64,000 nucleotides of DNA from a virus. This document shows, in pieces, positions 1 through 64,000 of the stretch. Made by a program: the position numbers and the translations under genes. Each line of letters starts with the position of its first letter. Within the stretch, counting starts at the first letter, position 1. The notes under the pieces were generated by a model, which was given only the letters and a program-made list of their open reading frames with translations, had not been told where the DNA came from and searched no databases. Location: positions 1 to 64,000 of IMG/VR virus record IMGVR_UViG_3300032397_000005; one strand, 5' to 3'.

Positions 1-2517
1 CCGTACAATCTTCCGTTCAGGAGAAGCTACAAGAACCCATACTATGGCTGTTTGGTCGGCCTGTGGCAGGCGGACACTGCCGCAATAGCGGTCCGTCTAC
101 CGTGGGACGCCGCGTGGGAGCCACTGTCTGAATCATGGGCCAGCCATTACATTCCAATGGACCCTTTCGGCACTGGTCCGTTTGGCTACTGCGGTGGTCC
201 GTGGCAGGTGATTACCTATGCACGGGCGGCTGGTGTGTGGAGCCAGTTGGCCATTGGGAAGTTGGACCCTCTGGACTATTACGCCTACACGGCACCTGCT
301 AATCCTTGGCCAGACCCCAGCGGAGTGCCCACGTCCATCCGCGCGTCTCCGGCTTCCGTCTCCTCCCTTGCTGTGGGCGATGGAATTGTAGCTGTGGGTT
401 GCATCCGGCGGGGTTGGAACGAGTCCGTGCCAAGTTGGCCCGGGGTAAATTCCCACTACGGGTCCGGTGCGGTTACGGTGTTCAGCGGAGGGTCGGAGGT
501 TTGTTGCATCGATGACCCGGACAAGCACCCGGGGGAGTTTGTCACGCCTTGGCCCGCGTACGTCAACTACTTTGGGTCGAGCATCTCCATTTGTCCGTTG
601 ACTGGGACAACGATGGTGATTGGTGCCACCAAGGCTCCGCTTGGTTCTGGTCGAGGGCGGGTGTATGTCTTCACGGGTTCTGGTGGCAGCTGGTCTTTGC
701 AACAAACGATATCCCCCGCTACCGGATCTTGCTCCGGGTTTGGAACGAGTGTGGCGGTCTATGGCGACTACCTGGTTGTCGGCGCCCCCACGCTGGTCCG
801 TGGGGAGGTCCACATTTATAAGCGGACAGGTGGAGTCTGGGCTGAGCAGGCACTACTCACCGATGCTGCTGGAGTCTGGTTTGGTAGCACGGTAGGCATA
901 GACAGAGGTACCGTTGTCGTCGGCGACCCTGCTATGGGCGCCGGGTACGGGCAGATCTCGGCTTACTACAGGGCTGGGACGACCTGGACACTCATCGGCA
1001 GGAAGTATTCCACACCCACAGCCAACAGCGAATACATGACCCAGCAGGGTGTGGCGGCTCTTGCGGACAATGTCCCGACCTACATGGCTGCGGTACAGAA
1101 GTACTCCGCTGGCGACAACCGTGGAGCAGTGGTTGAGTTCTATGTGGCCAGTCCAGGACCGGGCTACTCGAGCATCACCAACAATTCCCCGACCGGATCG
1201 GGGGTGCTCTCCAACGTGGACCTTACCTTCCGGTTGATAGACCCGGACCTGCGCGACGACTTGGACCCCACCAAGACCCGGGTATGGGTCAACGGCGCCG
1301 TGATCTACGAAAACGAGGTGCCGGTCAGTGGCTGGTTTGTGTCCCGGGCCAACTTGGCAGATGGGTACGCCTACACGCTATACAAGGCCCAGTACGAATG
1401 GGGGGCAGGGCTGAACACGGTAAGGGCATACGGCGAGGACTATGAGGGGAACGCGGCGGACAGGACGTGGACCTTCACGGTCACCGACCGCCCATGGGTT
1501 GAGGCGACATACCCGGCCGCGAAGGCTCCCCCATACACGTTTGACGTGGACCCTGCCACCATCATCCAGTTCAACGCCGTTACCAGTAACTCCACCATCG
1601 ACAACGCCCAGACGGTCATCATGGTAAATGGTGCTGTGGTCTACACCGGGGGGGTGGCCGCGCCTGGGTGGGGTGTTAGTTCTGTCCCGGTTGGCGTGCC
1701 GGGGAGGATAGGGCTGAGGTATACGCTAACCCACTCCGTGCCGTTTGTGTCGCTGTCAACCGTCACGGTTGCGGTCACGCTTAAGAACAATGCCGGAGAG
1801 ACGATCCCACCCTCATCCTACCCTAACCCTCCGTGGAACCCGTGGTCCTTCGTAATCATGGACGCCACGTCGCCCGTCATCAACAACAAGTTCCCGGCGG
1901 ACGGGTCCTCGGATCAGGCCACGGACGTCAGCATCTGCTTCGACGTCACGGACGTGGACCTCAACGTGGATCCGGTCCAGACGGACGTCTTGGTGGACGG
2001 GGTCCCGGTCTACGCGGTGGAGGCGAGCATCCCTGGGTGGACGGTGGTCAGGTCCTCCCTCCCGACGGGGTATCGGTACGCGGTGACCGGTCCCGGGTTC
2101 GCCCCGGGCGCGGAGGTCTCCGTCGCGGTCCACGCGGAGGACCTCACGTACCTATTTGCGGACGCCGCGTGGACCTTCTCCGTTGTGTGGCGAGCCGCGG
2201 ACGTCTGCTCCTACGGGACCGTGTACGGTCCGTTCGGGAGGTGCGTCCTGACACCGGTCCCGACGCCTATCCCGGGACTGGGGCCAATTGTCATCAAGAT
2301 TGACACGCCGACGCCGCGGATCGCCGTGGTCACGTTCAACCGCGTGATGTTCAACAACGCGGACCTGGTGGATCGTCGCGCCTACCTCCTCACGCGGGGG
2401 GTCAAGGTGCTATCCGTCACGCGCCTCAACGGGATTCAGGTCATGCTGCATCTGGACCGGGACCTGAAGTCCCACAAACTCTACTACCTGACAGTTCTAG
2501 CAAACCCGGGGAGCTGA
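1..2517 (+). CDS. Tail fibre/tail-associated protein with FG-GAP repeats and Ig-like domains (5' partial)
   Basis: The frame is open to the left edge, so the true start lies outside the window; the TTG at 52 is not needed. The first ~370 residues carry FG-GAP-type beta-propeller repeats (GTSVAVYGDYLVVGAPT and GSTVGIDRGTVVVGDP). Three Ig-like modules follow, each with a VNGAVIY/VNGAVVY/VDGVPVY-type strand and a W-T/S-F end. The last ~70 residues form a separate beta domain ending YYLTVLANPGS that is nearly duplicated in the next gene. Such modules are typical of adhesive virion proteins, and the gene precedes a tail protein I-like gene. A role in host attachment or as a tail decoration is inferred. 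Confidence 0.7.
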   Translation, partial: PYNLPFRRSYKNPYYGCLVGLWQADTAAIAVRLPWDAAWEPLSESWASHYIPMDPFGTGPFGYCGGPWQVITYARAAGVWSQLAIGKLDPLDYYAYTAPANPWPDPSGVPTSIRASPASVSSLAVGDGIVAVGCIRRGWNESVPSWPGVNSHYGSGAVTVFSGGSEVCCIDDPDKHPGEFVTPWPAYVNYFGSSISICPLTGTTMVIGATKAPLGSGRGRVYVFTGSGGSWSLQQTISPATGSCSGFGTSVAVYGDYLVVGAPTLVRGEVHIYKRTGGVWAEQALLTDAAGVWFGSTVGIDRGTVVVGDPAMGAGYGQISAYYRAGTTWTLIGRKYSTPTANSEYMTQQGVAALADNVPTYMAAVQKYSAGDNRGAVVEFYVASPGPGYSSITNNSPTGSGVLSNVDLTFRLIDPDLRDDLDPTKTRVWVNGAVIYENEVPVSGWFVSRANLADGYAYTLYKAQYEWGAGLNTVRAYGEDYEGNAADRTWTFTVTDRPWVEATYPAAKAPPYTFDVDPATIIQFNAVTSNSTIDNAQTVIMVNGAVVYTGGVAAPGWGVSSVPVGVPGRIGLRYTLTHSVPFVSLSTVTVAVTLKNNAGETIPPSSYPNPPWNPWSFVIMDATSPVINNKFPADGSSDQATDVSICFDVTDVDLNVDPVQTDVLVDGVPVYAVEASIPGWTVVRSSLPTGYRYAVTGPGFAPGAEVSVAVHAEDLTYLFADAAWTFSVVWRAADVCSYGTVYGPFGRCVLTPVPTPIPGLGPIVIKIDTPTPRIAVVTFNRVMFNNADLVDRRAYLLTRGVKVLSVTRLNGIQVMLHLDRDLKSHKLYYLTVLANPGS

Positions 2518-2759
2518 TGGACGACCCGCAAGTCACTCGAATCCAAACCCCGGACCCGCGGACGATTGTGATCACGTTCGAGCGTGAGATGCTGGACAAC
2601 GCGGACCTGGTGGATCCGTACGCCTACCTCCTCAACGGAGGTGTTTGCGTACTCTCCGTCGAGCGTCTTGGTAGGACACAGGTCAAACTCACAACGAATC
2701 AGGACCTGAAGACGCTCCGACACTACCTACTGACCGTCCTGGCCAACCCGGGGACCTGA
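2517..2759 (+). CDS. Free-standing copy of the C-terminal beta domain of the preceding tail protein
   Basis: This 80-residue protein overlaps the previous stop by one base (TGATG). It aligns along its whole length with the last ~70 residues of the upstream gene: IQTPDPRTIVITFEREM versus IDTPTPRIAVVTFNRVM, then NADLVD, YAYLL versus RAYLL, and LTVLANPG at the end. It looks like a tandem domain duplication kept as its own gene. It could be a small tail or capsid-decoration subunit that interacts with the same partner as the large protein's C-terminus. There is no signal peptide or membrane segment. Confidence 0.65.
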   Translation: MDDPQVTRIQTPDPRTIVITFEREMLDNADLVDPYAYLLNGGVCVLSVERLGRTQVKLTTNQDLKTLRHYLLTVLANPGT

Positions 2760-2760
2760 G

Positions 2761-4254
2761 ATGACAATCACAGACCTTGGCCTCAGACCAATCCAACCGG
2801 GACCGTACCCATTCACGCCACTGTTCCCGGCGCCATTCGACATCTACATGTTCTTCATCCAGTCAATCCGGGACGCGGATCAGGCGGAGGGCGGCCTCCT
2901 CCTCCTACGGTGGTTGGACCAGATGCAGAACGAGTGGGGGGAGCTCTGGTGGAAGATCCTGGAGCTGCCAACGCTGTACAACGTGGACGAGACGTCCGTC
3001 GAGGCGCTCCGGCACGTCAAGGCGCTGGCGGGACTCTCCGGGGAGATGAACTTCCTGACCGGGGGACTGACGGACGCGGAGCTCCGGTTGCTGGTCTCCA
3101 TCGCGGTGCAGATGTGGAAGGTGCGGGGAACGGAGCTTGGGATCCAGACCATCCTGCGGACCATCCTCACAAACTTGGTCCGCGTCGACAATTGGTTTCG
3201 ATTCCGAACGCTCCAGTACGAGTGGGAACTCGGGTGGGCGGACGCGGAGGACGTGGACCTCTGGCTCACGGACCGTCCGGAGATCCCTACCTCCGTGGCT
3301 CCGGACGCGGTCTCCTGGGACGCCGTGGGGGAGGTTCTCACGTTCGACTTCACCTCCCTCCTTCAGAATCGCGAGGTTGTCGGGGAGGGGCTCCACGGAA
3401 CCTCGCGCGTGGTCCGGATCCTCTGCCTCCCGTCTCGGGAGACGGCGGAGGAGGTCTGGACGCTGGGGACGTCCGGGAACCTCTCCGCGGCCGTGGCGGG
3501 GCGGATGGGTCAACACGGGACGCCGTCCACCAACCCGCGGGACTACCGCGGCGGGACGGACCTGGCGGAGTTCACGTCCGACGTGCGGGTGATGGATGAC
3601 GGGACCACCAACCGGACGTTCGTGGAGAACCTGATCCGCGTCATGCGGCCGGCGCTAGAGAGGTACTTCATCAGGTACGTGACGTTCATCGAGGACTTTC
3701 GGGACCCGGACTGGACATCGGTCAGCGGGGGAGCGGTTTTTGACAACGACGCCGGGACGGTGGAACTCTTCCACGCGGCCGCGGTGAGCGCAATCACGTC
3801 GAACGAGACCGGGGACGCGGACTGGGAGGACTACCTGGCGCGGGCGCAGTTCAAACTGGAGCTGCAGGAGGCGGGGAAGTGGGGGGAGCTTCGGTTCTTC
3901 CAGGCGGACGCTAGCAACTTCTACGCCCTCCGCTTGGCGCCCACCGGAACGCTTGGCGTGACGTACTCGTTCGATGTGGTGGTTGCGGGGGCGCGGTCCG
4001 TTTTGGCATCCGCGGAGCTCCCGGTCTGGCACCAGAACGTGGACTACACGCTCCACGTCGACTCGGAGGGTGCTGGGAGGTTTCAGGTGTTTCTGGACGG
4101 AAACTACCTCATGGAGGTTGCGGACGGGACCTTTGTCAAGGGGGGCGTGGGGCTGGCCTGTGAGATTGGGCAGCGGTTGACATCCACCTACGTGGAGGTG
4201 GCGGAGAACCCAATGACGTCGGTCCGCGTTGGACCGCCAATGAGTAGCGGTTAG
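2761..4254 (+). CDS. Tail protein I-like baseplate protein with C-terminal lectin-like domain
   Basis: 497 residues, starting 1 base after the previous stop. The N-terminal ~200 residues match the style of phage P2 gpI-like tail/baseplate wedge proteins: a helical ...LLLLRWLDQMQNEWGELWW segment, then LTDAELRLLVSIAVQMWKVRGT and a conserved-looking W-F-R hinge. The C-terminal half is beta-rich (FQVFLDGNYLMEVADGT; VDYTLHVDSEGAGRFQVF) and resembles a LamG/concanavalin-type jelly roll. That suggests a baseplate-to-fibre adaptor with a carbohydrate-binding tip. Family assignment is by pattern recognition only. A P2 gpI-type protein would point to a contractile or complex baseplate. Confidence 0.65.
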   Translation: MTITDLGLRPIQPGPYPFTPLFPAPFDIYMFFIQSIRDADQAEGGLLLLRWLDQMQNEWGELWWKILELPTLYNVDETSVEALRHVKALAGLSGEMNFLTGGLTDAELRLLVSIAVQMWKVRGTELGIQTILRTILTNLVRVDNWFRFRTLQYEWELGWADAEDVDLWLTDRPEIPTSVAPDAVSWDAVGEVLTFDFTSLLQNREVVGEGLHGTSRVVRILCLPSRETAEEVWTLGTSGNLSAAVAGRMGQHGTPSTNPRDYRGGTDLAEFTSDVRVMDDGTTNRTFVENLIRVMRPALERYFIRYVTFIEDFRDPDWTSVSGGAVFDNDAGTVELFHAAAVSAITSNETGDADWEDYLARAQFKLELQEAGKWGELRFFQADASNFYALRLAPTGTLGVTYSFDVVVAGARSVLASAELPVWHQNVDYTLHVDSEGAGRFQVFLDGNYLMEVADGTFVKGGVGLACEIGQRLTSTYVEVAENPMTSVRVGPPMSSG

Positions 4255-4264
4255 GAGAGGTCAA

Positions 4265-6742
4265 ATGGCAACTGGAAATAAGCGGACCAACTTCAGCGGC
4301 AAGCGCCACATGCCGCAGCAGCGGGTCAAGGACACCTTCTTCGACTACCTGGCAAACGAGATCTGGGACACGGCGCGGAGGATCTGGGCGGACCGGCGCG
4401 GGGTCTTCGGGGAGGCGATCCTCCAGGGGGACGGGAACGACAAGTTCAAGGTCTCCAACGTCCCGATCGACTGCCTGGACGGGGAGGGTCACATCCTGAC
4501 GTGCAGCGTCGCCACGGCGCAGGGGATCCAGTTCGAGAACACGGTGAGCGTGGTTTACCACGCGGGGATGCACCACTGCCTGGTTCCGTCCCTGGTCGCG
4601 CGGAACCCGCGGACCGGGATCCTGTTCTACGACCTGTTGGAGGACTGCGTCGGTCTCTCCGGGGTCCCGAACACCGTCCTCCAGGCGGGCGGGAGTATCA
4701 CGGTCACGGTCGACTCCGTCTTCGAGACGGGGGTGTCTCACGCCGGGAGGAAGGTCAGCGTGTGGTTGAACCTCCCCAAGTCCACAAACGAGGCGGTGGC
4801 CATCGAGCGGGACCTGACCGTGGAGTTCACGGGCGGGAAGAACGTGGTTCACACCGGCGGCCTCCTTGGGCAGTCCACCGTCTCCACCAACGCGTCGGAC
4901 TACGCGGTGGCGGCCACGGGCGTGACGGTTCGGCGAAACACGGACCTCCGAGCGGCGGACCCATACGCCTTCCTAGGGACGGTGACGGGCGCTGGCGCGG
5001 GAGTGACGCCGTCCGCGTTCGACGTCACGGAGCAGATCGACGTCACGTCCGGTCTGAACCCCACCCTGGACATCGCCTACGACGGCGGTCCAGGCGGAGG
5101 TCCAGGCGGGTCCGGGCGGGAGATCGTCGTCGACTCCGGGGCGGTGGAGCTCAACACCGTCCCAATTGGGGGCGCAAACGACACGGACGACGCGATGCAC
5201 GCCCAGATGCGGCTCTCCAGGCTGGAGTCGACGGACTGGTTCCAGGCGCAGCTGCAGCTCCTGTGCGGGGACATGTCCCACGTCCCGATTGCGGCGCTCC
5301 AGCCGGTTCAGCACGTCGGGTCCCCGGAGGTCTGCGCGGCCGCAATGGCGGCCAACCTCTCCGGGACCAACCTCATCACGCTCACCGGGGCGAGCATCGA
5401 CCTCACGGACCCGCGGGTCCGGACCAACAAGAAGCTCCACGCGGTGCTCCTGGAGGACTGCCCGCAGGCCGGGCTCTACGTGATCGACACGTTTGGCGCC
5501 AAGACGATCTACGTCAAGACGCTGGAGGACGGGGCACCCGCATCCTGGCCGGCGGGGACGGCCACCTGCCGCCTGATGGTCCCGCGGTTCACGCTTGGCG
5601 GGGCCTTGGTTCACCCCTCGGCGCTCAACTGGTGGCGCGGTCCGCTCTTCGTCCTCCGGGACGGGGACGGCGGTTCCGCCTCCCCGACGGACTTTCGGAT
5701 CATGTCGGAGGGCGCCGGACGGGTGGTCATCTACGACAACTCGAAGACCGCGATGACCTCCTACTACGAGCCGCGGGAACTGGTGGTGATCAACCCGGCG
5801 GAGATCGGGCAGGACCTCCTGTGGCCGGTGAGGTTCCACCGATCCGTCCTCATCGACGGCGGGGACGTCCAGGGGACGGGCGGGGAGGAGGTGGCCTACG
5901 ACCGGGACGGGCTCCGGATCTACGACGCGGGCGGGACGTTCGAGAACCGGGACACCGCGTTTGCGCTGGCCATCGACTTCGGGTTCCCGGAGGACATCCC
6001 CACGTACCACTCGCTGCCCACGTTCTCCCTGGAGACCACGGGCGCAATGAACCGCGGGCACCACTTCCGGGACGACTTCATTGCGTACCAGCTTGGGGCG
6101 TTCTCGACCCTGGGACCGTACACGACCACGCGGACGGGCGGTCGTGGGACGGCGACCATCTGTGATATCACGGACGGCGTGGGGTACGGTCACGGATGCG
6201 TGGAGCTTGTCAGCGGGAACCAAGCGGACGACGTCATCGAGGTGGCGCTAGACCCACTGGCGTTCAACCTGGACGCAGCGTTCGACTTCCGCTGGATGTA
6301 CCGGGCGCGCGTGAAGCTAGCCGACCTTGGGGACGTGACGGCGGACCACGGGTTCTACAGATGCTCGGAGAACCGGGCGTTTTGGTTCAACCTGGTGGCG
6401 GGCGTGTGGTACGGAGCGTGGATCGAGCCGGGACCGGTGGGCCACGCCACCGCCGCGATCTGCGCCGCAACGGCGGACACATACCAGTGGTTCGAGATCT
6501 TCATCTCCTCGAGCATGGTCATCTGGACCGTGGAGCAGAAGGACCACGCGGTGGGGTCCTTCGGGTCGGAGTCCGCGGCCATCACCACCCTCAACGCGCA
6601 GGCCGGGGCGCTGGGGATCAGCTGCCGCGTCAAGACGGCGACGACCGCGGCAAAGACAATGCTGCTGGATTACTGGGAGGTGTGGGACCGGGAGGCCATC
6701 GTGGGACGTCACGGAGCTTCCCACAACTTGCAGCATCCGTAG
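4265..6742 (+). CDS. Large tail fibre / virion structural protein
   Basis: 825 residues, starting behind AGGAGAGG with good spacing. The N-terminus (MATGNKRTNFSGKRHM...) leads into a beta-rich region. A glycine-rich hinge (GGPGGGPGGSGRE, about residue 280) separates it from a second half that ends in a jelly-roll-like domain (about residues 610-810) with regularly spaced aromatic residues. Its place between the gpI-like gene and the lysis cassette, its size and the flexible Gly/Pro linker fit a fibre or baseplate-associated receptor-binding protein. No enzymatic motif was recognised. Confidence 0.6.
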   Translation: MATGNKRTNFSGKRHMPQQRVKDTFFDYLANEIWDTARRIWADRRGVFGEAILQGDGNDKFKVSNVPIDCLDGEGHILTCSVATAQGIQFENTVSVVYHAGMHHCLVPSLVARNPRTGILFYDLLEDCVGLSGVPNTVLQAGGSITVTVDSVFETGVSHAGRKVSVWLNLPKSTNEAVAIERDLTVEFTGGKNVVHTGGLLGQSTVSTNASDYAVAATGVTVRRNTDLRAADPYAFLGTVTGAGAGVTPSAFDVTEQIDVTSGLNPTLDIAYDGGPGGGPGGSGREIVVDSGAVELNTVPIGGANDTDDAMHAQMRLSRLESTDWFQAQLQLLCGDMSHVPIAALQPVQHVGSPEVCAAAMAANLSGTNLITLTGASIDLTDPRVRTNKKLHAVLLEDCPQAGLYVIDTFGAKTIYVKTLEDGAPASWPAGTATCRLMVPRFTLGGALVHPSALNWWRGPLFVLRDGDGGSASPTDFRIMSEGAGRVVIYDNSKTAMTSYYEPRELVVINPAEIGQDLLWPVRFHRSVLIDGGDVQGTGGEEVAYDRDGLRIYDAGGTFENRDTAFALAIDFGFPEDIPTYHSLPTFSLETTGAMNRGHHFRDDFIAYQLGAFSTLGPYTTTRTGGRGTATICDITDGVGYGHGCVELVSGNQADDVIEVALDPLAFNLDAAFDFRWMYRARVKLADLGDVTADHGFYRCSENRAFWFNLVAGVWYGAWIEPGPVGHATAAICAATADTYQWFEIFISSSMVIWTVEQKDHAVGSFGSESAAITTLNAQAGALGISCRVKTATTAAKTMLLDYWEVWDREAIVGRHGASHNLQHP

Positions 6743-6758
6743 AGGATAGGAGGATCAG

Positions 6759-7169
6759 ATGAAGACTCAGAAGTTCAAGGTGACGTGCGGGGATCACATG
6801 TTCCCCCTGACGCTGGAGTTGGAGGCGCTGGTCGCGTTACGGACCCGGAGCTCCGGGTCACTCGCGTTGATGTGCCCCACATGCGCATCCGCGCTGGCGG
6901 TCACGGCGCGGAGTCTGCTGGATCTGCGCGCGGCGGAGGCGCACCGCGCCTCCACCGAGGTCCTGGCCGCCATCCTGGTGAAGGCGGTTGATGCTGAGAA
7001 ACCCCCCACGGAGGACGCGGTGAGGAAGGAGGTGCGCATTGAGACGCTGAAGCTCCTGGATCGGAGCATCCTGAAGGTTCCGACGGGGTGCGTGCGCGCG
7101 CGAACGGAGATGACCCCACAGACCTGGTCTGGGAGGGTCGAGAGAAAAGCAAAGGAGAAGGGCAAATGA
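6759..7169 (+). CDS. Hypothetical protein with N-terminal Cys/His cluster
   Basis: 136 residues behind a strong AGGAGG. The first ~50 residues contain C-G-D-H and C-P-T-C, a possible zinc site. The remainder is helical and charged (RAAEAHRASTEVLAAILVKAV...) with a very basic tail ending ERKAKEKGK. The stop overlaps the start of the holin candidate (ATGA). Family not recognised; possibly a tail chaperone-like or lysis-regulatory helper by position. Confidence 0.55.
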   Translation: MKTQKFKVTCGDHMFPLTLELEALVALRTRSSGSLALMCPTCASALAVTARSLLDLRAAEAHRASTEVLAAILVKAVDAEKPPTEDAVRKEVRIETLKLLDRSILKVPTGCVRARTEMTPQTWSGRVERKAKEKGK

Positions 7170-7804
7170 AGGTAAGAACCGTACTACTGAGCGTCGTCCT
7201 GCTCGTTGGACTCACCGGTCAGGTGAGTGGAAAGAAATCAGACGCCACCGCGGGGAAGGGCACGGTGAACAAGTCTACCTCCGGGAAGGTCACAAGCGTG
7301 GGGAAAGTCACGCTCACGGAGGTCACTTCGGAGAAGGTTACTCCCCCCGTCACATCCACATCCACGACGCGCGCGCAGTCAACGGTTCCGGCCGCGGAGG
7401 AACCCGCGCAGCAGAGGTGGTGGGAGTCCCTCCTGGTGGACCTGATCATGCTGGCGCTGGTGATCTTCGTCCCAAGCGTCTCCGCGCTGGCGTTCCTCCT
7501 CCTGCGGAAGCTGGGGATCAAGGTGGACCTCCAGAAGCTGGACAGCATTGCGACCTCCGCGGCCTCGTACGCAGAGCACCGGGCCAAGGCGGCGCTCAAG
7601 AGCGGGTTGCCGCCAACGCCCGGGGCCCAGAAGGAGAAGTGGGCCTGGGAGCTGGTGGACGCCCTGGACGCAAAGCTGAAGCTCAAGGATCTGGCGCGGG
7701 ACAAGCTGCGCCTCCTCATCATGTCCAAGATCCCGGCGGCGGAGGCGGAGGCGGCCGTTGCGGTCAACACCTACGCCTACCGCGGCGAAACCAAGGAGGT
7801 GTGA
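7166..7804 (+). CDS. Putative LLH-type phage holin
   Basis: ATG at 7166 overlaps the upstream stop (ATGA) and follows an AAGGAGAAGG ribosome site; it gives 212 residues. The N-terminus is signal-like (VLLSVVLLVGLTGQVSG), followed by a Thr/Ser/Lys-rich linker. A transmembrane stretch lies at about residues 95-120 (LIMLALVIFVPSVSALAFLLL). The amphipathic C-terminal region (AASYAEHRAKAALKSG ... WELVDALDAKLKL ... SKIPAAEAEAAV) has the layout of the LLH holin family, in which a cytoplasmic helical domain follows the membrane helix. The next genes look like lysis partners. Cleavable signal peptides are unusual in holins, so a membrane-anchored lysis regulator is the alternative. Confidence 0.55.
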   Translation: MKVRTVLLSVVLLVGLTGQVSGKKSDATAGKGTVNKSTSGKVTSVGKVTLTEVTSEKVTPPVTSTSTTRAQSTVPAAEEPAQQRWWESLLVDLIMLALVIFVPSVSALAFLLLRKLGIKVDLQKLDSIATSAASYAEHRAKAALKSGLPPTPGAQKEKWAWELVDALDAKLKLKDLARDKLRLLIMSKIPAAEAEAAVAVNTYAYRGETKEV

Positions 7805-7805
7805 C

Positions 7806-8183
7806 GTGCCTTGGTGGGGGTGGATGCTGATTGGAGTTGGGATCTCCGGGGTGGTGGTCCTCGGCGTCTGGCTCCTCCTACCGCTCCGGAGGAAGGAACC
7901 AGCGGTGGACCGCGCCGGGATCCTGGAGTCCGAGAAGTTGCGCCTGGCGGAGGAGCGGGAGGCGGAGCGGCGCGGGCGGGAGGCGGCGGAGGCCGTGGCG
8001 CGGGAGTTGGAGGCGGAGATCCGCTCCATTGCGGACCTAAAGCGCAGGAAACTGGAGGAGCTAGATGCGCGTGAGTCGAAGACGTTTCGCGAGTTGGGTG
8101 ACGATCCTGACGCTATCCTCACTCGCCTGGACGGCATCCTGGGCAAGGTCGGTTCCGGCGACGTCGGTCCGGACAAACCTTGA
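7806..8183 (+). CDS. Inner-membrane coiled-coil protein, possible i-spanin
   Basis: GTG at 7806, one base after the holin candidate's stop. The 125-residue product has one N-terminal membrane helix (MLIGVGISGVVVLGVWLLL) followed by about 70 residues of charged coiled coil (LAEEREAERRGREAAEAV...). That is the shape of an Rz-like inner-membrane spanin. A second gene begins inside it in another frame, the arrangement known for Rz/Rz1 pairs. The family is highly variable, so topology and context are the only support. Confidence 0.55.
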   Translation: MPWWGWMLIGVGISGVVVLGVWLLLPLRRKEPAVDRAGILESEKLRLAEEREAERRGREAAEAVARELEAEIRSIADLKRRKLEELDARESKTFRELGDDPDAILTRLDGILGKVGSGDVGPDKP

Positions 8184-8565
8184 GGACCTCCGGCGCGTGA
8201 AGGTCGCGACCGGGGAACCCGCGCCGTTTGCGGGGATCCTCCTGACGCCGGCAGCGCTGGCCAAGTTGATCACGGAGCTCGAGGCGCGGGCGGCGCGGCT
8301 CTCCGTGGAGCTTGAGGCGGTCCGGAGGGAGGCGGCGGCGCGGACCTCCGCGGCGGCAAGGGCGGCGGACGCCGCGTTGACCGCGGAGCGAGGGCGGAGG
8401 GCGGCCGTGGAGGGGGACCTCCTGAGACGCTCGGCCCTCTACGAGAAGGCGCTGGATCGACTCTCCGCGTCTGACCCCTGGTACAAGTCCGGTTACCTGA
8501 CGATGGGTCTGGGTCTCCTCATTGGAGGGGGAATCTGCGCGGGCGCAGCGGCGGCGGTTCACTGA
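8065..8565 (+). CDS. Secreted coiled-coil protein nested in the i-spanin-like gene, possible lysis partner
   Basis: Starts at an ATG preceded by GGAGGAG with 4-base spacing, 119 bases inside the preceding gene in a different frame. The 166-residue product has a signal-like N-terminus (WVTILTLSSLAWTASWARS), a long Ala/Arg/Glu coiled coil (about residues 65-140), and a C-terminal hydrophobic segment (YLTMGLGLLIGGGICAGAAAAV). No lipobox cysteine is seen, so it is not a classical Rz1 lipoprotein. The overlap and topology suggest a two-component or unimolecular spanin-like function. Confidence 0.5.
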   Translation: MRVSRRRFASWVTILTLSSLAWTASWARSVPATSVRTNLEDLRRVKVATGEPAPFAGILLTPAALAKLITELEARAARLSVELEAVRREAAARTSAAARAADAALTAERGRRAAVEGDLLRRSALYEKALDRLSASDPWYKSGYLTMGLGLLIGGGICAGAAAAVH

Positions 8566-8576
8566 GGATTCGATGC

Positions 8577-8648
8577 GGGGGGCGGACGGTTGGGTTGCGA
8601 AACAATAACCGCTCTCAACGGGTGATGCTCCCTCCGTCCGCTCCCCCC
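8577..8648. repeat. Imperfect inverted repeat between lysis genes
   Basis: The G-rich arm at 8577-8589 can pair with the C-rich arm at 8634-8648, with one bulged T, leaving about 44 bases between. It lies in the only sizeable gap of the lysis cassette and could form a transcriptional pause or terminator, but no clear T-run follows. Confidence 0.35.
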
Positions 8649-8662
8649 AATTTACCCGCATC

Positions 8663-8697
8663 TTGACTGCGCAAAATTCAAACCGTAGTGGTAGAAA
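8663..8697 (+). promoter_or_regulatory. Weak candidate promoter ahead of small holin-like gene
   Basis: TTGACT at 8663-8668, 17 bases, then TAGTGG (8686-8691) with TAGAAA just after. The -35 is good and the -10 poor. It sits in the 150-base gap upstream of the gene at 8716, after the inverted repeat. Confidence 0.3.
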
Positions 8698-8715
8698 CGT
8701 AGAGGAGGACAACGC

Positions 8716-8937
8716 GTGGAACCTCTCCTGACGGGTCTCCTGAAGTCCGGCGCTCCCTGGGGACTCCTCTGCGCGGTCCTGGTTCTGGCGGTGGCGGCGC
8801 TCTGGAGGCGGGTCACTCAACTCTCAGACAAGCTGTACGACCTGGCAACCACTCAGGTGAAGGCAAACTCCGAGGTTCACGGGACCTTGTCCAACGCCCT
8901 GAAGGAGTTGGAGGAACTGCGGAGGATGTTCAAGTGA
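8716..8937 (+). CDS. Small single-pass membrane protein, holin- or lysis-like
   Basis: 73 residues, GTG start seven bases after AGGAGG. One transmembrane helix (WGLLCAVLVLAVAALW) is followed by a short coiled coil (LSDKLYDLATTQVKANSEV...LKELEELRRMF). The size and layout match small class-II/III-type holins or holin antagonists found next to the main holin. Its stop overlaps the next GTG. Confidence 0.5.
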   Translation: MEPLLTGLLKSGAPWGLLCAVLVLAVAALWRRVTQLSDKLYDLATTQVKANSEVHGTLSNALKELEELRRMFK

Positions 8938-9320
8938 AGCGGGACCCTCGAGACGACACGGAGGTGTACTCCCTTGGGACCATCCTGGTCAAGATGAGGG
9001 CAACCACGCGGGAGTCCCTGGAGGCGGTCCTCCGGGAGCAGTCCCGGATGACGGAGGACGAGCTCGTCGGGGCGCTCCTGGTCCGAGCGGGGATCATCAC
9101 GGAGGAGCAGCTCGAGGTGGCGCTGTCCGCGCAGGCGGGGTTGAGGTCCAGCAAACCCCACGTGCGCGCCCTGGCGGCGGCGGACCTGGCGTGTAGATCC
9201 TCCGAGAAGGTTCGCTCCCTGGCGGGACTTCTTCGGCGGGCGGTGAGTGAGGTTCGGAAGAAGCGGACGGGGGAGGAGTTCCCGGCGGTTCAGATGCTGG
9301 GGAAGAAGGACACTCAGTAA
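8934..9320 (+). CDS. Protein with MshEN/GspE-N-like repeats
   Basis: 128 residues, GTG start overlapping the previous stop (GTGA). It contains two copies of the motif LGTILVKMRATTRESLEAVL and LVGALLVRAGIITEEQLEVA, close to the consensus LG.ILV..G.IT.EQL..AL of the N-terminal domain of type II secretion ATPases, where the fold can bind nucleotides or partners. No ATPase domain follows. Function in the phage is unknown; a regulatory or adaptor role is possible. Confidence 0.5.
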   Translation: MKRDPRDDTEVYSLGTILVKMRATTRESLEAVLREQSRMTEDELVGALLVRAGIITEEQLEVALSAQAGLRSSKPHVRALAAADLACRSSEKVRSLAGLLRRAVSEVRKKRTGEEFPAVQMLGKKDTQ

Positions 9321-9328
9321 CAGATGTT

Positions 9329-9404
9329 CCACCCCTAGGAGCTCGTTTGCCCTAGCCTCGCGTCGTTTGAGTGAGCGCACAGGCGGCCTAGGGGTGGGGT
9401 TTTT
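9329..9404 (+). terminator. Long-loop terminator-like hairpin
   Basis: Perfect 11-bp arms at 9329-9339 and 9387-9397, then GG and five T (9400-9404). The 47-base loop contains another CCCTAG able to pair with the same right arm, so two mutually exclusive folds exist. It lies between the MshEN-like gene and the 24-residue membrane peptide gene. Confidence 0.5.
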
Positions 9405-9417
9405 CCCGGGAGGTGAG

Positions 9418-9492
9418 ATGAGCGCGCACGGCGTCGTTGTCATCGGGTTCTACGCGGTCCTGGTGTACCTCCTCTACAGATCGTGGAGGTGA
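9418..9492 (+). CDS. 24-residue membrane microprotein
   Basis: ATG at 9418 directly after GGGAGGTGAG. The whole peptide is essentially one transmembrane helix (VVVIGFYAVLVYLLY) flanked by a short polar start and a basic end (RSWR). The next gene's ribosome site overlaps its stop, consistent with translational coupling. It may be a lysis or superinfection-type membrane peptide. Confidence 0.45.
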   Translation: MSAHGVVVIGFYAVLVYLLYRSWR

Positions 9493-9495
9493 CGA

Positions 9496-9744
9496 ATGCG
9501 GAGCTCAGACAGGGTCAACTTGATCGGGAAGGTTCAGGATCTGCTGCGGGAGAACCTGGAGTTGCGCTCCAAGATCCTGAAGTTGGAGGGCATCAACATG
9601 GAGCTGCGTTCCCGCTTAACCGAACTGGATCGGAAGTTGACCGCGGAGGACTGGGCGGCGGAACCCACGGCGCGGGACGCCACTCGTCCGGTCGTTCGAG
9701 TGACGCCAATCGACCGCGGACCAAGTGACGAGGAGCCGGAGTGA
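9496..9744 (+). CDS. Hypothetical coiled-coil protein
   Basis: 82 residues. Residues 8-50 form a leucine-rich heptad pattern (LIGKVQDLLRENLELRSKIL...); the tail is acidic and disordered. Its GGAGGTGA ribosome site lies in the end of the microprotein gene, and its stop overlaps the next GTG. Family not recognised. Confidence 0.55.
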   Translation: MRSSDRVNLIGKVQDLLRENLELRSKILKLEGINMELRSRLTELDRKLTAEDWAAEPTARDATRPVVRVTPIDRGPSDEEPE

Positions 9745-10358
9745 ATTCAACGTACTTCTTTGGGGAGTTGACGCTGCACCCACCGGAGGGAAGCCGTCTC
9801 GACCTACTGTGCTCTGAGATGCGGTGCGAGTTCCCAAGGTTGACAATGCAGCGGAAGTCAGATCACTGGTACTGGCGATGGGTCGCCGCGTTCCTGAGGG
9901 TGATCACCCTCGGTAAGCAGGGGGCGTTCCTGACGCGTTTCACCACCACGGTGGGGATGCACCTGGCGTTTGGGTCGAATGAGTTGGAGGACGTGACCAA
10001 GATGCCGGTGGGTTGGGACGCCAGGTTGTGGGCGACGCTCCTACATGAGAGGCGGCACCTGCGGCGCTTCAAGCGGTTAGGAGTTCTCCTTGTCACCTTA
10101 ATCTACGTGTTCGGACCTCTCCCGGTGGGGTTGGCGTGGGGGCGAGCGTGGTTCGAGCGAGAGGGGTACCTCGAGACGCTGCGCGCCTGGTTCGTCACAA
10201 ACCCGGCCTGGGCCAAGTCCGCTGAGGCGCGGGAGTGGTGGGTCAAGCAGTTCATCGGGCCCAACTACCTCTGGGCCTGGCCGTTCCGACGGCACGTGGA
10301 GGGGTGGTTCGACGCGGAGTTGATCAGACTTCAGTTGGGAGGGGACGTCTGGCGGTGA
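9741..10358 (+). CDS. Putative zincin-like metallopeptidase with membrane segment
   Basis: 205 residues, GTG start overlapping the previous stop. It carries H102-E-R-R-H106 (LLHERRHLRRF), the HExxH zinc-protease signature, followed by a hydrophobic segment (LGVLLVTLIYVFGPLPVGLAW) and an RAWFEREGY stretch whose Glu could be the third ligand. This arrangement recurs in small phage and bacterial zincins of unknown substrate. The HExxH could still be coincidental. Placement in the lysis/membrane cassette suggests a role at the envelope. Confidence 0.5.
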   Translation: MNSTYFFGELTLHPPEGSRLDLLCSEMRCEFPRLTMQRKSDHWYWRWVAAFLRVITLGKQGAFLTRFTTTVGMHLAFGSNELEDVTKMPVGWDARLWATLLHERRHLRRFKRLGVLLVTLIYVFGPLPVGLAWGRAWFEREGYLETLRAWFVTNPAWAKSAEAREWWVKQFIGPNYLWAWPFRRHVEGWFDAELIRLQLGGDVWR

Positions 10359-10384
10359 GCAACGCAAGTAAGGAGGAGGCCGAG

Positions 10385-10858
10385 ATGACAGAAGAGGACA
10401 CCACCGTTCAGGAGCCTAGCAGGCGCTACGGGCGCTTGTTGGCGTACACCCTAGCCTACGCCCTGGCTGCGCTTCCGGGCGTCTTTGCGGCGGTCCAGGG
10501 ACGCTACGCGGCATCCAGGGAGACGGTCTCGAAGGTCAACGCGGAGAAGGGGAGGGAGGTCTCCCAACTGCAGGAGTGGGCGAAGGCCAGCCGGGCGGAC
10601 CTGGACGCCGTGGCCAAGTCTTGTGAGGCGCGGACGGACAAGCTCCGGGAGGAGGTCCAGCGCTGGCAGGCGGAGACCACCCGCGCACTCCTCGAGCTGG
10701 CAAACGCGCGGCGTTTCCGAGCCTCCACCAGGGCGGCGCTGGAGCGGGAGCCGGTGGTCAAGTCCCTGCCTCCGGCGCGTCCGGCGTTGCGGAAGTTGCC
10801 CAAGTTTGCCCCGCCGTCCACCTCCCTCGAGCAGACGGAGCGGCGCATTCTCCCTTAA
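10385..10858 (+). CDS. Membrane-anchored coiled-coil protein
   Basis: ATG at 10385 is chosen over an in-frame GTG at 10355 because AAGGAGG lies 8 bases upstream. The 157-residue product has one transmembrane helix (LLAYTLAYALAALPGVFAAV), a coiled coil (about 50-115), and a basic Pro-rich tail. It resembles Rz-type i-spanins in topology and could be a second spanin-like or unrelated membrane protein. It ends 8 bases before the SF2 helicase. Confidence 0.5.
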   Translation: MTEEDTTVQEPSRRYGRLLAYTLAYALAALPGVFAAVQGRYAASRETVSKVNAEKGREVSQLQEWAKASRADLDAVAKSCEARTDKLREEVQRWQAETTRALLELANARRFRASTRAALEREPVVKSLPPARPALRKLPKFAPPSTSLEQTERRILP

Positions 10859-10866
10859 TTCCTGAC

Positions 10867-12486
10867 ATGAAGACGTTGACAATCGAGGTTGGTTCCCACT
10901 TCTGCCTCAAGAAAGCGGACGTGAAGGCGGCGGGACTCCTCCGGGAGCTCCGGGAGGCGTTCGAGCACGACAATCCGGACTTCTGGAAGAAGACTAAGAT
11001 GGGTTTCTGGGCGGGTGAGACGGAGCGGCACCTGACGCTCCTCAGGGTGGACGACTCCAGCGTCCAGGTGCCTAGGGGAGGGTGGGCCAAACTCAAGCGG
11101 ATGCTGGAGCGAGCGGAGGTTGCCTGGCAGTTCGTGGACGGGACCGTCTCCGGGACCGGTTCGTTGGGGTTGACGTACCGGACGCCGGGTGAGTGGGCAC
11201 TTGGTCCGGATCAGCGGAGCGCGGTGAAGGCGCTGGTCCGCGGGCGTCAGGGGATCCTCCTCGGGGTATGCGCATCTGGGAAGACGGAGGTGCTTCTATC
11301 CGCCATATCCCAGATCGACGAGCGGACGCTGGTGGTGGTCCACACGGAGCGGATCATGTCAAACTGGGTCCGAACCGCGGCGGAGCGGTACGGGATCCGG
11401 GAGCGTGACGTTGGGGTGCTCCACGGGAAGGAGAAGCGGGAGCGAAACTTGACGGTTGGGATGGTCAGAACGGTCCTCAACCGCCTGCGGGCGGATCCCA
11501 AGTGGGCCGGCACGTGGGGGTGCGTCGTATTAGATGAAGCTCACCACTGTCCAGCGAGCACCTTCTCCGAGCTCATCTCGGCCTTCCCGGCGCGGTTTCG
11601 ACTGGCGGCCACCGCCACGCCCAAGCGGAAGGACGGGAAGGAGCCTTTATTTTATGACGCGTTTGGCGTGGAGTCCGTACCAAAGCGCGGTGGCGGGAGC
11701 ACGTGGGGACCGCGCACCCTGTTCGAGATCCGGGACGCGGACCTGGATCACTACGGTCGGATCGTCCCGGTGGACGTGGTGGTGGTCCCGACGGACTTTT
11801 GGTTCGACCTGAATCTGGAGGAGTACCTGGAGGACGAGGGGTGGGAGCGGGAGGAGCGGGAGACCGGAGCGGCCTCCGTCCGTCGGTGGGCAAAGCAAGT
11901 GAGATTCTCCGGTTCCCTGAACACGTACGCGGACATGTTGGATGGTATTGTCAAGAACGACCAGCGTCGGGCGCGCGTCCTGGCCTACCTCCTGCCGGAG
12001 ATCCGGGCGGGACGGACCTGCCTCCTACTGGCGGATCGGCGGGAGATGTGCCTCGAGATCCAGGCGTGGCTCAAGCGGCGGGGGGTGGACGCCGGGCGGC
12101 TCATGGGCGGTCTGGACAGCAAGGACCAGGATCGGACGGCGGACGGCCTGGAGGACGGGACCCTCCGCGTGGCGGTGGGGACGACGGTGGCGGACGAGGG
12201 CATGAATATTAAGCGTCTGGACCGCGGCTTCGGGTTGACGCCGGCGGCCTCCAACGCGGGACGGCTGACGCAGCAGACCGGGCGATTCAAGCGGCGACAT
12301 CCGGACAAGGTGGATGCCGTCTACTTCTACTTCTGGGACCGGCGGATCCGCGGACTCCGGGGGCACGCTCGGGCAATTCTAGCGGCCATCCAGGCGCCCC
12401 ACCGGGTCTGGTTCTCGACGGAGCCGGGGGAGCGGGTCCAGCTGACGCAGGAGCTCCTGCGTCAGCTCGAGGAGGTGCGGAAGTGA
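10867..12486 (+). CDS. SF2 DNA helicase (UvsW/XPB-like)
   Basis: 539 residues. Walker A GVCASGKT (133-140), DEAH box in VVLDEAHHC, motif III ATATP, and C-terminal helicase motifs VAVGTTVADEGMNI and QQTGRFKRRHP. The ~110-residue N-terminal extension fits the substrate-binding domain of UvsW/RapA-type SF2 enzymes. In T4, UvsW drives branch migration and the switch from origin- to recombination-dependent replication; a similar role is likely here given the T4-like recombination genes downstream. Its end overlaps the next GTG. Confidence 0.8.
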   Translation: MKTLTIEVGSHFCLKKADVKAAGLLRELREAFEHDNPDFWKKTKMGFWAGETERHLTLLRVDDSSVQVPRGGWAKLKRMLERAEVAWQFVDGTVSGTGSLGLTYRTPGEWALGPDQRSAVKALVRGRQGILLGVCASGKTEVLLSAISQIDERTLVVVHTERIMSNWVRTAAERYGIRERDVGVLHGKEKRERNLTVGMVRTVLNRLRADPKWAGTWGCVVLDEAHHCPASTFSELISAFPARFRLAATATPKRKDGKEPLFYDAFGVESVPKRGGGSTWGPRTLFEIRDADLDHYGRIVPVDVVVVPTDFWFDLNLEEYLEDEGWEREERETGAASVRRWAKQVRFSGSLNTYADMLDGIVKNDQRRARVLAYLLPEIRAGRTCLLLADRREMCLEIQAWLKRRGVDAGRLMGGLDSKDQDRTADGLEDGTLRVAVGTTVADEGMNIKRLDRGFGLTPAASNAGRLTQQTGRFKRRHPDKVDAVYFYFWDRRIRGLRGHARAILAAIQAPHRVWFSTEPGERVQLTQELLRQLEEVRK

Positions 12487-12929
12487 GGGACCTCATCCTG
12501 CCCGTCGAGGAGCAACCCGGGGAGCTCTCCTTTGTCCGGGGCGGTTGCCTGCACTGCCAAGCGGATCTCTCCTGGAGCGGGACGCCGTTCGTGAGCGAGA
12601 ACCGTCCGCTACGCTGCCCAAGGTGCGGGACGGAGCACCTGGTGGACCTCTCCGCCAACGGGACGCGGGTCAAGGTGCGCCTTCCGCGGAACTGCGACGC
12701 CTGGTTCGAGGTGGAGAGCTCCAACGTGGCGGCCGTGGGGGCGCGCGGTCCGGACCTGATTGTCAGGTTCCGGAGCGGCGGGAGCTCGTCGGAGTACCTG
12801 TACGTCGGCGGCGGGGATCTCCTCCCGGAGTTCCTGCGGGCGGAGAGCAAGGGTCGATTCTTCCAGGAGCGGGTCCGCTCCCTCCTGACCGTCAACCTGA
12901 GTCTGGAGAAAAAGGAAACCCGACCGTGA
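12483..12929 (+). CDS. Hypothetical zinc-ribbon protein
   Basis: 148 residues, GTG start overlapping the helicase stop. Two CxxC knuckles (C-L-H-C at about 22 and C-P-R-C at about 46) form a likely zinc ribbon; the rest is beta-rich with a basic helical C-terminus. Coupling to the SF2 helicase suggests a nucleic-acid-related accessory role, but the family is not recognised. Confidence 0.55.
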   Translation: MRDLILPVEEQPGELSFVRGGCLHCQADLSWSGTPFVSENRPLRCPRCGTEHLVDLSANGTRVKVRLPRNCDAWFEVESSNVAAVGARGPDLIVRFRSGGSSSEYLYVGGGDLLPEFLRAESKGRFFQERVRSLLTVNLSLEKKETRP

Positions 12930-12957
12930 GGTGTGTCGGCCTCCCGGTCGGGTCCTT
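12919..12957 (+). terminator. Intrinsic terminator candidate at end of helicase operon
   Basis: Perfect 8-bp arms at 12919-12926 and 12945-12952 with an 18-base loop, followed by TCCTTCC. It overlaps the last codons of the zinc-ribbon gene and precedes a 124-base gap (12930-13053). A second pairing, CCTCACCG with the upstream CCGTGAGG, may compete. Confidence 0.5.
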
Positions 12958-13041
12958 CCTCACCGTGAGGACCACGGTTGCGTGAGTGGGTGGTACGGTA
13001 GCAGATCCCCGCACCCGCGTCTACTGGTTGGTTGAACCGCA

Positions 13042-13071
13042 AAGGAGCGAGCAATGAAGGAGCGAGCAATG
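13042..13071 (+). repeat. Duplicated ribosome-binding site and start codon
   Basis: The 15-mer AAGGAGCGAGCAATG occurs twice head-to-tail (13042-13056, 13057-13071). The unit is five codons, so both ATGs are in the same frame and each has its own AAGGAG. The initiator gene can start at 13054 or 13069. Confidence 0.8.
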
Positions 13072-14346
13072 AGGGCGGAGGACTACACCTTCAGCATGAT
13101 CCCGGATCCGCTGGCGGCAACCAAGCGGGTTGGAGGACCCGCAAAGCGCGTCTGGACGTGCATCTACAGCTGGAGGCGGATGGGACGGGAGCAGTGGAAG
13201 CTCACCGGGCAGCGACTCTCCCGGATAGTCAACATTGATCGACGCCACCTCCAACGCACCGTGGAGGAACTCGAGGAGGCCGGCCTCCTCGAGTACCGAG
13301 TCATCACCCAGCGGAACGGGAGCAAGCGGACGGAGTACCGGGACCTCTGGCCCGGCTGGCTCTCGAAGGAGGGCGCCCGCTTTCTCCTCGCTCAGTGCAT
13401 TGGCAGCGGATCCGACGAGGACGAGGACGCGTTTGAGAGGTGCGGATCCGAAGAAGTTTGTACAGTACCCCATACAGTAGAAGAGGAAGAAGTTTGTATA
13501 GTACCCCATACAGTAGCAAAAGAGCGAAAGACCCCATGTTCCAACGGTGCGCCGACCATGTTCCATGGGGTCTCCAACCATGTTCCGACGGGGCGCACCA
13601 TTAAGAGTCCTTCCCGGGAGAGCCCTTCTTCTCTTTCTCCTGAAGGAGAAAGTGAGGAGAGTTCATATTTGGACGATTCCGCGGAATCGTCCAGATTTGA
13701 GGGGGACCCCACATCCACGGGGACCGTGAACCTCGATGACGATTCCCCGGAGGCTCGGGACGTCCTGGAACTCCAGAGGGTCCAGCGGGCGGAGCGTCGG
13801 GAGGCGCTCATGAAGCGTCCTCGAGTGAGGAAGGTCACCGAGGTCAAATCTGGGGAGGAGTTCCGGAACTCCCCCAGCTCCAGGCCGGAGTGGAACGCCT
13901 GGCGGGATAAGAACGTCACCGCGTGGACCGGTAGGGACCTCGTTGGCTTCTGGGTCTGCAGGTTCCGGGAGGTTCGGGGGGCGGAGGATCCGGACTTTAG
14001 CGCGGCCTCCCTCTCCGTGGGGTACGCTCCCGCGGCCATGCGGTTGGTCAAGCAGTTCGTGAGCCTCAACCTTGGGAGCGCGGTCAAGTACCGGGACTTG
14101 GTGGAGAGGGTCCTCGCCGAGGCGGAGGCTCTAGGGAGACCGGTCTCCCTCCGCTATTGGTTTGGGACGCCCTCGAACCCGCGGACCCTTGCATCCCTGG
14201 ATAAGGGGAAGGGAGGGCGGGAGATGTCTCCCGCGGAGAGGAACGATCTGGACGGGGCGAATCTGGAACTCCACGAGCGGCGCGGCCGGGAGTGGTATGA
14301 ACGTCAGTTGGAGAAGGATCGGGAGGATGCGGCAGTTGGACGCTGA
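13054..14346 (+). CDS. Replication initiator / replisome organiser with winged-HTH domain and embedded origin
   Basis: Up to 430 residues (425 from the second ATG). The N-terminal ~110 residues form a winged helix (LSRIVNIDRRHLQRTVEELE, EEAGLLEYRV) like lambda O-type or replisome organiser proteins. The middle (about 135-235) is low-complexity and Ser/Glu-rich and its DNA carries the iteron cluster at 13453-13693. The C-terminal ~150 residues are helical (WNAWRDKNVTAWTGRDLVGF...) and probably contact the loader. The gene is followed directly by helicase loader, DnaB and primase genes, the classic lambda O-P-like order. The origin inside the initiator gene also matches lambda. Specific family not confirmed. 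Confidence 0.75.
   Translation: MKERAMRAEDYTFSMIPDPLAATKRVGGPAKRVWTCIYSWRRMGREQWKLTGQRLSRIVNIDRRHLQRTVEELEEAGLLEYRVITQRNGSKRTEYRDLWPGWLSKEGARFLLAQCIGSGSDEDEDAFERCGSEEVCTVPHTVEEEEVCIVPHTVAKERKTPCSNGAPTMFHGVSNHVPTGRTIKSPSRESPSSLSPEGESEESSYLDDSAESSRFEGDPTSTGTVNLDDDSPEARDVLELQRVQRAERREALMKRPRVRKVTEVKSGEEFRNSPSSRPEWNAWRDKNVTAWTGRDLVGFWVCRFREVRGAEDPDFSAASLSVGYAPAAMRLVKQFVSLNLGSAVKYRDLVERVLAEAEALGRPVSLRYWFGTPSNPRTLASLDKGKGGREMSPAERNDLDGANLELHERRGREWYERQLEKDREDAAVGR
13453..13516. repeat. Two 28-bp direct repeats (iterons A) inside initiator gene
   Basis: Copies at 13453-13480 and 13489-13516 (period 36) differ at one base only; the core is AGTACCCCATACAGTAG. They are AT-richer than flanking sequence and lie where the encoded protein is low-complexity, as with the lambda O gene iterons. 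Confidence 0.8.
13534..13599. repeat. Three 22-bp iterons (iterons B) inside initiator gene
   Basis: CCATGTTCC occurs at 13534, 13556 and 13578, exactly 22 bp apart (about two helical turns). The first and third copies share further similarity downstream (AACGGTGCGCC and GACGGGGCGCACC). Since 22 is not a multiple of 3, the copies are read in different frames, so conservation acts on DNA rather than protein. Confidence 0.75.
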
Positions 14347-14944
14347 GGCGCTGCGGAAGTTTATCACTCGGACGGGTTGCCCGCGGGTCTTCGCGGATCT
14401 CGAGGTCTCCGACATGGAGGGGGACGCCGCGTACCAACGGGTGCTGATCCACGTTGGGAATCTAGCGGAGGAGCGGCTCGCCTCCCGGGACTTCCTGCGT
14501 CGTCCGATCTACCTGCGCTTCACCGGGGCGTTTGGGAGCGGAAAGACGCGCCTGGCGTGCTGGACACTCCGGCACGCCTACCTGGGGATGCTCCCCATCT
14601 GCAACGCCGCGGTCAACCCGCTATTTGTGAAGGCAAGTGACCTGGTGGAACTCCGCTTCCAGAAGCGGTTTGGGGAGGCAGACGAGGACGACGAGCGGGC
14701 GTCTGCGGTTCGGGACCGTCTCTTCAGCTCCGCGTTCCTAGTGATCGACGACGTCTCTCGAGTGGCCGGTTACCGCGGGGAGGAACTCTTCGTGGAGCAC
14801 GTGGTGGAGCGGCGCTGGGAGGACCTCCGCTCGACGGTCCTGACCATGAACTCCAACAACTCTCTCAGCGTCAGGTTTGCAGACTTCCTTAATTACTTTG
14901 ATGAGTTACCACTGGTTGGGGGGAGCAGGAGGGCGCGTGACTAA
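14327..14944 (+). CDS. DnaC/DnaA-like AAA+ helicase loader
   Basis: ATG at 14327 (an in-frame ATG at 14297 is possible) gives 205 residues, overlapping the initiator by 20 bases. Walker A GAFGSGKT (67-74), Walker B LVIDDVSR, and a sensor-like TMNSNN mark an AAA+ ATPase of the DnaC/IstB class. It probably loads the DnaB helicase encoded immediately downstream onto the origin melted by the initiator. Its stop overlaps the helicase GTG. Confidence 0.8.
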   Translation: MRQLDAEALRKFITRTGCPRVFADLEVSDMEGDAAYQRVLIHVGNLAEERLASRDFLRRPIYLRFTGAFGSGKTRLACWTLRHAYLGMLPICNAAVNPLFVKASDLVELRFQKRFGEADEDDERASAVRDRLFSSAFLVIDDVSRVAGYRGEELFVEHVVERRWEDLRSTVLTMNSNNSLSVRFADFLNYFDELPLVGGSRRARD

Positions 14945-16262
14945 GGAGTCATCAGAGCGACTGATCCTGGACGTCCACGTCGAGAACGAGCAGGTTGTCC
15001 TGGCGGCCGTCATCCTCGACCCGGGGACATTTCGACGGGAGGTCCCCGGTCTCCGCCTGGAGTGGTTCAACTCCCCGAACCACCGAGACATCGTCCGGAC
15101 CCTCCGGCAGATCCTCCGGGGCGGCGGCGCGTACGCGGCGGACACGGTCGTTCACCTCTCCAACGGGGCGGTCAAGCTCGAGTACCTCCGCGGACTGGAG
15201 GACAAGTTCTCACCCCTCCCGGCGGAGAACTTCTCGATGCATTTGGGCATCCTCAAGCGGGACTCCGCCAAGTTTGCCGCCAACACTCCCTTCACGGCGC
15301 TCTACGGGGACCTGGACGACCCCCACGCGACGCCGGAGGAGGCGGCGGGGCACGCCCTCGACGTTCTGAGGTGCCTCCGCGGCGGGATTGCCGGGGAGGC
15401 GCGGGTCAGACGCGGGCGGGCGCTCCGGGAGGAGTGGTTCTCCGACCTGTCCGACGTGCGGACGGGGAAGGACGTCAACTTTGTGCCGACCCACTTCTCG
15501 GAGCTGGACGCCTTCCTCTACGAGGGGCTGCGCCCGGGGCGCGTGGTCGTTGTCGCCGGTCGCCCGGGGATGGGGAAGAGCACCTTCTGCTCCAACCTCA
15601 CGCGTCGGCTGGGGAACCACGGTCGCCGGGTCCTCTCCGTTCCGGTGGAGGCGGGGACGATGTCCGTGGTGGAGCAGATGGCGTGCGCTCGAGCGCAAGT
15701 CGCGGCGGAGAAGGTGATCAAGACACCTCACCTCCTGACGGACCTGGAGATGATGAGTCTGCGGGCGGCGGCGAAGCTCATCCTGGACAGCGAGTACCTG
15801 GTCTTTGACGACGAGGTGGCGAACCTGGATGAGTTGGAGCTCCGGGTGGAGGAGGAGAACTTCGACGTGGTGATCCTGGACCTGTTTGAGTACCTGATTC
15901 AGGGGGAGGTGGACGCCGCGCGGGTGACGGAGGACCTCCGTCGCCTGAAGAAGCTGGCTAAGCGCCGGAGGTTTGCCGCCGTGGTAGTCCAGCAGATCCG
16001 GCGCATCAAGCGGGTCAAAAACCCGAGACCGCAGCTCCATGAGCTCAAGAATTCCGGTGGGTACGAGGAGGTGGCGGATCTGGTCCTGCTCCTCCATCGT
16101 TCGAAGTATTACGACCCGGACTCCGAGGACTCGGACGTGCTTGAGATCAAGGTGGCCAAGCAGCGGCGGGGACCCCAGAACGTGACCGTGGGGTATGAGT
16201 TTGAGCCGGAGATCTGCCGGGTTGGCAAGTTCACAACGGACCACTCCGGGGGGCGCGGGTGA
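14937..16262 (+). CDS. dnaB: Replicative DNA helicase, DnaB family
   Basis: GTG at 14937 behind AGGAGGGCGC gives 441 residues, the usual DnaB length. The N-terminal domain has the DnaB-type DVHVENEQVVLAAVILDP; Walker A GRPGMGKS is at 208-215, Walker B VVILDLFEY, and the late motif FAAVVVQQIRRIK follows. It is the hexameric 5'-3' helicase of the fork, loaded by the upstream AAA+ protein and acting with the downstream primase, whose GTG overlaps its stop. Confidence 0.88.
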   Translation: MTKESSERLILDVHVENEQVVLAAVILDPGTFRREVPGLRLEWFNSPNHRDIVRTLRQILRGGGAYAADTVVHLSNGAVKLEYLRGLEDKFSPLPAENFSMHLGILKRDSAKFAANTPFTALYGDLDDPHATPEEAAGHALDVLRCLRGGIAGEARVRRGRALREEWFSDLSDVRTGKDVNFVPTHFSELDAFLYEGLRPGRVVVVAGRPGMGKSTFCSNLTRRLGNHGRRVLSVPVEAGTMSVVEQMACARAQVAAEKVIKTPHLLTDLEMMSLRAAAKLILDSEYLVFDDEVANLDELELRVEEENFDVVILDLFEYLIQGEVDAARVTEDLRRLKKLAKRRRFAAVVVQQIRRIKRVKNPRPQLHELKNSGGYEEVADLVLLLHRSKYYDPDSEDSDVLEIKVAKQRRGPQNVTVGYEFEPEICRVGKFTTDHSGGRG

Positions 16263-17419
16263 GCTCCCGGCGGGAACTCGAGCGGGAGCAGCGCCTGCTG
16301 CGTCACCTCGATCTGGAGGAGGTCCTGGAGGAACTTGGCCTGGAGGTCCTCTGGCGCAACGGGTCCGACGCGTACCTACTCTGTCCGGACCCAAATCACG
16401 TGGAGGGCAACCCGTCGTTCCACGTCTGCGTGGAGGACGTCTACGACGCGCGCGGACGGGCCCATATTGGCTGGTTCAACTGCTGGAGCCATCCCGGTGG
16501 GGACCTGCGCTCACGCAGCTTCCTGGAGCTTGTGGCGCGCGTCAGGAGTGACGTTTGGGGTGAGGACCGGTGGCCAACGGAGGAGGAGCGGGGGGCGGCG
16601 GCTAGTTGGCTCCGGCGGAAGTTTGTCCGCGGCGGGGACGCTCAGTCCGACGAGGACGCCCGGATGACTCCGCTGCGTCGGCGGGACGCCTTCCGTCGGC
16701 AGGTGGACTGGCGGGAACTACTCTGGCCGCCGAACTTCCCAATCCGACGCGCGCGGAGGGAGTTCCGGGACTACCTACTGAGGCGCGGTGTCTCCCTCGA
16801 GCGGGCGGAGGAGCTGGACGTTCGTGCGGTCCCGTCGTCCGGTGAGGTACTCCGCGGTGTGCTTCGGGAGACGGCGCCGGGCGTGCTGTTCCCGATCTGG
16901 GAGGGTGGGAAGCCGGTCAACTGGTACGTCCGTTCGATCTTCAAAGTTCCGTCCAGGGTGAAGGGGAGGTACTGCCCGGGCCTCCCGTTTGTCAAGGACG
17001 CCGGGATCATCTGGGCGCCGGACGGCGTGGACGACACCCGTCCGGTGGCGCTTGTCGAGGGAATCTTCGACGCGGAGCGGGTCCGGGCGGTGATCCTCCG
17101 GAATCCGGGGCTTTCTTTCGTTCCAATGAGTAATGTGGTGGCGGTCCTCGGTGGGAGGATCTACCCTATGCAGGCGCGACGCCTCCGAACGGTCCCCGCA
17201 ATCCTCCACCTGGCGGACGGGGACGCCGGCGGACTGAACCTCTTCGAGACGGTGGAGGGGGAGCTTGGCAGGTTCACTAGACTTGAACTCCGGCAGATGC
17301 CGGAGCGGGCGGATCCGGGGGATGCCCCGGAGGACGCGATCCTGGCGGCGCTCAGACCACCGGAGGACGTACAGCTGGTTTCGGTGCGCTTTCGGGTCCC
17401 ACCGCGGAGGACCGCATGA
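16259..17419 (+). CDS. DnaG-like DNA primase
   Basis: 386 residues, GTG start overlapping the helicase stop. The N-terminal zinc-binding region (C42-PDPNH47 ... FNC75WSHPGGD) is followed by a linker and a Toprim domain: VALVEGIFDAERV (catalytic Glu), VVAVLGG and ILHLADGDAGG (Asp pair). It is shorter than cellular DnaG and lacks an obvious helicase-binding C-domain, as in many phages. It makes RNA primers for lagging-strand synthesis with the adjacent DnaB-like helicase. Confidence 0.82.
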   Translation: MSSRRELEREQRLLRHLDLEEVLEELGLEVLWRNGSDAYLLCPDPNHVEGNPSFHVCVEDVYDARGRAHIGWFNCWSHPGGDLRSRSFLELVARVRSDVWGEDRWPTEEERGAAASWLRRKFVRGGDAQSDEDARMTPLRRRDAFRRQVDWRELLWPPNFPIRRARREFRDYLLRRGVSLERAEELDVRAVPSSGEVLRGVLRETAPGVLFPIWEGGKPVNWYVRSIFKVPSRVKGRYCPGLPFVKDAGIIWAPDGVDDTRPVALVEGIFDAERVRAVILRNPGLSFVPMSNVVAVLGGRIYPMQARRLRTVPAILHLADGDAGGLNLFETVEGELGRFTRLELRQMPERADPGDAPEDAILAALRPPEDVQLVSVRFRVPPRRTA

Positions 17420-17640
17420 TGATTGACAACGGATCCGTCGTTCAGAGGGTTCCAAATCGGGCCTTCGTGGGGATACCGGAGATTGCCCGGAAGAAGGGCG
17501 TTTCGCGCGTGGCCGTGCTCTACGCCATTCGGACCGGGAAGCTCCGGGCGCACCGGACGCCGGGCGGGCGTCAGTGGTTGATCCACGTGGACGACGCTCG
17601 CGCGTACATCTCCACCCCGGTCCGCGGGCGCGCCTCGTAA
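17416..17640 (+). CDS. Small helix-turn-helix (excisionase/MerR-type) DNA-binding protein
   Basis: 74 residues (ATG at 17416 or 17419). The core FVGIPEIARKKGVSRVAVL then YAIRTGKLRAHRTPGGR is a canonical HTH_17 winged-helix as in excisionases and phage regulators, ending with WLIHVDDARAYI. It resembles the leftward gene at 54627-54845 (VLYAIRDGRLPGTRVGSMWVV). It may be an excisionase partner of the serine recombinase 2 kb downstream or a transcription regulator. Confidence 0.7.
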   Translation: MMIDNGSVVQRVPNRAFVGIPEIARKKGVSRVAVLYAIRTGKLRAHRTPGGRQWLIHVDDARAYISTPVRGRAS

Positions 17641-17671
17641 ACCACCCTCGTAAACCACCCTCATAAACCCT
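17633..17671. repeat. Three 13-bp tandem repeats at the end of the HTH gene
   Basis: CCTCGTAAACCAC occurs twice exactly (17633-17645, 17646-17658) and a third time as CCTCATAAACCCT. The first copy contains the HTH gene stop codon. They lie about 47 bases upstream of a strong promoter and could be operator sites. Confidence 0.6.
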
Positions 17672-17717
17672 ACTTTTAACCGGTGAGAAGAAGATGCACC
17701 TCCCCTCATTTTTCCTC

Positions 17718-17745
17718 TGGACAAATTGTTTCTATCTGGTAAGAT
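17718..17745 (+). promoter_or_regulatory. Phage promoter module (TGGACA-16-TAAGAT)
   Basis: TGGACA at 17718-17723 and TAAGAT at 17740-17745 with 16-base spacing, preceded by a T-tract. It is the same element seen repeatedly at 55.7-61.5 kb. The ATG of the UvrD-like gene begins 5 bases after the -10, so initiation could be leaderless, but AAGGAG precedes the second in-frame ATG at 17784. Confidence 0.8.
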
Positions 17746-17750
17746 GATAC

Positions 17751-19244
17751 ATGAACACGGAAGTCCCAGAAAGGAGTCCGAAAATGAGGAACTGGAGCAC
17801 CTACCAAGAGGAGATCTTCACCGCGGTCGAGACGATCCACGCCGGCGGGCGGGACCTGGTGGTCTTGGCGCGCGCGGGGACCGGGAAGACCACGACCGTG
17901 ATCGAGGCGGTCATCCGCTACTGCCGGAGGAACGTCGGGCGGAAGGTCCTCACCTGCGCGTTTAACGTGAAGAACGCCAAGGAGCTGGACGCCCGTCTCC
18001 AGGAGGCCGGTCTGGACTGGAAGACCGCTTCCGCCAAGACGCTAAACGCCGTGGGTCTCGCCACGGTTCGGAAGGCGTGGGGGAAGGGCGTGCAGGTTGA
18101 CGCCAAGAAGGGCAAGGAGGTGGCGAAGGAGGCGTGTCGTCAGCTGGCGGCGGTTGCGCAGCGGGTCATCACTCCAGCGGGGAAGGTCCAGCGTCTGGCC
18201 ACGTTGGCCAAGATCACCCTGATGGACCCGGCGGACCTCGACTCGATTGAGGATCTGGCGCGGAGGTTCGCGGTGGGCGACGAGGACGCGGAGGTCGACG
18301 CGCTGGCCAGGCTCGCCGCCCGGGCCATGGAACTCTCCGCGGAGGACCGCTCTAGGGTCGACTTCGACGACCAACTCTGGTTTCCGCATCACTTCAGCCT
18401 CACGCCCTGGCAGCACGACCTGGTGGTGGTGGACGAGGCTCAGGACATGAACCCGTCCCAGCTGGCCCTGGCCCGGAAGTCCGTGAAGCGGGGCGGGCAG
18501 CTCATCGCCATCGGCGACGATCGCCAGGCCATCTACGGTTGGCGCGCGGCGGACAGCGGCTTCCTCTCCCGGATGGTCGAGGAGCTGAACGCCCGCACCC
18601 TCCTCCTCCCCCGCACCTACCGCTGCGGGACCTCCATCGTCACGGAGGCCAAGCGTCTTGTCCCGGACTACGAGGCGGACGTGAGCAACCCCCCGGGGAT
18701 CGTGAGGAGCACCTCCTCCGCGAAGATGCTGGTTGAGGTTGTCCGCGGGGACTTCATCCTCTGCCGCGCCAACGCTCCCCTCCTCCCCATCTGCCTCGAG
18801 CTGCTCCGGAATCGGATCCCGGCGGCGATTCAGGGGCGGGACATCCTGGGTCAGATCCTGGGGATGATTGACAAGTCACAGTGCGTCACCACGGCGGACC
18901 TGGCCGACTGGCTCCATGACTACGAGACGAGGGAGCGCGGGAAGTTGTTGGATCAGGACGCGGAGGAGGACCTCCTCCAGGCGCTGTCCGATCGCTGCGC
19001 CTGCCTTCGAGCCCTGATGCCGGAGGCGGACAGCACGGCGGAGCTCAAGGAGCGGTTGGACGAGCTGTTCTCGGACACGGACGACGCCTCCCGCGTGACC
19101 CTCTCCACGGCGCACCGCGCCAAGGGACTGGAGCGGGATCGCGTGTGGCTCCTCCGGGACTCCTTCCGGGAGGGCGGGCAGGAGAGCAACTGCCTGTACG
19201 TGGCAATTACCAGGGCGCGCAGTGAGCTGGTCTACGTTTCCTGA
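17751..19244 (+). CDS. UvrD/PcrA-like SF1 DNA helicase
   Basis: 497 residues (486 if the ATG at 17784, behind AAGGAG, is used). Walker A ARAGTGKTTT (40-49), motif II VVVDEAQDM, motif III GDDRQAIYGWR, motif IV LLPRTYRCG, and late motifs TLSTAHRAKGLERDRVWLL and LYVAITRAR are all present. The 2B-type domains are short, as in phage Dda/UvrD-like helicases. It likely acts in replication restart or recombination and is driven by its own early-type promoter. Confidence 0.85.
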   Translation: MNTEVPERSPKMRNWSTYQEEIFTAVETIHAGGRDLVVLARAGTGKTTTVIEAVIRYCRRNVGRKVLTCAFNVKNAKELDARLQEAGLDWKTASAKTLNAVGLATVRKAWGKGVQVDAKKGKEVAKEACRQLAAVAQRVITPAGKVQRLATLAKITLMDPADLDSIEDLARRFAVGDEDAEVDALARLAARAMELSAEDRSRVDFDDQLWFPHHFSLTPWQHDLVVVDEAQDMNPSQLALARKSVKRGGQLIAIGDDRQAIYGWRAADSGFLSRMVEELNARTLLLPRTYRCGTSIVTEAKRLVPDYEADVSNPPGIVRSTSSAKMLVEVVRGDFILCRANAPLLPICLELLRNRIPAAIQGRDILGQILGMIDKSQCVTTADLADWLHDYETRERGKLLDQDAEEDLLQALSDRCACLRALMPEADSTAELKERLDELFSDTDDASRVTLSTAHRAKGLERDRVWLLRDSFREGGQESNCLYVAITRARSELVYVS

Positions 19245-19293
19245 TCACTTGGACGGGGGAGGAGGTGAAAATCCTCCTCCCCTCATTTTCTCC

Positions 19294-19321
19294 TGGACAT
19301 TTTGTTTCTACATGGTAATAT
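19294..19321 (+). promoter_or_regulatory. Phage promoter module (TGGACA-16-TAATAT)
   Basis: TGGACA at 19294-19299, 16 bases, TAATAT at 19316-19321, then GAGAGT and the ATG of the next gene at 19328. Same element as the early array. It lies in the 83-base gap after the UvrD-like gene. Confidence 0.75.
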
Positions 19322-19327
19322 GAGAGT

Positions 19328-19558
19328 ATGAACAAAATAACGAACAAGAAGAAGCTCACCGACCACCAGCTCCGTTACCTTCGCCGCCTTCGTCGCGGGG
19401 AGCGGGACTTCCCGGCATCCGCCAAGATGCGGGACGCCCTCCACTCGCTTGGTCTCTTGACGCTGGAGCCGGGCGGGCCATCCACCCTTCGGGACGTCTT
19501 GACTCCCGCCGGGGAAGCGGCCGCGGACGCGGGGATGCCGGCGAGGGTGCCGTCATGA
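19328..19558 (+). CDS. Hypothetical small basic protein
   Basis: 76 residues; ATG lies 6 bases after the -10 box. The N-terminus is Lys/Arg-rich (MNKITNKKKLTDHQLRYLRR), followed by a helix-loop region resembling a winged helix (SAKMRDALHSLGLLTLEPGG). Its stop overlaps the recombinase start (ATGA), so the two are probably co-translated. It could be an accessory or directionality factor. Confidence 0.55.
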   Translation: MNKITNKKKLTDHQLRYLRRLRRGERDFPASAKMRDALHSLGLLTLEPGGPSTLRDVLTPAGEAAADAGMPARVPS

Positions 19559-20277
19559 AGCGCAGGGTGAAGACGTTGGCTCCGGTTGGGAAACCCAAAT
19601 ATATCGGATACATCCGAGTGAGTACAGAGGAACAAGCGCGGGAGGGGGTCTCCCTGGAGGCGCAGCGGAGGAAGGTTGAGGCGTACGTCTCGTTGGTCGA
19701 CGGGGAGCTGGTGGACGTGCTCTCCGACGCCGGGCTCTCCGGGAAGAACCTGGAGCGGCCGGCGCTCCGTGAGGCGCTGGACCGCGTGGAGGCGGGGGAG
19801 GCGGACGCCCTGATCGTCTACTCCCTGGATCGGCTCTCCCGCTCGACGCTCGACTTCCTGTCCGTGATTGCGCGCCTCCGGGACGCCGGGCGTGGCTTTG
19901 TTTCCGTTCGGGAGCAGATGGACACCTCCACGCCTCACGGGCGGTTCACCATGACAATCCTGGCGGCGCTGGCGGAGATGGAGCGGGAGATGATCGTCTC
20001 CCGCTGCCGGGAGGCATCGACGCTCCTAAAGCGGACGGGGCGGGTCTACGGGCGGACGCCGTTTGGGTTCTCCCGGGAGGGGGATCGTCTGACGGTGGAC
20101 GTGGATGAGAGCGCGTCCCTCGCCGTCATCGAGGACCTCCGGGCGGGAGGGGTCTCGTACGGTGGGATCGCGGAGGAGCTGAACCGCTACGGGGTGCCAC
20201 CAAAGCGCGGATCCCGGTGGTACGCGTCCTCTGTTCGCTCGGTTCTCCTGACCTCCGCTTCCCTTGCTGCTGAGTGA
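19555..20277 (+). CDS. Small serine recombinase (resolvase/invertase family)
   Basis: 240 residues. The resolvase domain shows Y-I-R-V-S23-T-E-E-Q with the catalytic Ser, DALIVYSLDRLSRS, and AEMEREMIVSRCREA. The C-terminal HTH/recombinase segment (VSYGGIAEELNRYGVPPKRG ... SSVRSVL) binds DNA. It is smaller than large serine integrases and closer to resolvases or invertases. It might resolve genome multimers, invert a segment, or integrate the phage; no att site was recognised. Confidence 0.85.
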   Translation: MKRRVKTLAPVGKPKYIGYIRVSTEEQAREGVSLEAQRRKVEAYVSLVDGELVDVLSDAGLSGKNLERPALREALDRVEAGEADALIVYSLDRLSRSTLDFLSVIARLRDAGRGFVSVREQMDTSTPHGRFTMTILAALAEMEREMIVSRCREASTLLKRTGRVYGRTPFGFSREGDRLTVDVDESASLAVIEDLRAGGVSYGGIAEELNRYGVPPKRGSRWYASSVRSVLLTSASLAAE

Positions 20278-20298
20278 TTCTAAGCTCATGTGGGATGG

Positions 20299-20327
20299 TT
20301 GTTTTTCTCTTTACTTATTGGTAAGGT
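20299..20327 (+). promoter_or_regulatory. Weak promoter of the phage type
   Basis: TTGTTT at 20299-20304, 17 bases, TAAGGT at 20322-20327 in the 97-base gap ahead of the gene at 20375. The GGTAAGG core matches the -10 region of the early promoter family; the -35 does not. Confidence 0.4.
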
Positions 20328-20374
20328 CGTGATAAGCCGGGGAACTCGATTGGACCCCCCACCAGGAGAATCGG

Positions 20375-20998
20375 ATGACCCCAGATCTTGCTCTGAGTAC
20401 TTACCGTGCGGATCCTAGTAACTTGAATTTTAGAAAAGTTGCGGAGATTTATAATCCTTGGCTCCATACAACGGGACTGCGGACGCTCCGTGAGTTCCCT
20501 AGTCTACACCCGGGAAATGACCTGGATGACGTCGTGAATGAGGGACTCCACGCAATCTCCCGGAACGCCAGGCGATTCGTCTTCTTCTGCGGCTCCTGCG
20601 GGGACGTGTTCCTGTACTCCGCGGATCTCCGGGCGCACGCCCTCCTGAAGCACTCCGTCCGCGGTCCCGCGGAGCTGGTCAGCATTGGGACGTTCTGTGA
20701 GTGCGGGGCCAGGATGACGATGCGGCGCGCGGCTCGAAACGTACTGACCCCGGAGATCCCGGAGGCGGAGGTGGAACTTGGGGGGGACGACTGGTCTGAG
20801 GATCTGGCGCTTCTCAACCTGCTTGTCAAGCGGGCGGAGGCGCGACTCTCCGAGGGTGCGCGTGCCGTCTTACTCCGCGTGCTCTGCGAGGGTTGCGCGG
20901 ACGTTCACCCAGATCATCGCTGGAGGAGTGTTCGCGCGGGGGTGGAGGAGGTTGCATCTGCACTCTCCTCATTTGGACTACTGAGAGATGTGAGATAA
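20375..20998 (+). CDS. Possible sigma-factor-like regulator with zinc finger
   Basis: 207 residues behind CAGGAG. A region like sigma-70 region 2 (DLDDVVNEGLHAISRNARRF) precedes a C2H2/C2C2-like finger (CGSCGDVFLYSADLRAHALL then KH) and a C-E-C. The C-terminus is helical with an SEGARAVLLRVL stretch resembling a degenerate region 4. It may direct transcription of a phage gene set, but similarity is weak and a DNA-binding protein of another kind is possible. Codon use is slightly AT-richer at the start. Confidence 0.4.
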   Translation: MTPDLALSTYRADPSNLNFRKVAEIYNPWLHTTGLRTLREFPSLHPGNDLDDVVNEGLHAISRNARRFVFFCGSCGDVFLYSADLRAHALLKHSVRGPAELVSIGTFCECGARMTMRRAARNVLTPEIPEAEVELGGDDWSEDLALLNLLVKRAEARLSEGARAVLLRVLCEGCADVHPDHRWRSVRAGVEEVASALSSFGLLRDVR

Positions 20999-21011
20999 AA
21001 CGGAGGACGTG

Positions 21012-21872
21012 ATGAGCAAGTTGAAGAAGGAGAAGGGCAAGGGCAAGTTGAAGAAGGAGAAGGCGGAGGAGAAGGCGGAGGAGAAGGCGGAGGAGAAGGC
21101 GGAGGAGAAGGCGGAGGAGAAGGCGGAGGAGAAGGCGGTTGAGGAGGAGGTGTCGACACCTGGCATCGACGGTCCAAAGTGGAAGCTCATGAACCTGGCC
21201 GGTCTGAGTGAGTCCACCAAGGAAGTCCTGAAGTTCAAAGCGAGCAAACGGACGCTCAAGGGCGCGTACGAGGAGGTTCTTGCGTACCTTCGCGGAAGGA
21301 ACGTCGAGTTGCCCTACAACTGCGGGAGGTGCAACGCGCCGATTGACGCTGAGATGGGCCAGTGCTGGGCGTGCGGCTCCGCGTTCTCGGATTCTACTGG
21401 GGAGGGGGAGCCGGAGATCTCCTTCACGGAGCTCAAGGAGCGCGCAAAGCGACTTGGGATCGAGGTGAAGGGGAAGGATCCGGCAACGCTGGTCGGTGAG
21501 ATCGAGGCGGCGGAGGCGCGGCGACGCGCGTCTAGCAAGGCCAGAGACGCCGACCTGGTGGGGATCGAGGCGGTTCAACTGAACCTGAAACTGGTGGAGC
21601 TGATGGGGGATCGCTGGCGCCCGCGAGTGAGTAATCAGTACACCACCTACTCGGATCCCAACGGAGTTCGCAGGATTGCCGTCATTACGAAGGGGTTGGT
21701 GGTTCACTTCTCCGTTGATGACGGGTTCCTGGACGGGATCAACGGCCTGGTGTTCCTGACAAAGGAGGACCGGCGAAAGAGACATTACGGGAGGACCAAC
21801 TACATCTACAACGGGGACATCTCCAAGGACGTCCTGGAGATCTGCAAGAAGGTCCTCAGGCACTACAGGTGA
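21012..21872 (+). CDS. Hypothetical protein with Lys/Glu repeats and zinc ribbon
   Basis: ATG at 21012, 6 bases after GGAGG (a GTG just before is also in frame). Residues 10-45 are a KAEE repeat. A zinc ribbon follows at about 100-120 (CGRCNAPI ... CWACGSAF), then a helical segment and a folded C-terminal domain (about 180-285) with GVRRIAVITKGLVVHFSVDD. The tail could be a catalytic or binding domain, but the family is not recognised. Its stop leads directly into the oxidoreductase-like gene. Confidence 0.55.
   Translation: MSKLKKEKGKGKLKKEKAEEKAEEKAEEKAEEKAEEKAEEKAVEEEVSTPGIDGPKWKLMNLAGLSESTKEVLKFKASKRTLKGAYEEVLAYLRGRNVELPYNCGRCNAPIDAEMGQCWACGSAFSDSTGEGEPEISFTELKERAKRLGIEVKGKDPATLVGEIEAAEARRRASSKARDADLVGIEAVQLNLKLVELMGDRWRPRVSNQYTTYSDPNGVRRIAVITKGLVVHFSVDDGFLDGINGLVFLTKEDRRKRHYGRTNYIYNGDISKDVLEICKKVLRHYR
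21057..21138. repeat. 12-bp tandem repeat coding for KAEE
   Basis: Six exact units of GAGAAGGCGGAG (21057-21128) plus a partial seventh. It keeps the frame and encodes a charged helix or disordered tether; copy number is probably unstable. Confidence 0.85.
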
Positions 21873-21875
21873 GTG

Positions 21876-22769
21876 ATGGACACCTTGGTCCTTGGGTTGG
21901 GGCCCGTTGGGCTGCTGACCTCCTACATCAAGAAGGTCCCGTGCGTTGGGGAGCAACTTGGGGGGGACGCTAGGCTCCGGCGCTTGGTCCCAACCGTCAT
22001 ATGGTACTCTCCGGCGACGTCCGGGATCCTCCAGGAACTGGAGCTCTCTCAGGAGGTGGAGGAGGTCCGGTTTGGTTTCTGGGGTCCGCGTGGTATAACG
22101 CAGGACGTCACACCAACGGAGCGGGCGGAGTACCTCCGTCGGAGTGGACGTGACCCCGCAGCGGAGTTGACCTCCGCAATCTCCTCCGGGGCGTCTGGAT
22201 CTCTACTGGGCTACAAGGTCACCGTTGAGGAGCTCTGCGCCGCGCTGGGGGCGCGTTGTGACGTCAGGGTGGGGAAGGTCTCGGGTATTCTACCGGACCT
22301 GCTTGAAGGGCGCGTGCGCGTTCAGGCGACGTGCGGGGAGCTACTCCCGGACCTCCTGATCAACACCCTCCCGGCGCCGGTGTTCGATAAGCTCCTCCGC
22401 GGGGAGTTCACCACGCGGCCGTGGTGCGCCGGGTCGAAGTGGTTCATCGAGGGGCTGTCCTGGTCCGCTCTACTCCGGGAGGCGCGGGACTCCGGCCTTC
22501 GGTGGCTCTACGTGTCGGATCCGTGCGTCCCGTTTGACCGGGTGACAATCCGTCCGCACGGGTTCTCCTACGAGTTCAACTCACAACCTCCTACCTGGTT
22601 CTGGGATGACGTCGTTGGGGAGGTTGTTGGTCCGCTACCGCTTCAGGTGCTTGGGGATCCGCGGGCGGCGATTGAGTTCGGTGGTCTCGTTCGGCACGTT
22701 GGTCGGATGGCCAGGTGGGATCATAGGATACGGATCCACAACGTGGTTGATGAGGTGGTCTATGTCTGA
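21876..22769 (+). CDS. FAD/NAD-type oxidoreductase-like protein (UDP-galactopyranose mutase-like end)
   Basis: 298 residues, ATG at 21876. It begins with a dinucleotide-binding motif (LVLGLGPVGLL), though the second strand and acidic residue are atypical. The end (FGGLVRHVGRMARWDHRIRI) resembles the last helix of UDP-galactopyranose mutase and related flavoproteins. Substrate is unknown. It starts a run of overlapping nucleotide-related genes, so a flavin- or NAD-dependent step on a nucleotide or sugar is possible. Confidence 0.45.
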   Translation: MDTLVLGLGPVGLLTSYIKKVPCVGEQLGGDARLRRLVPTVIWYSPATSGILQELELSQEVEEVRFGFWGPRGITQDVTPTERAEYLRRSGRDPAAELTSAISSGASGSLLGYKVTVEELCAALGARCDVRVGKVSGILPDLLEGRVRVQATCGELLPDLLINTLPAPVFDKLLRGEFTTRPWCAGSKWFIEGLSWSALLREARDSGLRWLYVSDPCVPFDRVTIRPHGFSYEFNSQPPTWFWDDVVGEVVGPLPLQVLGDPRAAIEFGGLVRHVGRMARWDHRIRIHNVVDEVVYV

Positions 22770-23742
22770 GGCGTTCAAGGACCTTCTGGCGCGGCAGCTC
22801 GAGTTCAACCTGCGCTTCTTCGCGGACCGGGGCCTTGGGGACGTCCGCCTCCTCTCCGCGCGGGATCGGGTGGAGTGGACGAAGCAGTTCATCCTCCACG
22901 TAGAGGGGGAACTTCATGAGCTTCTAGGGGAGACATCCTGGAAGATGCACCGCCCGTCGCGGGATGAGGCTGTCCGCTCTAATGTTTTGGAGGAGTGGGT
23001 CGACTGCTTCAAGTTCCTCCTCGGGCTGGCGAACGTCTGGGACTTCTCCGCGGCGGAGATCGAGGCGGAGTTCCACCGGAAGACATCCGTGGTCGAGTAC
23101 CGGTACGGGATGGAGCAGCGCCTGCGCGCCATCCGACCCGGGGTCGACCACTTAGTTGGCGTGGACATCGACGGGGTCCTCTCGGACTACCCCGACGTGT
23201 TCTGTGAGTGGGTCTGCCAAACCGTCCCGGAGTTCTCCTTCGAGAAGCGGGGGGACCTGCCCTTCCTCTCCACGCTCCGGGAGGAGCTTGGGTCGAAGCG
23301 ATACCGCGAGCTGAAGGACCGCTACCGGGAGAGCGGGGCGAAGCGGTCCCAGCGGGTCCGCCCGGGCGCGAAGGCGCTCCTCGACGGGCTCCGCGCGGCG
23401 GGGTTCTCCGTCATCCTCCTCTCCGCGCGGCCATACTGGCGCTTTTCACGCATCTACGCGGACACGCTGGAGTGGCTCGCTGAGAACGGGCTCCGGCACG
23501 ACGCGGTCCTCTTTCACCCGGAGAAGCACCGGAAGATCTTGGAGGACTTTCCCGGGCTCCTGGCGATGGTGGAGGACGACCCGGTTGTTGCTGCGGAGAT
23601 GGTCTCCGTGGGGGTATCCGTGGTTCTTGTGAGTAACCAGCTGAACGAGCGTCAAGAGGTTCCGGGCGCGGTGCGCGTGGCCGGTCCTATTGAGGCGCTT
23701 GAAGCAATCCTTGAGATTGCGTTGAGGAGAGTGAGAAAGTGA
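22762..23742 (+). CDS. Fusion of dimeric dUTPase/MazG-like domain with HAD-family phosphatase
   Basis: ATG at 22762 behind GAGGTGG gives 326 residues; upstream in-frame starts are ignored because they lie within the previous gene. Residues ~1-120 are all-alpha with metal-binding acidic motifs (HVEGELHELLGE and NVLEEWVDCFKFLLG) typical of dimeric dUTPase/MazG NTP pyrophosphohydrolases. Residues ~130-320 are a HAD phosphatase: D135-I-D137-G motif I, LLSARPYWRF motif II, and MVEDDPVV motif IV. The likely reactions are dUTP (or another dNTP) to dNMP plus PPi, followed by dephosphorylation of a nucleotide. The combination is unusual; each half is common alone. Confidence 0.68.
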   Translation: MSEAFKDLLARQLEFNLRFFADRGLGDVRLLSARDRVEWTKQFILHVEGELHELLGETSWKMHRPSRDEAVRSNVLEEWVDCFKFLLGLANVWDFSAAEIEAEFHRKTSVVEYRYGMEQRLRAIRPGVDHLVGVDIDGVLSDYPDVFCEWVCQTVPEFSFEKRGDLPFLSTLREELGSKRYRELKDRYRESGAKRSQRVRPGAKALLDGLRAAGFSVILLSARPYWRFSRIYADTLEWLAENGLRHDAVLFHPEKHRKILEDFPGLLAMVEDDPVVAAEMVSVGVSVVLVSNQLNERQEVPGAVRVAGPIEALEAILEIALRRVRK

Positions 23743-24812
23743 GTGACAGAGCGGAGAAGATCAGGGAGATGCGTCGGAGGATGGGGACGCTTCCCCACCA
23801 GGCGCCGAAGGTCAGCACGCGGTTCTTCCGCGGGGTGGAGGGGATCCAGGTTTCCCTCATCGACGGTCCGGTGAACCCGTATCGGGCGATCTTCACCATG
23901 GCAACGTCCACCTGGGGGGCGGCAACGGCGGACGTTGCGGCGCGTTGGTCCTCCGTTACCCCGGAGGATCGCTTCGAGGTGATTAGATCCGTCCTCCTTG
24001 GGCAGGCACTCCCGTTGGCGCTCGAGGCACCAAAGTTCACCTTTTCCATCGCCGGTCTCTCCCGCTGGTCATTTGACCAGATTGTCCGGGCGCGTCTTGG
24101 GGTGGTCTACGCTTCTCTGGGGACGCGGGACAACTGCCACGCGGACATCCCGTTCCGCTTTCACGAGGCCACGTGGCGGAATCCGGACAAGTTGCGACTT
24201 GCGATGGAGGTTGCTCTACGCGCTAAGACGACGTACGGGATGTTCATGGACTCCGGACTTTCCTCCTGGCAGGAGGCGCGGGAGTTGCTCCCAATCTCGG
24301 TGGTTCACCGCTTTGTGATGGCCATCAACTACGCCTCCCTGCGGACAATGTGCGCGTCTCGGATGACATTCTCCGAGGCGGAGGACACGGTTGCCGTGGC
24401 GTGGCTCCTCCGGGATCGCCTCCTCCAAGAGGATGCCTACCCGTACCTGGCCGCCTGGCTTCGTCCGCGGTGCGACGTTGTTGGATCCTGCTGCTACCAC
24501 CGGGCGTACACCTCGGCGGAGGCGTTTGGGTGTCTCTACAGATCCTGCGGTAGAAACCCGGTCAAGTCGGCTCCCGGGATGCCTCCAATAGACTACGAGG
24601 TGGCGGAGTTTAACGAGGCGTGCTCCGACAGGGAGACGATCTCCCGTCAACTCGGAATCGGGATTCCCGGTTCTGAGGAGGGTCGAGCGGAGAATATCAC
24701 CTTCGCGGACCTGTCTCCGCGAGATAATCACCTGCTGGAGGAGAATGGAAACGCTTTCTACCACGGTTCATCCGGAGTCGATAGCTTGGGTGAATTTGGG
24801 TGGGGAGGATGA
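23739..24812 (+). CDS. Divergent ThyX-like flavin-dependent thymidylate synthase homologue
   Basis: 357 residues, GTG start overlapping the previous stop (GTGA). The segment FSIAGLSRWSFDQIVRARLG aligns with the ThyX motif region F..(G)VSR..SHQLVRHR, but His of RHR is Ala (R117-A118-R119) and the downstream S.N..S.R pattern is lost (VVYASLGTRDN). A canonical ThyX is encoded separately at 51143. The protein is longer than usual ThyX, with a Cys-rich C-terminal part (VVGSCCYHRAYTSAEAFGCL). It may act on a different pyrimidine nucleotide, for example to modify rather than methylate dUMP. That is inference. Confidence 0.6.
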   Translation: MSDRAEKIREMRRRMGTLPHQAPKVSTRFFRGVEGIQVSLIDGPVNPYRAIFTMATSTWGAATADVAARWSSVTPEDRFEVIRSVLLGQALPLALEAPKFTFSIAGLSRWSFDQIVRARLGVVYASLGTRDNCHADIPFRFHEATWRNPDKLRLAMEVALRAKTTYGMFMDSGLSSWQEARELLPISVVHRFVMAINYASLRTMCASRMTFSEAEDTVAVAWLLRDRLLQEDAYPYLAAWLRPRCDVVGSCCYHRAYTSAEAFGCLYRSCGRNPVKSAPGMPPIDYEVAEFNEACSDRETISRQLGIGIPGSEEGRAENITFADLSPRDNHLLEENGNAFYHGSSGVDSLGEFGWGG

Positions 24813-25369
24813 TCCTAGCGTTGGAGGGAATCTCCGCGGTTGGTAAGTCATCCATCGCTACGGCGCTGAGTCGGGCGTTTGGCTTCGACGTGTATCAGGA
24901 TCAGGTGCGTCACGGGATCCTCGGGGAACTCTCCCGGCGGGAGATGTACCTGACCGGGAATCAGTGCGGCCTGGACCTCAGCTTTTTCTCGGGGCTCCTG
25001 GACTTCGTGGCGGACCGCTGGTGCCTGTCTTCCTACGTCTACGACACCTGGGGCGACGTTTCGCTCGAGGGAGCGTACGTGACGCAACTCCTCCCAATGT
25101 ACGTCAGGGCGTCTTCTCGGGTGTACCTCCTTCGATTGGACCCGGAGCTTGCGTTGTCTCGAATGCTCAAGCGGTCCGCTCGGGCGGAACGCGCGGTTGG
25201 GCCGTCCTACTCCCTGCAGCAGCTCCGGGATCTGGATGTAGGTTTTTCCCGGGCTGCGCGCATCTGGGGGGATCTTGGGGGTTGCGTCCTCGAGGTGGAC
25301 GCAACGGACGTTGCGGCGGCGGCGCGAGTGGTCATCGAGGACGTTCTGCTGTCCGGGATTCTCCGGTGA
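24809..25369 (+). CDS. Thymidylate kinase-like P-loop nucleotide kinase
   Basis: 186 residues, ATG overlapping the preceding stop. Walker A GISAVGKS (7-14), a D69-R-W motif followed by LSSYVYD (compare DR[YW]..S..Y in TMP kinases), and a basic lid (LKRSARAERA). This is the fold of dNMP kinases. Next to the ThyX-like and dUTPase genes it probably phosphorylates a pyrimidine monophosphate to keep the product entering DNA. Confidence 0.65.
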   Translation: MILALEGISAVGKSSIATALSRAFGFDVYQDQVRHGILGELSRREMYLTGNQCGLDLSFFSGLLDFVADRWCLSSYVYDTWGDVSLEGAYVTQLLPMYVRASSRVYLLRLDPELALSRMLKRSARAERAVGPSYSLQQLRDLDVGFSRAARIWGDLGGCVLEVDATDVAAAARVVIEDVLLSGILR

Positions 25370-25944
25370 GGATGCTGGTTGAGAGGACCGTGGACTGCCG
25401 TGCTTGCGACCTGGGGTTCCTTGGGCTCCCCAGGTGCGTGGGGTATGGTCCGGTGGTAGCGGAGGTGGCGGTTGTTGGGATCAACCCCTCCGTCCGGGCG
25501 GTGGACGGGGAGACCGCGTTCCGCGTTGCGGATTTTGTTCGAGTTGGGGAACGCGCGGCGGGGTTGAGGTTGACGGGGGCGCTCCGGGCGTTTTGGCACC
25601 TCTCCAGGCTCTCCGGTCTTGAGCTCAGTCTCGCCTACGTCACAAATGCGGTCAAGTGCGCAACGCCGGGGAATCGAGTACCGACCGCGGAGGAGATCGA
25701 AGCGTGCCTGAGAAGCCACTTGACGTTGGAGATGAGTTCCTTGGGGAACCTGCGGAGGGTCTTGGTTCTGGGGAGGATCGTTGGCGCCCACCTCGGGTTA
25801 AGCGACTTCGGGTGCCACCGGACGCTGGACGGTACGCTGGCGGAGGCAACGCTCCTCCGTCACCCGGTGGCCACGCTCCGGCGGTGGACGAGACTCCCGG
25901 TGGAGGCGGCCGCGTGGCGTTCCGCTCTGGGTCGTCCCTCCTAG
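25366..25944 (+). CDS. Uracil-DNA glycosylase-like protein, family 4 (Fe-S type)
   Basis: GTG at 25366 overlaps the kinase stop; an ATG at 25372 is also possible. Four cysteines are spaced as in Fe-S UDGs: C11-x2-C14 ... C98-x15-C114. The pocket motif VGINPSVRAVDGE, the segment VTNAVKCATPGNR, and the LLRHPVATLRR end (compare HPS) support the family. It would excise uracil, or act on a modified pyrimidine, in DNA, and is coupled to the polymerase gene. The motif I Pro-Ser is followed by a non-canonical loop, so its exact substrate is uncertain. Confidence 0.7.
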   Translation: MRMLVERTVDCRACDLGFLGLPRCVGYGPVVAEVAVVGINPSVRAVDGETAFRVADFVRVGERAAGLRLTGALRAFWHLSRLSGLELSLAYVTNAVKCATPGNRVPTAEEIEACLRSHLTLEMSSLGNLRRVLVLGRIVGAHLGLSDFGCHRTLDGTLAEATLLRHPVATLRRWTRLPVEAAAWRSALGRPS

Positions 25945-28900
25945 CGGACGCGGACTCCCAGGCACTCGTCTCAGACATCTCCGGGGACGCGCGGATGAAG
26001 GTCGTTGTCCACAAGGAGTACGCCCAGAGCATCTCCGCGGAGGAGGTGACGGACAAGCGGGACGTGGTTGACCTCCGGGACGCCACGGACTTCGACGACA
26101 TGAAGGACCTCCGCTTCTTCAACGAGCGGGAGTATTACCACGGTTGGTCGGAGGGGGAGGACATTGTCCTCCTACGGCGGGACCCGGAGACGGGGAGGCG
26201 GATCAAGGAGGTCCACCCGTTCGAGTGGTACTTCTACCTGGCGCGGGAGGACTTTGACCGACTCCCGGCGGACAAGGTGGCGTGGCTCTGCCGCCACCAC
26301 GCCAAGCGGGTCGAGCCGGATCCGGCCTTCCCGGATCGCTACGTGCGCGTGTACGTCCCCTATAAGTACCCTAAGATCGATCACGATCGGATCTTCCAGC
26401 GGGTGGGGGATCCGGACGCCGGCGCAATGTGGTTGGCACCGTACGTCCTGGGTGAGCGGCCGCACGCCGTCCGGTTCCCCCAGGATCGGGAGCGCTGGAC
26501 GCACCTTCACGAGGCGCTGGAGTGGTGTCAGCGGAAGGGGCTCACTCCGCTCGAGGCGGACCTGACGCCGAAGCAGCGCTTCCTGACGGACTACGACCTG
26601 CACATTCAGGCGCGCTACCACCTGGGCTTCGTCGACATCGAGACGGACGACACCGTCGGCGGCTTCGACAACAAGGAACACAACCGGATCCTCTCTATCG
26701 CCTGGGAGGGGGACCGCGTGGAGAAGGACCCGGATGATCGCGGATTCGTCATCCTGGAGGCGGAGACGGACGAGGCGGAGCGGGAGATGCTCCTGCGCTT
26801 TAAGAGGGAGTGCCTGGCGCGGTACGACGTTGTGGCGGCTTGGAACGGGTTCGGCTTTGACTTCCCCATCATCATCTACCGGTTCCGGAAGCACCGGATC
26901 CCGATTGACTGGAGGTACCACCTCTTTGCGGATCCGCTACCGGTGTTCAAGCGGCACTACGTCCGGGCGGGGGCGGACGCCATCTCCTACTCCCTGGACG
27001 CAATTGGGTCGGCCGTCCTGAAGATGAGCAAGCTGGACTGGCGGACGGAGTTCCGCCGACGTCAACCTGGGGTGGTCCCGAAGTTCATCAACCTCTACCG
27101 GAGGGAACCGGGGCTCCTGGAGGAGTACAACCGCTACGACGCCACGATACTCCGGAAGCTCGAGGCGTTCACCGGCTTCGTAGCCATCGAGCAGATCTTC
27201 TGCCGCGTTGCCAACGGCTTCGCCAACGATTGGAACATCTCGACCAAGATCGACCAGCTCCTCTTGAAGAAGGGGTTCAAGGACGGGCACCATTTCCCGA
27301 CTCGGTTCTGGTCTCCTGGTCGCCCGGAGCAGTACGAGGGGGCCTACGTTTTCCCACCCAAGGTGGGGATGCACGAGAACGTCTGCGCCTTCGACTTCAA
27401 GTCCCTGTATCCGTCGATGGTCCGGGCGTTCAACATCTCCCCGGAGAGCATTGTCAAGGCGGTGGACCGGGAGGACTTCCTCCGGAAGTACGGTCCGGAC
27501 TCCCTCTGCCGTTGTCCGGTTGTTGACTGCGGCGGCGTGATGAAGGGTGGGGCCACCTTCCGGAAGGATCGGGAGGGGTATATCTCCCAGATGTTTGTCC
27601 GGACGCTGGAGCGGCGGCGGAAGTACACGACGCTCCAGTCCGAGCGACTCAAGGAGGTTGGGAGCACTCAGGATGACCTGTTCCTCCTCTACTACCGCCT
27701 GGCCTACTCCTTCAAGCGACTGGGGCTCTCCTTCTACGGTGATTTGGGGAACCCGCGCTCGCGCTACTACGACACGGAGTTGGCGGAGGCCATCACGCTC
27801 GCTGGGCGGTTCTTCATTCAGCAGACGGCCAAGTATGCGGAGGAAGTTGGCGGATATAAAGCAATTTATGGGGATAGCGTCACCGGGCGCCGGAACCTGG
27901 TGCTGCTCGACCCCGCCGGGCGGCTCCGCGTCCTCCCGGTCGAGCGTCTCTGGGCGGAGCTTTCGGGGGAGGCGGAGGCGCGGTCTGACGGTAAGGAGGT
28001 GAAGCGGGCGGACGGCTGGCGCTCGATGTCCGCGCTCGAGGGTGGGGGCTCTACCTGGGCGCCAGTGGCGGAGGTGATCCGGCACCGGACCGGGAAGCGG
28101 ATCCTGCGTCTGACGACCCCGGAGGGGCAGGTGGAGGTGACCGAGGACCACGGCGTCACCGTCCTGCGGGACGGAGCCCTGGCGGAGAGGACGGCGGCGG
28201 AGGTTCACCGGGACGGGGAGGAGCTGGTCCGCGTGGACGTCCCGCCGGTGGCGGAGGTGGCGGAGGTGGACCTCCTTGCGGAGGTTGGTTCCTACCGCCG
28301 GGAGTACGCGCGGGAGGTCTCCCAGGCGCGGCACGTCCGGCGCGCGGAGGTGCGACTGGGGAGCGAGCGCGCGTCGGACGGGATGGACTTCCTCCTGCTG
28401 ACGTTCGAGGGGGAGATCGGGTTCGAGCCTACCGAGCGGGTCCGCTTCCGACGCCGCTTCCGGGTGGGGACCCCGGAGCTTGATGCCCTCCTGGACCTCC
28501 TCGGGACGTTCTGCGCGGAGGGATCCGTGTCCGTTGTCGGGGACCGCTTTGGCGGGGCTTCTATCGGGATGGAGGACCGCGCGCGGATGGCGGAGCTTTC
28601 CGCCGTCTACCAACTCCTGTGCCCAACCGCGGGGTCTGACGGGCTGACCGATGACGGGCGGAAGCTCCAGATGCGCTGCGAGTTGATCTCCTTGCTCTTT
28701 GCGCGACTCTGCGGCGTCGGGGCGGACGGGAAGCGGGTCCCCGGGTTCGTCTACCACCTCCCGGAGCGGGAGCGGCGGCGCTTCCTCTCCGCCTACCTGC
28801 GCGGGGACGGGCACTTCTGGAATGACCGCCGCGGGGGCGCTACCTGGGAGGACTTCGACGGGTGGGAGTGCGGGAGTAACTCCCTCGAGCTTTCCTCCGG

Positions 28901-30119
28901 CCTGGCCGTCCTCTGCCGTCAGCTCGGGGTCCCCTACGGGGTCCGGACGGGCGTCTCCGCGCTCTCCGGTAACGTCTGGTACGGGCTCCGGACGAAGAAG
29001 CTTCGCGGGCGCAGTCACTGCTTCCTGCGGCGGCACGGGCGCGCCACCCCGCGGCTGGAGGAGGTCCCCGGGGACGGGTTCGTCTACGACCTCTGTGTAC
29101 CGGGATCCCAGCGATTTACGGAGGCGCTCGGTTGCGTTTCCCTCCACAACACTGATTCGCTGTATATCCAGCTCGCGCCCACCGGGAGGACCTGGTCGTC
29201 GGAGGAGGCGCGCATCGCGGAGCTCAACGGGAAGGCGGAGAAGTTCCTCGAGTACGTCCAGACGCGGTACGACGCGCACCTCCGGTCCTTTGGTTGCCGG
29301 ATGGACTGGAACGTGGTTCTACTTGAGTACGAGGACGTGTACGACCGCATCTTCTTCGTGGTCAAGAAGCGGTACGCGGGGCGGCTCCTGGTTCACAAGG
29401 GGGAGCGGACGGATAACGTGGAGGTGAAGGGGCTGGAGGTGATGCGCTCCGACTGCTCCGGGATGACGCGTCGCCTTCAGCAGCGGGTCCTCGACGGCAT
29501 CCTCATGGAGCGGATGAGTGGGGAGGAGATTGAGCGGACGATCATTGCGCCGGAGTTCACCCGTTGCGCGGAGAACCAGCTGACCGCGGCGGAGGTCTCC
29601 ATTGGGAAGGGCATCTCCAAGGAGCCGGAGCGGTATAAGACGAAGGCGCTCCACGTCAAGTTGGCGGAGGAGATCCGGGCCACCGGGCGGGAGTTCTTCG
29701 TTGGGATGAAGGTTGAGTACGTGGTCACCTCCGTGAAACCGAACTTGAACGGGGTCCTCCGGGAGGACTTCGAGGACGCGGCGGGCGCGATCACCTACGC
29801 GGCGGAATACTACTGGGACCGCGTCATCTACCCGGCAAGTTTGCGGATCTTACAGGTCTGCTTTCCGGAGAAGGACTGGAAGCGGTGGTTGGTGGAGAAC
29901 CGGCGGCGGCGGCGGGACTTGGTCCAGCGCTACCAGCGCTGGTTCCTGGATCCCAAGCGCGTGGGGAAGGCGGTTGAGCGGATCCGAGAGAACGTACGTG
30001 GTCTACTTCAGGAGGAGGATCTGGTGGAACTTCGGCGCAGTCCACGCATCAGGACTATTGCTGGGAGAGGGAGTGAGCATGAGACGCGTGAAGAAGTTGA
30101 CCTCAGCGGCGACGCTTGA
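25914..30119 (+). CDS. Family B DNA polymerase (intein-containing precursor)
   Basis: GTG at 25914, 7 bases after GGAGG, overlapping the UDG by 31 bases; the frame is open further upstream but that part lies inside the UDG gene. 1401 residues including a 425-residue intein, so the spliced enzyme is ~976 residues. Exonuclease motifs: D241-I-E243, WNGFGFDFP, and YNRYDATIL. Polymerase motifs: DFKSLYPS (from D494), KRLGLSFYGD, and motif C YGD|TDS, split by the intein. It is the replicative polymerase with proofreading, similar to T4 gp43-type enzymes. Confidence 0.9.
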   Translation: MAFRSGSSLLADADSQALVSDISGDARMKVVVHKEYAQSISAEEVTDKRDVVDLRDATDFDDMKDLRFFNEREYYHGWSEGEDIVLLRRDPETGRRIKEVHPFEWYFYLAREDFDRLPADKVAWLCRHHAKRVEPDPAFPDRYVRVYVPYKYPKIDHDRIFQRVGDPDAGAMWLAPYVLGERPHAVRFPQDRERWTHLHEALEWCQRKGLTPLEADLTPKQRFLTDYDLHIQARYHLGFVDIETDDTVGGFDNKEHNRILSIAWEGDRVEKDPDDRGFVILEAETDEAEREMLLRFKRECLARYDVVAAWNGFGFDFPIIIYRFRKHRIPIDWRYHLFADPLPVFKRHYVRAGADAISYSLDAIGSAVLKMSKLDWRTEFRRRQPGVVPKFINLYRREPGLLEEYNRYDATILRKLEAFTGFVAIEQIFCRVANGFANDWNISTKIDQLLLKKGFKDGHHFPTRFWSPGRPEQYEGAYVFPPKVGMHENVCAFDFKSLYPSMVRAFNISPESIVKAVDREDFLRKYGPDSLCRCPVVDCGGVMKGGATFRKDREGYISQMFVRTLERRRKYTTLQSERLKEVGSTQDDLFLLYYRLAYSFKRLGLSFYGDLGNPRSRYYDTELAEAITLAGRFFIQQTAKYAEEVGGYKAIYGDSVTGRRNLVLLDPAGRLRVLPVERLWAELSGEAEARSDGKEVKRADGWRSMSALEGGGSTWAPVAEVIRHRTGKRILRLTTPEGQVEVTEDHGVTVLRDGALAERTAAEVHRDGEELVRVDVPPVAEVAEVDLLAEVGSYRREYAREVSQARHVRRAEVRLGSERASDGMDFLLLTFEGEIGFEPTERVRFRRRFRVGTPELDALLDLLGTFCAEGSVSVVGDRFGGASIGMEDRARMAELSAVYQLLCPTAGSDGLTDDGRKLQMRCELISLLFARLCGVGADGKRVPGFVYHLPERERRRFLSAYLRGDGHFWNDRRGGATWEDFDGWECGSNSLELSSGLAVLCRQLGVPYGVRTGVSALSGNVWYGLRTKKLRGRSHCFLRRHGRATPRLEEVPGDGFVYDLCVPGSQRFTEALGCVSLHNTDSLYIQLAPTGRTWSSEEARIAELNGKAEKFLEYVQTRYDAHLRSFGCRMDWNVVLLEYEDVYDRIFFVVKKRYAGRLLVHKGERTDNVEVKGLEVMRSDCSGMTRRLQQRVLDGILMERMSGEEIERTIIAPEFTRCAENQLTAAEVSIGKGISKEPERYKTKALHVKLAEEIRATGREFFVGMKVEYVVTSVKPNLNGVLREDFEDAAGAITYAAEYYWDRVIYPASLRILQVCFPEKDWKRWLVENRRRRRDLVQRYQRWFLDPKRVGKAVERIRENVRGLLQEEDLVELRRSPRIRTIAGRGSEHETREEVDLSGDA
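27035..27075. repeat. 41-bp exact repeat, copy 1 (inside polymerase gene)
   Basis: Identical over 41 bases to 33717-33757 in the gp47-like nuclease gene; begins GGACTGGCGGACGGAG. In the polymerase it is read as DWRTEFRRRQPGV, in the nuclease in another frame as GLADGVPPTSTWG. Confidence 0.9.
27876..29150 (+). mobile_element. Intein with LAGLIDADG homing endonuclease in polymerase motif C
   Basis: 425 residues inserted between YGD (652-654) and TDS (1080-1082). It starts with Ser (SVTGRRNLVLL), carries a block B-like VTEDHGVTVL, two LAGLIDADG-type motifs (LDLLGTFCAEGSV and FLSAYLRGDGHF), and ends ALGCVSLHN followed by Thr+1. All catalytic positions for splicing appear present. The YGD/TDS site is a known hot spot in archaeal and viral polymerases. 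The extein flanks (TAT AAA GCA ATT TAT; ACT GAT) use AT-rich codons unlike the rest, consistent with co-conversion during homing. Confidence 0.88.
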
Positions 30120-30669
30120 GGAGCACGAGGAGCGGGGGCGGCGCTTCGAGTTCCTTGGGCAGCGTCTACTCAACGTGGACGTGGAGGGGGTTTGGGGGAA
30201 GTTGGAGGAGGACCTGACCCTGGGGGACGGTCGCGCTAACCCAGATCGAATTCTTCGCGCTCTAGATGAGGCGGAGCACAACCTGCGGCGGGCCGGGATG
30301 ATCCTCCAGTGCGCGATCGAGGAGGAGGACATTTTCAACGTGCACTGGCGGGCGGCTTACTCGGAGTGGGCGGTGGTGGCGCGGGAGGCGCTCGAGCGGG
30401 CAAAGAAGGACGGGCGTCACTCTGGGCAGATCACTCAGGACATGGTTGAGGACTGGGTTGCTGCCCACATTCCGGATTACGGTAGGTGGCGGACGCAACG
30501 CCGGTCCCTCGAGCGGAATAAGAACATGTCAAAGCACCTATTCGCGGCCTGGGAGTCCAGAGCTGCCTCCATCCGGAAGCAGTCTGACCTCGTGGAACGT
30601 CGTCGTGGGGTGGACCCAAATATGCTCTCACGAAGGGAGCGCAAGGAGCGTGAAGATGGCACTGAGTAA
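30079..30669 (+). CDS. Helical protein at the UvsY position (putative recombination mediator)
   Basis: ATG at 30079 behind GGAGAGGG, overlapping the polymerase by 41 bases; 196 residues. All-alpha with a long N-terminal coil (EEHEERGRRFEFLGQRLL) and a basic C-terminus. It lies between the polymerase and the gp32-like SSB/UvsX genes, as expected for a UvsY-type mediator that loads RecA-like protein on SSB-coated DNA. No specific motif proves this; position and helical content only. Confidence 0.45.
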   Translation: MRRVKKLTSAATLEEHEERGRRFEFLGQRLLNVDVEGVWGKLEEDLTLGDGRANPDRILRALDEAEHNLRRAGMILQCAIEEEDIFNVHWRAAYSEWAVVAREALERAKKDGRHSGQITQDMVEDWVAAHIPDYGRWRTQRRSLERNKNMSKHLFAAWESRAASIRKQSDLVERRRGVDPNMLSRRERKEREDGTE

Positions 30670-31972
30670 AGAGGAGAGGATGGTCCGGGCGCGGGAGCGC
30701 ATGGACAAGCTCCGCACTGTGGCGAAGCAGCGCGGGCGTGGGGCGGACCGGATGGATTGGAAACCAAAGGCGAAGGTGTACCTGCACCCAGAGACGGAGA
30801 TGCACGATCGCCTCCGTGTGTGGTTCCCAAAGCTCATCGACGAGAAGGATCAGAAGGACGGCGGCAAGAAGGGCGGCGGTAAGGATAAGGACGTCAAGAA
30901 GAAGGTGGTCAACGTGCCCTTCAACGTCCCTCAAAACCCGAAGGCGTGCCCGTTCCAGACCCTCCGCGCGGTACTGAAGTTGCGGGAGGACCTTGACCCT
31001 GATGAGATCATCCTGTCCGTGGGGACCGGGCGAGGGAAGGTTGAACTCTGCAAGGGGGAGATCCTAGGTTTGGAGGGATACGACTTCCGTAAGGGAATTC
31101 GACCTCAGGCGGACTTCGTTTGCGGGGCGGTCATGATTGCGGACAGCAAGGGGAAGCGTCCAGACAAGTTGAAGTGCGAGGTCCTTGCAGGGGCCAAGAG
31201 CCTGGCCACGGAGATCCGGAAGGAAATTGACTCCGAGATCGACGAGTCCGGGGAGGAGAAGGGTAACCCGTTCTTCTCGCCGTACCCATTCATCATCGAG
31301 TTTGACGAGGCGGAGCGCGGGTCTGACATGTACTCCGCGCGGGCGCGTCCGCAGGAGTCGCCGGGGGAGGATGAGGATCTCCAGGCGCTCCTGGACGGGG
31401 ATCCTCCGGACCTCGAGGAGGAGATCAAGTTGTCCGACCCGGACGTGATGATGGCGGCGCTCATGGCGGCGCTTGTTCGGGATGACATCGAGATCGTCAT
31501 CGAGAACGTGGATGAGGTCTTCAAGAAGCCGAAGGCGGAGGTGAAGTCGAAGGAGGAGCCGAAGGAGCGGCGCGTGAAGGAGCCAGAACCGGAGCCAGAA
31601 CCGGAGCCAGAACCGGAGCCAGAACCGGAGCCAGAACCGGAGCCAGAACCGGAGCCAGAACCGGAGGAAGACGGATCCGACACCGTTGAAGCACCGGAGC
31701 AGAAGTCCAAACCCGCAGCCAAGCGGGAGGAACCTAAACCCGCCCCCAAACCTACCCCCAAACCCGCAGCTAAGCGGGAGGAACTCAAACCCACCGCCAA
31801 GCGGGAGAAGAAGGCGGCGGAGAAGCCCGCTGAGGAGTTGGGTTGGGAACCCGCCGAGGGGGAGGAGTACGACATCTGCCCGAAGTGTCGGCGGCCGGTA
31901 TCTCAGGACGCCCTAAAGTGCCCACATCCGAACTGCGGCGCCGAGTACTTGCCGGACGACAGCGAGTTCTAG
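30656..31972 (+). CDS. T4 gp32-like single-stranded DNA-binding protein with extended tail
   Basis: ATG at 30656, 7 bases after AAGGAG; 438 residues. The N-terminal part (KVYLHPETEMHDRLRVWFP ... KACPFQTL ... PQADFVCGAVMIAD ... FFSPYPFIIEFD ... MYSARAR) follows the core pattern of phage gp32-type OB-fold SSBs. From about 240 the protein is acidic, then an EP repeat (308-336), a Lys/Pro-rich stretch, and a C-terminal zinc ribbon (CPKCRRPV ... CPHPNC). An acidic tail binds partners in gp32; the extra ribbon is unusual. It precedes UvsX. Confidence 0.65.
   Translation: MALSKEERMVRARERMDKLRTVAKQRGRGADRMDWKPKAKVYLHPETEMHDRLRVWFPKLIDEKDQKDGGKKGGGKDKDVKKKVVNVPFNVPQNPKACPFQTLRAVLKLREDLDPDEIILSVGTGRGKVELCKGEILGLEGYDFRKGIRPQADFVCGAVMIADSKGKRPDKLKCEVLAGAKSLATEIRKEIDSEIDESGEEKGNPFFSPYPFIIEFDEAERGSDMYSARARPQESPGEDEDLQALLDGDPPDLEEEIKLSDPDVMMAALMAALVRDDIEIVIENVDEVFKKPKAEVKSKEEPKERRVKEPEPEPEPEPEPEPEPEPEPEPEPEPEPEEDGSDTVEAPEQKSKPAAKREEPKPAPKPTPKPAAKREELKPTAKREKKAAEKPAEELGWEPAEGEEYDICPKCRRPVSQDALKCPHPNCGAEYLPDDSEF
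31580..31663. repeat. 12-bp tandem repeat coding for EPEP
   Basis: Seven exact units of GAGCCAGAACCG. It encodes an extended acidic Pro-Glu tether in the SSB-like protein. Confidence 0.9.
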
Positions 31973-31973
31973 C

Positions 31974-33095
31974 ATGGTTAAGAAGGTCAAGAGGGAGGTG
32001 GTCCATGTGGAGGGGAGACCACCTCCCATGTCTGAGCGGAGCAAGAAGCTATCTCGGGCGGTGTCGTCCATCGACGGCTTTCAGCTCTGGTCCACGGTGG
32101 AGCACCCGCTGGTGATGAGGTCACGCATCACCTCACTGAACCGGGCGATGAAGTGTGGTGGGATCCCTGGTGGGATGCTCGGGGTCCTCCACGGGCCTAG
32201 TCAAGGTGGTAAGACGCTCCTGCTGGCGGAGCTGCTCTACGACGCCTGGCGGACGGGGGGATGGGGACTCTTTGCGGACGCGGAGTGCCGGGCGGTGGAC
32301 CTCCGGTGGTTCCGAGCAATTTGCGGGGCCATCGAGGAGATTGCGTACTTCAAACCCCAGACGTTCGAGCTGGCGATATCGCGCATCCAGGAGTTCCGCG
32401 GGAAGTTCCGCGCGGCCAAGAAGGCAAAGGACGTCCCGGAGAACGCTTTTCTAGTGATCGGCGTGGACTCCATCAACCGGCTCACTCCCGCGACTGAGCT
32501 GGACGAGATCCTCGAGGGGAAGGTTGCGCCGCGGGGCTACCCGCTCCGGGCGCTCCTGACGTCCAAGTGGTTGGACAAGATCATACCAACGCTGGAGCGG
32601 GACGAGGTGGTGGTCTTCGTTCAGCGGGAGGGGAGGAAGATGGACGTGAAGCCCGGGCAGAAGACGTGGACACTGAAGGGTGGGTCCGCAATTGCGTACG
32701 ACGCCGGGTGGTCAATCCGCGTCACGGCGGCCGGGAGGCAGAAGTGCAGGGACGACGACAAGGGCGGCGCCCTGTGCGGGGAGAAGCACTCCATTGAGCT
32801 GGAGAAGAACTCCCTTGGACCGCACCTGAACGAAATTGCCAACTTCTACTCCTCGACGGGGGCGGAGGAGGGGATGCCGCTCGGGCTTGACTTTGCGCGG
32901 GAGGTGCGGGAGGAGACGATCAACCGGGGTTTTGCGGTCTATAAGAAGGGGACCGGTTACCTGTTTCGCGGGGAGGCGGTGGCGGAATCGAAGCGAGAGT
33001 ACCTGGCTTGGATTCAGGCGGAGGAGGACGGACAACCGCGCTGGGTGAGACTTCAGGGGGAGCTCGATGCAGATGAGCAAGTTGACGCGGAGTGA
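31974..33095 (+). CDS. uvsX: UvsX/RecA-like recombinase
   Basis: 373 residues. Walker A GPSQGGKT (74-81), a DAE motif (FADAECRAVD) with the expected catalytic Glu, a Walker B-like stretch FLVIGVDSINR, and VVVFVQREG before LKGGSAIAYDAG, the L2-like region. Length and layout are closer to T4 UvsX than bacterial RecA. It forms filaments on ssDNA for strand exchange and recombination-dependent replication with the SSB, mediator and gp46/47 genes nearby. Confidence 0.82.
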   Translation: MVKKVKREVVHVEGRPPPMSERSKKLSRAVSSIDGFQLWSTVEHPLVMRSRITSLNRAMKCGGIPGGMLGVLHGPSQGGKTLLLAELLYDAWRTGGWGLFADAECRAVDLRWFRAICGAIEEIAYFKPQTFELAISRIQEFRGKFRAAKKAKDVPENAFLVIGVDSINRLTPATELDEILEGKVAPRGYPLRALLTSKWLDKIIPTLERDEVVVFVQREGRKMDVKPGQKTWTLKGGSAIAYDAGWSIRVTAAGRQKCRDDDKGGALCGEKHSIELEKNSLGPHLNEIANFYSSTGAEEGMPLGLDFAREVREETINRGFAVYKKGTGYLFRGEAVAESKREYLAWIQAEEDGQPRWVRLQGELDADEQVDAE

Positions 33096-33357
33096 CAGGC
33101 TGCGGACGTTCATCCGCGCCTGTTCCTTCCGGACGGCCTGCGTTGAGGATCCGGATCCGGACCGGATACTCGAGGTTATGAACCTGCTGATTCCGGACAT
33201 TGCGGGTCGGCCGGACCGCGTCGCGCTGAAGGCGGCAATCTGCACGGTCGCGTTCTTCCAGCAGATGAGGGAGTTACTCGCGGGGGAGGTGAGCTTGGAT
33301 TTTCGGGAGGAGGCCATCCTGGAGGCCATCCTGAAGCACCTGGAGGAGGTGTCGTGA
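33067..33357 (+). CDS. Hypothetical helical protein
   Basis: 96 residues (ATG at 33067 or 33073), overlapping UvsX by 29 bases and the gp47-like gene by 4. Mostly helical (VALKAAICTVAFFQQMREL...AILEAILKHLEEV), no known motif. Coupling to UvsX and the nuclease suggests a small recombination accessory factor. Confidence 0.55.
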   Translation: MQMSKLTRSDRLRTFIRACSFRTACVEDPDPDRILEVMNLLIPDIAGRPDRVALKAAICTVAFFQQMRELLAGEVSLDFREEAILEAILKHLEEVS

Positions 33358-34130
33358 GAGTGCTGGTCACCGGGGATAAGCACCTGGGTCTGGTTTCGGA
33401 CGGGGTGAGTCGCTTGGAGGAGCAGGGGGTCATCCTGGAGCGCTGCGTGGAGCTACTGAGTCACTTCAACCCGGACGTGTACGTGGACCTTGGGGACATG
33501 TTCCACTCACCTCGACCGGGTCCGGACGCCTACGAGCTTGCGTTTCGGTACCTTCGGGATCTGGCGGCGTGGCGGTGGGAACGGAAGGGGCGGCACGCGT
33601 TCGTCCTGGCTGGAAACCACGACAAGTCCACGCGGGGGTGCAGCAACGCCCTCAGTCCGCTCCTTGGGTTCCAGAAGCTCCCCCAGGTGATCCTGGCCCC
33701 GATGGAGAAGGGTATCGGACTGGCGGACGGAGTTCCGCCGACGTCAACCTGGGGTGGGGCGCTATTCCTGTTCCTCCCGTTTGTGACGGAGTGGGAGGCT
33801 CGGACGGTGTTTGGCGTTGACGGAGCTCAGACGTTGCTGGATAACGCGGCGGCGCGCGCGCTGGCGGTTGCTACGAAGGACGCTCCGGTCGTTGTCTTCT
33901 CACACCTGGAGGTGCCGGGGGCGAAGCGGAACGACTGGGACGTCTCCCAGCGGGACGTCGGACTCCACGTCCCGGACGTTCTCCTCGATGACGATAGGGT
34001 GCTTGGGATCTACGCGGGTCACATTCACCGGCACCAGGTTCTGGGGAACGTGGTCGTGGTTGGTTCCGCAATTCACGTTGACTTCGGGGAGGCATCCGAC
34101 CAAAAGGGTGCCCTCCTGGTGGAGTTTTGA
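33354..34130 (+). CDS. gp47/SbcD-like metallophosphoesterase nuclease subunit
   Basis: 258 residues, GTG start. The five phosphoesterase motifs are present: GDKHL, DLGDMFHS, GNHDKS, SHLE, and GHIHRHQ. It is shorter than SbcD/Mre11 and lacks the capping domain, as in phage gp47. With the gp46-like ATPase encoded 0.9 kb downstream it should resect DNA ends for UvsX recombination. The segment GLADGVPPTSTWG is encoded by the 41-bp repeat shared with the polymerase gene. Confidence 0.82.
   Translation: MRVLVTGDKHLGLVSDGVSRLEEQGVILERCVELLSHFNPDVYVDLGDMFHSPRPGPDAYELAFRYLRDLAAWRWERKGRHAFVLAGNHDKSTRGCSNALSPLLGFQKLPQVILAPMEKGIGLADGVPPTSTWGGALFLFLPFVTEWEARTVFGVDGAQTLLDNAAARALAVATKDAPVVVFSHLEVPGAKRNDWDVSQRDVGLHVPDVLLDDDRVLGIYAGHIHRHQVLGNVVVVGSAIHVDFGEASDQKGALLVEF
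33717..33757. repeat. 41-bp exact repeat, copy 2 (inside gp47-like gene)
   Basis: Exact match to 27035-27075 in the polymerase gene, but in a different reading frame; see the polymerase copy. Confidence 0.9.
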
Positions 34131-34131
34131 G

Positions 34132-34404
34132 ATGGATGAGTCTGTTCTCAAGCGGTTGAAGCTTCCTACGGGCGGGACCGGGGTTCAGCGACCGGCGCCT
34201 CTGGCGGAGCCGGACCGTGTCTGGGTCCAGGTGAGTAGGAAGGTGAATCTGGTGAAGTACGACATGCTGGAGGTGGGGTGCGGTGCCACGGTCTCCCTTC
34301 TCCCGGGGGAGACGCTGCGGGACGCCATCAAGCGCGCGGCGGAGGACGTTAAAGCGGAGCACGATGACCTCCTGGAGGTCCTTAGGGTGCAGGCTGGTGT
34401 CTAA
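34132..34404 (+). CDS. Hypothetical protein
   Basis: 90 residues between gp47- and gp46-like genes. The central segment is beta-like (VWVQVSRKVNLVKYDMLEVGCGATVSL) and the end helical (LRDAIKRAAEDVKAEHDDLLEVL). This layout is common in small phage proteins of the recombination region; not assigned. Confidence 0.55.
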   Translation: MDESVLKRLKLPTGGTGVQRPAPLAEPDRVWVQVSRKVNLVKYDMLEVGCGATVSLLPGETLRDAIKRAAEDVKAEHDDLLEVLRVQAGV

Positions 34405-34804
34405 GATCGCTCGCTGCACCTTCCTCCCTCTCCCGGCGGAACCGACGCGGGAGTTGGTCCTTGAACTCGGGGATGATTGGGACGGGGCGTGGGAGTTTGA
34501 CCCGGAGGTGGTTCGAGGGGCGCGGGTCAAACCCGTGGTCTACGTTCCGGAGGGACGGCTTGCGCTGCTGGATCGGGATGCCCTCAGGAAGGCGATCGTC
34601 GAGGCGGGTGCCACCTACTGTCGGACCCCAACGATCCACGTGAGCCGGTTACGGGAGAAGCGGGACGCTCGACACGACGCGGAGCTCCCGCTGGAGGAGA
34701 GCCTACGGATCTTTGGGGAGGAGACCCGGGCGCGGGACCTGGCGGAGAAGGTGGCGTTTGCGGCGGAGTTGGCTCGAGAGGCGGACGCCGGGGTGACGGA
34801 GTGA
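34397..34804 (+). CDS. Hypothetical protein
   Basis: GTG at 34397 overlapping the previous stop is the most likely start, giving 135 residues, although its ribosome site is weak. The product has a beta-rich N-terminus (CTFLPLPAEP), a YVPEGRLALLDRDALR core, and an acidic helical C-terminus. No known family; sits between the gp47- and gp46-like genes. Confidence 0.5.
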   Translation: MSKIARCTFLPLPAEPTRELVLELGDDWDGAWEFDPEVVRGARVKPVVYVPEGRLALLDRDALRKAIVEAGATYCRTPTIHVSRLREKRDARHDAELPLEESLRIFGEETRARDLAEKVAFAAELAREADAGVTE

Positions 34805-34989
34805 CGCGAGAGGACCGGGAGCGATTGCTGGAGATCCGCAAGCGCGGGAAGATGGGGCGCGTGCCGGTTTCCAAGGAGGAGCACAACTTCTGCACCGAGA
34901 TGTGGATGACGAATCCGAAGGAGTACGCGGAGGTGGAGGCGGAGATGACGGACTGGCTTCTCAATCGCCCGTGGTGGGAGTTTGTATGA
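34801..34989 (+). CDS. Hypothetical small protein
   Basis: 62 residues, GTG overlapping the upstream stop. Contains SKEEHNFCTEMWMTNPKEYAE and a C-terminal WLLNRPWWEFV. Its end overlaps the gp46-like ATG (ATGA). Function unknown. Confidence 0.55.
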   Translation: MTREDRERLLEIRKRGKMGRVPVSKEEHNFCTEMWMTNPKEYAEVEAEMTDWLLNRPWWEFV

Positions 34990-37205
34990 TCATCAAGCGG
35001 TTGACCGTGGAGAACGTGGGGCCCTTCTTTGGGTCGTGGGAGGTGCTCCTGGAAACGGGCGTCACCGTCTTCGTCGGGGAGTACGAGGGGGCGGAGGACC
35101 GGAGCAACCGGTCCGGGAAGTCTTGGTTGGCGGTGGACGTGCCCACGTACGCCATCTTCGGGGTCTTCCGCGGCGCGCGGGTCGAGGACCTGCCGCATCG
35201 CCTGGTGCGCGGGCGGGAGTCCGCGTGGGCGGAGGTGGAGGTGGAGTCGTCGGATGGGTTGGAGTGGGTCGTCAGACGCGGGCGGACCGCGGGAGGGGAC
35301 CCCATTCGGGAACTCAACGGATCTCAGATCTCCGAGAGAGACTTGGAGCGCGTGGTCAGGGAGGAGGTGGTTGGGCTCTCCTGGGAGGAGTACCTCCTGA
35401 CGCTTGGCGCGGTGCAGGGGGAGATGCACGCGTTCATGCGACTGACCGCCGGGGAGAAGCGGCGCGTGGTTAGTCCGTGGTTCTCCACGGACCGCTGGGT
35501 CCCGCGAGCTGACCTGGCGCGCGTCAGACTTTTGAGGGCGCAGTCCAAGTTGTGGGAGTTGACGGAGGAGGAGCGCGTCCTGAGGGAGATGTTGGCGGGG
35601 ATGTCGGATCTGGTGGACGCGGAGCGGTTGGCGCACGTATCCTACGAGGAGGCCAGCGCGCGATACGCCAGTTGCTTGGAGGCGCGGTTGGCGGCGGACG
35701 CTCGGTTCAAGGCGCGTGGTGAGCGGCGGGCGAAGTTCGAGCGGCTCTCCGCGGACGTGGCGCGGCTCTCGGCGGATGTGGCGGCGGAGATGTCCGCGGC
35801 GATTCGAGCGCACTCGTGCGCGGAGGATGGGTTGACTCTCGGGTACGCGGAGCTCCGCCGCGCTCAGGAGCGGGCTGAGTGCGCCCGGACGCTCGAGAGG
35901 CAGGAGGTGGAGCTCGAGGAGCGGCGCTCCCTGGTTGGGGAGGTTCTGGCGGGCGTGACTCGTCAGGAGGGGGAGGAGGAGAGCCACGCGCGGGAGCGGG
36001 AGGAACTCCTGACGCGCTACCGGGAACTGGAGCGGACCCGGACGGGTGTCTGCCCGATTTTGAGGGAGGGGTGTGACCGCGTGGTGCGGGATGAGGGGGT
36101 ACTCCGGAAGATGAAGGTCGAGGGGTTGGGCCACCGGCGGGCGTTTCTCCGCGCGGCGGAGTTGCTGAAGGAACTTCGCTGGAAGTTGGACATGTCCCGG
36201 GCGGACGTAGATCTGGCGGAAGCGTCTGTCAAGCAGCTCCGTGATCTCCGCGGGATGCGGACGGTGACGCAGGCGGAGGCGGACGTGGAGGTGCTCAAGC
36301 GGAACCGGGACGTTGCGCTGAGCGCGTTGAACCGCGTCAAGACCGGGCGGACGGAGGCGGCGCTTGCGCTCCACCGGACCAAGAAGGAACTCGCCCAGCT
36401 CTCGGGGGAGGGCGGGGATGGGGAGGGGCTCGATGAGTTGAGTGAGCTGAGTGAGCTGGTGGAGGAGTATCAGGCGGAGTGCCGGGAACTGGAGGAGGAC
36501 CTCGTCAACGCGCGGGCGGCCGTGGCGGAGGTTCGGCGGGCGGAGGAGCGACTGGTGGAGATTGTCAGCTCTCGGGAGGTTACCTCTGCGCACGTTGAGC
36601 GGCTGGCCTGGGCGTCCTACGCGTTTGGCGCGGCGGGGATCCCAAGCCGGGAGCTGGAGAACGCCTTTGGGGTGGCGGAAGACTCCATGAACCGCGTCCT
36701 CAGGGAGCTTCAGACGCCGCTCCGCGTGGCGTTTGCGCCCACTCGGGAGCTCCAGGACTGGGAGGCGGCCTGTCTGGGGTGCGGGACCGCGTTCCAGAAG
36801 GGGGAGCGCACGCACGTCTGCGCCCTCTGCGGGGCTCCGCGGAGGAGACGCCGGCGGGACGAGTTGCGCCTAGAGGTCCAGGACGGCGGGAACTCCGCGA
36901 GCTGGGAGGTTGACTCCGGCGGCGGGAAGGTGCTCCTGAGCCTCGGCGTGCGCCTGGGGTTGGCCGCACTACCGGGGTCGCGGAGGCGCGTGCGCTGTGA
37001 GTCCCTACTCATAGACGAGCCGGATGGCGCCCTGGATGAGCCGAATCGGGCGGCGCTCCACGCCCTCCTCATTGGGGGTCTTGGGTCTCTTGGGGTCAGG
37101 CAGACGCTCCTGGTCACGCACGCGGACGTTCGGCGGGAGTTCCGGAACGTGGTTGTGGTTCACCGCTGGGAGGCGGAGGATCGCTCCGGGGCGTGGAATG
37201 AGTAG
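34986..37205 (+). CDS. gp46/SbcC-like SMC-family ATPase nuclease subunit
   Basis: 739 residues from the ATG overlapping the previous stop. N-terminal ATPase half with a stretched P-loop (G31-E-Y-E-G ... NRSGKS46, with a four-residue insertion), two coiled-coil arms around a zinc hook-like C-P-I-L-R-E-G-C (about 355), a second CxxC/CxxC ribbon near 597-618 (CLGCGTAF ... CALCG), then the signature region LSLGVRLGLAAL and Walker B SLLIDEPDGALDE. Partner of the gp47-like nuclease for end resection. The C-terminal ribbon is an unusual addition. Confidence 0.82.
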   Translation: MIIKRLTVENVGPFFGSWEVLLETGVTVFVGEYEGAEDRSNRSGKSWLAVDVPTYAIFGVFRGARVEDLPHRLVRGRESAWAEVEVESSDGLEWVVRRGRTAGGDPIRELNGSQISERDLERVVREEVVGLSWEEYLLTLGAVQGEMHAFMRLTAGEKRRVVSPWFSTDRWVPRADLARVRLLRAQSKLWELTEEERVLREMLAGMSDLVDAERLAHVSYEEASARYASCLEARLAADARFKARGERRAKFERLSADVARLSADVAAEMSAAIRAHSCAEDGLTLGYAELRRAQERAECARTLERQEVELEERRSLVGEVLAGVTRQEGEEESHAREREELLTRYRELERTRTGVCPILREGCDRVVRDEGVLRKMKVEGLGHRRAFLRAAELLKELRWKLDMSRADVDLAEASVKQLRDLRGMRTVTQAEADVEVLKRNRDVALSALNRVKTGRTEAALALHRTKKELAQLSGEGGDGEGLDELSELSELVEEYQAECRELEEDLVNARAAVAEVRRAEERLVEIVSSREVTSAHVERLAWASYAFGAAGIPSRELENAFGVAEDSMNRVLRELQTPLRVAFAPTRELQDWEAACLGCGTAFQKGERTHVCALCGAPRRRRRRDELRLEVQDGGNSASWEVDSGGGKVLLSLGVRLGLAALPGSRRRVRCESLLIDEPDGALDEPNRAALHALLIGGLGSLGVRQTLLVTHADVRREFRNVVVVHRWEAEDRSGAWNE

Positions 37206-37214
37206 GAGGGACCG

Positions 37215-38078
37215 TTGAAGCGGGTCTTGAAGCGGGTCAGGCGGGAGATCACGCCGGGGTTTGTCTGGGAGGACGTGCCCGGGGAGCACGTCCTGGCCTG
37301 CGGAGACGCCCGGGACGCTGCTTTCCTGAGAGAGGTCCTCGGGCGCGTGACCGGTCCGGTTGACCTCCTCCTGACGGATCCACCCTACGCGGTGTCGTCT
37401 GACGCGGTCATTGGGAACATGAGTGGGCATAAGGACCACGTCCTGAACGAACCCTGGGATCGACTCTCCGAACCGGAGTTGGAGGAACTCCTCGGCTCGA
37501 TCTGCAGGACCGCGGCGGAGCTCCTTCCCGGGGGGAACGTCTGGATCTGGACCTCCGACTGGTGGCTCTCCTTCCTCAAGCGCTGGATGAGGACGTTGGG
37601 TTACCAGGTCCGCTCGTCCTTCGTCTGGTGCAAACCAAACCCGGCTTGCTCCGTTCGGAAGCGGAACTTCGTCTCCGCCTGTGAGTTTCTGGTGGTTGCT
37701 CAGGGGGTGGGGGCGTTCTTTGACTTGGGCGCGATGCCACGTCAGCGAAACTACTTCGTGGCGCTCCCGGAGGGGGAGTGGGCGCCGGCGGTCTGCCCGA
37801 ACTGGGTCGAGCGCGGCGTGGTCTCCCAGGCGGAGCGGGTCAAGCGCGGGGACGGTGTGGACCTGAATCGAGCGCAGAAACCTCTGGACCTCACGGAGGC
37901 GCTGGTCCGGGCCGGTTGCCCACCGGGCGGTCTGGTACTGGACGTCTGCGGGGGGACGGGGACCACGCTCGTGGCGGCGGACCGGGCGGGGCGCCGGTGC
38001 GCTTACCTGGACGCGGACCCGGCGCAGGTGCGGGCGGCCGTCAACCGGTTGTTGCGGGATCGGAGGGCGCGTGCCTGA
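37215..38078 (+). CDS. DNA adenine/cytosine-N methyltransferase (DPPY class)
   Basis: 287 residues, TTG start 5 bases after AGGAGG. D55-P-P-Y58 motif IV, an AdoMet-binding LDVCGGTGTTLVAADRAG near the C-terminus, so the order is beta-class (motif IV before I). No restriction endonuclease neighbour, so an orphan phage methylase, likely protecting DNA from host restriction or regulating genes. Target unknown. Confidence 0.8.
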   Translation: MKRVLKRVRREITPGFVWEDVPGEHVLACGDARDAAFLREVLGRVTGPVDLLLTDPPYAVSSDAVIGNMSGHKDHVLNEPWDRLSEPELEELLGSICRTAAELLPGGNVWIWTSDWWLSFLKRWMRTLGYQVRSSFVWCKPNPACSVRKRNFVSACEFLVVAQGVGAFFDLGAMPRQRNYFVALPEGEWAPAVCPNWVERGVVSQAERVKRGDGVDLNRAQKPLDLTEALVRAGCPPGGLVLDVCGGTGTTLVAADRAGRRCAYLDADPAQVRAAVNRLLRDRRARA

Positions 38079-38766
38079 GAAGCGACTGCGCAAGGCGGGG
38101 GACGCGGCGGCGATCATCGGGATTGACCAGTCCGCCACGGGGACGGCGGCGGTCGCGCTCGACGCGGGGGGGAAGCTCCTGGGCGTCCTCTTCTGGGCGG
38201 ACACAAAGACCTCCGCCAAGTTGCTTGCGGCGCGCGGCGCCCTCCCTCCGCGGGCGGTGAAGGCGGGGGATGAGGCGGGGCGGACGGCGCGGCTCGAGGA
38301 GCTGCGCGTCCGGCTTGGGGGGTTTCTCAGCGAGTGGACGCCGGAGTACGCGGCGCTCGAGGACTACGCCCTGGCGAGGATGGCGTACTCCCACCACCTT
38401 GGGGAGGTCGGCGCCGTGGTTCGCCTCCTCCTCTGGGCGCGGGGGATCCCGTTCCGAGTCTACGACGTTCAGGCGGTCAAGATGTTTGCAACGGGGAACG
38501 GGAACGCGGAGAAGGCGGAGGTGGTGCTGGCCTGCCGGGATAGGTGGGACCTCAACTTCCTCGAGTTCGGGAAGACCACGGGCGCCGGCGGGAACGTGGC
38601 GGACGCGTACGTCATCGCGCAGATGCTCCGGAGTGAGCTGGCGCTTCGGGAGGGAAGTCTGGTCATGGAGCGCATTCCGGAGGCGGAGCGGCGCGTCTTC
38701 CAGCGAACGACGAAGCAGCGTCCGGAGAACGTCCTATCAACGCCCTTTGCGGTTAGGGGGATCTGA
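38071..38766 (+). CDS. RuvC-like Holliday junction resolvase
   Basis: 231 residues, GTG overlapping the methylase stop. RNase H-fold acidic residues appear at D19 (IIGIDQSATG), E97 (AALEDYA) and D178 (GNVADAYVIA), the spacing of RuvC-like resolvases, with a KMFATGNGNAEK loop. It would cut recombination junctions and trim DNA before packaging. It is longer than bacterial RuvC, with a basic C-terminal extension. Confidence 0.78.
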   Translation: MPEKRLRKAGDAAAIIGIDQSATGTAAVALDAGGKLLGVLFWADTKTSAKLLAARGALPPRAVKAGDEAGRTARLEELRVRLGGFLSEWTPEYAALEDYALARMAYSHHLGEVGAVVRLLLWARGIPFRVYDVQAVKMFATGNGNAEKAEVVLACRDRWDLNFLEFGKTTGAGGNVADAYVIAQMLRSELALREGSLVMERIPEAERRVFQRTTKQRPENVLSTPFAVRGI

Positions 38767-39035
38767 TGGCTAATCGGTACCTTGACATGAGTTCCGCGGA
38801 TCAGGCGGAGTTCTCCGAGGTGGTTGGTGACGTCTTCCTGGCGAATCGGAGTGAGCGCGGGGGCCGAGGGGTCGCGGAGTGCGTTGCTGATGAACTTGGT
38901 CTCCGTGGGTGGGAGGTTTACCCACCATCTGAGGTGCGTAAGTTGTACGGCGCGCTACAAAGTGGGCGGAAAGTTGGAGATGAGACCTCTACAACGGTTA
39001 AGATGCCACGCGTCAAGAGAATGAAGGAGCGGTGA
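38766..39035 (+). CDS. Hypothetical protein
   Basis: 89 residues, TGATG overlap with the resolvase. Mixed helix with a strongly basic end (VKMPRVKRMKER). No motif recognised. Confidence 0.5.
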   Translation: MANRYLDMSSADQAEFSEVVGDVFLANRSERGGRGVAECVADELGLRGWEVYPPSEVRKLYGALQSGRKVGDETSTTVKMPRVKRMKER

Positions 39036-39036
39036 G

Positions 39037-39249
39037 ATGGACGTCGACGAGGCCGTGGAGATGTGCGACAAGATCCTCGAGGACCTGGACCTGCTCCCGG
39101 AGCGCGCGGCGGAGTTCTCGGACTCCGTGGCGGAGAAGGTTGGCGGGATGCGGGACTGGATCGAGGAGCACCAGGCCGTGACGGATCGTATGTCCACCGC
39201 ACTGGAGAACATCCGCGGGGGCGTTGACAAGTGGTTGGGGAACGCGTGA
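39037..39249 (+). CDS. Hypothetical acidic helical protein
   Basis: 70 residues, ATG two bases after the previous stop. Almost entirely helical (CDKILEDLDLLPERAAEF; VAEKVGGMRDWIEEHQAV). Possibly a small virion or regulatory protein; not assigned. Confidence 0.5.
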   Translation: MDVDEAVEMCDKILEDLDLLPERAAEFSDSVAEKVGGMRDWIEEHQAVTDRMSTALENIRGGVDKWLGNA

Positions 39250-39767
39250 CGCCGCTCCTGGCAAAGGCGCTCTACGCGTTGCTGTCCCTCCTGGAGTTGG
39301 ACGGTTCACTTGCGTTGTCCGCGGTCCGCGTCGACATTGGGCGCCTGAGCGTCTACCGGCCTGGTGACGGCTGGAATCTGGGGGAGCTGGCCTGCGGCGG
39401 GAGGTACACGTCGACACAGGTCCACCTGGCGCACCGTGAGTGGAGGAGGCTTGGTTGCGGGCGGTCCGTGTACGTCTGCGCGCACCTCACCGGGCGGTGC
39501 GTACTGACGCGAGTCATGGACGCCGGTCCCTGGGGGATTTATCGCGGACCCATTCGAAACGCGGTCCCAGACGGGCGCTGGCGGATCTGGGCGAACCCAC
39601 GACCGCCCAAGGGTTGGCGGTTTCGGGCGCTGGCGGATCTCTCCTGGGCCCTCTGGAAGCAACTTGGGCGGCCTCGAGGGCTCTCTGAGGTGACGCTGTA
39701 CATCCTGCCGCGCGGTTGGAGATCACCGGAGCTCCGGACCGTTGCGGGGTTGGGTGGTGAGCGGTGA
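39246..39767 (+). CDS. RlpA-like double-psi beta-barrel protein
   Basis: GTG at 39246 (GTGA overlap) gives 173 residues. After a hydrophobic N-terminus, the segment ELACGGRYTSTQVHLAHREW, V-L-T-R-V-M-D-A-G-P-W-G and the later ALADLSWALWKQLGRPRGL then VTLYIL are the layout of RlpA-type DPBB domains, whose bacterial members are lytic transglycosylases or bind denuded peptidoglycan. It lies near the amidase gene, so a role in wall degradation or entry is plausible. Confidence 0.55.
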   Translation: MTPLLAKALYALLSLLELDGSLALSAVRVDIGRLSVYRPGDGWNLGELACGGRYTSTQVHLAHREWRRLGCGRSVYVCAHLTGRCVLTRVMDAGPWGIYRGPIRNAVPDGRWRIWANPRPPKGWRFRALADLSWALWKQLGRPRGLSEVTLYILPRGWRSPELRTVAGLGGER

Positions 39768-40084
39768 AGTTGCGGGACGTCAAGCTACGGCGCGGGACCC
39801 GAGCTGAGATTGTTGGGCTCGCGATGGCGGAGGAGGGGTTGCTGAATGCGGATCCGCGGGACTACGTGATACTGAACGGGTGTTCCATTATCACGCTCTT
39901 CGGGGAGTACCGCGTCACCTCCAAGCTGGATGGGCGGGAGGTGGACGCAACGAACGTGGGGGCGGACGGCGCGGTTGACCCCGGTGTGAAGCGGACCGTG
40001 GTTCACCGTCGGGTCCTCTGGCGCTTCCTGGGTTCCGTGGAGTCGAAGCGGTTCTGGAGATATGGGCACCGAACGCGGAAGTGA
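39764..40084 (+). CDS. Hypothetical protein
   Basis: 106 residues, GTG start overlapping the previous stop. Central AMAEEGLLNADPRDYVIL and a basic end (RVLWRFLGSVESKRFWRYG). Not recognised. Confidence 0.5.
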   Translation: MKLRDVKLRRGTRAEIVGLAMAEEGLLNADPRDYVILNGCSIITLFGEYRVTSKLDGREVDATNVGADGAVDPGVKRTVVHRRVLWRFLGSVESKRFWRYGHRTRK

Positions 40085-40499
40085 GGCGCGCGTGTACTGC
40101 AAGATGGACGTCGACGATGCGTTCTACCGGAGTGACGCGTCCCAGTGGCGCAAGCGGGCGTGTCGATGCGCGGTTCTCCCGGAGGTCCCAAGCGTCAACT
40201 TTGGTTGCCAGTGTCCCAAGTGCGGGAGGGCGTGTCTGCAGTGCCCCGGGTTTGGGTTTGCGTCGCCACCCATCCGGAGGTTCTGGCAGATCCTATCCAG
40301 CGTCCGGTCTCAACTGCGCCGGCGGCTTCGGCGGGGGAGCAACCTGGGGTTTGTCCGCCTGCCACTGGCGGAGATCGGGATCTTACTTCGGAAGCGGGAG
40401 GAGGAGGCGCCGGATCACTGGATCGTCCAGTACGTCGATCCTGGTCCTCCGCTTCGGATCTGCGACGTTTACGTAGTCACCGACAGGAGACGTGAATGA
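40062..40499 (+). CDS. Hypothetical Cys-rich protein
   Basis: 145 residues from the ATG at 40062, with shorter starts at 40092 (GTG) and 40104. Contains several Cys pairs (CRCAVLPE, CQCPKCGRACLQC) suggesting zinc binding, then helices and a beta C-terminus (DHWIVQYVDPGPPLRI). Its stop overlaps the amidase start. Two other frames are also open across this span, so frame choice rests on Cys pattern and coupling. Confidence 0.45.
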   Translation: MGTERGSEARVYCKMDVDDAFYRSDASQWRKRACRCAVLPEVPSVNFGCQCPKCGRACLQCPGFGFASPPIRRFWQILSSVRSQLRRRLRRGSNLGFVRLPLAEIGILLRKREEEAPDHWIVQYVDPGPPLRICDVYVVTDRRRE

Positions 40500-41611
40500 G
40501 CATTGTTCACTACACACCCGCGGAGGCGCGGGACTTCTTCGAGCGGCTGGCGGTCTACTCCGCGGCCTTCGTCCGGGAGACGCTTCCCCACGTCCACTCC
40601 TTCTGGCCAAGCAAGAACCACTACGAGGAGTGGCGAGACGGCGCCCCGATCGGGAACGTCCTGCACTACACGGCGGGGACGCGCTTCGGAGGGACGATCC
40701 GGCACTTTGTCCTGGAGCACCGGGCCTCCGCCAACTGGGTGGTGGCGCGCGGTCTGGACCCGAAGTTTTCGGAGCTCCGGAGGCAACTGGAGCTGGACCG
40801 TGACCTCCGGGCGGACGTGGTGCAGGTCATCCCTCCGGATCAACCGTCCTGGCACGCAGGTTGGGTGAACCGCTTCCTGACCGGGATCGAGGTCCGGAAC
40901 GCCGGGATCCTCCGGGCGCACCCCAAGAAGATGGGGCGGCCGGGGGCGCTTGCCGGTGGGATGAGTCGAGACGACTTCTTCAAGTACGGGAATCTGGCGC
41001 GGGAGGACCTAGACTTCTTCTGGTGGCCGGACGGGTGGACGTCTAGGTTCGAGGGGGAGGTGACGCACTGTCACGGGAGCTGGTGGGAGACCTGGACCCG
41101 GGGGAGCGTGGCCACGGTTGTGACGCTCCTGCGCTACCTGAACGCCCTCTACCCCGGGAAGATGCGTCCGGAGTGGATGCTGGCTCACCACAACGTGCTC
41201 TCGACGAAGAGCGACTGTGTGTACGCTCCAGACCTGGCCTCCATCCGGAGCTCCGTCCTGACCTCCCGGGAGCACGTGGACAACTTGGAGTGGCTGTCTC
41301 TGCTAGACGACGCCGAGGACACGTTCGAGGACGAGGACGACCCGTGGATGCTCCGGGACCTCTCCGAGCGGCAGGCGGACCGCGCGGAGGAGGACGTGGA
41401 CGACTTTCACGTTGTGGACGGGCGCGTCGACCGTCCGGAGGAGGCGCGGGAGGCGCTTCGGCGGTTGGGGTATCACGTGGAGGGGGACGACTCGCTCCTG
41501 ACCAGCGTCCGGATCTACCAGCAGTCGCGCGGTTTGGACGTGGACGGGGACGTTGGGTCCCAGACCTACGCGGCGCTGGATAAGGAACTGAAGTCATGGA
41601 GGCTAAGGTAG
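40496..41611 (+). CDS. N-acetylmuramoyl-L-alanine amidase endolysin with peptidoglycan-binding domain
   Basis: 371 residues. Amidase_2-type features: NVLHYTAGTRFGG with zinc-ligand H57, then WMLAHHNVL and a Cys/Asp site (TKSDCVYAPDL). The C-terminal ~50 residues (AREALRRLGYHVEGDDSLL ... SRGLDVDGDVGSQTYAAL) form a PG_binding_1 domain. An acidic linker (EDTFEDEDDP) joins them. It degrades peptidoglycan at lysis. No signal peptide, so it would rely on the holin candidates at 7-9 kb. Confidence 0.85.
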   Translation: MSIVHYTPAEARDFFERLAVYSAAFVRETLPHVHSFWPSKNHYEEWRDGAPIGNVLHYTAGTRFGGTIRHFVLEHRASANWVVARGLDPKFSELRRQLELDRDLRADVVQVIPPDQPSWHAGWVNRFLTGIEVRNAGILRAHPKKMGRPGALAGGMSRDDFFKYGNLAREDLDFFWWPDGWTSRFEGEVTHCHGSWWETWTRGSVATVVTLLRYLNALYPGKMRPEWMLAHHNVLSTKSDCVYAPDLASIRSSVLTSREHVDNLEWLSLLDDAEDTFEDEDDPWMLRDLSERQADRAEEDVDDFHVVDGRVDRPEEAREALRRLGYHVEGDDSLLTSVRIYQQSRGLDVDGDVGSQTYAALDKELKSWRLR

Positions 41612-41615
41612 GGTC

Positions 41616-41879
41616 ATGAGCGAGCCAACCTACGTGAAGATCTACCGGGTCAGCGAGGCGTTTGAGGTGGAGGTGGATGAGGACGCGTTGGGTCCTCCCG
41701 GTCCCGGGGATGAACCCGGGCGACCTGCGCTCCGGGAGGCGCTCCGGATGGTTCGCGCTGGGGAGCTGGAGGGCGGTCCACCGGACGCTGAGTTCGTGGC
41801 CTTGGCCTGGGATGAGACGGCGCAGGTGAGTGCGGCCGCGCTGATGGGGCTGGAAGAAGTGAGGGGGAGGCGGCGATGA
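41616..41879 (+). CDS. Hypothetical acidic protein
   Basis: 87 residues. Beta start (TYVKIYRVSEAFEVEVDED), a Gly/Pro linker and helical end. ATGA overlap with the next gene. Not recognised. Confidence 0.5.
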   Translation: MSEPTYVKIYRVSEAFEVEVDEDALGPPGPGDEPGRPALREALRMVRAGELEGGPPDAEFVALAWDETAQVSAAALMGLEEVRGRRR

Positions 41880-42502
41880 GGATCCTTGTGACGGGTGGCG
41901 CTGGATTCGTGGGATCCCACGTGGTGGACGAGTTGGTCTCCCGGGGTCACGCGGTCCTGGTGCGGGACGACCTCTCGACGGCGGAGCTGGAGGAAGACGG
42001 GAAGACGCCGCGCTGGTTTCGGAAGGGGGCTGCCTACGTTGACTGCGCGATGCCGTACATGAAGAAGGATCTGAATATCCTGGAGGCGGTCGTTCACCTG
42101 GCGCTCCGGCACCCGCTGGAGCGGGAGCGCGCGTGCTGGGTCGCCGCCTTCGACGGTTACGTTACGGGTGGGGTCAGACTCCTGATGGACCTCCTGAACG
42201 CGGGGGCTCCGCTGAAGCGATTCGTCTTCGCGGGTCCGGTTAACGTCCAGGGCGTGAAGAAGTCTGCGGAGTTCTCCATGGTGAACGGGCTAGTCGACTT
42301 GCTTGGGTACTGGCACCGTCCACCGATGTTGGCGGTTCATTGCCTGCGGCTTCCGGAGCTCTCCGGGGAGCGGAGGGCGGTCCCCATGCCGGACGGGGTG
42401 ACGGGTCAGCGCGTGGAGACGGCGGCAATGATCCTGGCGAACCTGGCGGACGGCACATCACCCCATCACTTACACGTTGAAGTTCACTACGGTGACGCGT
42501 GA
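41876..42502 (+). CDS. Short NAD-dependent epimerase/dehydratase-like protein
   Basis: 208 residues. A clear Rossmann start, ILVTGGAGFVGSHVVDELVSRGH, and later beta strands (KRFVFAGPVNVQGV) follow extended-SDR epimerases. At 208 residues it is about 100 shorter than typical sugar epimerases, and no canonical YxxxK is evident (NGLVDLLGYW), so catalysis is doubtful. It may be a degraded or repurposed nucleotide-sugar enzyme. Confidence 0.6.
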   Translation: MRILVTGGAGFVGSHVVDELVSRGHAVLVRDDLSTAELEEDGKTPRWFRKGAAYVDCAMPYMKKDLNILEAVVHLALRHPLERERACWVAAFDGYVTGGVRLLMDLLNAGAPLKRFVFAGPVNVQGVKKSAEFSMVNGLVDLLGYWHRPPMLAVHCLRLPELSGERRAVPMPDGVTGQRVETAAMILANLADGTSPHHLHVEVHYGDA

Positions 42503-42849
42503 TGGACGGCTACGCGGTGGTGAGGAAGTCGACGTTGGCCTGGCTCCTCGAGCTCTATCGGGAGGCGGGGGAGCGGCCGGACCTCCCGGAGGAGGTGGCG
42601 CGTGACCTCCGCGTACAGGTGACGCGGGACGTGAGCGTGCCCGTTGACAAGGATCGCCTCCGGGTGGTTGGTCCGGTCCTCTCCGCGGAGGAGCACGTCC
42701 AACTCCTGGAGGCGTGTGATGACTTGGATCTCCCCCGAGAGAAGCAGGCCGGGGCGTTCTGGCGCCTGGTGGTTCAGGTGGTCCATGAGATGCTGCGAAA
42801 CGAGGGGGATGCGGTACTGAGACTCATTGGAGGAGAAGATGGCAAGTGA
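42502..42849 (+). CDS. Hypothetical helical protein
   Basis: 115 residues, ATG at 42502 in a TGATG overlap. Helical with STLAWLLELYREAGERPDL and a central beta segment. Not assigned. Confidence 0.5.
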   Translation: MDGYAVVRKSTLAWLLELYREAGERPDLPEEVARDLRVQVTRDVSVPVDKDRLRVVGPVLSAEEHVQLLEACDDLDLPREKQAGAFWRLVVQVVHEMLRNEGDAVLRLIGGEDGK

Positions 42850-43522
42850 GGGAAGTCTGCGCTCGATCAAGGTGGCGCGCAAGAAGAAGAAGGACTTCGA
42901 GGCGGAGGTGCGGGAGGGGTTGAAGTCGGCCTCTGAGCAAATTCAGCGCATCAACGAGCACCTGGCCAAGATATTCTCGACCCTGAAGGAGGTGGTCAAC
43001 GCCAACAACGCGGCGTCGCTGATCACGGCCTCCGTGGAGCGGTTCCTGGACGGGAAGCACCCGGGTTGGGACGACGGGATCCGGGACGACATCCTCCGGA
43101 GGCGAAACCTCCTAGCGGAGCGGAAGGCGCTCCATGCGGAGGCGGTGGCGCAGATGAAACCGGACGCGGAGATCCCTTGTAGTCCTCAAACGGTACTTTT
43201 CCGATCGGAGCGAAGGGTCGAGTTGGCGGATCGTCTGTGGGAGGTGGGGAAGGAGCTTGGGACGGAGGTTCAAGATGGTGCGATCTCCGTCTCTCTCCTG
43301 CTCAAGAGCAAGTTGCCGGAGCGGGCGGACGCCAGGATCAAGGAACTGCGGGGGATGACGCGGGAGACGACGCCGGAGATCTCTCCGGAAGGCAGGAACA
43401 AGGAACTGCGGGGGACGACGCCGGAGATCTCACCGGAACTTGAGGTGATATTCAAGAAGTTGGAGGAGCGGGTGGCGGAGGTGAGGCGCTCCGAGCGCAG
43501 GCCCGTTGTCCCCGGAGAATGA
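42839..43522 (+). CDS. Hypothetical coiled-coil protein with internal repeat
   Basis: ATG at 42839 following GGAGGAG; 227 residues. Starts basic (SIKVARKKKKDFEAEVREGL), long helices, and near the C-terminus a duplicated block KELRG(M)T...TPEISPE (two copies from about residue 166). Possibly a structural or scaffolding-like protein; no match recognised. Confidence 0.5.
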   Translation: MASEGSLRSIKVARKKKKDFEAEVREGLKSASEQIQRINEHLAKIFSTLKEVVNANNAASLITASVERFLDGKHPGWDDGIRDDILRRRNLLAERKALHAEAVAQMKPDAEIPCSPQTVLFRSERRVELADRLWEVGKELGTEVQDGAISVSLLLKSKLPERADARIKELRGMTRETTPEISPEGRNKELRGTTPEISPELEVIFKKLEERVAEVRRSERRPVVPGE

Positions 43523-43594
43523 CGCCATCAACGTGGTCGCCGCTTTGGGTGGAGGGGTAGGCTGGAAACTTCCGATCGCGGAGTCCCAACGAAC

Positions 43595-43828
43595 GTGAAG
43601 CAAACACTCTCCGGCAAGCGACGGCAGTCCCTCCCACGGAGGATGGACTCCAAGGTTGCTCCGGGGACCCTTCTTGGGCGGAAGTTGACGGGTTGCTACA
43701 GGTGCGGCCTGGAGTTCACACCGGAGGAGCTCCGGACGTTTCCAACGGAAGCGACCGTGGACCAATCTCGGATCTACGTCTGCGCGGGATGCGCTGGAGG
43801 GGAAGATGTCAAGGATCCTGACGCCTGA
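43595..43828 (+). CDS. Hypothetical zinc-ribbon protein
   Basis: 77 residues from GTG 43595; a shorter form from ATG 43643 is possible (GGAGG directly upstream). CYRCGLEF ... VCAGC forms a CxxC/CxxC knuckle. The 72-base gap upstream (43523-43594) shows no recognised signal. Confidence 0.45.
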   Translation: MKQTLSGKRRQSLPRRMDSKVAPGTLLGRKLTGCYRCGLEFTPEELRTFPTEATVDQSRIYVCAGCAGGEDVKDPDA

Positions 43829-44159
43829 GGCGCTGGTGGACGCGGCGGTGTGTCGGTTCTCCCGGTGGACGGAGCGGGACGCGGAGTTCAAGCGGAGATT
43901 TGGGCGGTGGACGCGTCCAAGCTTTGCTAGGCGCTACCCGTTGGCGGAGATGAAGCGGCTCATCCGCTGGTCCACCCTGGATCCGGAGATCCTTGACTTG
44001 GCTCCGTTCATCAACGAGATGCTCAAGGAGGACCGGAGGATTGCCGGGGAGATCGCCCTCTTTGTCTTCGAGGAGTTTAGGGATGCCTTCGCGACGGACA
44101 AGACGCTCAACCTGTTCAGGCTCAGCTACCTCAGACGCCTGGATACCTGCGGATTCTAA
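43806..44159 (+). CDS. Hypothetical protein upstream of ribonucleotide reductase
   Basis: 117 residues; helical with aromatic pairs (RRFGRWTRPSFARRYPLAE and FVFEEFRDAFAT). No motif recognised. It ends 9 bases before the RNR gene and is probably co-transcribed. Confidence 0.5.
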   Translation: MSRILTPEALVDAAVCRFSRWTERDAEFKRRFGRWTRPSFARRYPLAEMKRLIRWSTLDPEILDLAPFINEMLKEDRRIAGEIALFVFEEFRDAFATDKTLNLFRLSYLRRLDTCGF

Positions 44160-44168
44160 GGAGTCAAC

Positions 44169-46877
44169 ATGTCCGACGCTGACGTCACCTGCGCTCAACC
44201 TGCGTCCGCATCTCGTTTCACATGTAAGTCCGGGGATCCGCGGCCGGTCCGCCACTTCTCCAGGGAGGGGGAGGACGTCTGGGACGCCGCTGGGCCGTGG
44301 ACGCGTAGGACGGCGCGGATCGAGGGCGCGGGGGGAGCGGCGCTCTTCGAGCAGGAGAACGTGGAGGCGCCGGCCAGTTGGAGTCAGATGGCCGTCGATG
44401 TGGTGGCGTCGAAGTACTTCCGCGGGCGACTTGGGACCGTAGGAAGGGAGTATTCCGTCCGGCAGTTGGTGGATCGGGTGAGTAAGGAGATCTCGTACTG
44501 GGGCGGTCAGGATGAGTACTTCGAGGACGTCCCGCTCCGGGACGTCTTCCGGGATGAGTTGACGGTCCTCCTCCTCACTCAGCGACTCTCGTTCAACTCC
44601 CCAGTCTGGTTCAACGTTGGGGTGGAGCAGACCCCCCAGTGCTCGGCCTGCTTCATCAACTCCGTCGATGACTCCATGGAGAGCATCATGGACCTGGCCA
44701 AGACGGAGGGTCTCATATTCAAGCGCGGGAGCGGGGCGGGCGTCAACCTCTCCGCGTTGCGCGGGAAGAACGAGCCGCTTAGTGGGGGCGGGACGGCCTC
44801 CGGTCCGGTTTCGTTCATGCGGGGATACGACGCCTTTGCGGGCGTCATCAAGAGCGGAGGTCGCACGCGGCGCGCGGCCAAGATCATCATCCTAAACGTG
44901 GATCACCCGGACATCCTGGACTTTATTCGCTGCAAGCCGGAGGAGGAGCGGAAGGCGCGGGTACTGGCGAGCGCCGGCTTTGGCTCCGGGTTGGACGGGG
45001 ACGCGTCCGTCTGCTACCAGAACGCCAACAACGCCGTGCGCGTGACGAATGCGTTCATGATGGCGGCGGAGCGGGGGGATGCTTGGAAACTGTACGCGCG
45101 CAAGACCGGGGAGGTCATGGAGACCGTGAATGCGGCGGATCTCTGGGACGAGATCGTCTCGGCCGCGCACGACTGCGGGGACCCGGGACTGCAGTTCGAC
45201 GACGCCGCGAACGCGTGGAACACCTGCTTGGTGGACGGTAGGATCAACTCATCCAACCCTTGCTCTGAGTTCACGTTCCTCGACAACTCCGCCTGCAACC
45301 TGGCCTCCCTGAACCTCCGAAGGTTCCAACTAGAGGACGGTTCCCTGGACGTGGCGGCGTTCTCCGCGGCCGTGGAGGTCTCCATCTTGGCGCAGGACGT
45401 CCTGGTCGATCACTCCAGTTACCCCACGTCGAAGATTGCGGAGAACTCCAAGCGGTTCAGAGCGCTGGGTCTCGGGTACACCAACCTGGGGGCGTTCCTG
45501 ATGGCGGCCGGTCTTCCGTACGACTCGAACGTTGGTCGAGCCTACGCGGCCTCGTTGACGGCGCTCATGACGGGCGTGGCGTACCGCAGCAGCGCGCGGA
45601 TTGCGCGGAGGAAGGGGTCATTCGAGGCGTGGCCGCGCAACTCTCGCGCCATGACGCAAGTTCTTCAGAAGCACCAAAACGCAATCCGAGGCATCGACGC
45701 CGGTCTAGCGCCGATGGCGGTCCTCGAGGCGGCGCGGGACGTCTGGGACGAGGCTCTGGCGGAGGGGGTGGCCGGGTGGAGGAACGCGCAGGTGACCCTC
45801 CTCGCCCCAACCGGGACGACTTCGTTCATGATGGACGCCGACACCACGGGGGTTGAGCCGGACTTCTCCCTCATCAAGCGGAAGCGGCTCTCCGGTGGCG
45901 GGGAACTCCTCATGGAGAACGGCTCCATTGCGCGGGCGCTGGAGCGGCTCCTGTACGACGGGGTGGAGATCGAGCTGACGCTGAAGCACCTCCGGGATAA
46001 GGGGACGCTGCAGGGTTCCGAGGTCCTACCGGAGGACCTCGCGGTCTTCGACTGCGCGGCGGAGGACGCGGCGGGTCGGAAGATCTCCTGGACGGGACAC
46101 GTCCTGATGGTGGCGGCGGTCCAGCCGTTCCTCTCCGGGGCGGTCTCGAAGACGGTCAACCTACCGGCGGACGCCACCCCGGAGGACGTTGGTCAGGTCT
46201 ACCGCCTGGCGTGGCGGGAGGGTCTCAAGGCGGTCAGTGTCTACCGGGACGGGTGTAAGCGGGTTCAACCACTGGAGCGCAAGAGCGGGAACGGGGGGAA
46301 CGGGAAGTCCGTGGGGTGGGTCGCGTCGGTCCAGGTGGAGCGGGCGGCCGGGAGGGAGCGGATGCCGAGGGAGCGGGACTCCCGGACGCACAAGTTCGAC
46401 ATTTCCGGGCACGAGGGGTACGTCACCGCGGGGATGTACCCGGATAGGCGGCTCGGGGAGCTCTTCGTGGTGATGGCCAAGGAGGGGAGTACGGTTCGGG
46501 GCCTCCTGGACGCCTGGGCAACCTCCGTGTCCATTGCCCTCCAGTACGGCGTGCCGTGGGACGCCTTGGCGGACAAGTTCCGGCGGATGAGGTTCGAGCC
46601 AAGCGGGTTCTCGGACAACCCGGATATTGGGGCCACGACCTCCCCACTCGACTACATCACGAGATGGGTGGATCTGCGCTTCCCGGAGGGGAGGTTCGCG
46701 GATGTTCCACCGAGGGAGGAGGCGCCGGCGGCGGTCCGGGATGTCATCCAGCGCGTGGCGGAGGTGCTCCGAGTTCACGACTCCGGACCTCCCTGCGTGT
46801 CGTGCGGCGCCATCACGGAGCCCAGCGGCGCTTGCCACCGTTGCCCAACATGTGGAACCAGCACTGGTTGCGGATAG
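44169..46877 (+). CDS. nrdJ: Class II (adenosylcobalamin-dependent) ribonucleotide reductase
   Basis: 902 residues, intact, no intein. Conserved blocks: FNSPVWFNVG, PQCSACFINS (active-site Cys), KRGSGAGVNLSALRG, NAVRVTNAFM, the radical-site loop NPCSEFTFLDNSACNLASLN, LLAPTGTTSFMM and a C-terminal Cys cluster (CVSCGAIT ... CPTCGTSTGC) for thioredoxin-like reduction. No R2 subunit is seen, consistent with class II. It makes deoxynucleotides independent of the host and of oxygen, provided B12 is available. Confidence 0.9.
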   Translation: MSDADVTCAQPASASRFTCKSGDPRPVRHFSREGEDVWDAAGPWTRRTARIEGAGGAALFEQENVEAPASWSQMAVDVVASKYFRGRLGTVGREYSVRQLVDRVSKEISYWGGQDEYFEDVPLRDVFRDELTVLLLTQRLSFNSPVWFNVGVEQTPQCSACFINSVDDSMESIMDLAKTEGLIFKRGSGAGVNLSALRGKNEPLSGGGTASGPVSFMRGYDAFAGVIKSGGRTRRAAKIIILNVDHPDILDFIRCKPEEERKARVLASAGFGSGLDGDASVCYQNANNAVRVTNAFMMAAERGDAWKLYARKTGEVMETVNAADLWDEIVSAAHDCGDPGLQFDDAANAWNTCLVDGRINSSNPCSEFTFLDNSACNLASLNLRRFQLEDGSLDVAAFSAAVEVSILAQDVLVDHSSYPTSKIAENSKRFRALGLGYTNLGAFLMAAGLPYDSNVGRAYAASLTALMTGVAYRSSARIARRKGSFEAWPRNSRAMTQVLQKHQNAIRGIDAGLAPMAVLEAARDVWDEALAEGVAGWRNAQVTLLAPTGTTSFMMDADTTGVEPDFSLIKRKRLSGGGELLMENGSIARALERLLYDGVEIELTLKHLRDKGTLQGSEVLPEDLAVFDCAAEDAAGRKISWTGHVLMVAAVQPFLSGAVSKTVNLPADATPEDVGQVYRLAWREGLKAVSVYRDGCKRVQPLERKSGNGGNGKSVGWVASVQVERAAGRERMPRERDSRTHKFDISGHEGYVTAGMYPDRRLGELFVVMAKEGSTVRGLLDAWATSVSIALQYGVPWDALADKFRRMRFEPSGFSDNPDIGATTSPLDYITRWVDLRFPEGRFADVPPREEAPAAVRDVIQRVAEVLRVHDSGPPCVSCGAITEPSGACHRCPTCGTSTGCG

Positions 46878-46880
46878 ACG

Positions 46881-46908
46881 TTCACTCCTAGTCAAATTTT
46901 GGTAAGGT
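46881..46908 (+). promoter_or_regulatory. Candidate phage promoter (TTCACT-16-TAAGGT)
   Basis: TTCACT at 46881-46886 and TAAGGT at 46903-46908 with the same 16-base spacing and GGTAAGG core as the early array. It lies in the 80-base gap after the RNR and drives the gene at 46958. Confidence 0.5.
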
Positions 46909-46957
46909 TCCACCCACTCCATCCCTCATCTTCACCTACTCCCATCTGAGGTGGTAA

Positions 46958-47377
46958 ATGGATCGAGATCAAGTCAACTTGGTGGACCCCACCCTGGAGC
47001 CGACGGAGCTTGCGGCGCTCCGGGAGCTGGTCAAGGAACTCCAGGCGGAGGGGTGGGAGGTCATCTCCACGGCTGTTGTTGGGATGGACAGGACGCCGGC
47101 GGCGGTGGTCCTCCGGAGGGGGGCGGTCGAGCCGCTGCGGACGTTTGTGGCCGCGTGTCGGAGCTTACTCCGGGCGGCGGAGAAGGTTCGGCAGGTCCCC
47201 GCGCTCTCGGCGGAGGAGCACGAGACGGTTCAGGCGGCGCGGTTGACCTGTCGGATCATGGCGGAGCGCGCAACGGTCTCCGGGGCCTCGTTTGGGACGT
47301 TTGCCCACGCGGTCATGGCTTCGGCGGTCCGCGCATACGAGGATAAGAAGGATCAAGGGCAAGGAGAGGGAAGATGA
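46958..47377 (+). CDS. Hypothetical protein
   Basis: 139 residues behind GAGGTGG. Helical N-terminus (LAALRELVKELQAEGWEV), beta strand, then helices with an acidic/Lys end (DKKDQGQGEG). ATGA overlap with the papain-like gene. Not recognised. Confidence 0.55.
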   Translation: MDRDQVNLVDPTLEPTELAALRELVKELQAEGWEVISTAVVGMDRTPAAVVLRRGAVEPLRTFVAACRSLLRAAEKVRQVPALSAEEHETVQAARLTCRIMAERATVSGASFGTFAHAVMASAVRAYEDKKDQGQGEGR

Positions 47378-48183
47378 ATCACTCACTAGGCTGGCGGAGG
47401 GACCTCCCGGATCACCGGGACTACACTCAGACGCACCCAAGCGTTGGCCCAACGCTGGCGCTATCCAAGCCGCTCATGCAGGTCTACGTGTCCGGGAGGG
47501 CGGGTAAGAAGGACCTGCGGGCGTTCTGCTCCCCAATCGAGGATCAGGGGGAACTGGGGTCCTGCACGGCACACGCGGGCGTTGGACTCATGGAGTGGTT
47601 CCAGCGCCGGGCGTTTGGGAGGCACCTCGACATGAGTCGCCTGTTCCTCTACCTTGTTGCCCGGAGAATGGTTGGGATCCGGGGGGACGAGGGTTGCTAC
47701 CTCCGGACGGTGATGCAGGCCATGGTGATGTTTGGGGTCCCTCCGGAGCAATTCTGGCCCTACAAGACGGCGGACTTCGACCGGGAGCCGGACGCGTTTG
47801 TCTACTCCCTGGCGGATGACTTCAAGGCGTACAGCTACTACAGACTCACGCCAAACGCGGGGAAGTCTCAGTTGGAGGTCCTCCTCGACCACCTGGACGG
47901 CGGGCTCCCGTTCATGTTCGGGTTCACGGTGTTCTCCAACATCTCAAACAACGGTTGGATTCCGGAGCCTCAACCGGGAAACACCGTCCTCGGCGGTCAC
48001 GCCGTGGCGGCGTTTGGGTACGACGACAAGATGAAGGCGTTCCTCATTCGGAACTCGTGGGGGACGTCCTGGGGCCACGAGGGGTACGGGTGGCTACCCT
48101 ACTCCTACGTGGAGCGGGGCCTGGCGGATGACTTTTGGACGCTCATTAAGGCGAACTTTGTCAACACGGAGCTCTTCAAGTAG
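47374..48183 (+). CDS. Papain-like (C1 family) cysteine peptidase
   Basis: 269 residues. Catalytic Cys64 in EDQGELGSCTAHA, His209 in GGHAVAAFGYDD, and Asn227 in IRNSWGTSWGHEGYGWL, the full papain triad layout including the oxyanion Gln of the QG.L.SC motif. An N-terminal RRDLPDHRDYT is typical of C1 proteins of bacteria and phages. No signal peptide. Substrate unknown; candidates are virion maturation, host protein cleavage or cell-wall-linked peptides. Confidence 0.85.
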   Translation: MNHSLGWRRDLPDHRDYTQTHPSVGPTLALSKPLMQVYVSGRAGKKDLRAFCSPIEDQGELGSCTAHAGVGLMEWFQRRAFGRHLDMSRLFLYLVARRMVGIRGDEGCYLRTVMQAMVMFGVPPEQFWPYKTADFDREPDAFVYSLADDFKAYSYYRLTPNAGKSQLEVLLDHLDGGLPFMFGFTVFSNISNNGWIPEPQPGNTVLGGHAVAAFGYDDKMKAFLIRNSWGTSWGHEGYGWLPYSYVERGLADDFWTLIKANFVNTELFK

Positions 48184-48192
48184 GAGGCGCGG

Positions 48193-48639
48193 ATGGATGA
48201 AGACGCGGATCTGAGATGCACCGGGAGCTTGTCTCCCGGATCTCAGGGGGGTCACCCGTCGAGGAGAGTGTGGTCACTCAGATCAGGAAAGGAACCGGAG
48301 GCGGTCAAGGAGGAGATTGAGGTGGAGGTGAGCCTGAAGATGACGGTTCGGAACGGCAAGGGCGGCCGGGCAATCTCGAGGTGGGTTGTGCTCAGTCACT
48401 TTGGGTTCAACGTGGATAGGCTCAGGGTGGCGGCGGATCCCGTTCTACTCCTGGGAGCGCAGCGGTCCCTACCGGCCACGCTGAAGGTGTTTGTCGATGG
48501 TCACGGGGGAACGATCTGCGAGCAGCTTCGGGACCTTCAGGTCCGCGTTGCGCGGGAGGGTATCGTCGAGGTGATGGTGGGTCCCGAGGAGGAGTTGAAC
48601 CTCACTTCACTGGAGAACGTAGATGACAAGGGAAGTTGA
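48193..48639 (+). CDS. Hypothetical beta-rich protein (start uncertain)
   Basis: ATG at 48193 has AGGAGG 5 bases upstream, but the first ~40 codons contain a strong hairpin and look non-conserved. GTG at 48322 also has AAGGAGG and would give 105 residues starting just before LKMTVRNGKGGRAISRWVV. The C-terminal domain is beta-rich (LPATLKVFVDGHGGTI; VEVMVGPEEELNL). Not recognised. Confidence 0.45.
   Translation: MDEDADLRCTGSLSPGSQGGHPSRRVWSLRSGKEPEAVKEEIEVEVSLKMTVRNGKGGRAISRWVVLSHFGFNVDRLRVAADPVLLLGAQRSLPATLKVFVDGHGGTICEQLRDLQVRVAREGIVEVMVGPEEELNLTSLENVDDKGS
48211..48246 (+). promoter_or_regulatory. Strong hairpin near start of 48193 gene
   Basis: CTGAGAT (48211-48217) gca CCGGGAG (48221-48227) - 5-base loop - CTCCCGG (48233-48239) ATCTCAG (48240-48246): 14 paired bases with one 3-base bulge, no T-run. 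It could hide or regulate the first ribosome site or be a processing site. Confidence 0.6.
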
Positions 48640-48913
48640 GCCAGATGTTCACGTTGACGGGACCTCCTTGATGGTGAACGGAGTCAGGATCCACCTCCAC
48701 TTCCTGGACGCGTTCCGGGAGCTCCCGGAGGGGGGAACGGTGCCGCTGGTCAAGGTCTACTGCCAGGGCTGTCGGAAGTACAAAGTCGTCTCCCGGGTTG
48801 GCCTCCGTCACATGGGCGGCGGGGTGGTTGCCCTCCAGTCGAACTGCCACGAGTGTCGGGGCGTCATGAACGCCAGGAAGGCGGAGGAAGATGGGAGAAG
48901 GGCCACTCGCTGA
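48623..48913 (+). CDS. Hypothetical zinc-finger protein
   Basis: 96 residues, overlapping the preceding gene by 17 bases. YCQGCRKYKVV ... SNCHECRG gives two CxxC pairs; N-terminal part beta. Overlaps the dCMP deaminase start by 23 bases. Possibly a regulatory protein for the nucleotide genes. Confidence 0.5.
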   Translation: MTREVEPDVHVDGTSLMVNGVRIHLHFLDAFRELPEGGTVPLVKVYCQGCRKYKVVSRVGLRHMGGGVVALQSNCHECRGVMNARKAEEDGRRATR

Positions 48914-49763
48914 GAGACCCCTGATTGCGGCGGTTAGGGACGCCTTGTCGGAGGCGGAGCGGCGCGGGCGGGAGGCGGGGCTCCGGGAGCGGCTCCGGAT
49001 CCCAAGGCTCCCCTGGGATCAGTTCTTCATGCTCCACGCTCACCTGACGGCCACTCGGTCCACGTGTGATCGCGGGCCGGAGCTCCTCCTGGATCCCGGG
49101 CGGCACGGCGTGGGGGCGGTGATTGTCCGGGAGAACCGGATGGTGGCCGGGGGCTACAATGGGTCACCTCCTGGGGAACCGCACTGCTCGGATCTGGTTT
49201 GCGCCAATTGCGCCGCGGACTACGTGAGGGACCCCATCGACCCGTCTAAGGACGACCGTGGCTTTGCCCGGGCGGAGATCAATGCGGGGAGGTGCCCGAT
49301 CTGCGGCGGGAAGATCCTGGGTGGTCACATAATGCGGGATGGTCATTGCGTCAGAACACTGCACGCGGAGGAGAACGCCTTGCTCCAGTGCGCCCTGGAC
49401 GGGACCACCCCGGAGGGGGCCGCGATCTACACGTCCGCCTCTGCGTGCTGGGACTGCTCCAAGCGGATCCTGAGGGCCAAGGTGGCGCGCGTGGTCTTTG
49501 CGGACGTGTATGACTCGCGCTACGGGCTCTCACTTGACGCCGTGGAGTTGCTCCGGCGGAATGAGGTGCAGATTGAGTACCTGGACGTTCGAGATGCGCT
49601 TAGTTGGGCCAGAGCTTCCTCTTTCAAGGTAGTAGGGGCCCGGGGTCGCGTCCGGTCCCACCCAGAGCGACTTGAGCGAGGAGAGGACGGGGGTGAGCCA
49701 AAGCAGGAGACCAGGAAGGGTCATCCGGTGGTGAATAACTCACCCGGGGATTGGGATCCCTGA
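48891..49763 (+). CDS. dCMP deaminase-family protein
   Basis: 290 residues. Zinc-deaminase signature: H158-A-E160-E (TLHAEENALLQC) and SACWDCSK in place of the usual PCxxC, with an extra zinc-ribbon insertion (DLVCANCAADY ... CPICGGK), as in T4-type dCMP deaminases. An N-terminal extension (~40 residues) and a disordered tail are unusual. It would convert dCMP to dUMP, feeding ThyX. Confidence 0.8.
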   Translation: MGEGPLAERPLIAAVRDALSEAERRGREAGLRERLRIPRLPWDQFFMLHAHLTATRSTCDRGPELLLDPGRHGVGAVIVRENRMVAGGYNGSPPGEPHCSDLVCANCAADYVRDPIDPSKDDRGFARAEINAGRCPICGGKILGGHIMRDGHCVRTLHAEENALLQCALDGTTPEGAAIYTSASACWDCSKRILRAKVARVVFADVYDSRYGLSLDAVELLRRNEVQIEYLDVRDALSWARASSFKVVGARGRVRSHPERLERGEDGGEPKQETRKGHPVVNNSPGDWDP

Positions 49764-49969
49764 TGCCTCCCTGCGTCATCTGCCTGAAGCGACCGCGTAT
49801 TGGGAGCCTGTTGTGCGACGTCTGCGGGCGGAGCTACGACCGGGACCTGCGGATTGGGGACGGGACGATCGCCGGGGCGATCCGGTGGGCGGCGCGCCGG
49901 GCGCGGTTCTTCGAGCGGCGCAGAGCGAGCTTCATTCTGAGAGAAGGAGGGAAGCGTGACCAAGTTTGA
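49763..49969 (+). CDS. Hypothetical small zinc-ribbon protein
   Basis: 68 residues, TGATG overlap with the deaminase. CVICLKRP ... LCDVCGRSY forms a zinc ribbon, then a basic helix (WAARRARFFERRRASF). Family not recognised. Confidence 0.5.
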   Translation: MPPCVICLKRPRIGSLLCDVCGRSYDRDLRIGDGTIAGAIRWAARRARFFERRRASFILREGGKRDQV

Positions 49970-50450
49970 GATGGAACTGAGGGACCTCATTAACAAGCAC
50001 AGCCTGGAGAACGCAAGTGACACCCCGGACTTCATCCTGACCCAGTACATCACCGGGTGTCTGGTCAACTTCTCCAACCGGGCGCGGGAGCGGGAGGGTT
50101 GGTTTGGGAGGATCCGCTCGCGGGAGGACGGGGAGGAGCTTGCGTTCAAGGTTGGGGAGCCCCTGAATAACCCCCACCGCGTGGCGGAGGCGGAGGAGTG
50201 CGAGCTGCTCTCCGCGCTGGTTCAGATCTTCCCGGACGCTAGTCACCGGGCGGAGGCGGAGCGGCGTCTGGCGGACGCATGTCAACCGTTCCTGGTCTGC
50301 ATCAACGGGACCGGGACGCGGGCGCGGATCTCCGCGGCGGCGCAGGTTGTCCTGGATGAGATGCGGGCGGAGGGGAAGACGGACGTTCAGGCGGTGGTTT
50401 CGGCGGAGGGGCGGGCGTCACGCGTGAACCTGACGTTCCGGAAGGTCTGA
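49956..50450 (+). CDS. Hypothetical phage protein
   Basis: 164 residues behind GAAGGAGGG. The first part (LENASDTPDFILTQYITGCL then VNFSNRAREREGWFG) is a pattern seen in small conserved proteins of many phages next to thymidylate genes; the C-terminal ~60 residues form a separate beta/helix segment. Function unknown. Confidence 0.55.
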   Translation: MTKFEMELRDLINKHSLENASDTPDFILTQYITGCLVNFSNRAREREGWFGRIRSREDGEELAFKVGEPLNNPHRVAEAEECELLSALVQIFPDASHRAEAERRLADACQPFLVCINGTGTRARISAAAQVVLDEMRAEGKTDVQAVVSAEGRASRVNLTFRKV

Positions 50451-51013
50451 TGGGTCCGGTCCTGACCAAGCGGGAGAACCTCCGGAGGATCGAGTTGGGA
50501 CTCTACGGCAACCGCCTGCGGACGTGGCGGACGCTCGGGGATCTCCGCGCAAGTGGTTGGGCCGGGTTGGTGACGATCCGGACCCTCATGGGGGGCGGCG
50601 GACCCTGCGTCTACGACGTACCGGCGCTCAGCGTGGGGTTCGTGGTTGAAGCTCTCGGTCTCCCGGAACGGGACGTGTACTTCAACCAGGGCGCGGTGGA
50701 CTCCAGCGTGATCATTCAGGGGGAGTACCTGAACGACGTGGTCCGCGTGGACGGGCGGACGTTTGACGGGGTCCTCCTGTTCTCCACCGTCAAGCTGAAG
50801 ATGCGGGACGCCCTCCGGGCGGAGTCTCGGACCGTCTACGGCCTGGCGGGTCAGACGGCGCTCCGGGCGGAGATGACGCCCTCCAGCTGGGCGGACTTCG
50901 AGGCGCTCCTGGAGCTCTACCCGAGTCACGTCCTGGAGGTCTCCGTCTACGCTGGGACGGTTGGGGACGTTCCGGGAAGAAACGCGGTGGTGTGGGAGGT
51001 TCGTAGGTATTGA
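50450..51013 (+). CDS. Hypothetical protein
   Basis: 187 residues, TGATG overlap. Mixed alpha/beta (GFVVEALGLPERDVYFNQG; VDGRTFDGVLLFSTVKLKM). No motif recognised. Lies in the deaminase-ThyX operon. Confidence 0.5.
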   Translation: MGPVLTKRENLRRIELGLYGNRLRTWRTLGDLRASGWAGLVTIRTLMGGGGPCVYDVPALSVGFVVEALGLPERDVYFNQGAVDSSVIIQGEYLNDVVRVDGRTFDGVLLFSTVKLKMRDALRAESRTVYGLAGQTALRAEMTPSSWADFEALLELYPSHVLEVSVYAGTVGDVPGRNAVVWEVRRY

Positions 51014-51026
51014 TTGGAGGTGCTTG

Positions 51027-51146
51027 GTGATTGCGTACATCCTGGCGACGGTGGGAAGTTCCTGGTTCCGGACCTTTCTACTGGTCTTGACCATCGTCGG
51101 CGTGCTCCTGTACGCCCTGGTTCACCTAGAAGGGAGGGATGAATGA
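51027..51146 (+). CDS. 39-residue membrane protein
   Basis: GTG at 51027, 6 bases after GGAGG. One transmembrane helix (FRTFLLVLTIVGVLLYALV) with an acidic end. Its stop overlaps the ThyX ATG (ATGA). Confidence 0.45.
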   Translation: MIAYILATVGSSWFRTFLLVLTIVGVLLYALVHLEGRDE

Positions 51147-51970
51147 GTAAATTTAGCATTTTGGAGGTTGTGGAACCGCACGCGTACCTTGTGGGGGAGG
51201 CGGGAAGCAGCCCGGAGACTTGGGCGGAGCGGGCACTTCTGCTCATCGAGGAGTGCGGGCGGGTCTCCCACAAGAGCGAGGGGCGGATCAAACCCGGGAG
51301 CGCGGTCCCGTTCGTGCGGAAGGTGGCCATCGAGTGGGGGCACGAGTCGATTCTGGAGCACGCCAGCCTGACGGTCTGCTTCGTGGGCTCCCGGTCGATG
51401 AGTCACCAGCTGGTTAGACATCGAATCGCCGCCTACACTCAGGAGTCCCAGCGATTCTGCGACTACGCGACGCCGGCACTTGGTCTGGACGAACAACCGG
51501 AGTGCGAGCGGGTGAGTCGACTGAAGGTGGTCGTCCCCCCGTCCGTCTCCGCGGACCTCCCGGCGGGGAGCCTGGTGTACCAAGATAACGTGCGGATAAC
51601 CGACGCTAATTGCGTCCTGGAACGCCTCAGCGTGAGGCGAAGTGAGGAGCTGCCTCCGGAGGGAGTAGACCTCAGATCCCCAGTCGGGGTCTTCCTCGCG
51701 TCCGTCATGAGCTCATACGCCACCTATCAGAAACTTCGGGAGCTCAACATACCGGCGGAGGACGCGCGGGAGGTCCTGCCAAACGCCACGAAGACGGAGG
51801 TGTACACCACCTTCAACCTCCGGGAGTGGCGCCACTTCTTCAAGATGAGACTGGACAAGCACGCTCAGTGGCAGATCAGGAAGGTTGCCCGGGAGGTCTT
51901 CAACTTCCTCCTGGCGGTCTGCCCTGTGGTGCTGGAGGGGTTGAGGACGCACTCCGGGGAGGTGATATGA
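51143..51970 (+). CDS. thyX: Flavin-dependent thymidylate synthase ThyX
   Basis: 275 residues, standard length. The ThyX signature is intact: FVGSRSMSHQLV, R92-H-R94-IAAYTQESQRF, and a C-terminal NATKTEVYTTFNLREWRHFF. It converts dUMP to dTMP using folate and FAD. A ~50-residue loop between (VPPSVSADLPAGSLVYQDNV) is longer than usual. With the dCMP deaminase and RNR it completes a de novo dTMP route, contrasting with the motif-altered copy at 23739. Confidence 0.9.
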   Translation: MSKFSILEVVEPHAYLVGEAGSSPETWAERALLLIEECGRVSHKSEGRIKPGSAVPFVRKVAIEWGHESILEHASLTVCFVGSRSMSHQLVRHRIAAYTQESQRFCDYATPALGLDEQPECERVSRLKVVVPPSVSADLPAGSLVYQDNVRITDANCVLERLSVRRSEELPPEGVDLRSPVGVFLASVMSSYATYQKLRELNIPAEDAREVLPNATKTEVYTTFNLREWRHFFKMRLDKHAQWQIRKVAREVFNFLLAVCPVVLEGLRTHSGEVI

Positions 51971-52191
51971 GGTTTGTCAAGTTCACCGCGGATAACGGCG
52001 ACCCAATCTATATCAACCCGGAGTCCGTGCAGCGGGTGAGTAGGCGGGACGTTCAAGGCGGGGGGAGCCTGGTGGTGATGACCTACGGATCCGCGTCCGC
52101 GCGTGTCACCGAGGAGCCGGAGGAGGCGGCGCGGCTCCTGGAGGAGTGCCCGCCCTGGCGGCACGTCGAGCCGACCAAGTTGCACCTATGA
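51967..52191 (+). CDS. Hypothetical small beta protein
   Basis: 74 residues, ATGA overlap with ThyX. FVKFTADNGDPIYINPESVQ and a VVMTYGSASARVTEEPEEA core suggest an SH3-like or antitoxin-like barrel. Not recognised. Confidence 0.5.
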   Translation: MRFVKFTADNGDPIYINPESVQRVSRRDVQGGGSLVVMTYGSASARVTEEPEEAARLLEECPPWRHVEPTKLHL

Positions 52192-52228
52192 GGGTGCGGA
52201 CTTCCGCTGGATGACGGGATGAGGTACG

Positions 52229-52453
52229 GTGAAGGCGGGTGCTACTGAGGCAAGTGAGGAGCTGAGAACAGTGGATCATCGAAGAAGTGGCACCCACCTC
52301 GCTCCGAACGGAGGCGGCGTTTCCCTGGACGGGCGCTTCCTGAGCATCTGGTCCGACAAGACGGGCCCGGGCGCAATGTACTTCCGCGTGGGCGGTCGGT
52401 GGGTCCTCCTGCCGGACTGGGTGGCCAACCTGGTCCGGGAGCTGCGCTCGTGA
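52229..52453 (+). CDS. Hypothetical protein
   Basis: 74 residues from GTG 52229 behind GAGG. A beta-rich middle (VSLDGRFLSIWSDKTGPG; YFRVGGRWVLLPDWV) suggests a small folded domain; start uncertain. Confidence 0.4.
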   Translation: MKAGATEASEELRTVDHRRSGTHLAPNGGGVSLDGRFLSIWSDKTGPGAMYFRVGGRWVLLPDWVANLVRELRS

Positions 52454-52465
52454 CGTCACGTACGT

Positions 52466-52521
52466 CCCTAGACGTCCCAGCGCCACCAGGGGGGCTCCGG
52501 GGCGCCAACCGGTGTCTAGGG
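52466..52521. repeat. Inverted repeat in small gap
   Basis: CCCTAGAC (52466-52473) pairs with GTCTAGGG (52514-52521) across 40 bases, in the 133-base gap 52454-52586. Additional C/G-rich palindromes follow. It may be a terminator-like structure, without T-run, similar in layout to the one at 9329. Confidence 0.4.
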
Positions 52522-52586
52522 TCGGGGGCGGCAACGGAGGGGCCTCGAGGGCCGGCCAACGCGTCCACGCGTGATGTGAGGTGAGG

Positions 52587-52853
52587 ATGCCTTCCTACGT
52601 GATCTGCGTCGAGGCGGTGATCTCCCTGTCAACGGAGGTGGAGGCAACTTCCCTCGAAGACGCCGTCTCCGCGGCGCAGCGGCGTGGAGTCCGGGATCTG
52701 TGCCATCAGTGCGCCGGCGGAGACCCCGCCTCTGAGTGGGTGACCAGCGGTGAGCTCGACTGCGATCCCGCGATCTCCACCCTCTCGAGCGTCACCGTCG
52801 ACGGGGAGGACGTTGACCTGGGAGCGGTCCGCGCGTGCTGGGAAGGTGGGTGA
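52587..52853 (+). CDS. Hypothetical protein
   Basis: 88 residues from ATG 52587 (GTG 52581 possible). Short beta/alpha with VEATSLEDAVSAAQRRGV and a Cys pair (DLCHQCAGG). Lies just ahead of the exonuclease. Not recognised. Confidence 0.5.
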   Translation: MPSYVICVEAVISLSTEVEATSLEDAVSAAQRRGVRDLCHQCAGGDPASEWVTSGELDCDPAISTLSSVTVDGEDVDLGAVRACWEGG

Positions 52854-52856
52854 CGG

Positions 52857-53717
52857 GTGACGTTCCTCATCGACGGCTCCGGCTTCGCCAAGGCGGCCTT
52901 CGTGCCCGGTCAGCAGAGTGCCCTCGCCCACCGCTTCCTCTCCCGGGTCTTCCAGCTGAACCTGCGCGGGCGCGGCCGGCCAATCGTCGTGGCCTGGGAC
53001 GCGCCGGACCACGTCTCCGGGCGCCGGGCCCGCTTCCCGGCCTACAAGGCAAACCGCGGTCTCCGCCCAGATCCGTTCGGGGGCGAGTACGCGGAGCAGG
53101 TTGCGGAGCTCCGGTCCCTCCTCCCGTCCCTGGGCGTCCACCAGGCGCTCAGTCCAGGTTGGGAGGCGGACGACGTCCTGGCCACCCTGGCTCGATCCGC
53201 GCCGGGGGAGGTGCTCGTCCTGACGCGGGACCGGGACATGATCCAGCTCGTTGATGAGCGGGTCTCCGTCCTGCTCAAGGTGGGCTCGAGGGAGCACCTC
53301 CTCGGGGAGCGGGGCGCGGAGAAGTTCCTCGGCTTCTCACCGCACGTCCACCGAGATTGGAAGGCGCTGGCGGGCGACTCCGGCGACGGCGTGCCCGGGA
53401 TGCCGGGGATCGGGGAGAAGACGGCCACGGCGCTCCTCGAGTTCCGCCCCACGCTCGTTCCGGACCTCCTCGGGGGCTCCGTCTACTACGGGCCGAACGG
53501 GCTCCAGGAACTCGAGCCGCGGGTCCGGACCGCCTTCCTGGGACTGCTCAAGCCGGAGGCGCGGGACCGACTCGAGCTGATGCGCTGGCTGGTCTCGCTT
53601 CACGAGGTCCCAATCCAAGTCCTGCGCGGGCGCCTGGACCTGGTGGAGGCGCGGACCTTCTTCTCCGCCTCGGGACTCCGGCTCCTTGGGTCTCGACTCC
53701 CGGAGTGGTCAAAATGA
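52857..53717 (+). CDS. 5'-3' exonuclease / flap endonuclease (PolA-N / T5-type)
   Basis: 286 residues, GTG start. FLIDGSGFAKAAF, the conserved VAWDAP ... RRARFPAYKANR, EADDVLATLA, VLTRDRDMIQL, and ALAGDSGDGVPGMPGIGEKTA are the acidic metal-site motifs and the helix-hairpin-helix of FEN1/T5 exonuclease family proteins. It removes RNA primers and flaps during lagging-strand synthesis, complementing the primase and PolB. Confidence 0.87.
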   Translation: MTFLIDGSGFAKAAFVPGQQSALAHRFLSRVFQLNLRGRGRPIVVAWDAPDHVSGRRARFPAYKANRGLRPDPFGGEYAEQVAELRSLLPSLGVHQALSPGWEADDVLATLARSAPGEVLVLTRDRDMIQLVDERVSVLLKVGSREHLLGERGAEKFLGFSPHVHRDWKALAGDSGDGVPGMPGIGEKTATALLEFRPTLVPDLLGGSVYYGPNGLQELEPRVRTAFLGLLKPEARDRLELMRWLVSLHEVPIQVLRGRLDLVEARTFFSASGLRLLGSRLPEWSK

Positions 53718-54040
53718 GCAACGTCTGGTTCGTCTACCTGGTCCGCGCGGCGGACGGTTCCCTCCACTGCGGGATCTCCACGGACGTCGAGCGGCGGGTC
53801 CGGGAGCACAACGAGGGCTGGCGCGGCGCCAAGTGCCTCCGGGGGAAGCGGCCGGTTTCCCTGGCCTGGCGGAGCGCGGGGATGACCAAGTCGGCCGCCC
53901 TCCGACTCGAGGCGCGCCTCGAGCCACTTCACCCGCACTGGAGCGAGCGCCTGGCCGCGGAGTGGGCGGAGGTCAACGACCGATGGGGAGGAGTGGAGGA
54001 GTGGAGGAGTGGAGGAGTGGAGGAGGTTCGCCGCCGTTGA
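53714..54040 (+). CDS. GIY-YIG nuclease domain protein (UPF0213/YhbQ-like)
   Basis: 108 residues from ATG 53714. WFVYLVRAADGSLHCGISTD then VERRVREHNEG and KCLRGKRPV follow the compact GIY-YIG fold, with the second motif being HCGI. The C-terminal end is a low-complexity repeat (GVEEWRSGGVEEV). Standalone GIY-YIG proteins of this size act in DNA repair or as homing-type nucleases; host chromosomal YhbQ-like proteins are possible donors. Confidence 0.75.
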   Translation: MSNVWFVYLVRAADGSLHCGISTDVERRVREHNEGWRGAKCLRGKRPVSLAWRSAGMTKSAALRLEARLEPLHPHWSERLAAEWAEVNDRWGGVEEWRSGGVEEVRRR

Positions 54041-54385
54041 TACCTTGGTGAGTGAGCTGCCCGTCTTGGCCGTCCTGGCGAAGAGGGGTCCAACGTGACG
54101 GCTAATGACCTGGTACTCTTCAGGAAGGTTCGTGATCCTCATTGGGGCACCACTGGTTCGAGCTGGCGCTATCCAAGCCGTCCTGGCGAATGATCCGTAC
54201 TGTGGCTCCTTTACTCAGGAATTTCACATTGAGATGCAGCGAGTCGGTCCCCCGCTCGAGGTTCGTACACTTCCCCTGGGTAGTGTACATGAAAAGGCGA
54301 GGGGATCCCGAGGGCGGGCGGGGCGGCGGGCGCGGGAGGGGTCCCTCCCGCGTAAGCGGGCGCCCTCCTGGGAGGGGCTGAATGT

Positions 54386-54403
54386 CTGCCTACATGTAGG
54401 CAG
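54386..54403. promoter_or_regulatory. 18-bp palindrome, putative operator
   Basis: CTGCCTACATGTAGGCAG is a perfect palindrome. Its core CTACATGTAGGC recurs with one change at 61916 (CTATATGTAGGC) and imperfectly at 63251 (TTATATGTAGGC). Confidence 0.55.
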
Positions 54404-54472
54404 GAGGGGGGTGGGGGGCGGTCCGGGGTCGGGGGGCGGGTCGCTCCGGGCGGGGCTGACTCGCGCCCCGGG

Positions 54473-54589
54473 CGGGACCCAAGTTGGGACCAACTTGTTA
54501 TCGTTCAGAAACGGGACCCAAGTTGGGACCAACTTGTTATCGTTCAGAAACGGGACCCAAGTTGGGACCAACTTGTTATCGTTCAGAAA
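54473..54589. repeat. Three perfect 39-bp direct repeats with internal dyad
   Basis: Units at 54473-54511, 54512-54550 and 54551-54589 are identical, then a partial copy (54595-54602). Each contains AAGTTGGGACCAACTT, a 7-bp-arm inverted repeat with two spacer bases. They are contiguous, without unique spacers, so not CRISPR. They may bind the HTH protein encoded leftward at 54627-54845. Confidence 0.9.
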
Positions 54590-54626
54590 CGGGGTTCAGA
54601 AATGGAGTCCCGGTTTAGGTCCAACG

Positions 54627-54845
54627 CTAGGCCAGTCTCTTGACGCGGGCGACGTGACCGGACGCGTTCCGGACGCTCCGGGAGTACGCCCTTGGGGACC
54701 ACCCCTCGGCGTCCACCTCCCGGACGACCCACATCGAGCCGACGCGGGTCCCGGGCAGCCTCCCGTCTCGGATTGCGTACAGGACGCAGACGCGGGTGAC
54801 GCCCCGCAGCGCGGCAACCTCGGACACCGACAGGAGCTTGTCCAA
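54627..54845 (-). CDS. Leftward small HTH (excisionase/MerR-type) regulator
   Basis: 72 residues, TTG start at 54845 with GAGG spaced 6 bases. LLSVSEVAALRGVTRVCVLY then AIRDGRLPGTRVGSMWVV is a typical HTH_17 domain, followed by a basic tail. It is the only leftward gene in this region and is related in the recognition-helix region to the rightward gene at 17416. Its stop lies 25 bases from the 39-bp repeats, which may be its binding sites. Confidence 0.7.
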   Translation of the reverse strand: MDKLLSVSEVAALRGVTRVCVLYAIRDGRLPGTRVGSMWVVREVDAEGWSPRAYSRSVRNASGHVARVKRLA

Positions 54846-54872
54846 CTCGAACCTCGCTCTCTCTCTCCCTAT

Positions 54873-54901
54873 ATCTTAGCGAACGAAAGGTCTCCCGTCC
54901 A
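54873..54901 (-). promoter_or_regulatory. Leftward promoter of HTH gene
   Basis: Read on the minus strand, TGGACG (54901-54896), 17 bases, TAAGAT (54878-54873), matching the early promoter consensus. It faces left toward the TTG at 54845. Confidence 0.65.
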
Positions 54902-54990
54902 TCACTTTTCACTCCCAATCGGTAACGAACTGGCAACGCTCCCGGGCTTCGAGTCGGCGGAGGTCCGCCTCGGGTCTGAGGTGGTCGACG

Positions 54991-55755
54991 TTGGCGCGGA
55001 CGGATCGGTCCGCGTTCGCCCGGAGTGAGGCGTCCGTGGACTGGATCCTGCGGACGATGGAGGACCTGGTGGTCACGCTCCCCTCCGGTGAGAGGGTGGA
55101 GGCGGCCTTCCGGAGGCCGTCGACGTCCGGACCCACCTCGCTGGCCGCCTCCGTCCGGTCCTGGCGCGGGGCCACGGTCTCCCTGGGGGACGGTTTCATG
55201 ACGCTCACCCTGGGTCGCGCGATCCTCCGCGTGAGGACGCGTCCGGTCTCGATCCAACGTCCCCAAGTGCCGGCGTACTTCCGGACGGGTTCCATCCACG
55301 TTGTCCTCGGGGATCCCGGGTGGATCCTCCTGCGCGTTGAGGGGCGTACGGTGGCGATCCTGCGGGCGGATCTGGCGCCGTGGGCGCCGGTTGTGCGCTT
55401 GGTGGTCCCGGATCCCGGGGTTGAGGCGCTGCTGAATGCGTCCGCCGGTCCGGCGCGTTTCCTCCCGGCGATTAGAACTGGTACCGGGGTGCTACTGTCC
55501 GGCGTTCGCTGGGTGAACGCGGGCGGGGCGGTGGTCCCGGTGGACTTCCTGCGGGCGCTCCCGGTTGGGACGGTCGTCTCGGTGGCTGAAAACGTCCTGC
55601 GGGCACCCGGGTTTGGGGCGGTAACCGGAACGACGGACTTCCTGGCGTGCGTGGAGGAGGAGACCGGGGTGCTCCCGCCCTCCCGGACGTCCTACTGGAC
55701 TGATCTTCTCCTCTTCTTATTTCCCTGGACATATTCTTTCTACGTGGTAAGATGA
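54991..55755 (+). CDS. Hypothetical beta-rich protein
   Basis: 254 residues from TTG 54991 (GAGGTGG upstream); an ATG at 55057 is possible. Mostly beta strands (VVTLPSGERVEAAF; VSLGDGFMTLTLGRAILRV), no motif. The 3' end runs through the next promoter: the stop TGA overlaps the -10 region. Competing leftward frames exist but have less protein-like composition. Not recognised. Confidence 0.5.
   Translation: MARTDRSAFARSEASVDWILRTMEDLVVTLPSGERVEAAFRRPSTSGPTSLAASVRSWRGATVSLGDGFMTLTLGRAILRVRTRPVSIQRPQVPAYFRTGSIHVVLGDPGWILLRVEGRTVAILRADLAPWAPVVRLVVPDPGVEALLNASAGPARFLPAIRTGTGVLLSGVRWVNAGGAVVPVDFLRALPVGTVVSVAENVLRAPGFGAVTGTTDFLACVEEETGVLPPSRTSYWTDLLLFLFPWTYSFYVVR
55726..55753 (+). promoter_or_regulatory. 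Early promoter module 1
   Basis: TGGACA (55726-55731), 16 bases, TAAGAT (55748-55753), then GAAAGT and ATG at 55760. The spacer TATTCTTTCTACGTGG matches the array's pattern. Confidence 0.8.
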
Positions 55756-55759
55756 AAGT

Positions 55760-56404
55760 ATGACAAACAACGCGGTGATTGAGACCACCTTCCAGCTCCT
55801 GAGCGTTCGCGACGTCCGCCCGGTGGACTGGTTCTCCGGTGAGCGGGTTGCAATCCCGGATGGTGAACTCCCGGAGTGCGCGCGCTGTGGGCGGCGCCAC
55901 GCCGTGGTCTGGACCCTCCGGGAGCTCCCATCCGGCGGGACGGTGACGGTTGGCTCCGGTTGCGGGCCCAAGCTCCTGGCGGAGGGGCTCCTCCCGGGTG
56001 TGGACCTCCACGCGGTTGCGGCGGCCAAGAAGGTCGCGGCGGCGGAGGTCAGGGCGATCCGGCGCGTGGGCGCGGAGGTGCGGGCGCGGGAGCTGGCGGA
56101 GCTGGCCCGGGCGGCGGATCTGGCGGCGGGTGACCCACCGGCGCCGGTCTGGACCGCGGACGTGTACGGGCGGGCGGAGTTCGTGACCGTGACCGTCGGC
56201 GCCGTGGTCCGCTGCGCCGTCGCCCGCCAGCTGGACCGCGTGGCGCTCGAGCGGATGGCCGCCTCCCAGTGGCGGGACGAGGTCCGGATGGCCGCGGTCG
56301 TCGCCGCCGGCTGCCCGCGCGGCGCGCAGCACGCGGTGGTCCGCCTGGCGAACGCGGAGACCGAGGGGACCCTCCGGGACGCCGCGGCCGCCCTCCTCGG
56401 GTAG
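55760..56404 (+). CDS. Hypothetical zinc-binding early protein
   Basis: 214 residues, ATG 6 bases after the -10 box. CARCGRRHAVVW ... VGSGCGPKLL resembles small zinc motifs seen in many phage and plasmid proteins, followed by a long Ala/Arg/Val coil (AAAKKVAAAEVRAIRR). Function unknown; probably an early host-takeover or regulatory factor. Confidence 0.6.
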   Translation: MTNNAVIETTFQLLSVRDVRPVDWFSGERVAIPDGELPECARCGRRHAVVWTLRELPSGGTVTVGSGCGPKLLAEGLLPGVDLHAVAAAKKVAAAEVRAIRRVGAEVRARELAELARAADLAAGDPPAPVWTADVYGRAEFVTVTVGAVVRCAVARQLDRVALERMAASQWRDEVRMAAVVAAGCPRGAQHAVVRLANAETEGTLRDAAAALLG

Positions 56405-56438
56405 TGAGAAAAAAAACGCACGCGGCTCGTCTTTTCCC

Positions 56439-56466
56439 TGTACATATTCTTTCTGCATGGTAAGAT
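56439..56466 (+). promoter_or_regulatory. Early promoter module 2
   Basis: TGTACA (56439-56444), 16 bases, TAAGAT (56461-56466), GAGAGT, ATG at 56473. Preceded by an A-run and TTTTCCC as in the other modules. Confidence 0.8.
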
Positions 56467-56472
56467 GAGAGT

Positions 56473-56676
56473 ATGAGCAAGACGACGGAGAGCAAGATGG
56501 CAAAGCGGAACGGACGCGAGGTGATGGAGCGGCTGGACGCGGAGCGGACGGACCGGATGCTCCGGGAGCTGGCCTCGGACCTGGCGGACCTCGTCGCCTC
56601 CGGTGACCTGACGGAGGCGGAGGCGAACGAGTGGATGACCCGGAAGCAGGACCAGTGGAACGGGGGTGACCGGTGA
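56473..56676 (+). CDS. Small early protein with shared MSKTTESKM start
   Basis: 67 residues. First nine residues MSKTTESKM are shared with three other early genes; the rest is helical (REVMERLDAERTDRMLREL). The second ATG (in frame, behind GGAG) may be the main start. GTG overlap with the next gene. Confidence 0.6.
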   Translation: MSKTTESKMAKRNGREVMERLDAERTDRMLRELASDLADLVASGDLTEAEANEWMTRKQDQWNGGDR

Positions 56677-56912
56677 CCGCTAAGAAGGACCCGCGCGCCG
56701 CAATCCGCGCCGCGCTCGAGGTGGCGATGGCGATCGCGGATGCCATCCGGGAGCTGGGGACGGTCCCGTCGGGCGTGCTCTACGCCCAGGTGGCGTCGGT
56801 CCTGACGCTGGAGGACTTCCTCTGCGTCGTCCGGAACCTGAAGGAGGCGGGCGTCGTCGCGGAGGCGAACCACGTCCTCCGCTGGACCGGACCCGCGTGG
56901 GGTGGCAAGTGA
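56673..56912 (+). CDS. Hypothetical small helical protein
   Basis: 79 residues, GTG start. Helical with a winged-helix-like end (TLEDFLCVVRNLKEAGVV). GTGA overlap with the RadC-like gene, so co-translated. Confidence 0.55.
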   Translation: MTAKKDPRAAIRAALEVAMAIADAIRELGTVPSGVLYAQVASVLTLEDFLCVVRNLKEAGVVAEANHVLRWTGPAWGGK

Positions 56913-57298
56913 CCGCCCGGGTCTCCTGCGCGTCGGACGTCGCCGCGGTCTCCCGCCCGGTCTTCCGTCGCTGGCGGTGGGAGCAGGAGGCGTTCGTGGT
57001 CCTCCTCCTCAACGCGAAGCACGACGTCATCGGGCGCCCGGAGGTCTCGGCGGTCGGGACGGTCACCTCCGTCACGGTCCACCCGCGGGACGTCTTCCGG
57101 GCGGCGGTCCGCCGGAACGCGGCCGCGGTCATCGTCGCGCACTGCCACCCGAGCGGGGACGTGGCGCCCTCCGCGGACGACCTCCTCCTGACCCGGCGCC
57201 TCCGGGAGGCCGGGGAGCTTCTCGGGATCCCGCTCCTGGACCACGTCATCGTCGGCCGGGACGCCCTCCGGTCCCTGGCGGAGACCGGGCAGCTGTGA
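56909..57298 (+). CDS. RadC-like JAMM-domain protein
   Basis: 129 residues from GTG 56909. The RadC family JAMM motif is complete: E27, VVLLLNAKHDVIG, TVHPRDVFR, H78-C-H80-P-S-G-D, and HVIVG. RadC-type domains are frequent in mobile elements and phages, but their biochemical function is unresolved; a link to DNA repair or anti-restriction is often proposed. The N-terminal helix-hairpin-helix of host RadC is absent. Confidence 0.82.
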   Translation: MTARVSCASDVAAVSRPVFRRWRWEQEAFVVLLLNAKHDVIGRPEVSAVGTVTSVTVHPRDVFRAAVRRNAAAVIVAHCHPSGDVAPSADDLLLTRRLREAGELLGIPLLDHVIVGRDALRSLAETGQL

Positions 57299-57325
57299 AA
57301 AAACGCACGCGCCCTCATTTTTCCC

Positions 57326-57353
57326 TGGACAGATTCTTTCTGCATGGTAAGAT
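57326..57353 (+). promoter_or_regulatory. Early promoter module 3
   Basis: TGGACA (57326-57331), 16 bases, TAAGAT (57348-57353), GAGAGT, ATG at 57360. Confidence 0.82.
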
Positions 57354-57359
57354 GAGAGT

Positions 57360-57539
57360 ATGAGCAAGACGACGGAGAGCAAGATGACGAAGACGACGAA
57401 GACGGTCCACGTCCTGTCCCTCGGCGGGGAGCCCATCCACTTCGAGACGGCGGCCGCGGCGCGCCGGTTCCTGGACGCCCTCCCGGCCGGGCGACGCTGC
57501 GAGTGCGCCTACCTCGGGACGGTCGAGGTGCCCCGATGA
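57360..57539 (+). CDS. 59-residue early protein with shared MSKTTESKM start
   Basis: Begins MSKTTESKM as the others, then TKTTKTVHVLSLGGEP and FETAAAARRFLDALPAGRRC. In frame, single stop at 57537. A compact beta-alpha fold of unknown function. ATGA overlap with the next gene. Confidence 0.6.
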   Translation: MSKTTESKMTKTTKTVHVLSLGGEPIHFETAAAARRFLDALPAGRRCECAYLGTVEVPR

Positions 57540-57754
57540 CGCGCCCGGGCCGCTTCGAGGACACGACGATCTACATCTACTTCCGGCAGTTCCGCGTCCG
57601 CTGCGCGGTCACCGGCCGCGTGGAGCACGGGTGCGCGGCGGCCGGGCCGGCCAAGAAGATGCTTCGGGAGCTGGGCTGGGACTACCTCCCGCGCCAGGGC
57701 TGGGTGAGCCCGGAGGGTCTCGAGACGCTGAGGAAGGAGAGCACCAATGGCTAG
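57536..57754 (+). CDS. Hypothetical protein
   Basis: 72 residues, ATG at 57536. FEDTTIYIYFRQFRVRCAVT then LRELGWDYLPRQGWVSPEG. Overlaps next gene by 8 bases. Not recognised. Confidence 0.5.
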   Translation: MTRPGRFEDTTIYIYFRQFRVRCAVTGRVEHGCAAAGPAKKMLRELGWDYLPRQGWVSPEGLETLRKESTNG

Positions 57755-58007
57755 GTTCAACGAGGGCGCGATGGCGGAGCTGCTGGCGGAGGTCCTCGGG
57801 ACGCCGGAGGCGGCGGAGCTGGTGGAGGAGATCCTCGGCGCGCAGGCGGCGGTCTCCTCCACCTCCTTCCGGGAGGCGGGCGTCCTGACCAACAACGCGG
57901 GCCTGGTCGTTCGCGTCGGCCGCCGGGAGTTCCAGCTCACGGTGGTCGAGAGCACGCCCTCCTACCTCCGGGAGGACGACGGGGAGGATGACGATGACGA
58001 TGAGTAG
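57747..58007 (+). CDS. Hypothetical acidic early protein
   Basis: 86 residues; helical N-terminus (MAELLAEVLGTPEAAELVEE), beta strand core, then an Asp/Glu run (DDGEDDDDDE). An acidic tail of this kind is typical of DNA mimics or anti-restriction proteins, but the evidence is only composition. Confidence 0.5.
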   Translation: MARFNEGAMAELLAEVLGTPEAAELVEEILGAQAAVSSTSFREAGVLTNNAGLVVRVGRREFQLTVVESTPSYLREDDGEDDDDDE

Positions 58008-58272
58008 GCGCAGGCGGTTCCGCCCGGAGGGTCTCCTCCGCGTCCGCGTCCTCCAGGGCGCGCGCGGCTTCATCCAGAAGTTCCTCGAGCACGAGCTTTG
58101 GTACGGGGGAGCGGAGGAGCAGGGCTTCGCGGACGGCTCGACGGTCTGGCAGGTCTACTTCTGGACGCGGCTCGAGGCGGCGGACGTTCAGGAGCGGATC
58201 TGGGCGCAGAACGGCGGCGGCTGGTGTGAGGTCGTCGAGGTGGACCCGGAGACCGGGGAGGTGGCGCGGTGA
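57994..58272 (+). CDS. Paralogue of the NGGGWCEV family, copy A
   Basis: Three in-frame ATGs cluster at 57988, 57994, 58000; 57994 best fits GGGGAGG spacing and gives 92 residues. GSTVWQVYFWTRLEAADVQE then RIWAQNGGGWCEV aligns with the copy at 60634-60900 (GSTAWQVYVRTEIPADVIQE, TIWARNGGGWCEV). Unknown family. Confidence 0.55.
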   Translation: MTMSRRRRFRPEGLLRVRVLQGARGFIQKFLEHELWYGGAEEQGFADGSTVWQVYFWTRLEAADVQERIWAQNGGGWCEVVEVDPETGEVAR

Positions 58273-58511
58273 GAGGTCGCGACCGGATCCCCTTCGAGCG
58301 GAGCGCTGACCTCCGTCTCCTCCTCCCCGGGGGCTGGGAGGCGTTCGCGCTCCCGCGGACCGAGTTGGCGGCGCTCGAGGAGACCTTCGGAGCCGGGGCG
58401 GGTCCGTGGATAGGTCAACAGGCGGAGGCATTCGGAGGCGGTGAAAAAAACGCACTGAGTTCATCTTTTCCTATGGACAGATTCTTTCTGTATGGTAAGA
58501 TGAGAGTATGA
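58269..58511 (+). CDS. Small early protein read into a promoter module
   Basis: 80 residues, GTG overlap with upstream. The first ~55 residues (LRLLLPGGWEAFALPRTELA) are protein-like; the last ~25 are encoded by the A-run and promoter and end in the stop overlapping the next ATG (TGA in ATGAAC). Sibling modules end with a stop just before the A-run, so this one may have lost it. Confidence 0.45.
   Translation: MRGRDRIPFERSADLRLLLPGGWEAFALPRTELAALEETFGAGAGPWIGQQAEAFGGGEKNALSSSFPMDRFFLYGKMRV
58474..58501 (+). promoter_or_regulatory. Early promoter module 4
   Basis: TGGACA (58474-58479), 16 bases, TAAGAT (58496-58501), GAGAGT, ATG at 58508. Confidence 0.82.
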
Positions 58512-58714
58512 ACAAGACGACGGAGAGCAAGATGAACCGGATCGAGATCGTCTCCTCCCGCAGCGCCAACACCGTCTCCATCGTTGACGGCCTGACGGTC
58601 GTCAACATCATCCGGTTCCCCTCCGGGAATTTCTTCAAGACGTCCACCAAGTGCGCGTCCGTCGAGCGGGCGCGCGCGCTGGCCGCCTCCCTGGCGGCGG
58701 AGGAGGTGCTCTAG
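58508..58714 (+). CDS. Small early protein with MNKTTESKM start
   Basis: 68 residues; the conserved start differs only by Asn for Ser. Then beta strands (IEIVSSRSANTVSIVDGLTV) and helix (SVERARALAASLAAEEV). Unknown function. Confidence 0.6.
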   Translation: MNKTTESKMNRIEIVSSRSANTVSIVDGLTVVNIIRFPSGNFFKTSTKCASVERARALAASLAAEEVL

Positions 58715-58947
58715 TGGGGACCGCGCGCGTGAACTTCACCCTCCCCTCCTACCCGGGCGGGGAGGCGCGGCTGGACGAGATCGCGCACCGGCTGGTGGAG
58801 GACCTCCCGGCGCACATGCGGCGCGGCGCGGTCCTGGTGGTGGCTCAGGACTGGGACGGGCGGACGATCTGCTGGACCTCCCTCCGCTGCGGGGAGAGCC
58901 GGCCCAACCACCTGGCGTGGGCGCCCGCGTCCATGCCCTGGGAGTAG
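58714..58947 (+). CDS. Hypothetical early protein
   Basis: 77 residues, GTG at 58714 overlapping the previous stop; GGAGGAGG upstream. Beta/alpha (NFTLPSYPGGEARLDEIAHR; AVLVVAQDWDGRTICW). Not recognised. Confidence 0.5.
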   Translation: MGTARVNFTLPSYPGGEARLDEIAHRLVEDLPAHMRRGAVLVVAQDWDGRTICWTSLRCGESRPNHLAWAPASMPWE

Positions 58948-58956
58948 GAGAGGACG

Positions 58957-59268
58957 ATGAAGGTCTCCCTGGAGTGCACGAGCCTGGCCGCCCTGGCGGC
59001 CGCCCTGACGGACCGGATGCTGAAGCACGCGGACTACGCGGCGGAGATGTGCGCGGACGGCGACGAGCCCGGGGACGCGGCGCGCTGGATCGCCTTCGCG
59101 CGGCTCCTCCGCCGCGGCGGGTCGGTGGAGGTCAACGCCTCCCTCGAGGCGGCGCTCGACTGCCTCATCGTCGAGCAGGAGACCCTCCCGCCCTGTCCCC
59201 GCTGCGGCGGGCAGCGGGACCGGGACCCGGGCGGGGAGGTCTACTGCACCGAGTGTCACCCGGGGTAG
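58957..59268 (+). CDS. Hypothetical protein with C-terminal zinc ribbon
   Basis: 103 residues. Helical N-terminus (LAALAAALTDRMLKHADYAA), then CPRCGGQ ... YCTECHPG zinc ribbon. Could be a regulator. Confidence 0.55.
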   Translation: MKVSLECTSLAALAAALTDRMLKHADYAAEMCADGDEPGDAARWIAFARLLRRGGSVEVNASLEAALDCLIVEQETLPPCPRCGGQRDRDPGGEVYCTECHPG

Positions 59269-59295
59269 AAAAGCGCACGCGGCTCATCTTTTCTC

Positions 59296-59323
59296 TGGAC
59301 ATATTCTTTCTGCATGGTAAGAT
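59296..59323 (+). promoter_or_regulatory. Early promoter module 5
   Basis: TGGACA (59296-59301), 16 bases, TAAGAT (59318-59323), GAGAGT, ATG at 59330. Confidence 0.82.
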
Positions 59324-59329
59324 GAGAGT

Positions 59330-59524
59330 ATGAGCAAGACGACGGAGAGCAAGATGAAGACCGCCACCGAGTACGGGATCCGCTGGTTCGAGTTCGACCG
59401 GAGCGACCGCCGGGTCCAGCGGGAGAAGTTCTTCAAGACGGAGAAGGCGCGCGCAGCCTTCGCGGCGCGGCTGGAGACCAAGGACAACTTCGCGGGTGAC
59501 TTCACCTGGAGCGAGGAGGCGTAG
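59330..59524 (+). CDS. Small early protein with MSKTTESKM start
   Basis: 64 residues: shared start, then TATEYGIRWFEFDRSDRRVQ, REKFFKTEKARAAFAARL. Similar FFKT motif to the product of module 4 (NFFKTSTK), suggesting paralogy. Unknown function. Confidence 0.6.
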   Translation: MSKTTESKMKTATEYGIRWFEFDRSDRRVQREKFFKTEKARAAFAARLETKDNFAGDFTWSEEA

Positions 59525-59812
59525 ATGGCCAGCAAACGGAAGAAGGCGGCGCCGGAGTACCTCCCGCCGGCGGAGCGGATCCTGGCGGCGAAGTTCCTGG
59601 CGACCTCGAACCTGGGGCAGCCGGAGCCGCGGAGCGCGGACCCGTTGGCGAGCAGCTGGTGGACGGGCGCCCGTCCACGGTCCGTGGGCGGAGATGTGCG
59701 TCTCCTGCCACGCGCGCGTTGGGCTCGGTTTTGGGCTCGGGCGGGGTCAACTCTACCAGTTGGCTCCGGACGGAACCTGGGTGAAGGTGCGGCGAACGTG
59801 AGGGATCCCTAG
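59525..59812 (+). pseudogene. Apparently frame-disrupted paralogue of the 60890 gene
   Basis: The first ~40 residues (YLPPAERILAAKFLATSNLG, QPEPRSADP) align with the intact gene at 60890 (FIPEAERDLAAKWLATSNLG, QPEAETADP), then similarity stops and composition changes. A different frame just after encodes a protein-like segment (EMCVSCHARVGLGFGLGRGQ, LYQLAPDGTWVKVRRT) to 59801. A frameshift or fusion with a zinc-finger fragment is likely; it may still make a product. Confidence 0.45.
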
Positions 59813-59860
59813 GTGTTGGGAGGGCGCGAATAAAAAGCGCATGAGCTTATCTTTTTCCCC

Positions 59861-59888
59861 TGGACATATTGTTTCTATCTGGTAAGAT
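59861..59888 (+). promoter_or_regulatory. Early promoter module 6
   Basis: TGGACA (59861-59866), 16 bases, TAAGAT (59883-59888), GATAAT, ATG at 59895. Uses the TTGTTTCTATCTGG spacer variant. Confidence 0.82.
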
Positions 59889-59894
59889 GATAAT

Positions 59895-60302
59895 ATGAGA
59901 ACCGAGAGAGAAACCCAGACCAAGGAGACGAAGATGAACTCCCAGACCGTGACCTTCCCCGTCCGTTCCATCCCACTGACCATCAGCGCCAGCGCGGCGG
60001 CGGCGCTCCTGAACGTCTCCACGGACTTCGAGCTGGTGGTGAGGTTCCTGGGCTACGGCTCGGACTACTCCCGCCTGATGACGGGTGCCGAGAAGGACGT
60101 CGTTCGCTACCTGGCGGACGGCTTCGGGACCCTCACCGCGGCGGACGCGGTGGAGACGGACGAGCACCAGGACCTCCTCCGCGACTGGAGCCACGTCCGC
60201 GACTCCTCGCCGGAGGCGGTGGCGAACATGGCGGCGGCCATCCGCGCCTTCTTCGCGGCGCACACGGTCCAGGATGAGGAGACCTTCCTGAGCGGTTACT
60301 AG
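59895..60302 (+). CDS. Hypothetical early protein
   Basis: 135 residues from the ATG near the promoter; a second in-frame ATG at 59934 follows AAGGAG. Beta start (VTFPVRSIPLTI), then helical (LLNVSTDFELVVRFLGYG; PEAVANMAAAIRAFFAAHTV). Not recognised. Confidence 0.55.
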   Translation: MRTERETQTKETKMNSQTVTFPVRSIPLTISASAAAALLNVSTDFELVVRFLGYGSDYSRLMTGAEKDVVRYLADGFGTLTAADAVETDEHQDLLRDWSHVRDSSPEAVANMAAAIRAFFAAHTVQDEETFLSGY

Positions 60303-60309
60303 AGACGTC

Positions 60310-60336
60310 GACCCTGGGGGAGCTCCTCCCGGGGTC
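60310..60336 (+). terminator. GC-rich hairpin after the module 6 gene
   Basis: GACCC-T-GGGGGAG and CTCCCGGGGTC pair around a CTC loop, just after the stop at 60302. No clear T-run; it may be a processing or weak terminator structure. Confidence 0.4.
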
Positions 60337-60353
60337 TTGGGAGGAGGTGCGCG

Positions 60354-60572
60354 ATGCTGATTGAGGCGACGGATCCGCGGGAGGCGGCGCTGGGGATCCT
60401 CCGTCGGGACTTGACGGGGGACGCGCGGGGGGCGCTGGCGTACCTCCTGAACAACGCCCTCTGCCCGCTGGTCTGCGATCTCTCGTTCGACGACGCGGCG
60501 CTCAACCTGGGGTACGTCCGGGACGCGGTCATGCAGCTCCGGGCGATGGTTCTGGAGATCGTTTCTGGGTGA
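60354..60572 (+). CDS. Hypothetical small protein
   Basis: 72 residues, ATG behind GGGAGGAGG. Helical (AALGILRRDLTGDARGALAY ... LRAMVLEIV) with a Cys pair (ALCPLVC). Not recognised. Confidence 0.5.
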   Translation: MLIEATDPREAALGILRRDLTGDARGALAYLLNNALCPLVCDLSFDDAALNLGYVRDAVMQLRAMVLEIVSG

Positions 60573-60599
60573 TAAAAACGCCTCCCCCCACTTTTCCCC

Positions 60600-60627
60600 T
60601 GGACATATTGTTTTTATCTGGTAAGAT
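60600..60627 (+). promoter_or_regulatory. Early promoter module 7
   Basis: TGGACA (60600-60605), 16 bases, TAAGAT (60622-60627), GATAAT, ATG at 60634. Confidence 0.82.
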
Positions 60628-60633
60628 GATAAT

Positions 60634-60900
60634 ATGAGAACAAAGAAAGCAACCAAGAAGCTCCTCAGGATTCGGATGGGTCAGGCGTTCCGCGGGTTCC
60701 TGCTGGGCGTTTGCCAGGAACTCCGGCTCGAGGTGGAGTCCACGGGGTACGCGGAGGGGTCGACGGCGTGGCAGGTCTACGTGCGGACGGAGATCCCGGC
60801 GGACGTGATTCAGGAGACGATCTGGGCGCGCAACGGCGGCGGGTGGTGCGAGGTCAATGAGATCAACGGTCAGGACAACGGAGGGAGAGATGTCAAGTAA
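60634..60900 (+). CDS. Paralogue of the NGGGWCEV family, copy B
   Basis: 88 residues starting MRTKKATKKLLRIRMGQAF. Core GSTAWQVYVRTEIPADVIQE then TIWARNGGGWCEVNEI aligns with the 57994 copy. Overlaps the next gene by 11 bases. The pair shows that early modules duplicate and diverge. Function unknown. Confidence 0.6.
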   Translation: MRTKKATKKLLRIRMGQAFRGFLLGVCQELRLEVESTGYAEGSTAWQVYVRTEIPADVIQETIWARNGGGWCEVNEINGQDNGGRDVK

Positions 60901-61171
60901 GAAGAGAGCGAAGCAGCCGGTCTTTATCCCGGAGGCGGAGCGGGACCTGGCGGCAAAGTGGTTGGCCACCTCGAACCTGGGGCAGCCGGAGGCAGAGACG
61001 GCGGACCCAGAGGCAATTTTGCGCGCATGGGAGGCGTGCGTCCGGGCGCACGGGGACGAGGGGATCGACGTGATGCCGGAGTTCAGGGGTTGGAAGCGGG
61101 ACATTGCGGCGGGTGACGCCTTCTGCGCGGAGGAGTGGGGGAAGTTCAAGGCTCAGAAGGAGGTGCGTTGA
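60890..61171 (+). CDS. Hypothetical early protein (intact copy of the 59525 family)
   Basis: 93 residues. FIPEAERDLAAKWLATSNLG, then helical with WEACVRAHGDEG and EEWGKFKAQKEV. Intact relative of the disrupted copy at 59525. Confidence 0.55.
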   Translation: MSSKKRAKQPVFIPEAERDLAAKWLATSNLGQPEAETADPEAILRAWEACVRAHGDEGIDVMPEFRGWKRDIAAGDAFCAEEWGKFKAQKEVR

Positions 61172-61320
61172 TGGATCACGCGGCGGTTGTGAGGGCGGCG
61201 ATGATGTGGTGCGCGGAGCTCCTTGAGGCGGCGCTCGAGGGCCTGGTGACCCGGAGGCGAGGGAGGTCTTTCTGGCGGACGCTACGGGTCTGCGGGACCG
61301 CCAGGAGGTGGTCTTTGTGA
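61171..61320 (+). CDS. 49-residue hypothetical protein
   Basis: ATG overlapping the previous stop (TTGATGG) behind AAGGAGG. Helical (AAMMWCAELLEAALEGLVTR), basic end. Overlaps the next micro-ORF by 4 bases. Confidence 0.4.
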   Translation: MDHAAVVRAAMMWCAELLEAALEGLVTRRRGRSFWRTLRVCGTARRWSL

Positions 61321-61388
61321 CGTACCTCATTCGGCACCAGATCTGCGAGCTCCGTGCCCGGGCGGATGTGATGGGGAAGAAGGTTTGA
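61317..61388 (+). CDS. 23-residue possible microprotein
   Basis: GTG start 8 bases after AGGAGG; product MTYLIRHQICELRARADVMG-KKV. Coupled to the preceding gene. Could be chance; supported only by the ribosome site and overlap. Confidence 0.3.
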   Translation: MTYLIRHQICELRARADVMGKKV

Positions 61389-61439
61389 CGGGTACCTCCT
61401 GATACGTGAAGAAAACGTCACCTCCCCTCATTTTTCCTC

Positions 61440-61467
61440 TGGACAAATTGTTTCTATCTGGTAAGAT
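61440..61467 (+). promoter_or_regulatory. Early promoter module 8
   Basis: TGGACA (61440-61445), 16 bases, TAAGAT (61462-61467), GATAAT, ATG at 61474. Its 28-base core is almost identical to the promoter of the UvrD-like gene at 17718. Confidence 0.82.
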
Positions 61468-61473
61468 GATAAT

Positions 61474-61692
61474 ATGAGAACCACGAAGGAGACGCAGATG
61501 ACGAAGACGATGAAGGCGGTTCGGAAGTTCACGGCGGGCCTGGCGGTTGGGCGCTCTGACCTCAACCGGAACGGTTACGCCTGGATGGCGCGGAACGTGG
61601 CGACGCTCATCCGCCTCACCAAGGACGAGCCCAACTGGCTCCGCGGTTACCGCGCGGCGCTCGAGGACGCGCAGGACGGGGAGGTGCTTTGA
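61474..61692 (+). CDS. Hypothetical early protein
   Basis: 72 residues, first or second ATG (61498, behind AAGGAG) possible. Basic helical start (TMKAVRKFTAGLAVGRSDL) and helical end (LRGYRAALEDAQDGEV), similar to phage proteins that adapt host enzymes. Unknown. Confidence 0.55.
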   Translation: MRTTKETQMTKTMKAVRKFTAGLAVGRSDLNRNGYAWMARNVATLIRLTKDEPNWLRGYRAALEDAQDGEVL

Positions 61693-61910
61693 TGCGGAAG
61701 AAGGGCGTGCGTGGCAGCGTGGTCTCCGCGCTGCGGCTCCTGCGGGACGCGCGGCTCCTCCTCCGCGGGGAGGTGGAGGCGGGTGAGTGGGGGGACGCGG
61801 ACGCAATCGAGCTCTCCCAGCGCCTCGCGGAGGTGACCGCGGAGACGCTCACGCTGCGGCGGGAGCTGGCGTCCTGGTTCCTATTTGTCCGTCCGGCGGA
61901 CATTGACTGA
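61692..61910 (+). CDS. Hypothetical helical protein
   Basis: 72 residues, TGATG overlap. RKKGVRGSVVSALRLLRDAR then LAEVTAETLTLRRELASWFL. Followed by the palindrome at 61912. Confidence 0.5.
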   Translation: MRKKGVRGSVVSALRLLRDARLLLRGEVEAGEWGDADAIELSQRLAEVTAETLTLRRELASWFLFVRPADID

Positions 61911-61911
61911 T

Positions 61912-61929
61912 GCGCCTATATGTAGGCGC
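61912..61929. promoter_or_regulatory. Palindrome related to the 54386 operator-like site
   Basis: GCGCCTA - TATG - TAGGCGC, 7-bp arms, in the 43-base gap before the gene at 61954. Shares the CTA[CT]ATGTAGGC core. Confidence 0.5.
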
Positions 61930-61953
61930 CTGACACTTTGGAGGAGGTGAAGG

Positions 61954-62208
61954 ATGAGTGAAGTCATGTTTAAACGCGGGGACCCGGTGGAGGTCATGAT
62001 CGGCGGCGCGTGGAGGGCGGGTCGAGTTGCTTACGCGAGGATGCTTGGTCCGGAGTACAGGAGGGTCGCCGCCTACTCCGTCGTGCTGCATGATCTCGAG
62101 CTGAAGCCGGGTTATATGGGGACAAACATCGTGTCCGTGTGCTGCTCAGGCGTGATGGTGTCCGTGGAGTTCGTTCGCGCGGTGACGATTGACGGAGGGT
62201 TGAAATGA
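61954..62208 (+). CDS. Hypothetical small beta-barrel protein
   Basis: 84 residues behind GGAGGAGG. KRGDPVEVMIGGAWRAGRVA suggests an SH3/KOW-like barrel. ATGA overlap with the next gene. Confidence 0.55.
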   Translation: MSEVMFKRGDPVEVMIGGAWRAGRVAYARMLGPEYRRVAAYSVVLHDLELKPGYMGTNIVSVCCSGVMVSVEFVRAVTIDGGLK

Positions 62209-63197
62209 GAAGAATGGTGCTTGCGCTGCTCCTCCTCCCCTCACTGAACGCGGTGGGGGATCCGCTGGTTCTTCCGCGGGACTTCCGGGTACGCTGCTTC
62301 CCGAGGAACCTGAGGTTCAAGCCGGATTGCCTGGTGCCATGCGAGCGTGCAGGGCGGGAGGGACGGGCACTGGACGAGGTCCTCCCCCTGGATGCCCTCC
62401 TGACCGCGGGAACCGGGTCCCACGCCACGGAGACCTTCGCGGCGGTGTGTTCATCTAGGTGGCAGGAGCTCATCCCTCAGGAGGCGCTGGCGCGTCTGAG
62501 TCGATGCAACCCGCGGCGGGACGTGATCCAGTACGCCCTCGAGCTCCGCCTGACGCACCTCCGGAAGACGCGGGGTAAGGTCCCAAACTACGTCGCCCCG
62601 GATCTCGACGGGACGCCACCGGTGGTCAAGGGCTCGATGGCGGCAAGTAAGCGGGCTTACATCAACAGACACCTCGCGCTCCTGGCCGGGGTCCTAGACT
62701 GTCCCCTCATCTCGGACGCGGAGGGCGTGCGGACCGTTGCCCTGGAGCTCCGGGACCGCGCGAGGGAGAAGTTAGTGGCGATTGAGCGGGAGGCGGCGGA
62801 GGAGGTGGAACGCGCGACCAGGCGGGCGGAGTCGATCGCGCGGATCCGGGCGGAGCTGGCTCCCCTCCTCCGGGGGGCGGTGGGTTGCCCGCGGTGCTCG
62901 GTCGACGCCGTCTGGGAGGCGCATGAGTACGCGGAGGCGATCTGCGGAGCGATCCAGAGTAGAGCGGAGGCGGTTGCGGAGCTCGCCAGGCTCCGGCGCT
63001 ACGGCGCTCGCCACGGCGTGGTGGACCTCTCGGACCTCAAGGACCAGTCAGACGCCATCCGGGAGGCGGAAGACAGCATCCGCGGGAATCGGAGCGAGTT
63101 CCTCAGGGTGACCAAGCGGGTGTTCAGTCCGGGTTGCTGCCGGAACCTCCCGAATGTTGCGGAGCGGCTCGAGGCGGCGTCCAACAAGGTCAGGTAG
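62205..63197 (+). CDS. Secreted or membrane-associated Cys-rich helical protein
   Basis: 330 residues. A hydrophobic signal-like start (MVLALLLLPSLNAVG), Cys-rich early part (RVRCFPRNLRFKPDCLVPC), and long charged helices (IEREAAEEVERATRRAESIA) with later Cys pairs (VGCPRCSV; SPGCCRNL). It may act at the cell envelope, e.g. superinfection exclusion. Its 3' end overlaps the leftward terminase-like gene tail-to-tail by 8 bases. Confidence 0.55.
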   Translation: MRRMVLALLLLPSLNAVGDPLVLPRDFRVRCFPRNLRFKPDCLVPCERAGREGRALDEVLPLDALLTAGTGSHATETFAAVCSSRWQELIPQEALARLSRCNPRRDVIQYALELRLTHLRKTRGKVPNYVAPDLDGTPPVVKGSMAASKRAYINRHLALLAGVLDCPLISDAEGVRTVALELRDRAREKLVAIEREAAEEVERATRRAESIARIRAELAPLLRGAVGCPRCSVDAVWEAHEYAEAICGAIQSRAEAVAELARLRRYGARHGVVDLSDLKDQSDAIREAEDSIRGNRSEFLRVTKRVFSPGCCRNLPNVAERLEAASNKVR

Positions 63198-63945
63198 GCG
63201 CGAGCTGCTTGACGCGCGGCGCGCGCGGTTCCGCGGGGATTGGTTCTTGCTTATATGTAGGCAACTGGAGTGACGCGTCAATCACCTTCCCACCCTCCTC
63301 CACCGGTTGCGTGATGCGGCGGAGGACGGCGCCAACCGTTCCCTGGAGGCGTTTCTGGGGATCCGCTAGGTATGCCTGGAGACCGGTCACCTCCTTTGAT
63401 AGGTGAACCTGGAGCTCGGAGATGGACATCGAGCGGATGTCCACGTGCCCGTGGATCTGGAGCTCCCGGGCGGCGCGCTTGATGACCCCCAGCTCCTGCC
63501 CGACCTTGATGATCTGCTCCAGGATGCTGGACCGGGCCTTGATCGCGGTGGTGAGTGCGGCAAACTGCTTCGACCCGCGGAAGATCTCCGCCATGTCCTG
63601 CAGTTCCTTACAGCAGAGCATCTGCTGCTCCCGGTACTCCGCAAACAGCAGCGTGGAGTCCGCGGAGTCCCACATGCGCCGGTATTCGTCTCGGCTCGTG
63701 CGCTCCACGCTCATCAGGCGCTGCAGGCTCCAGCCGGTTTCCTGGAGGATCTGGTCACGAGACCACATCAAGGAAATACAGGCTCTGTACTGAGTGATGT
63801 CGCGTCTATCTCGGCGGATCTCCTGTGATTCCGTTAGGTCTTGGATACCAAACTTGGCTAGGTTCCTAGTTCTGGCCTTGGCGCCTGCGCACCCGGACGC
63901 GACGTCCGAGAGTTCGAGTTCCTTGGCGTTTGAGTGCTGTGACAT
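63190..63945 (-). CDS. Small terminase subunit-like DNA-binding protein
   Basis: 251 residues, leftward, with GGGAGGAGGG upstream of its ATG. An N-terminal HTH-like part (ACISLMWSRDQILQETGWSL) and central helices (KQFAALTTAIKARSSILEQI, IKVGQELGVI) follow small terminase subunits, which recognise the packaging site. Its C-terminus is basic and contains the partial CTATATGTAGGC-like site. Leftward orientation suggests a late operon beyond the right edge. Confidence 0.5.
   Translation of the reverse strand: MSQHSNAKELELSDVASGCAGAKARTRNLAKFGIQDLTESQEIRRDRRDITQYRACISLMWSRDQILQETGWSLQRLMSVERTSRDEYRRMWDSADSTLLFAEYREQQMLCCKELQDMAEIFRGSKQFAALTTAIKARSSILEQIIKVGQELGVIKRAARELQIHGHVDIRSMSISELQVHLSKEVTGLQAYLADPQKRLQGTVGAVLRRITQPVEEGGKVIDASLQLPTYKQEPIPAEPRAPRVKQLAPT
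63247..63264. promoter_or_regulatory. Imperfect palindrome related to the 54386 site
   Basis: TTGCTTA - TATG - TAGGCAA with one mismatch between arms, inside the 3' part of the terminase-like gene. Shares TATATGTAGGC with 61916. Confidence 0.4.
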
Positions 63946-63963
63946 CCGCTCCCTCCTCCCCCC

Positions 63964-63969
63964 ATCTTA
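63964..63969 (-). promoter_or_regulatory. Leftward -10 box candidate
   Basis: TAAGAT on the minus strand, 18 bases upstream of the terminase-like ATG's ribosome site. The -35 region is not clear (CGGAC-like), so strength is uncertain. Confidence 0.35.
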
Positions 63970-64000
63970 GCAACTGTTCCGGTTGCGGACTAGGGTTCTC

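Follow-up and report, generated by a model that had tools for sequence, protein, structure and literature searches.

The closest described system to the locus analysed here is the origin of bacteriophage lambda (oriLambda), in which repeats lie inside the initiator gene O and are followed by a stretch with an A/purine-rich coding strand and then by an inverted repeat; the next gene, P, encodes the helicase loader. Each lambda iteron is an imperfect inverted repeat, O occurs as a dimer, and the A+T-rich tract is required for unwinding but dispensable for binding (PMC7466680). Among the published ori mutants of lambda, one has lost 24 bp of the iterons and another the 12 bp (39120-39131) that adjoin iteron 4 on its far side (PMC6022878). 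In SPP1, oriL comprises direct repeats and an AT-rich element inside the initiator gene, gene 38; the phage encodes its own initiator, loader and DnaB-type helicase (gp38, gp39 and gp40) and has a further origin, oriR (PMC6316719). Among the RepA_N plasmids, the winged-helix N-terminal domain (NTD) of pSK41 Rep binds boxes that lie centrally in rep, where the origin DNA codes for the linker of the protein, and pPR9 retains the C-terminal domain (CTD) but has had the pSK41 NTD and origin exchanged as a pair (PMC5703833). The unwinding region of Bacillus subtilis oriC contains, beside the initiator sites, the DnaD recognition element, which is short and strand-specific (PMC10201434).

The window analysed here is a 64-kb stretch of phage DNA, the first part of a record of 105,443 bp. 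A preliminary description had placed a repeat cluster within the replication initiator gene, upstream of genes for a loader, DnaB and primase, and PHROG and Pfam matches support all three of these assignments. The genes follow one another in the order initiator, loader, DnaB, primase:

13054-14346, + strand, replication initiator gene (open reading frame, 430 aa)
14327-14944, + strand, DnaC-like helicase loader (PHROG 3277 'DnaC-like helicase loader', 1.9e-6)
14937-16262, + strand, DnaB-type replicative helicase (Pfam DnaB_C, 7e-37; PHROG 19)
16259-17419, + strand, DNA primase (PHROG 47, 9.7e-16)

Two classes of repeat were found in the initiator gene:

13450-13485, + strand, repeat class A, copy 1: GAAGAAGTTTGTACAGTACCCCATACAGTAGAAGAG
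13486-13521, + strand, repeat class A, copy 2, 89% identical to and in frame with copy 1
13534-13552, + strand, repeat class B (22-bp phased iteron), copy 1, core CCATGTTCC
13556-13574, + strand, repeat class B, copy 2
13578-13596, + strand, repeat class B, copy 3

The two 28-bp repeats noted previously are present, but as the core of the 36-bp tandem pair of class A (13450-13521). Its period of 36 bp corresponds to 12 codons, and all nine residues shared by the copies use identical codons. The argument that the repeats cannot be protein repeats therefore holds for the 22-bp class only, where CCATGTTCC starts at 13534, 13556 and 13578, exactly 22 bp apart as had been described and in three different reading frames. 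This array was also picked up by Tandem Repeats Finder. There are no further copies of CCATGTTCC in the window or in the whole record, and shuffled versions of the window contained a mean of 0.40 copies and never reached three; across all viral contigs, no exact CCATGTTCC pair at 22 bp was seen. Likewise TACAGTA, the core of class A, occurs three times in 55 bp and nowhere else in the window or the 105-kb record, and is thus not a genome-wide operator. Either class, or both, may be the site that the initiator binds.

To assess the repeats against chance we used synonymous-codon shuffling (500 shuffles with the protein held fixed) as the null for a repeat score. The maximum score of the initiator gene was 74, which none of the 500 shuffles reached (mean 14, largest 46), so that the cluster, all elements of which could be located, is far denser than its protein requires. 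No such excess was found in five neighbouring replication and repair genes, namely those for the loader, DnaB and primase and both helicase genes. Higher scores elsewhere in the genome come from low-complexity codon repeats (21055 and 31579) and from a 39-bp array (54473).

A search of viral contigs and annotated phage records yielded no close relatives of the initiator, and relatives of the phage were instead reached by scanning with DnaB, primase and the loader. When bacterial genomes were scanned, primase found nothing and DnaB found only DnaB genes 25-33% identical, in bacterial contigs; an Rfam search gave zero matches. The origin comparison was made over five independent lineages, the window phage and four relatives: L003/L088/L099 (80.6 kb), L085/L093/L097 (105.9 kb), L086/L091/L101 (75.1 kb, with a second record, L089/L090/L100) and L087/L092/L098 (101.8 kb). 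All four relatives share the initiator-loader-DnaB-primase order. Their loaders are 41-51%, their primases 56-64% and their DnaB proteins, where intact, 57-64% identical to those of the window phage, and their initiators 27-41%. L004 was dropped as a further origin as it does not have this gene order.

In each of the four relatives a repeat cluster lies in the linker-coding stretch after the winged helix, approximately 400-540 bp into the coding sequence, with a unit sequence that differs between phages. The relatives have one main repeat class each, compared with two in the window phage:

L003, 4504/4541/4565/4588, repeat GGTGCGTCAAA, four copies and one variant
L085, 2203/2240/2276, repeat GGGGGTCACCT, three copies
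L086, 3277/3301/3325, repeat GGGTGNGTCA, three copies
L087, 2993/3017/3041, repeat GGTATCG, three copies

Spacing is mostly 22-24 bp across the phages. The copies in L003 and L085 fall in different reading frames; those of L086 and L087, with a period of 24 bp, stay in frame. The repeat score was reached by 0/500 synonymous shuffles in each of three relatives and by 4/500 in L087. Within the examined stretch the cluster is the top local repeat of every phage but L087, where it is narrowly outscored at one other place. We also noted that GTACAG occurs just 5' of the iterons, in differing frames, in L003 (4445 and 4470), L087 (2928-2945) and the window phage (13459), and is absent from L085 and L086; its recurrence in three of the five sequences is suggestive.

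Beyond the last repeat, the following features can be seen in the window phage:

13600-13669, + strand, presumed unwinding region, approximately 46% GC (mean of the genome, 65%)
13602-13606, + strand, TAAGA box, at the start of the presumed unwinding region
13627-13658, + strand, imperfect hairpin TCTTCTCTTTCTCCT/AGGAGAAAGTGAGGA, the best part beginning 34 bp past the last iteron
13670-13693, + strand, perfect 24-bp palindrome TGGACGATTCCGCGGAATCGTCCA, 74 bp past the last iteron

The cluster itself begins in an A+T-rich trough, the lowest 60-bp window of which has 38% GC, a value reached by 0.2% of the windows in the record. Each of the five phages has TAAGA on the coding strand, 2 to 6 bp beyond its last repeat. 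With the sequences aligned in the register of the last repeat, no other 5-mer is shared by the five phages within any 15-bp window between -300 and +400, and among 5000 sets of synonymous shuffles not one had a shared 5-mer of any sequence just after the last repeat, although the box had been spotted by eye in the same five sequences before being tested on them.

A hairpin likewise lies 34-44 bp beyond the last repeat in all five phages, at +43 in L003, +40 in L085, +36 in L086, +37 in L087 (weak) and +34 in the window phage, where the imperfect hairpin is followed by the perfect palindrome at +74. The hairpins of the relatives beat most local windows except in the case of L087, whose hairpin is no better than chance. 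The perfect palindrome is exact, as had been claimed; the inverted repeat first given as 18 bases is also present, but it is imperfect, with arms of 15 nt each (13627-13641 and 13644-13658) that are 87% complementary and separated by 2 nt. Folded as single-stranded DNA, 13600-13720 is more stable than 200/200 shuffles (z -2.9). Two other perfect palindromes were observed nearby, one of 26 bp at 13269-13294 within the winged-helix coding region and one of 28 bp at 12440-12467 in the helicase gene upstream.

We modelled the initiator with AlphaFold2 from five sequences, which gave a low overall pTM of 0.33 but pLDDT values of 80-92 for most of a winged helix (residues ~16-117) and for much of a helical CTD (~270-380), and below 50 for a disordered linker (~117-230). 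The repeats, TAAGA box and palindromes correspond to codons 133-214 and thus lie entirely within the modelled disordered stretch. At the protein level the linker is not conserved among family members, and the CTD is conserved between phages while the repeats differ. PHROG 678 'replication initiation O-like' was matched by all but one of the five family members (best 6.5e-6); on its own, the window initiator gave weak matches, through its winged helix, to PHROG profiles for 'replication initiation' and 'O-like'. With Foldseek the winged helix retrieved the NTDs of plasmid initiators (4pql, 4pt7 and 5kbj) and DnaD, all with E >0.001. HTH_36 (PF13730), the family of the pPR9 NTD, was matched by two of the five members and the RepA_N Pfam domain by none.

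As a positive control, lambda O was put through the same programs. The annotated iterons were recovered (39034-39118 in the record), and their repeat score was reached by 0/500 synonymous shuffles. After iteron 4 comes a purine-rich strand opening with ACACAAAAGA (32% GC over 60 bp), and an inverted repeat lies ~40 bp past iteron 4. The same parts thus stand in the same order in lambda and in five phages, and the suggestion that the arrangement recalls the origin in lambda O is borne out by the four relatives together with this comparison. Spacing is also similar, at 20-24 bp in lambda and 22 bp in class B. There are nevertheless clear differences: the initiator cannot be aligned to O (probability 0.1 when hhalign compared the family alignment with lambda O), the repeat sequences are unrelated and of two classes, TAAGA stands in place of the lambda AAAAGA, the presumed unwinding region is weaker at 46% GC, and the window phage encodes its own DnaB and primase.

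Other systems share some of these features. SPP1 also has repeats and an AT-rich element in the initiator gene together with its own loader and DnaB, and we liken the initiator to gp38 by description; SPP1 differs in having a second origin and in relying on DnaG of its host as primase. The modelled winged helix resembles those of RepA_N initiators at the Foldseek values given above, although these phages show no RepA_N match and carry their own replisome genes, and the initiator family may be a phage parallel to the NTD and origin exchange of pPR9. The role predicted for TAAGA resembles that of the DnaD recognition element, which differs in consisting of paired TnnT motifs.

We conclude that 13450-13693, in the DNA that codes for the initiator's linker, is very probably the origin of replication of this phage, or a principal one, working as set out below; this prediction is drawn from sequence comparison and modelling. 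It rests on repeats that exceed protein-preserving shuffles in five phages and lambda O but not in five neighbouring genes, on four relatives with the same gene order and a cluster of different sequence at the same place, and on the coincidence of the cluster with the modelled disordered linker. The TAAGA box and hairpin at set distances past the last repeat, the repeat spacing, and the O-like PHROG and initiator-NTD Foldseek matches also argue for it, as does the fact that the corresponding parts of lambda are essential, their deletions being ori mutants (PMC6022878). By analogy the predicted origin would work like oriLambda, SPP1 oriL and the RepA_N plasmid origins, a kind already known; new are the TAAGA box, the occurrence of two repeat classes in the window phage, and proteins consisting of the winged helix only, which are encoded ahead of the initiator and were found in the relatives alone. 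The winged-helix NTD, probably as a dimer, would bind the phased repeats, and the resulting nucleoprotein complex would open the A/purine-rich stretch from TAAGA on. The CTD would then pass a complex of the phage loader and DnaB onto the opened strand, where primers would come from the phage primase, and the downstream hairpins may help in loading the helicase or primase, in stopping it, or in holding one strand open. GC skew, put forward in the preliminary description as a check, shows no switch at the cluster; since skew driven by transcription could hide one, it is uninformative as a marker here.

The repeats might instead be operators through which the initiator, or another winged-helix protein, represses the initiator gene or times its expression, with replication starting elsewhere. 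Initiator binding commonly represses as well, and the winged-helix-only paralogues of the relatives show that regulatory proteins of this fold exist there. However, in every relative the repeats are far from a start, well inside the coding sequence, they are followed in lambda-like fashion by TAAGA, the A-rich strand and a hairpin, and no sigma-70-like promoter was detected in 12400-14500 by a scan that may not suit the host; we regard this explanation as quite improbable. Even less credible is that the repeats are by-products of tandem duplication in an expandable low-complexity protein, with no function as DNA. Disorder of the modelled linker would allow this, and the frame is kept by the 36-bp pair and, in L086 and L087, by the 24-bp repeats, but the 22-bp class is out of frame, the copies in L003 and L085 are in different frames, and the excess over synonymous shuffles, the presence of TAAGA in all five phages and the lack of conservation of the linker as protein also argue against it.

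There is also a slim chance that the main origin lies elsewhere and that the initiator-gene cluster is a secondary one. A perfect tandem array of 3.1 copies of a 39-bp unit (CGGGACCCAAGTTGGGACCAACTTGTTATCGTTCAGAAA) was seen at 54473-54593, with an internal inverted repeat and no evident gene, and SPP1, with its two origins, provides a precedent (PMC6316719). Against this, CCATGTTCC and TACAGTA are found at 13.5 kb only, and as the 39-bp unit has no visible sequence in common with the initiator-gene repeats, one initiator would not be expected to bind both. The array is a candidate for another cis-element.

Reading the cluster as the origin places a candidate within ~250 bp in a group of large uncultured phages whose search against annotated phage records brought up no relative, and means that the layout of lambda turns up again with proteins that cannot be aligned and with repeats unrelated in sequence. 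The five candidate origins, with different iterons and recognition helices but a common TAAGA box and gene order, offer a small natural panel in which to study how the DNA specificity of a winged-helix initiator shifts while the origin moves along, and what fixes the strand for helicase loading. One rather doubtful proposal is that the conserved, strand-specific TAAGA would be a fixed point, next to fast-changing iterons, at which the initiator or loader takes hold of one exposed strand, with iterons and winged helix freely exchangeable, and that in the window phage, the only one of the five without an upstream winged-helix paralogue, the second repeat class replaces regulation by that paralogue.

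These paralogues, one or two in each of the four relatives, are encoded directly upstream of the initiator:

L003, 3729-4097
L085, 1339-1794
L086, 2506-2865
L087, 1910-2260 and 2247-2600

They are ~115-120 aa long where the start is clear and are related to the initiator NTD; the last of them overlaps the start of the initiator gene. No such paralogue was found in the window phage. It is possible that they act as competitors, partners or regulators of the initiator.

The converse arrangement was seen in two distant, low-GC phages, L094 and L095, which encode in the same place a protein with the initiator CTD only (4481-5074, E 3e-9, and 4434-5000, E 3e-10, respectively). Neither a winged helix nor iterons lie nearby, and both were dropped as further origins; the ~430 bp without a clear gene before the CTD-only protein may hold their origin. 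Window positions 1268-1317 are identical to the final 50 bases of the 105-kb record, so the record ends may not be true genome ends. In L085 (3800-6000) the DnaB gene appears to be split by an intein at the Walker A motif (GMGK / STFC).
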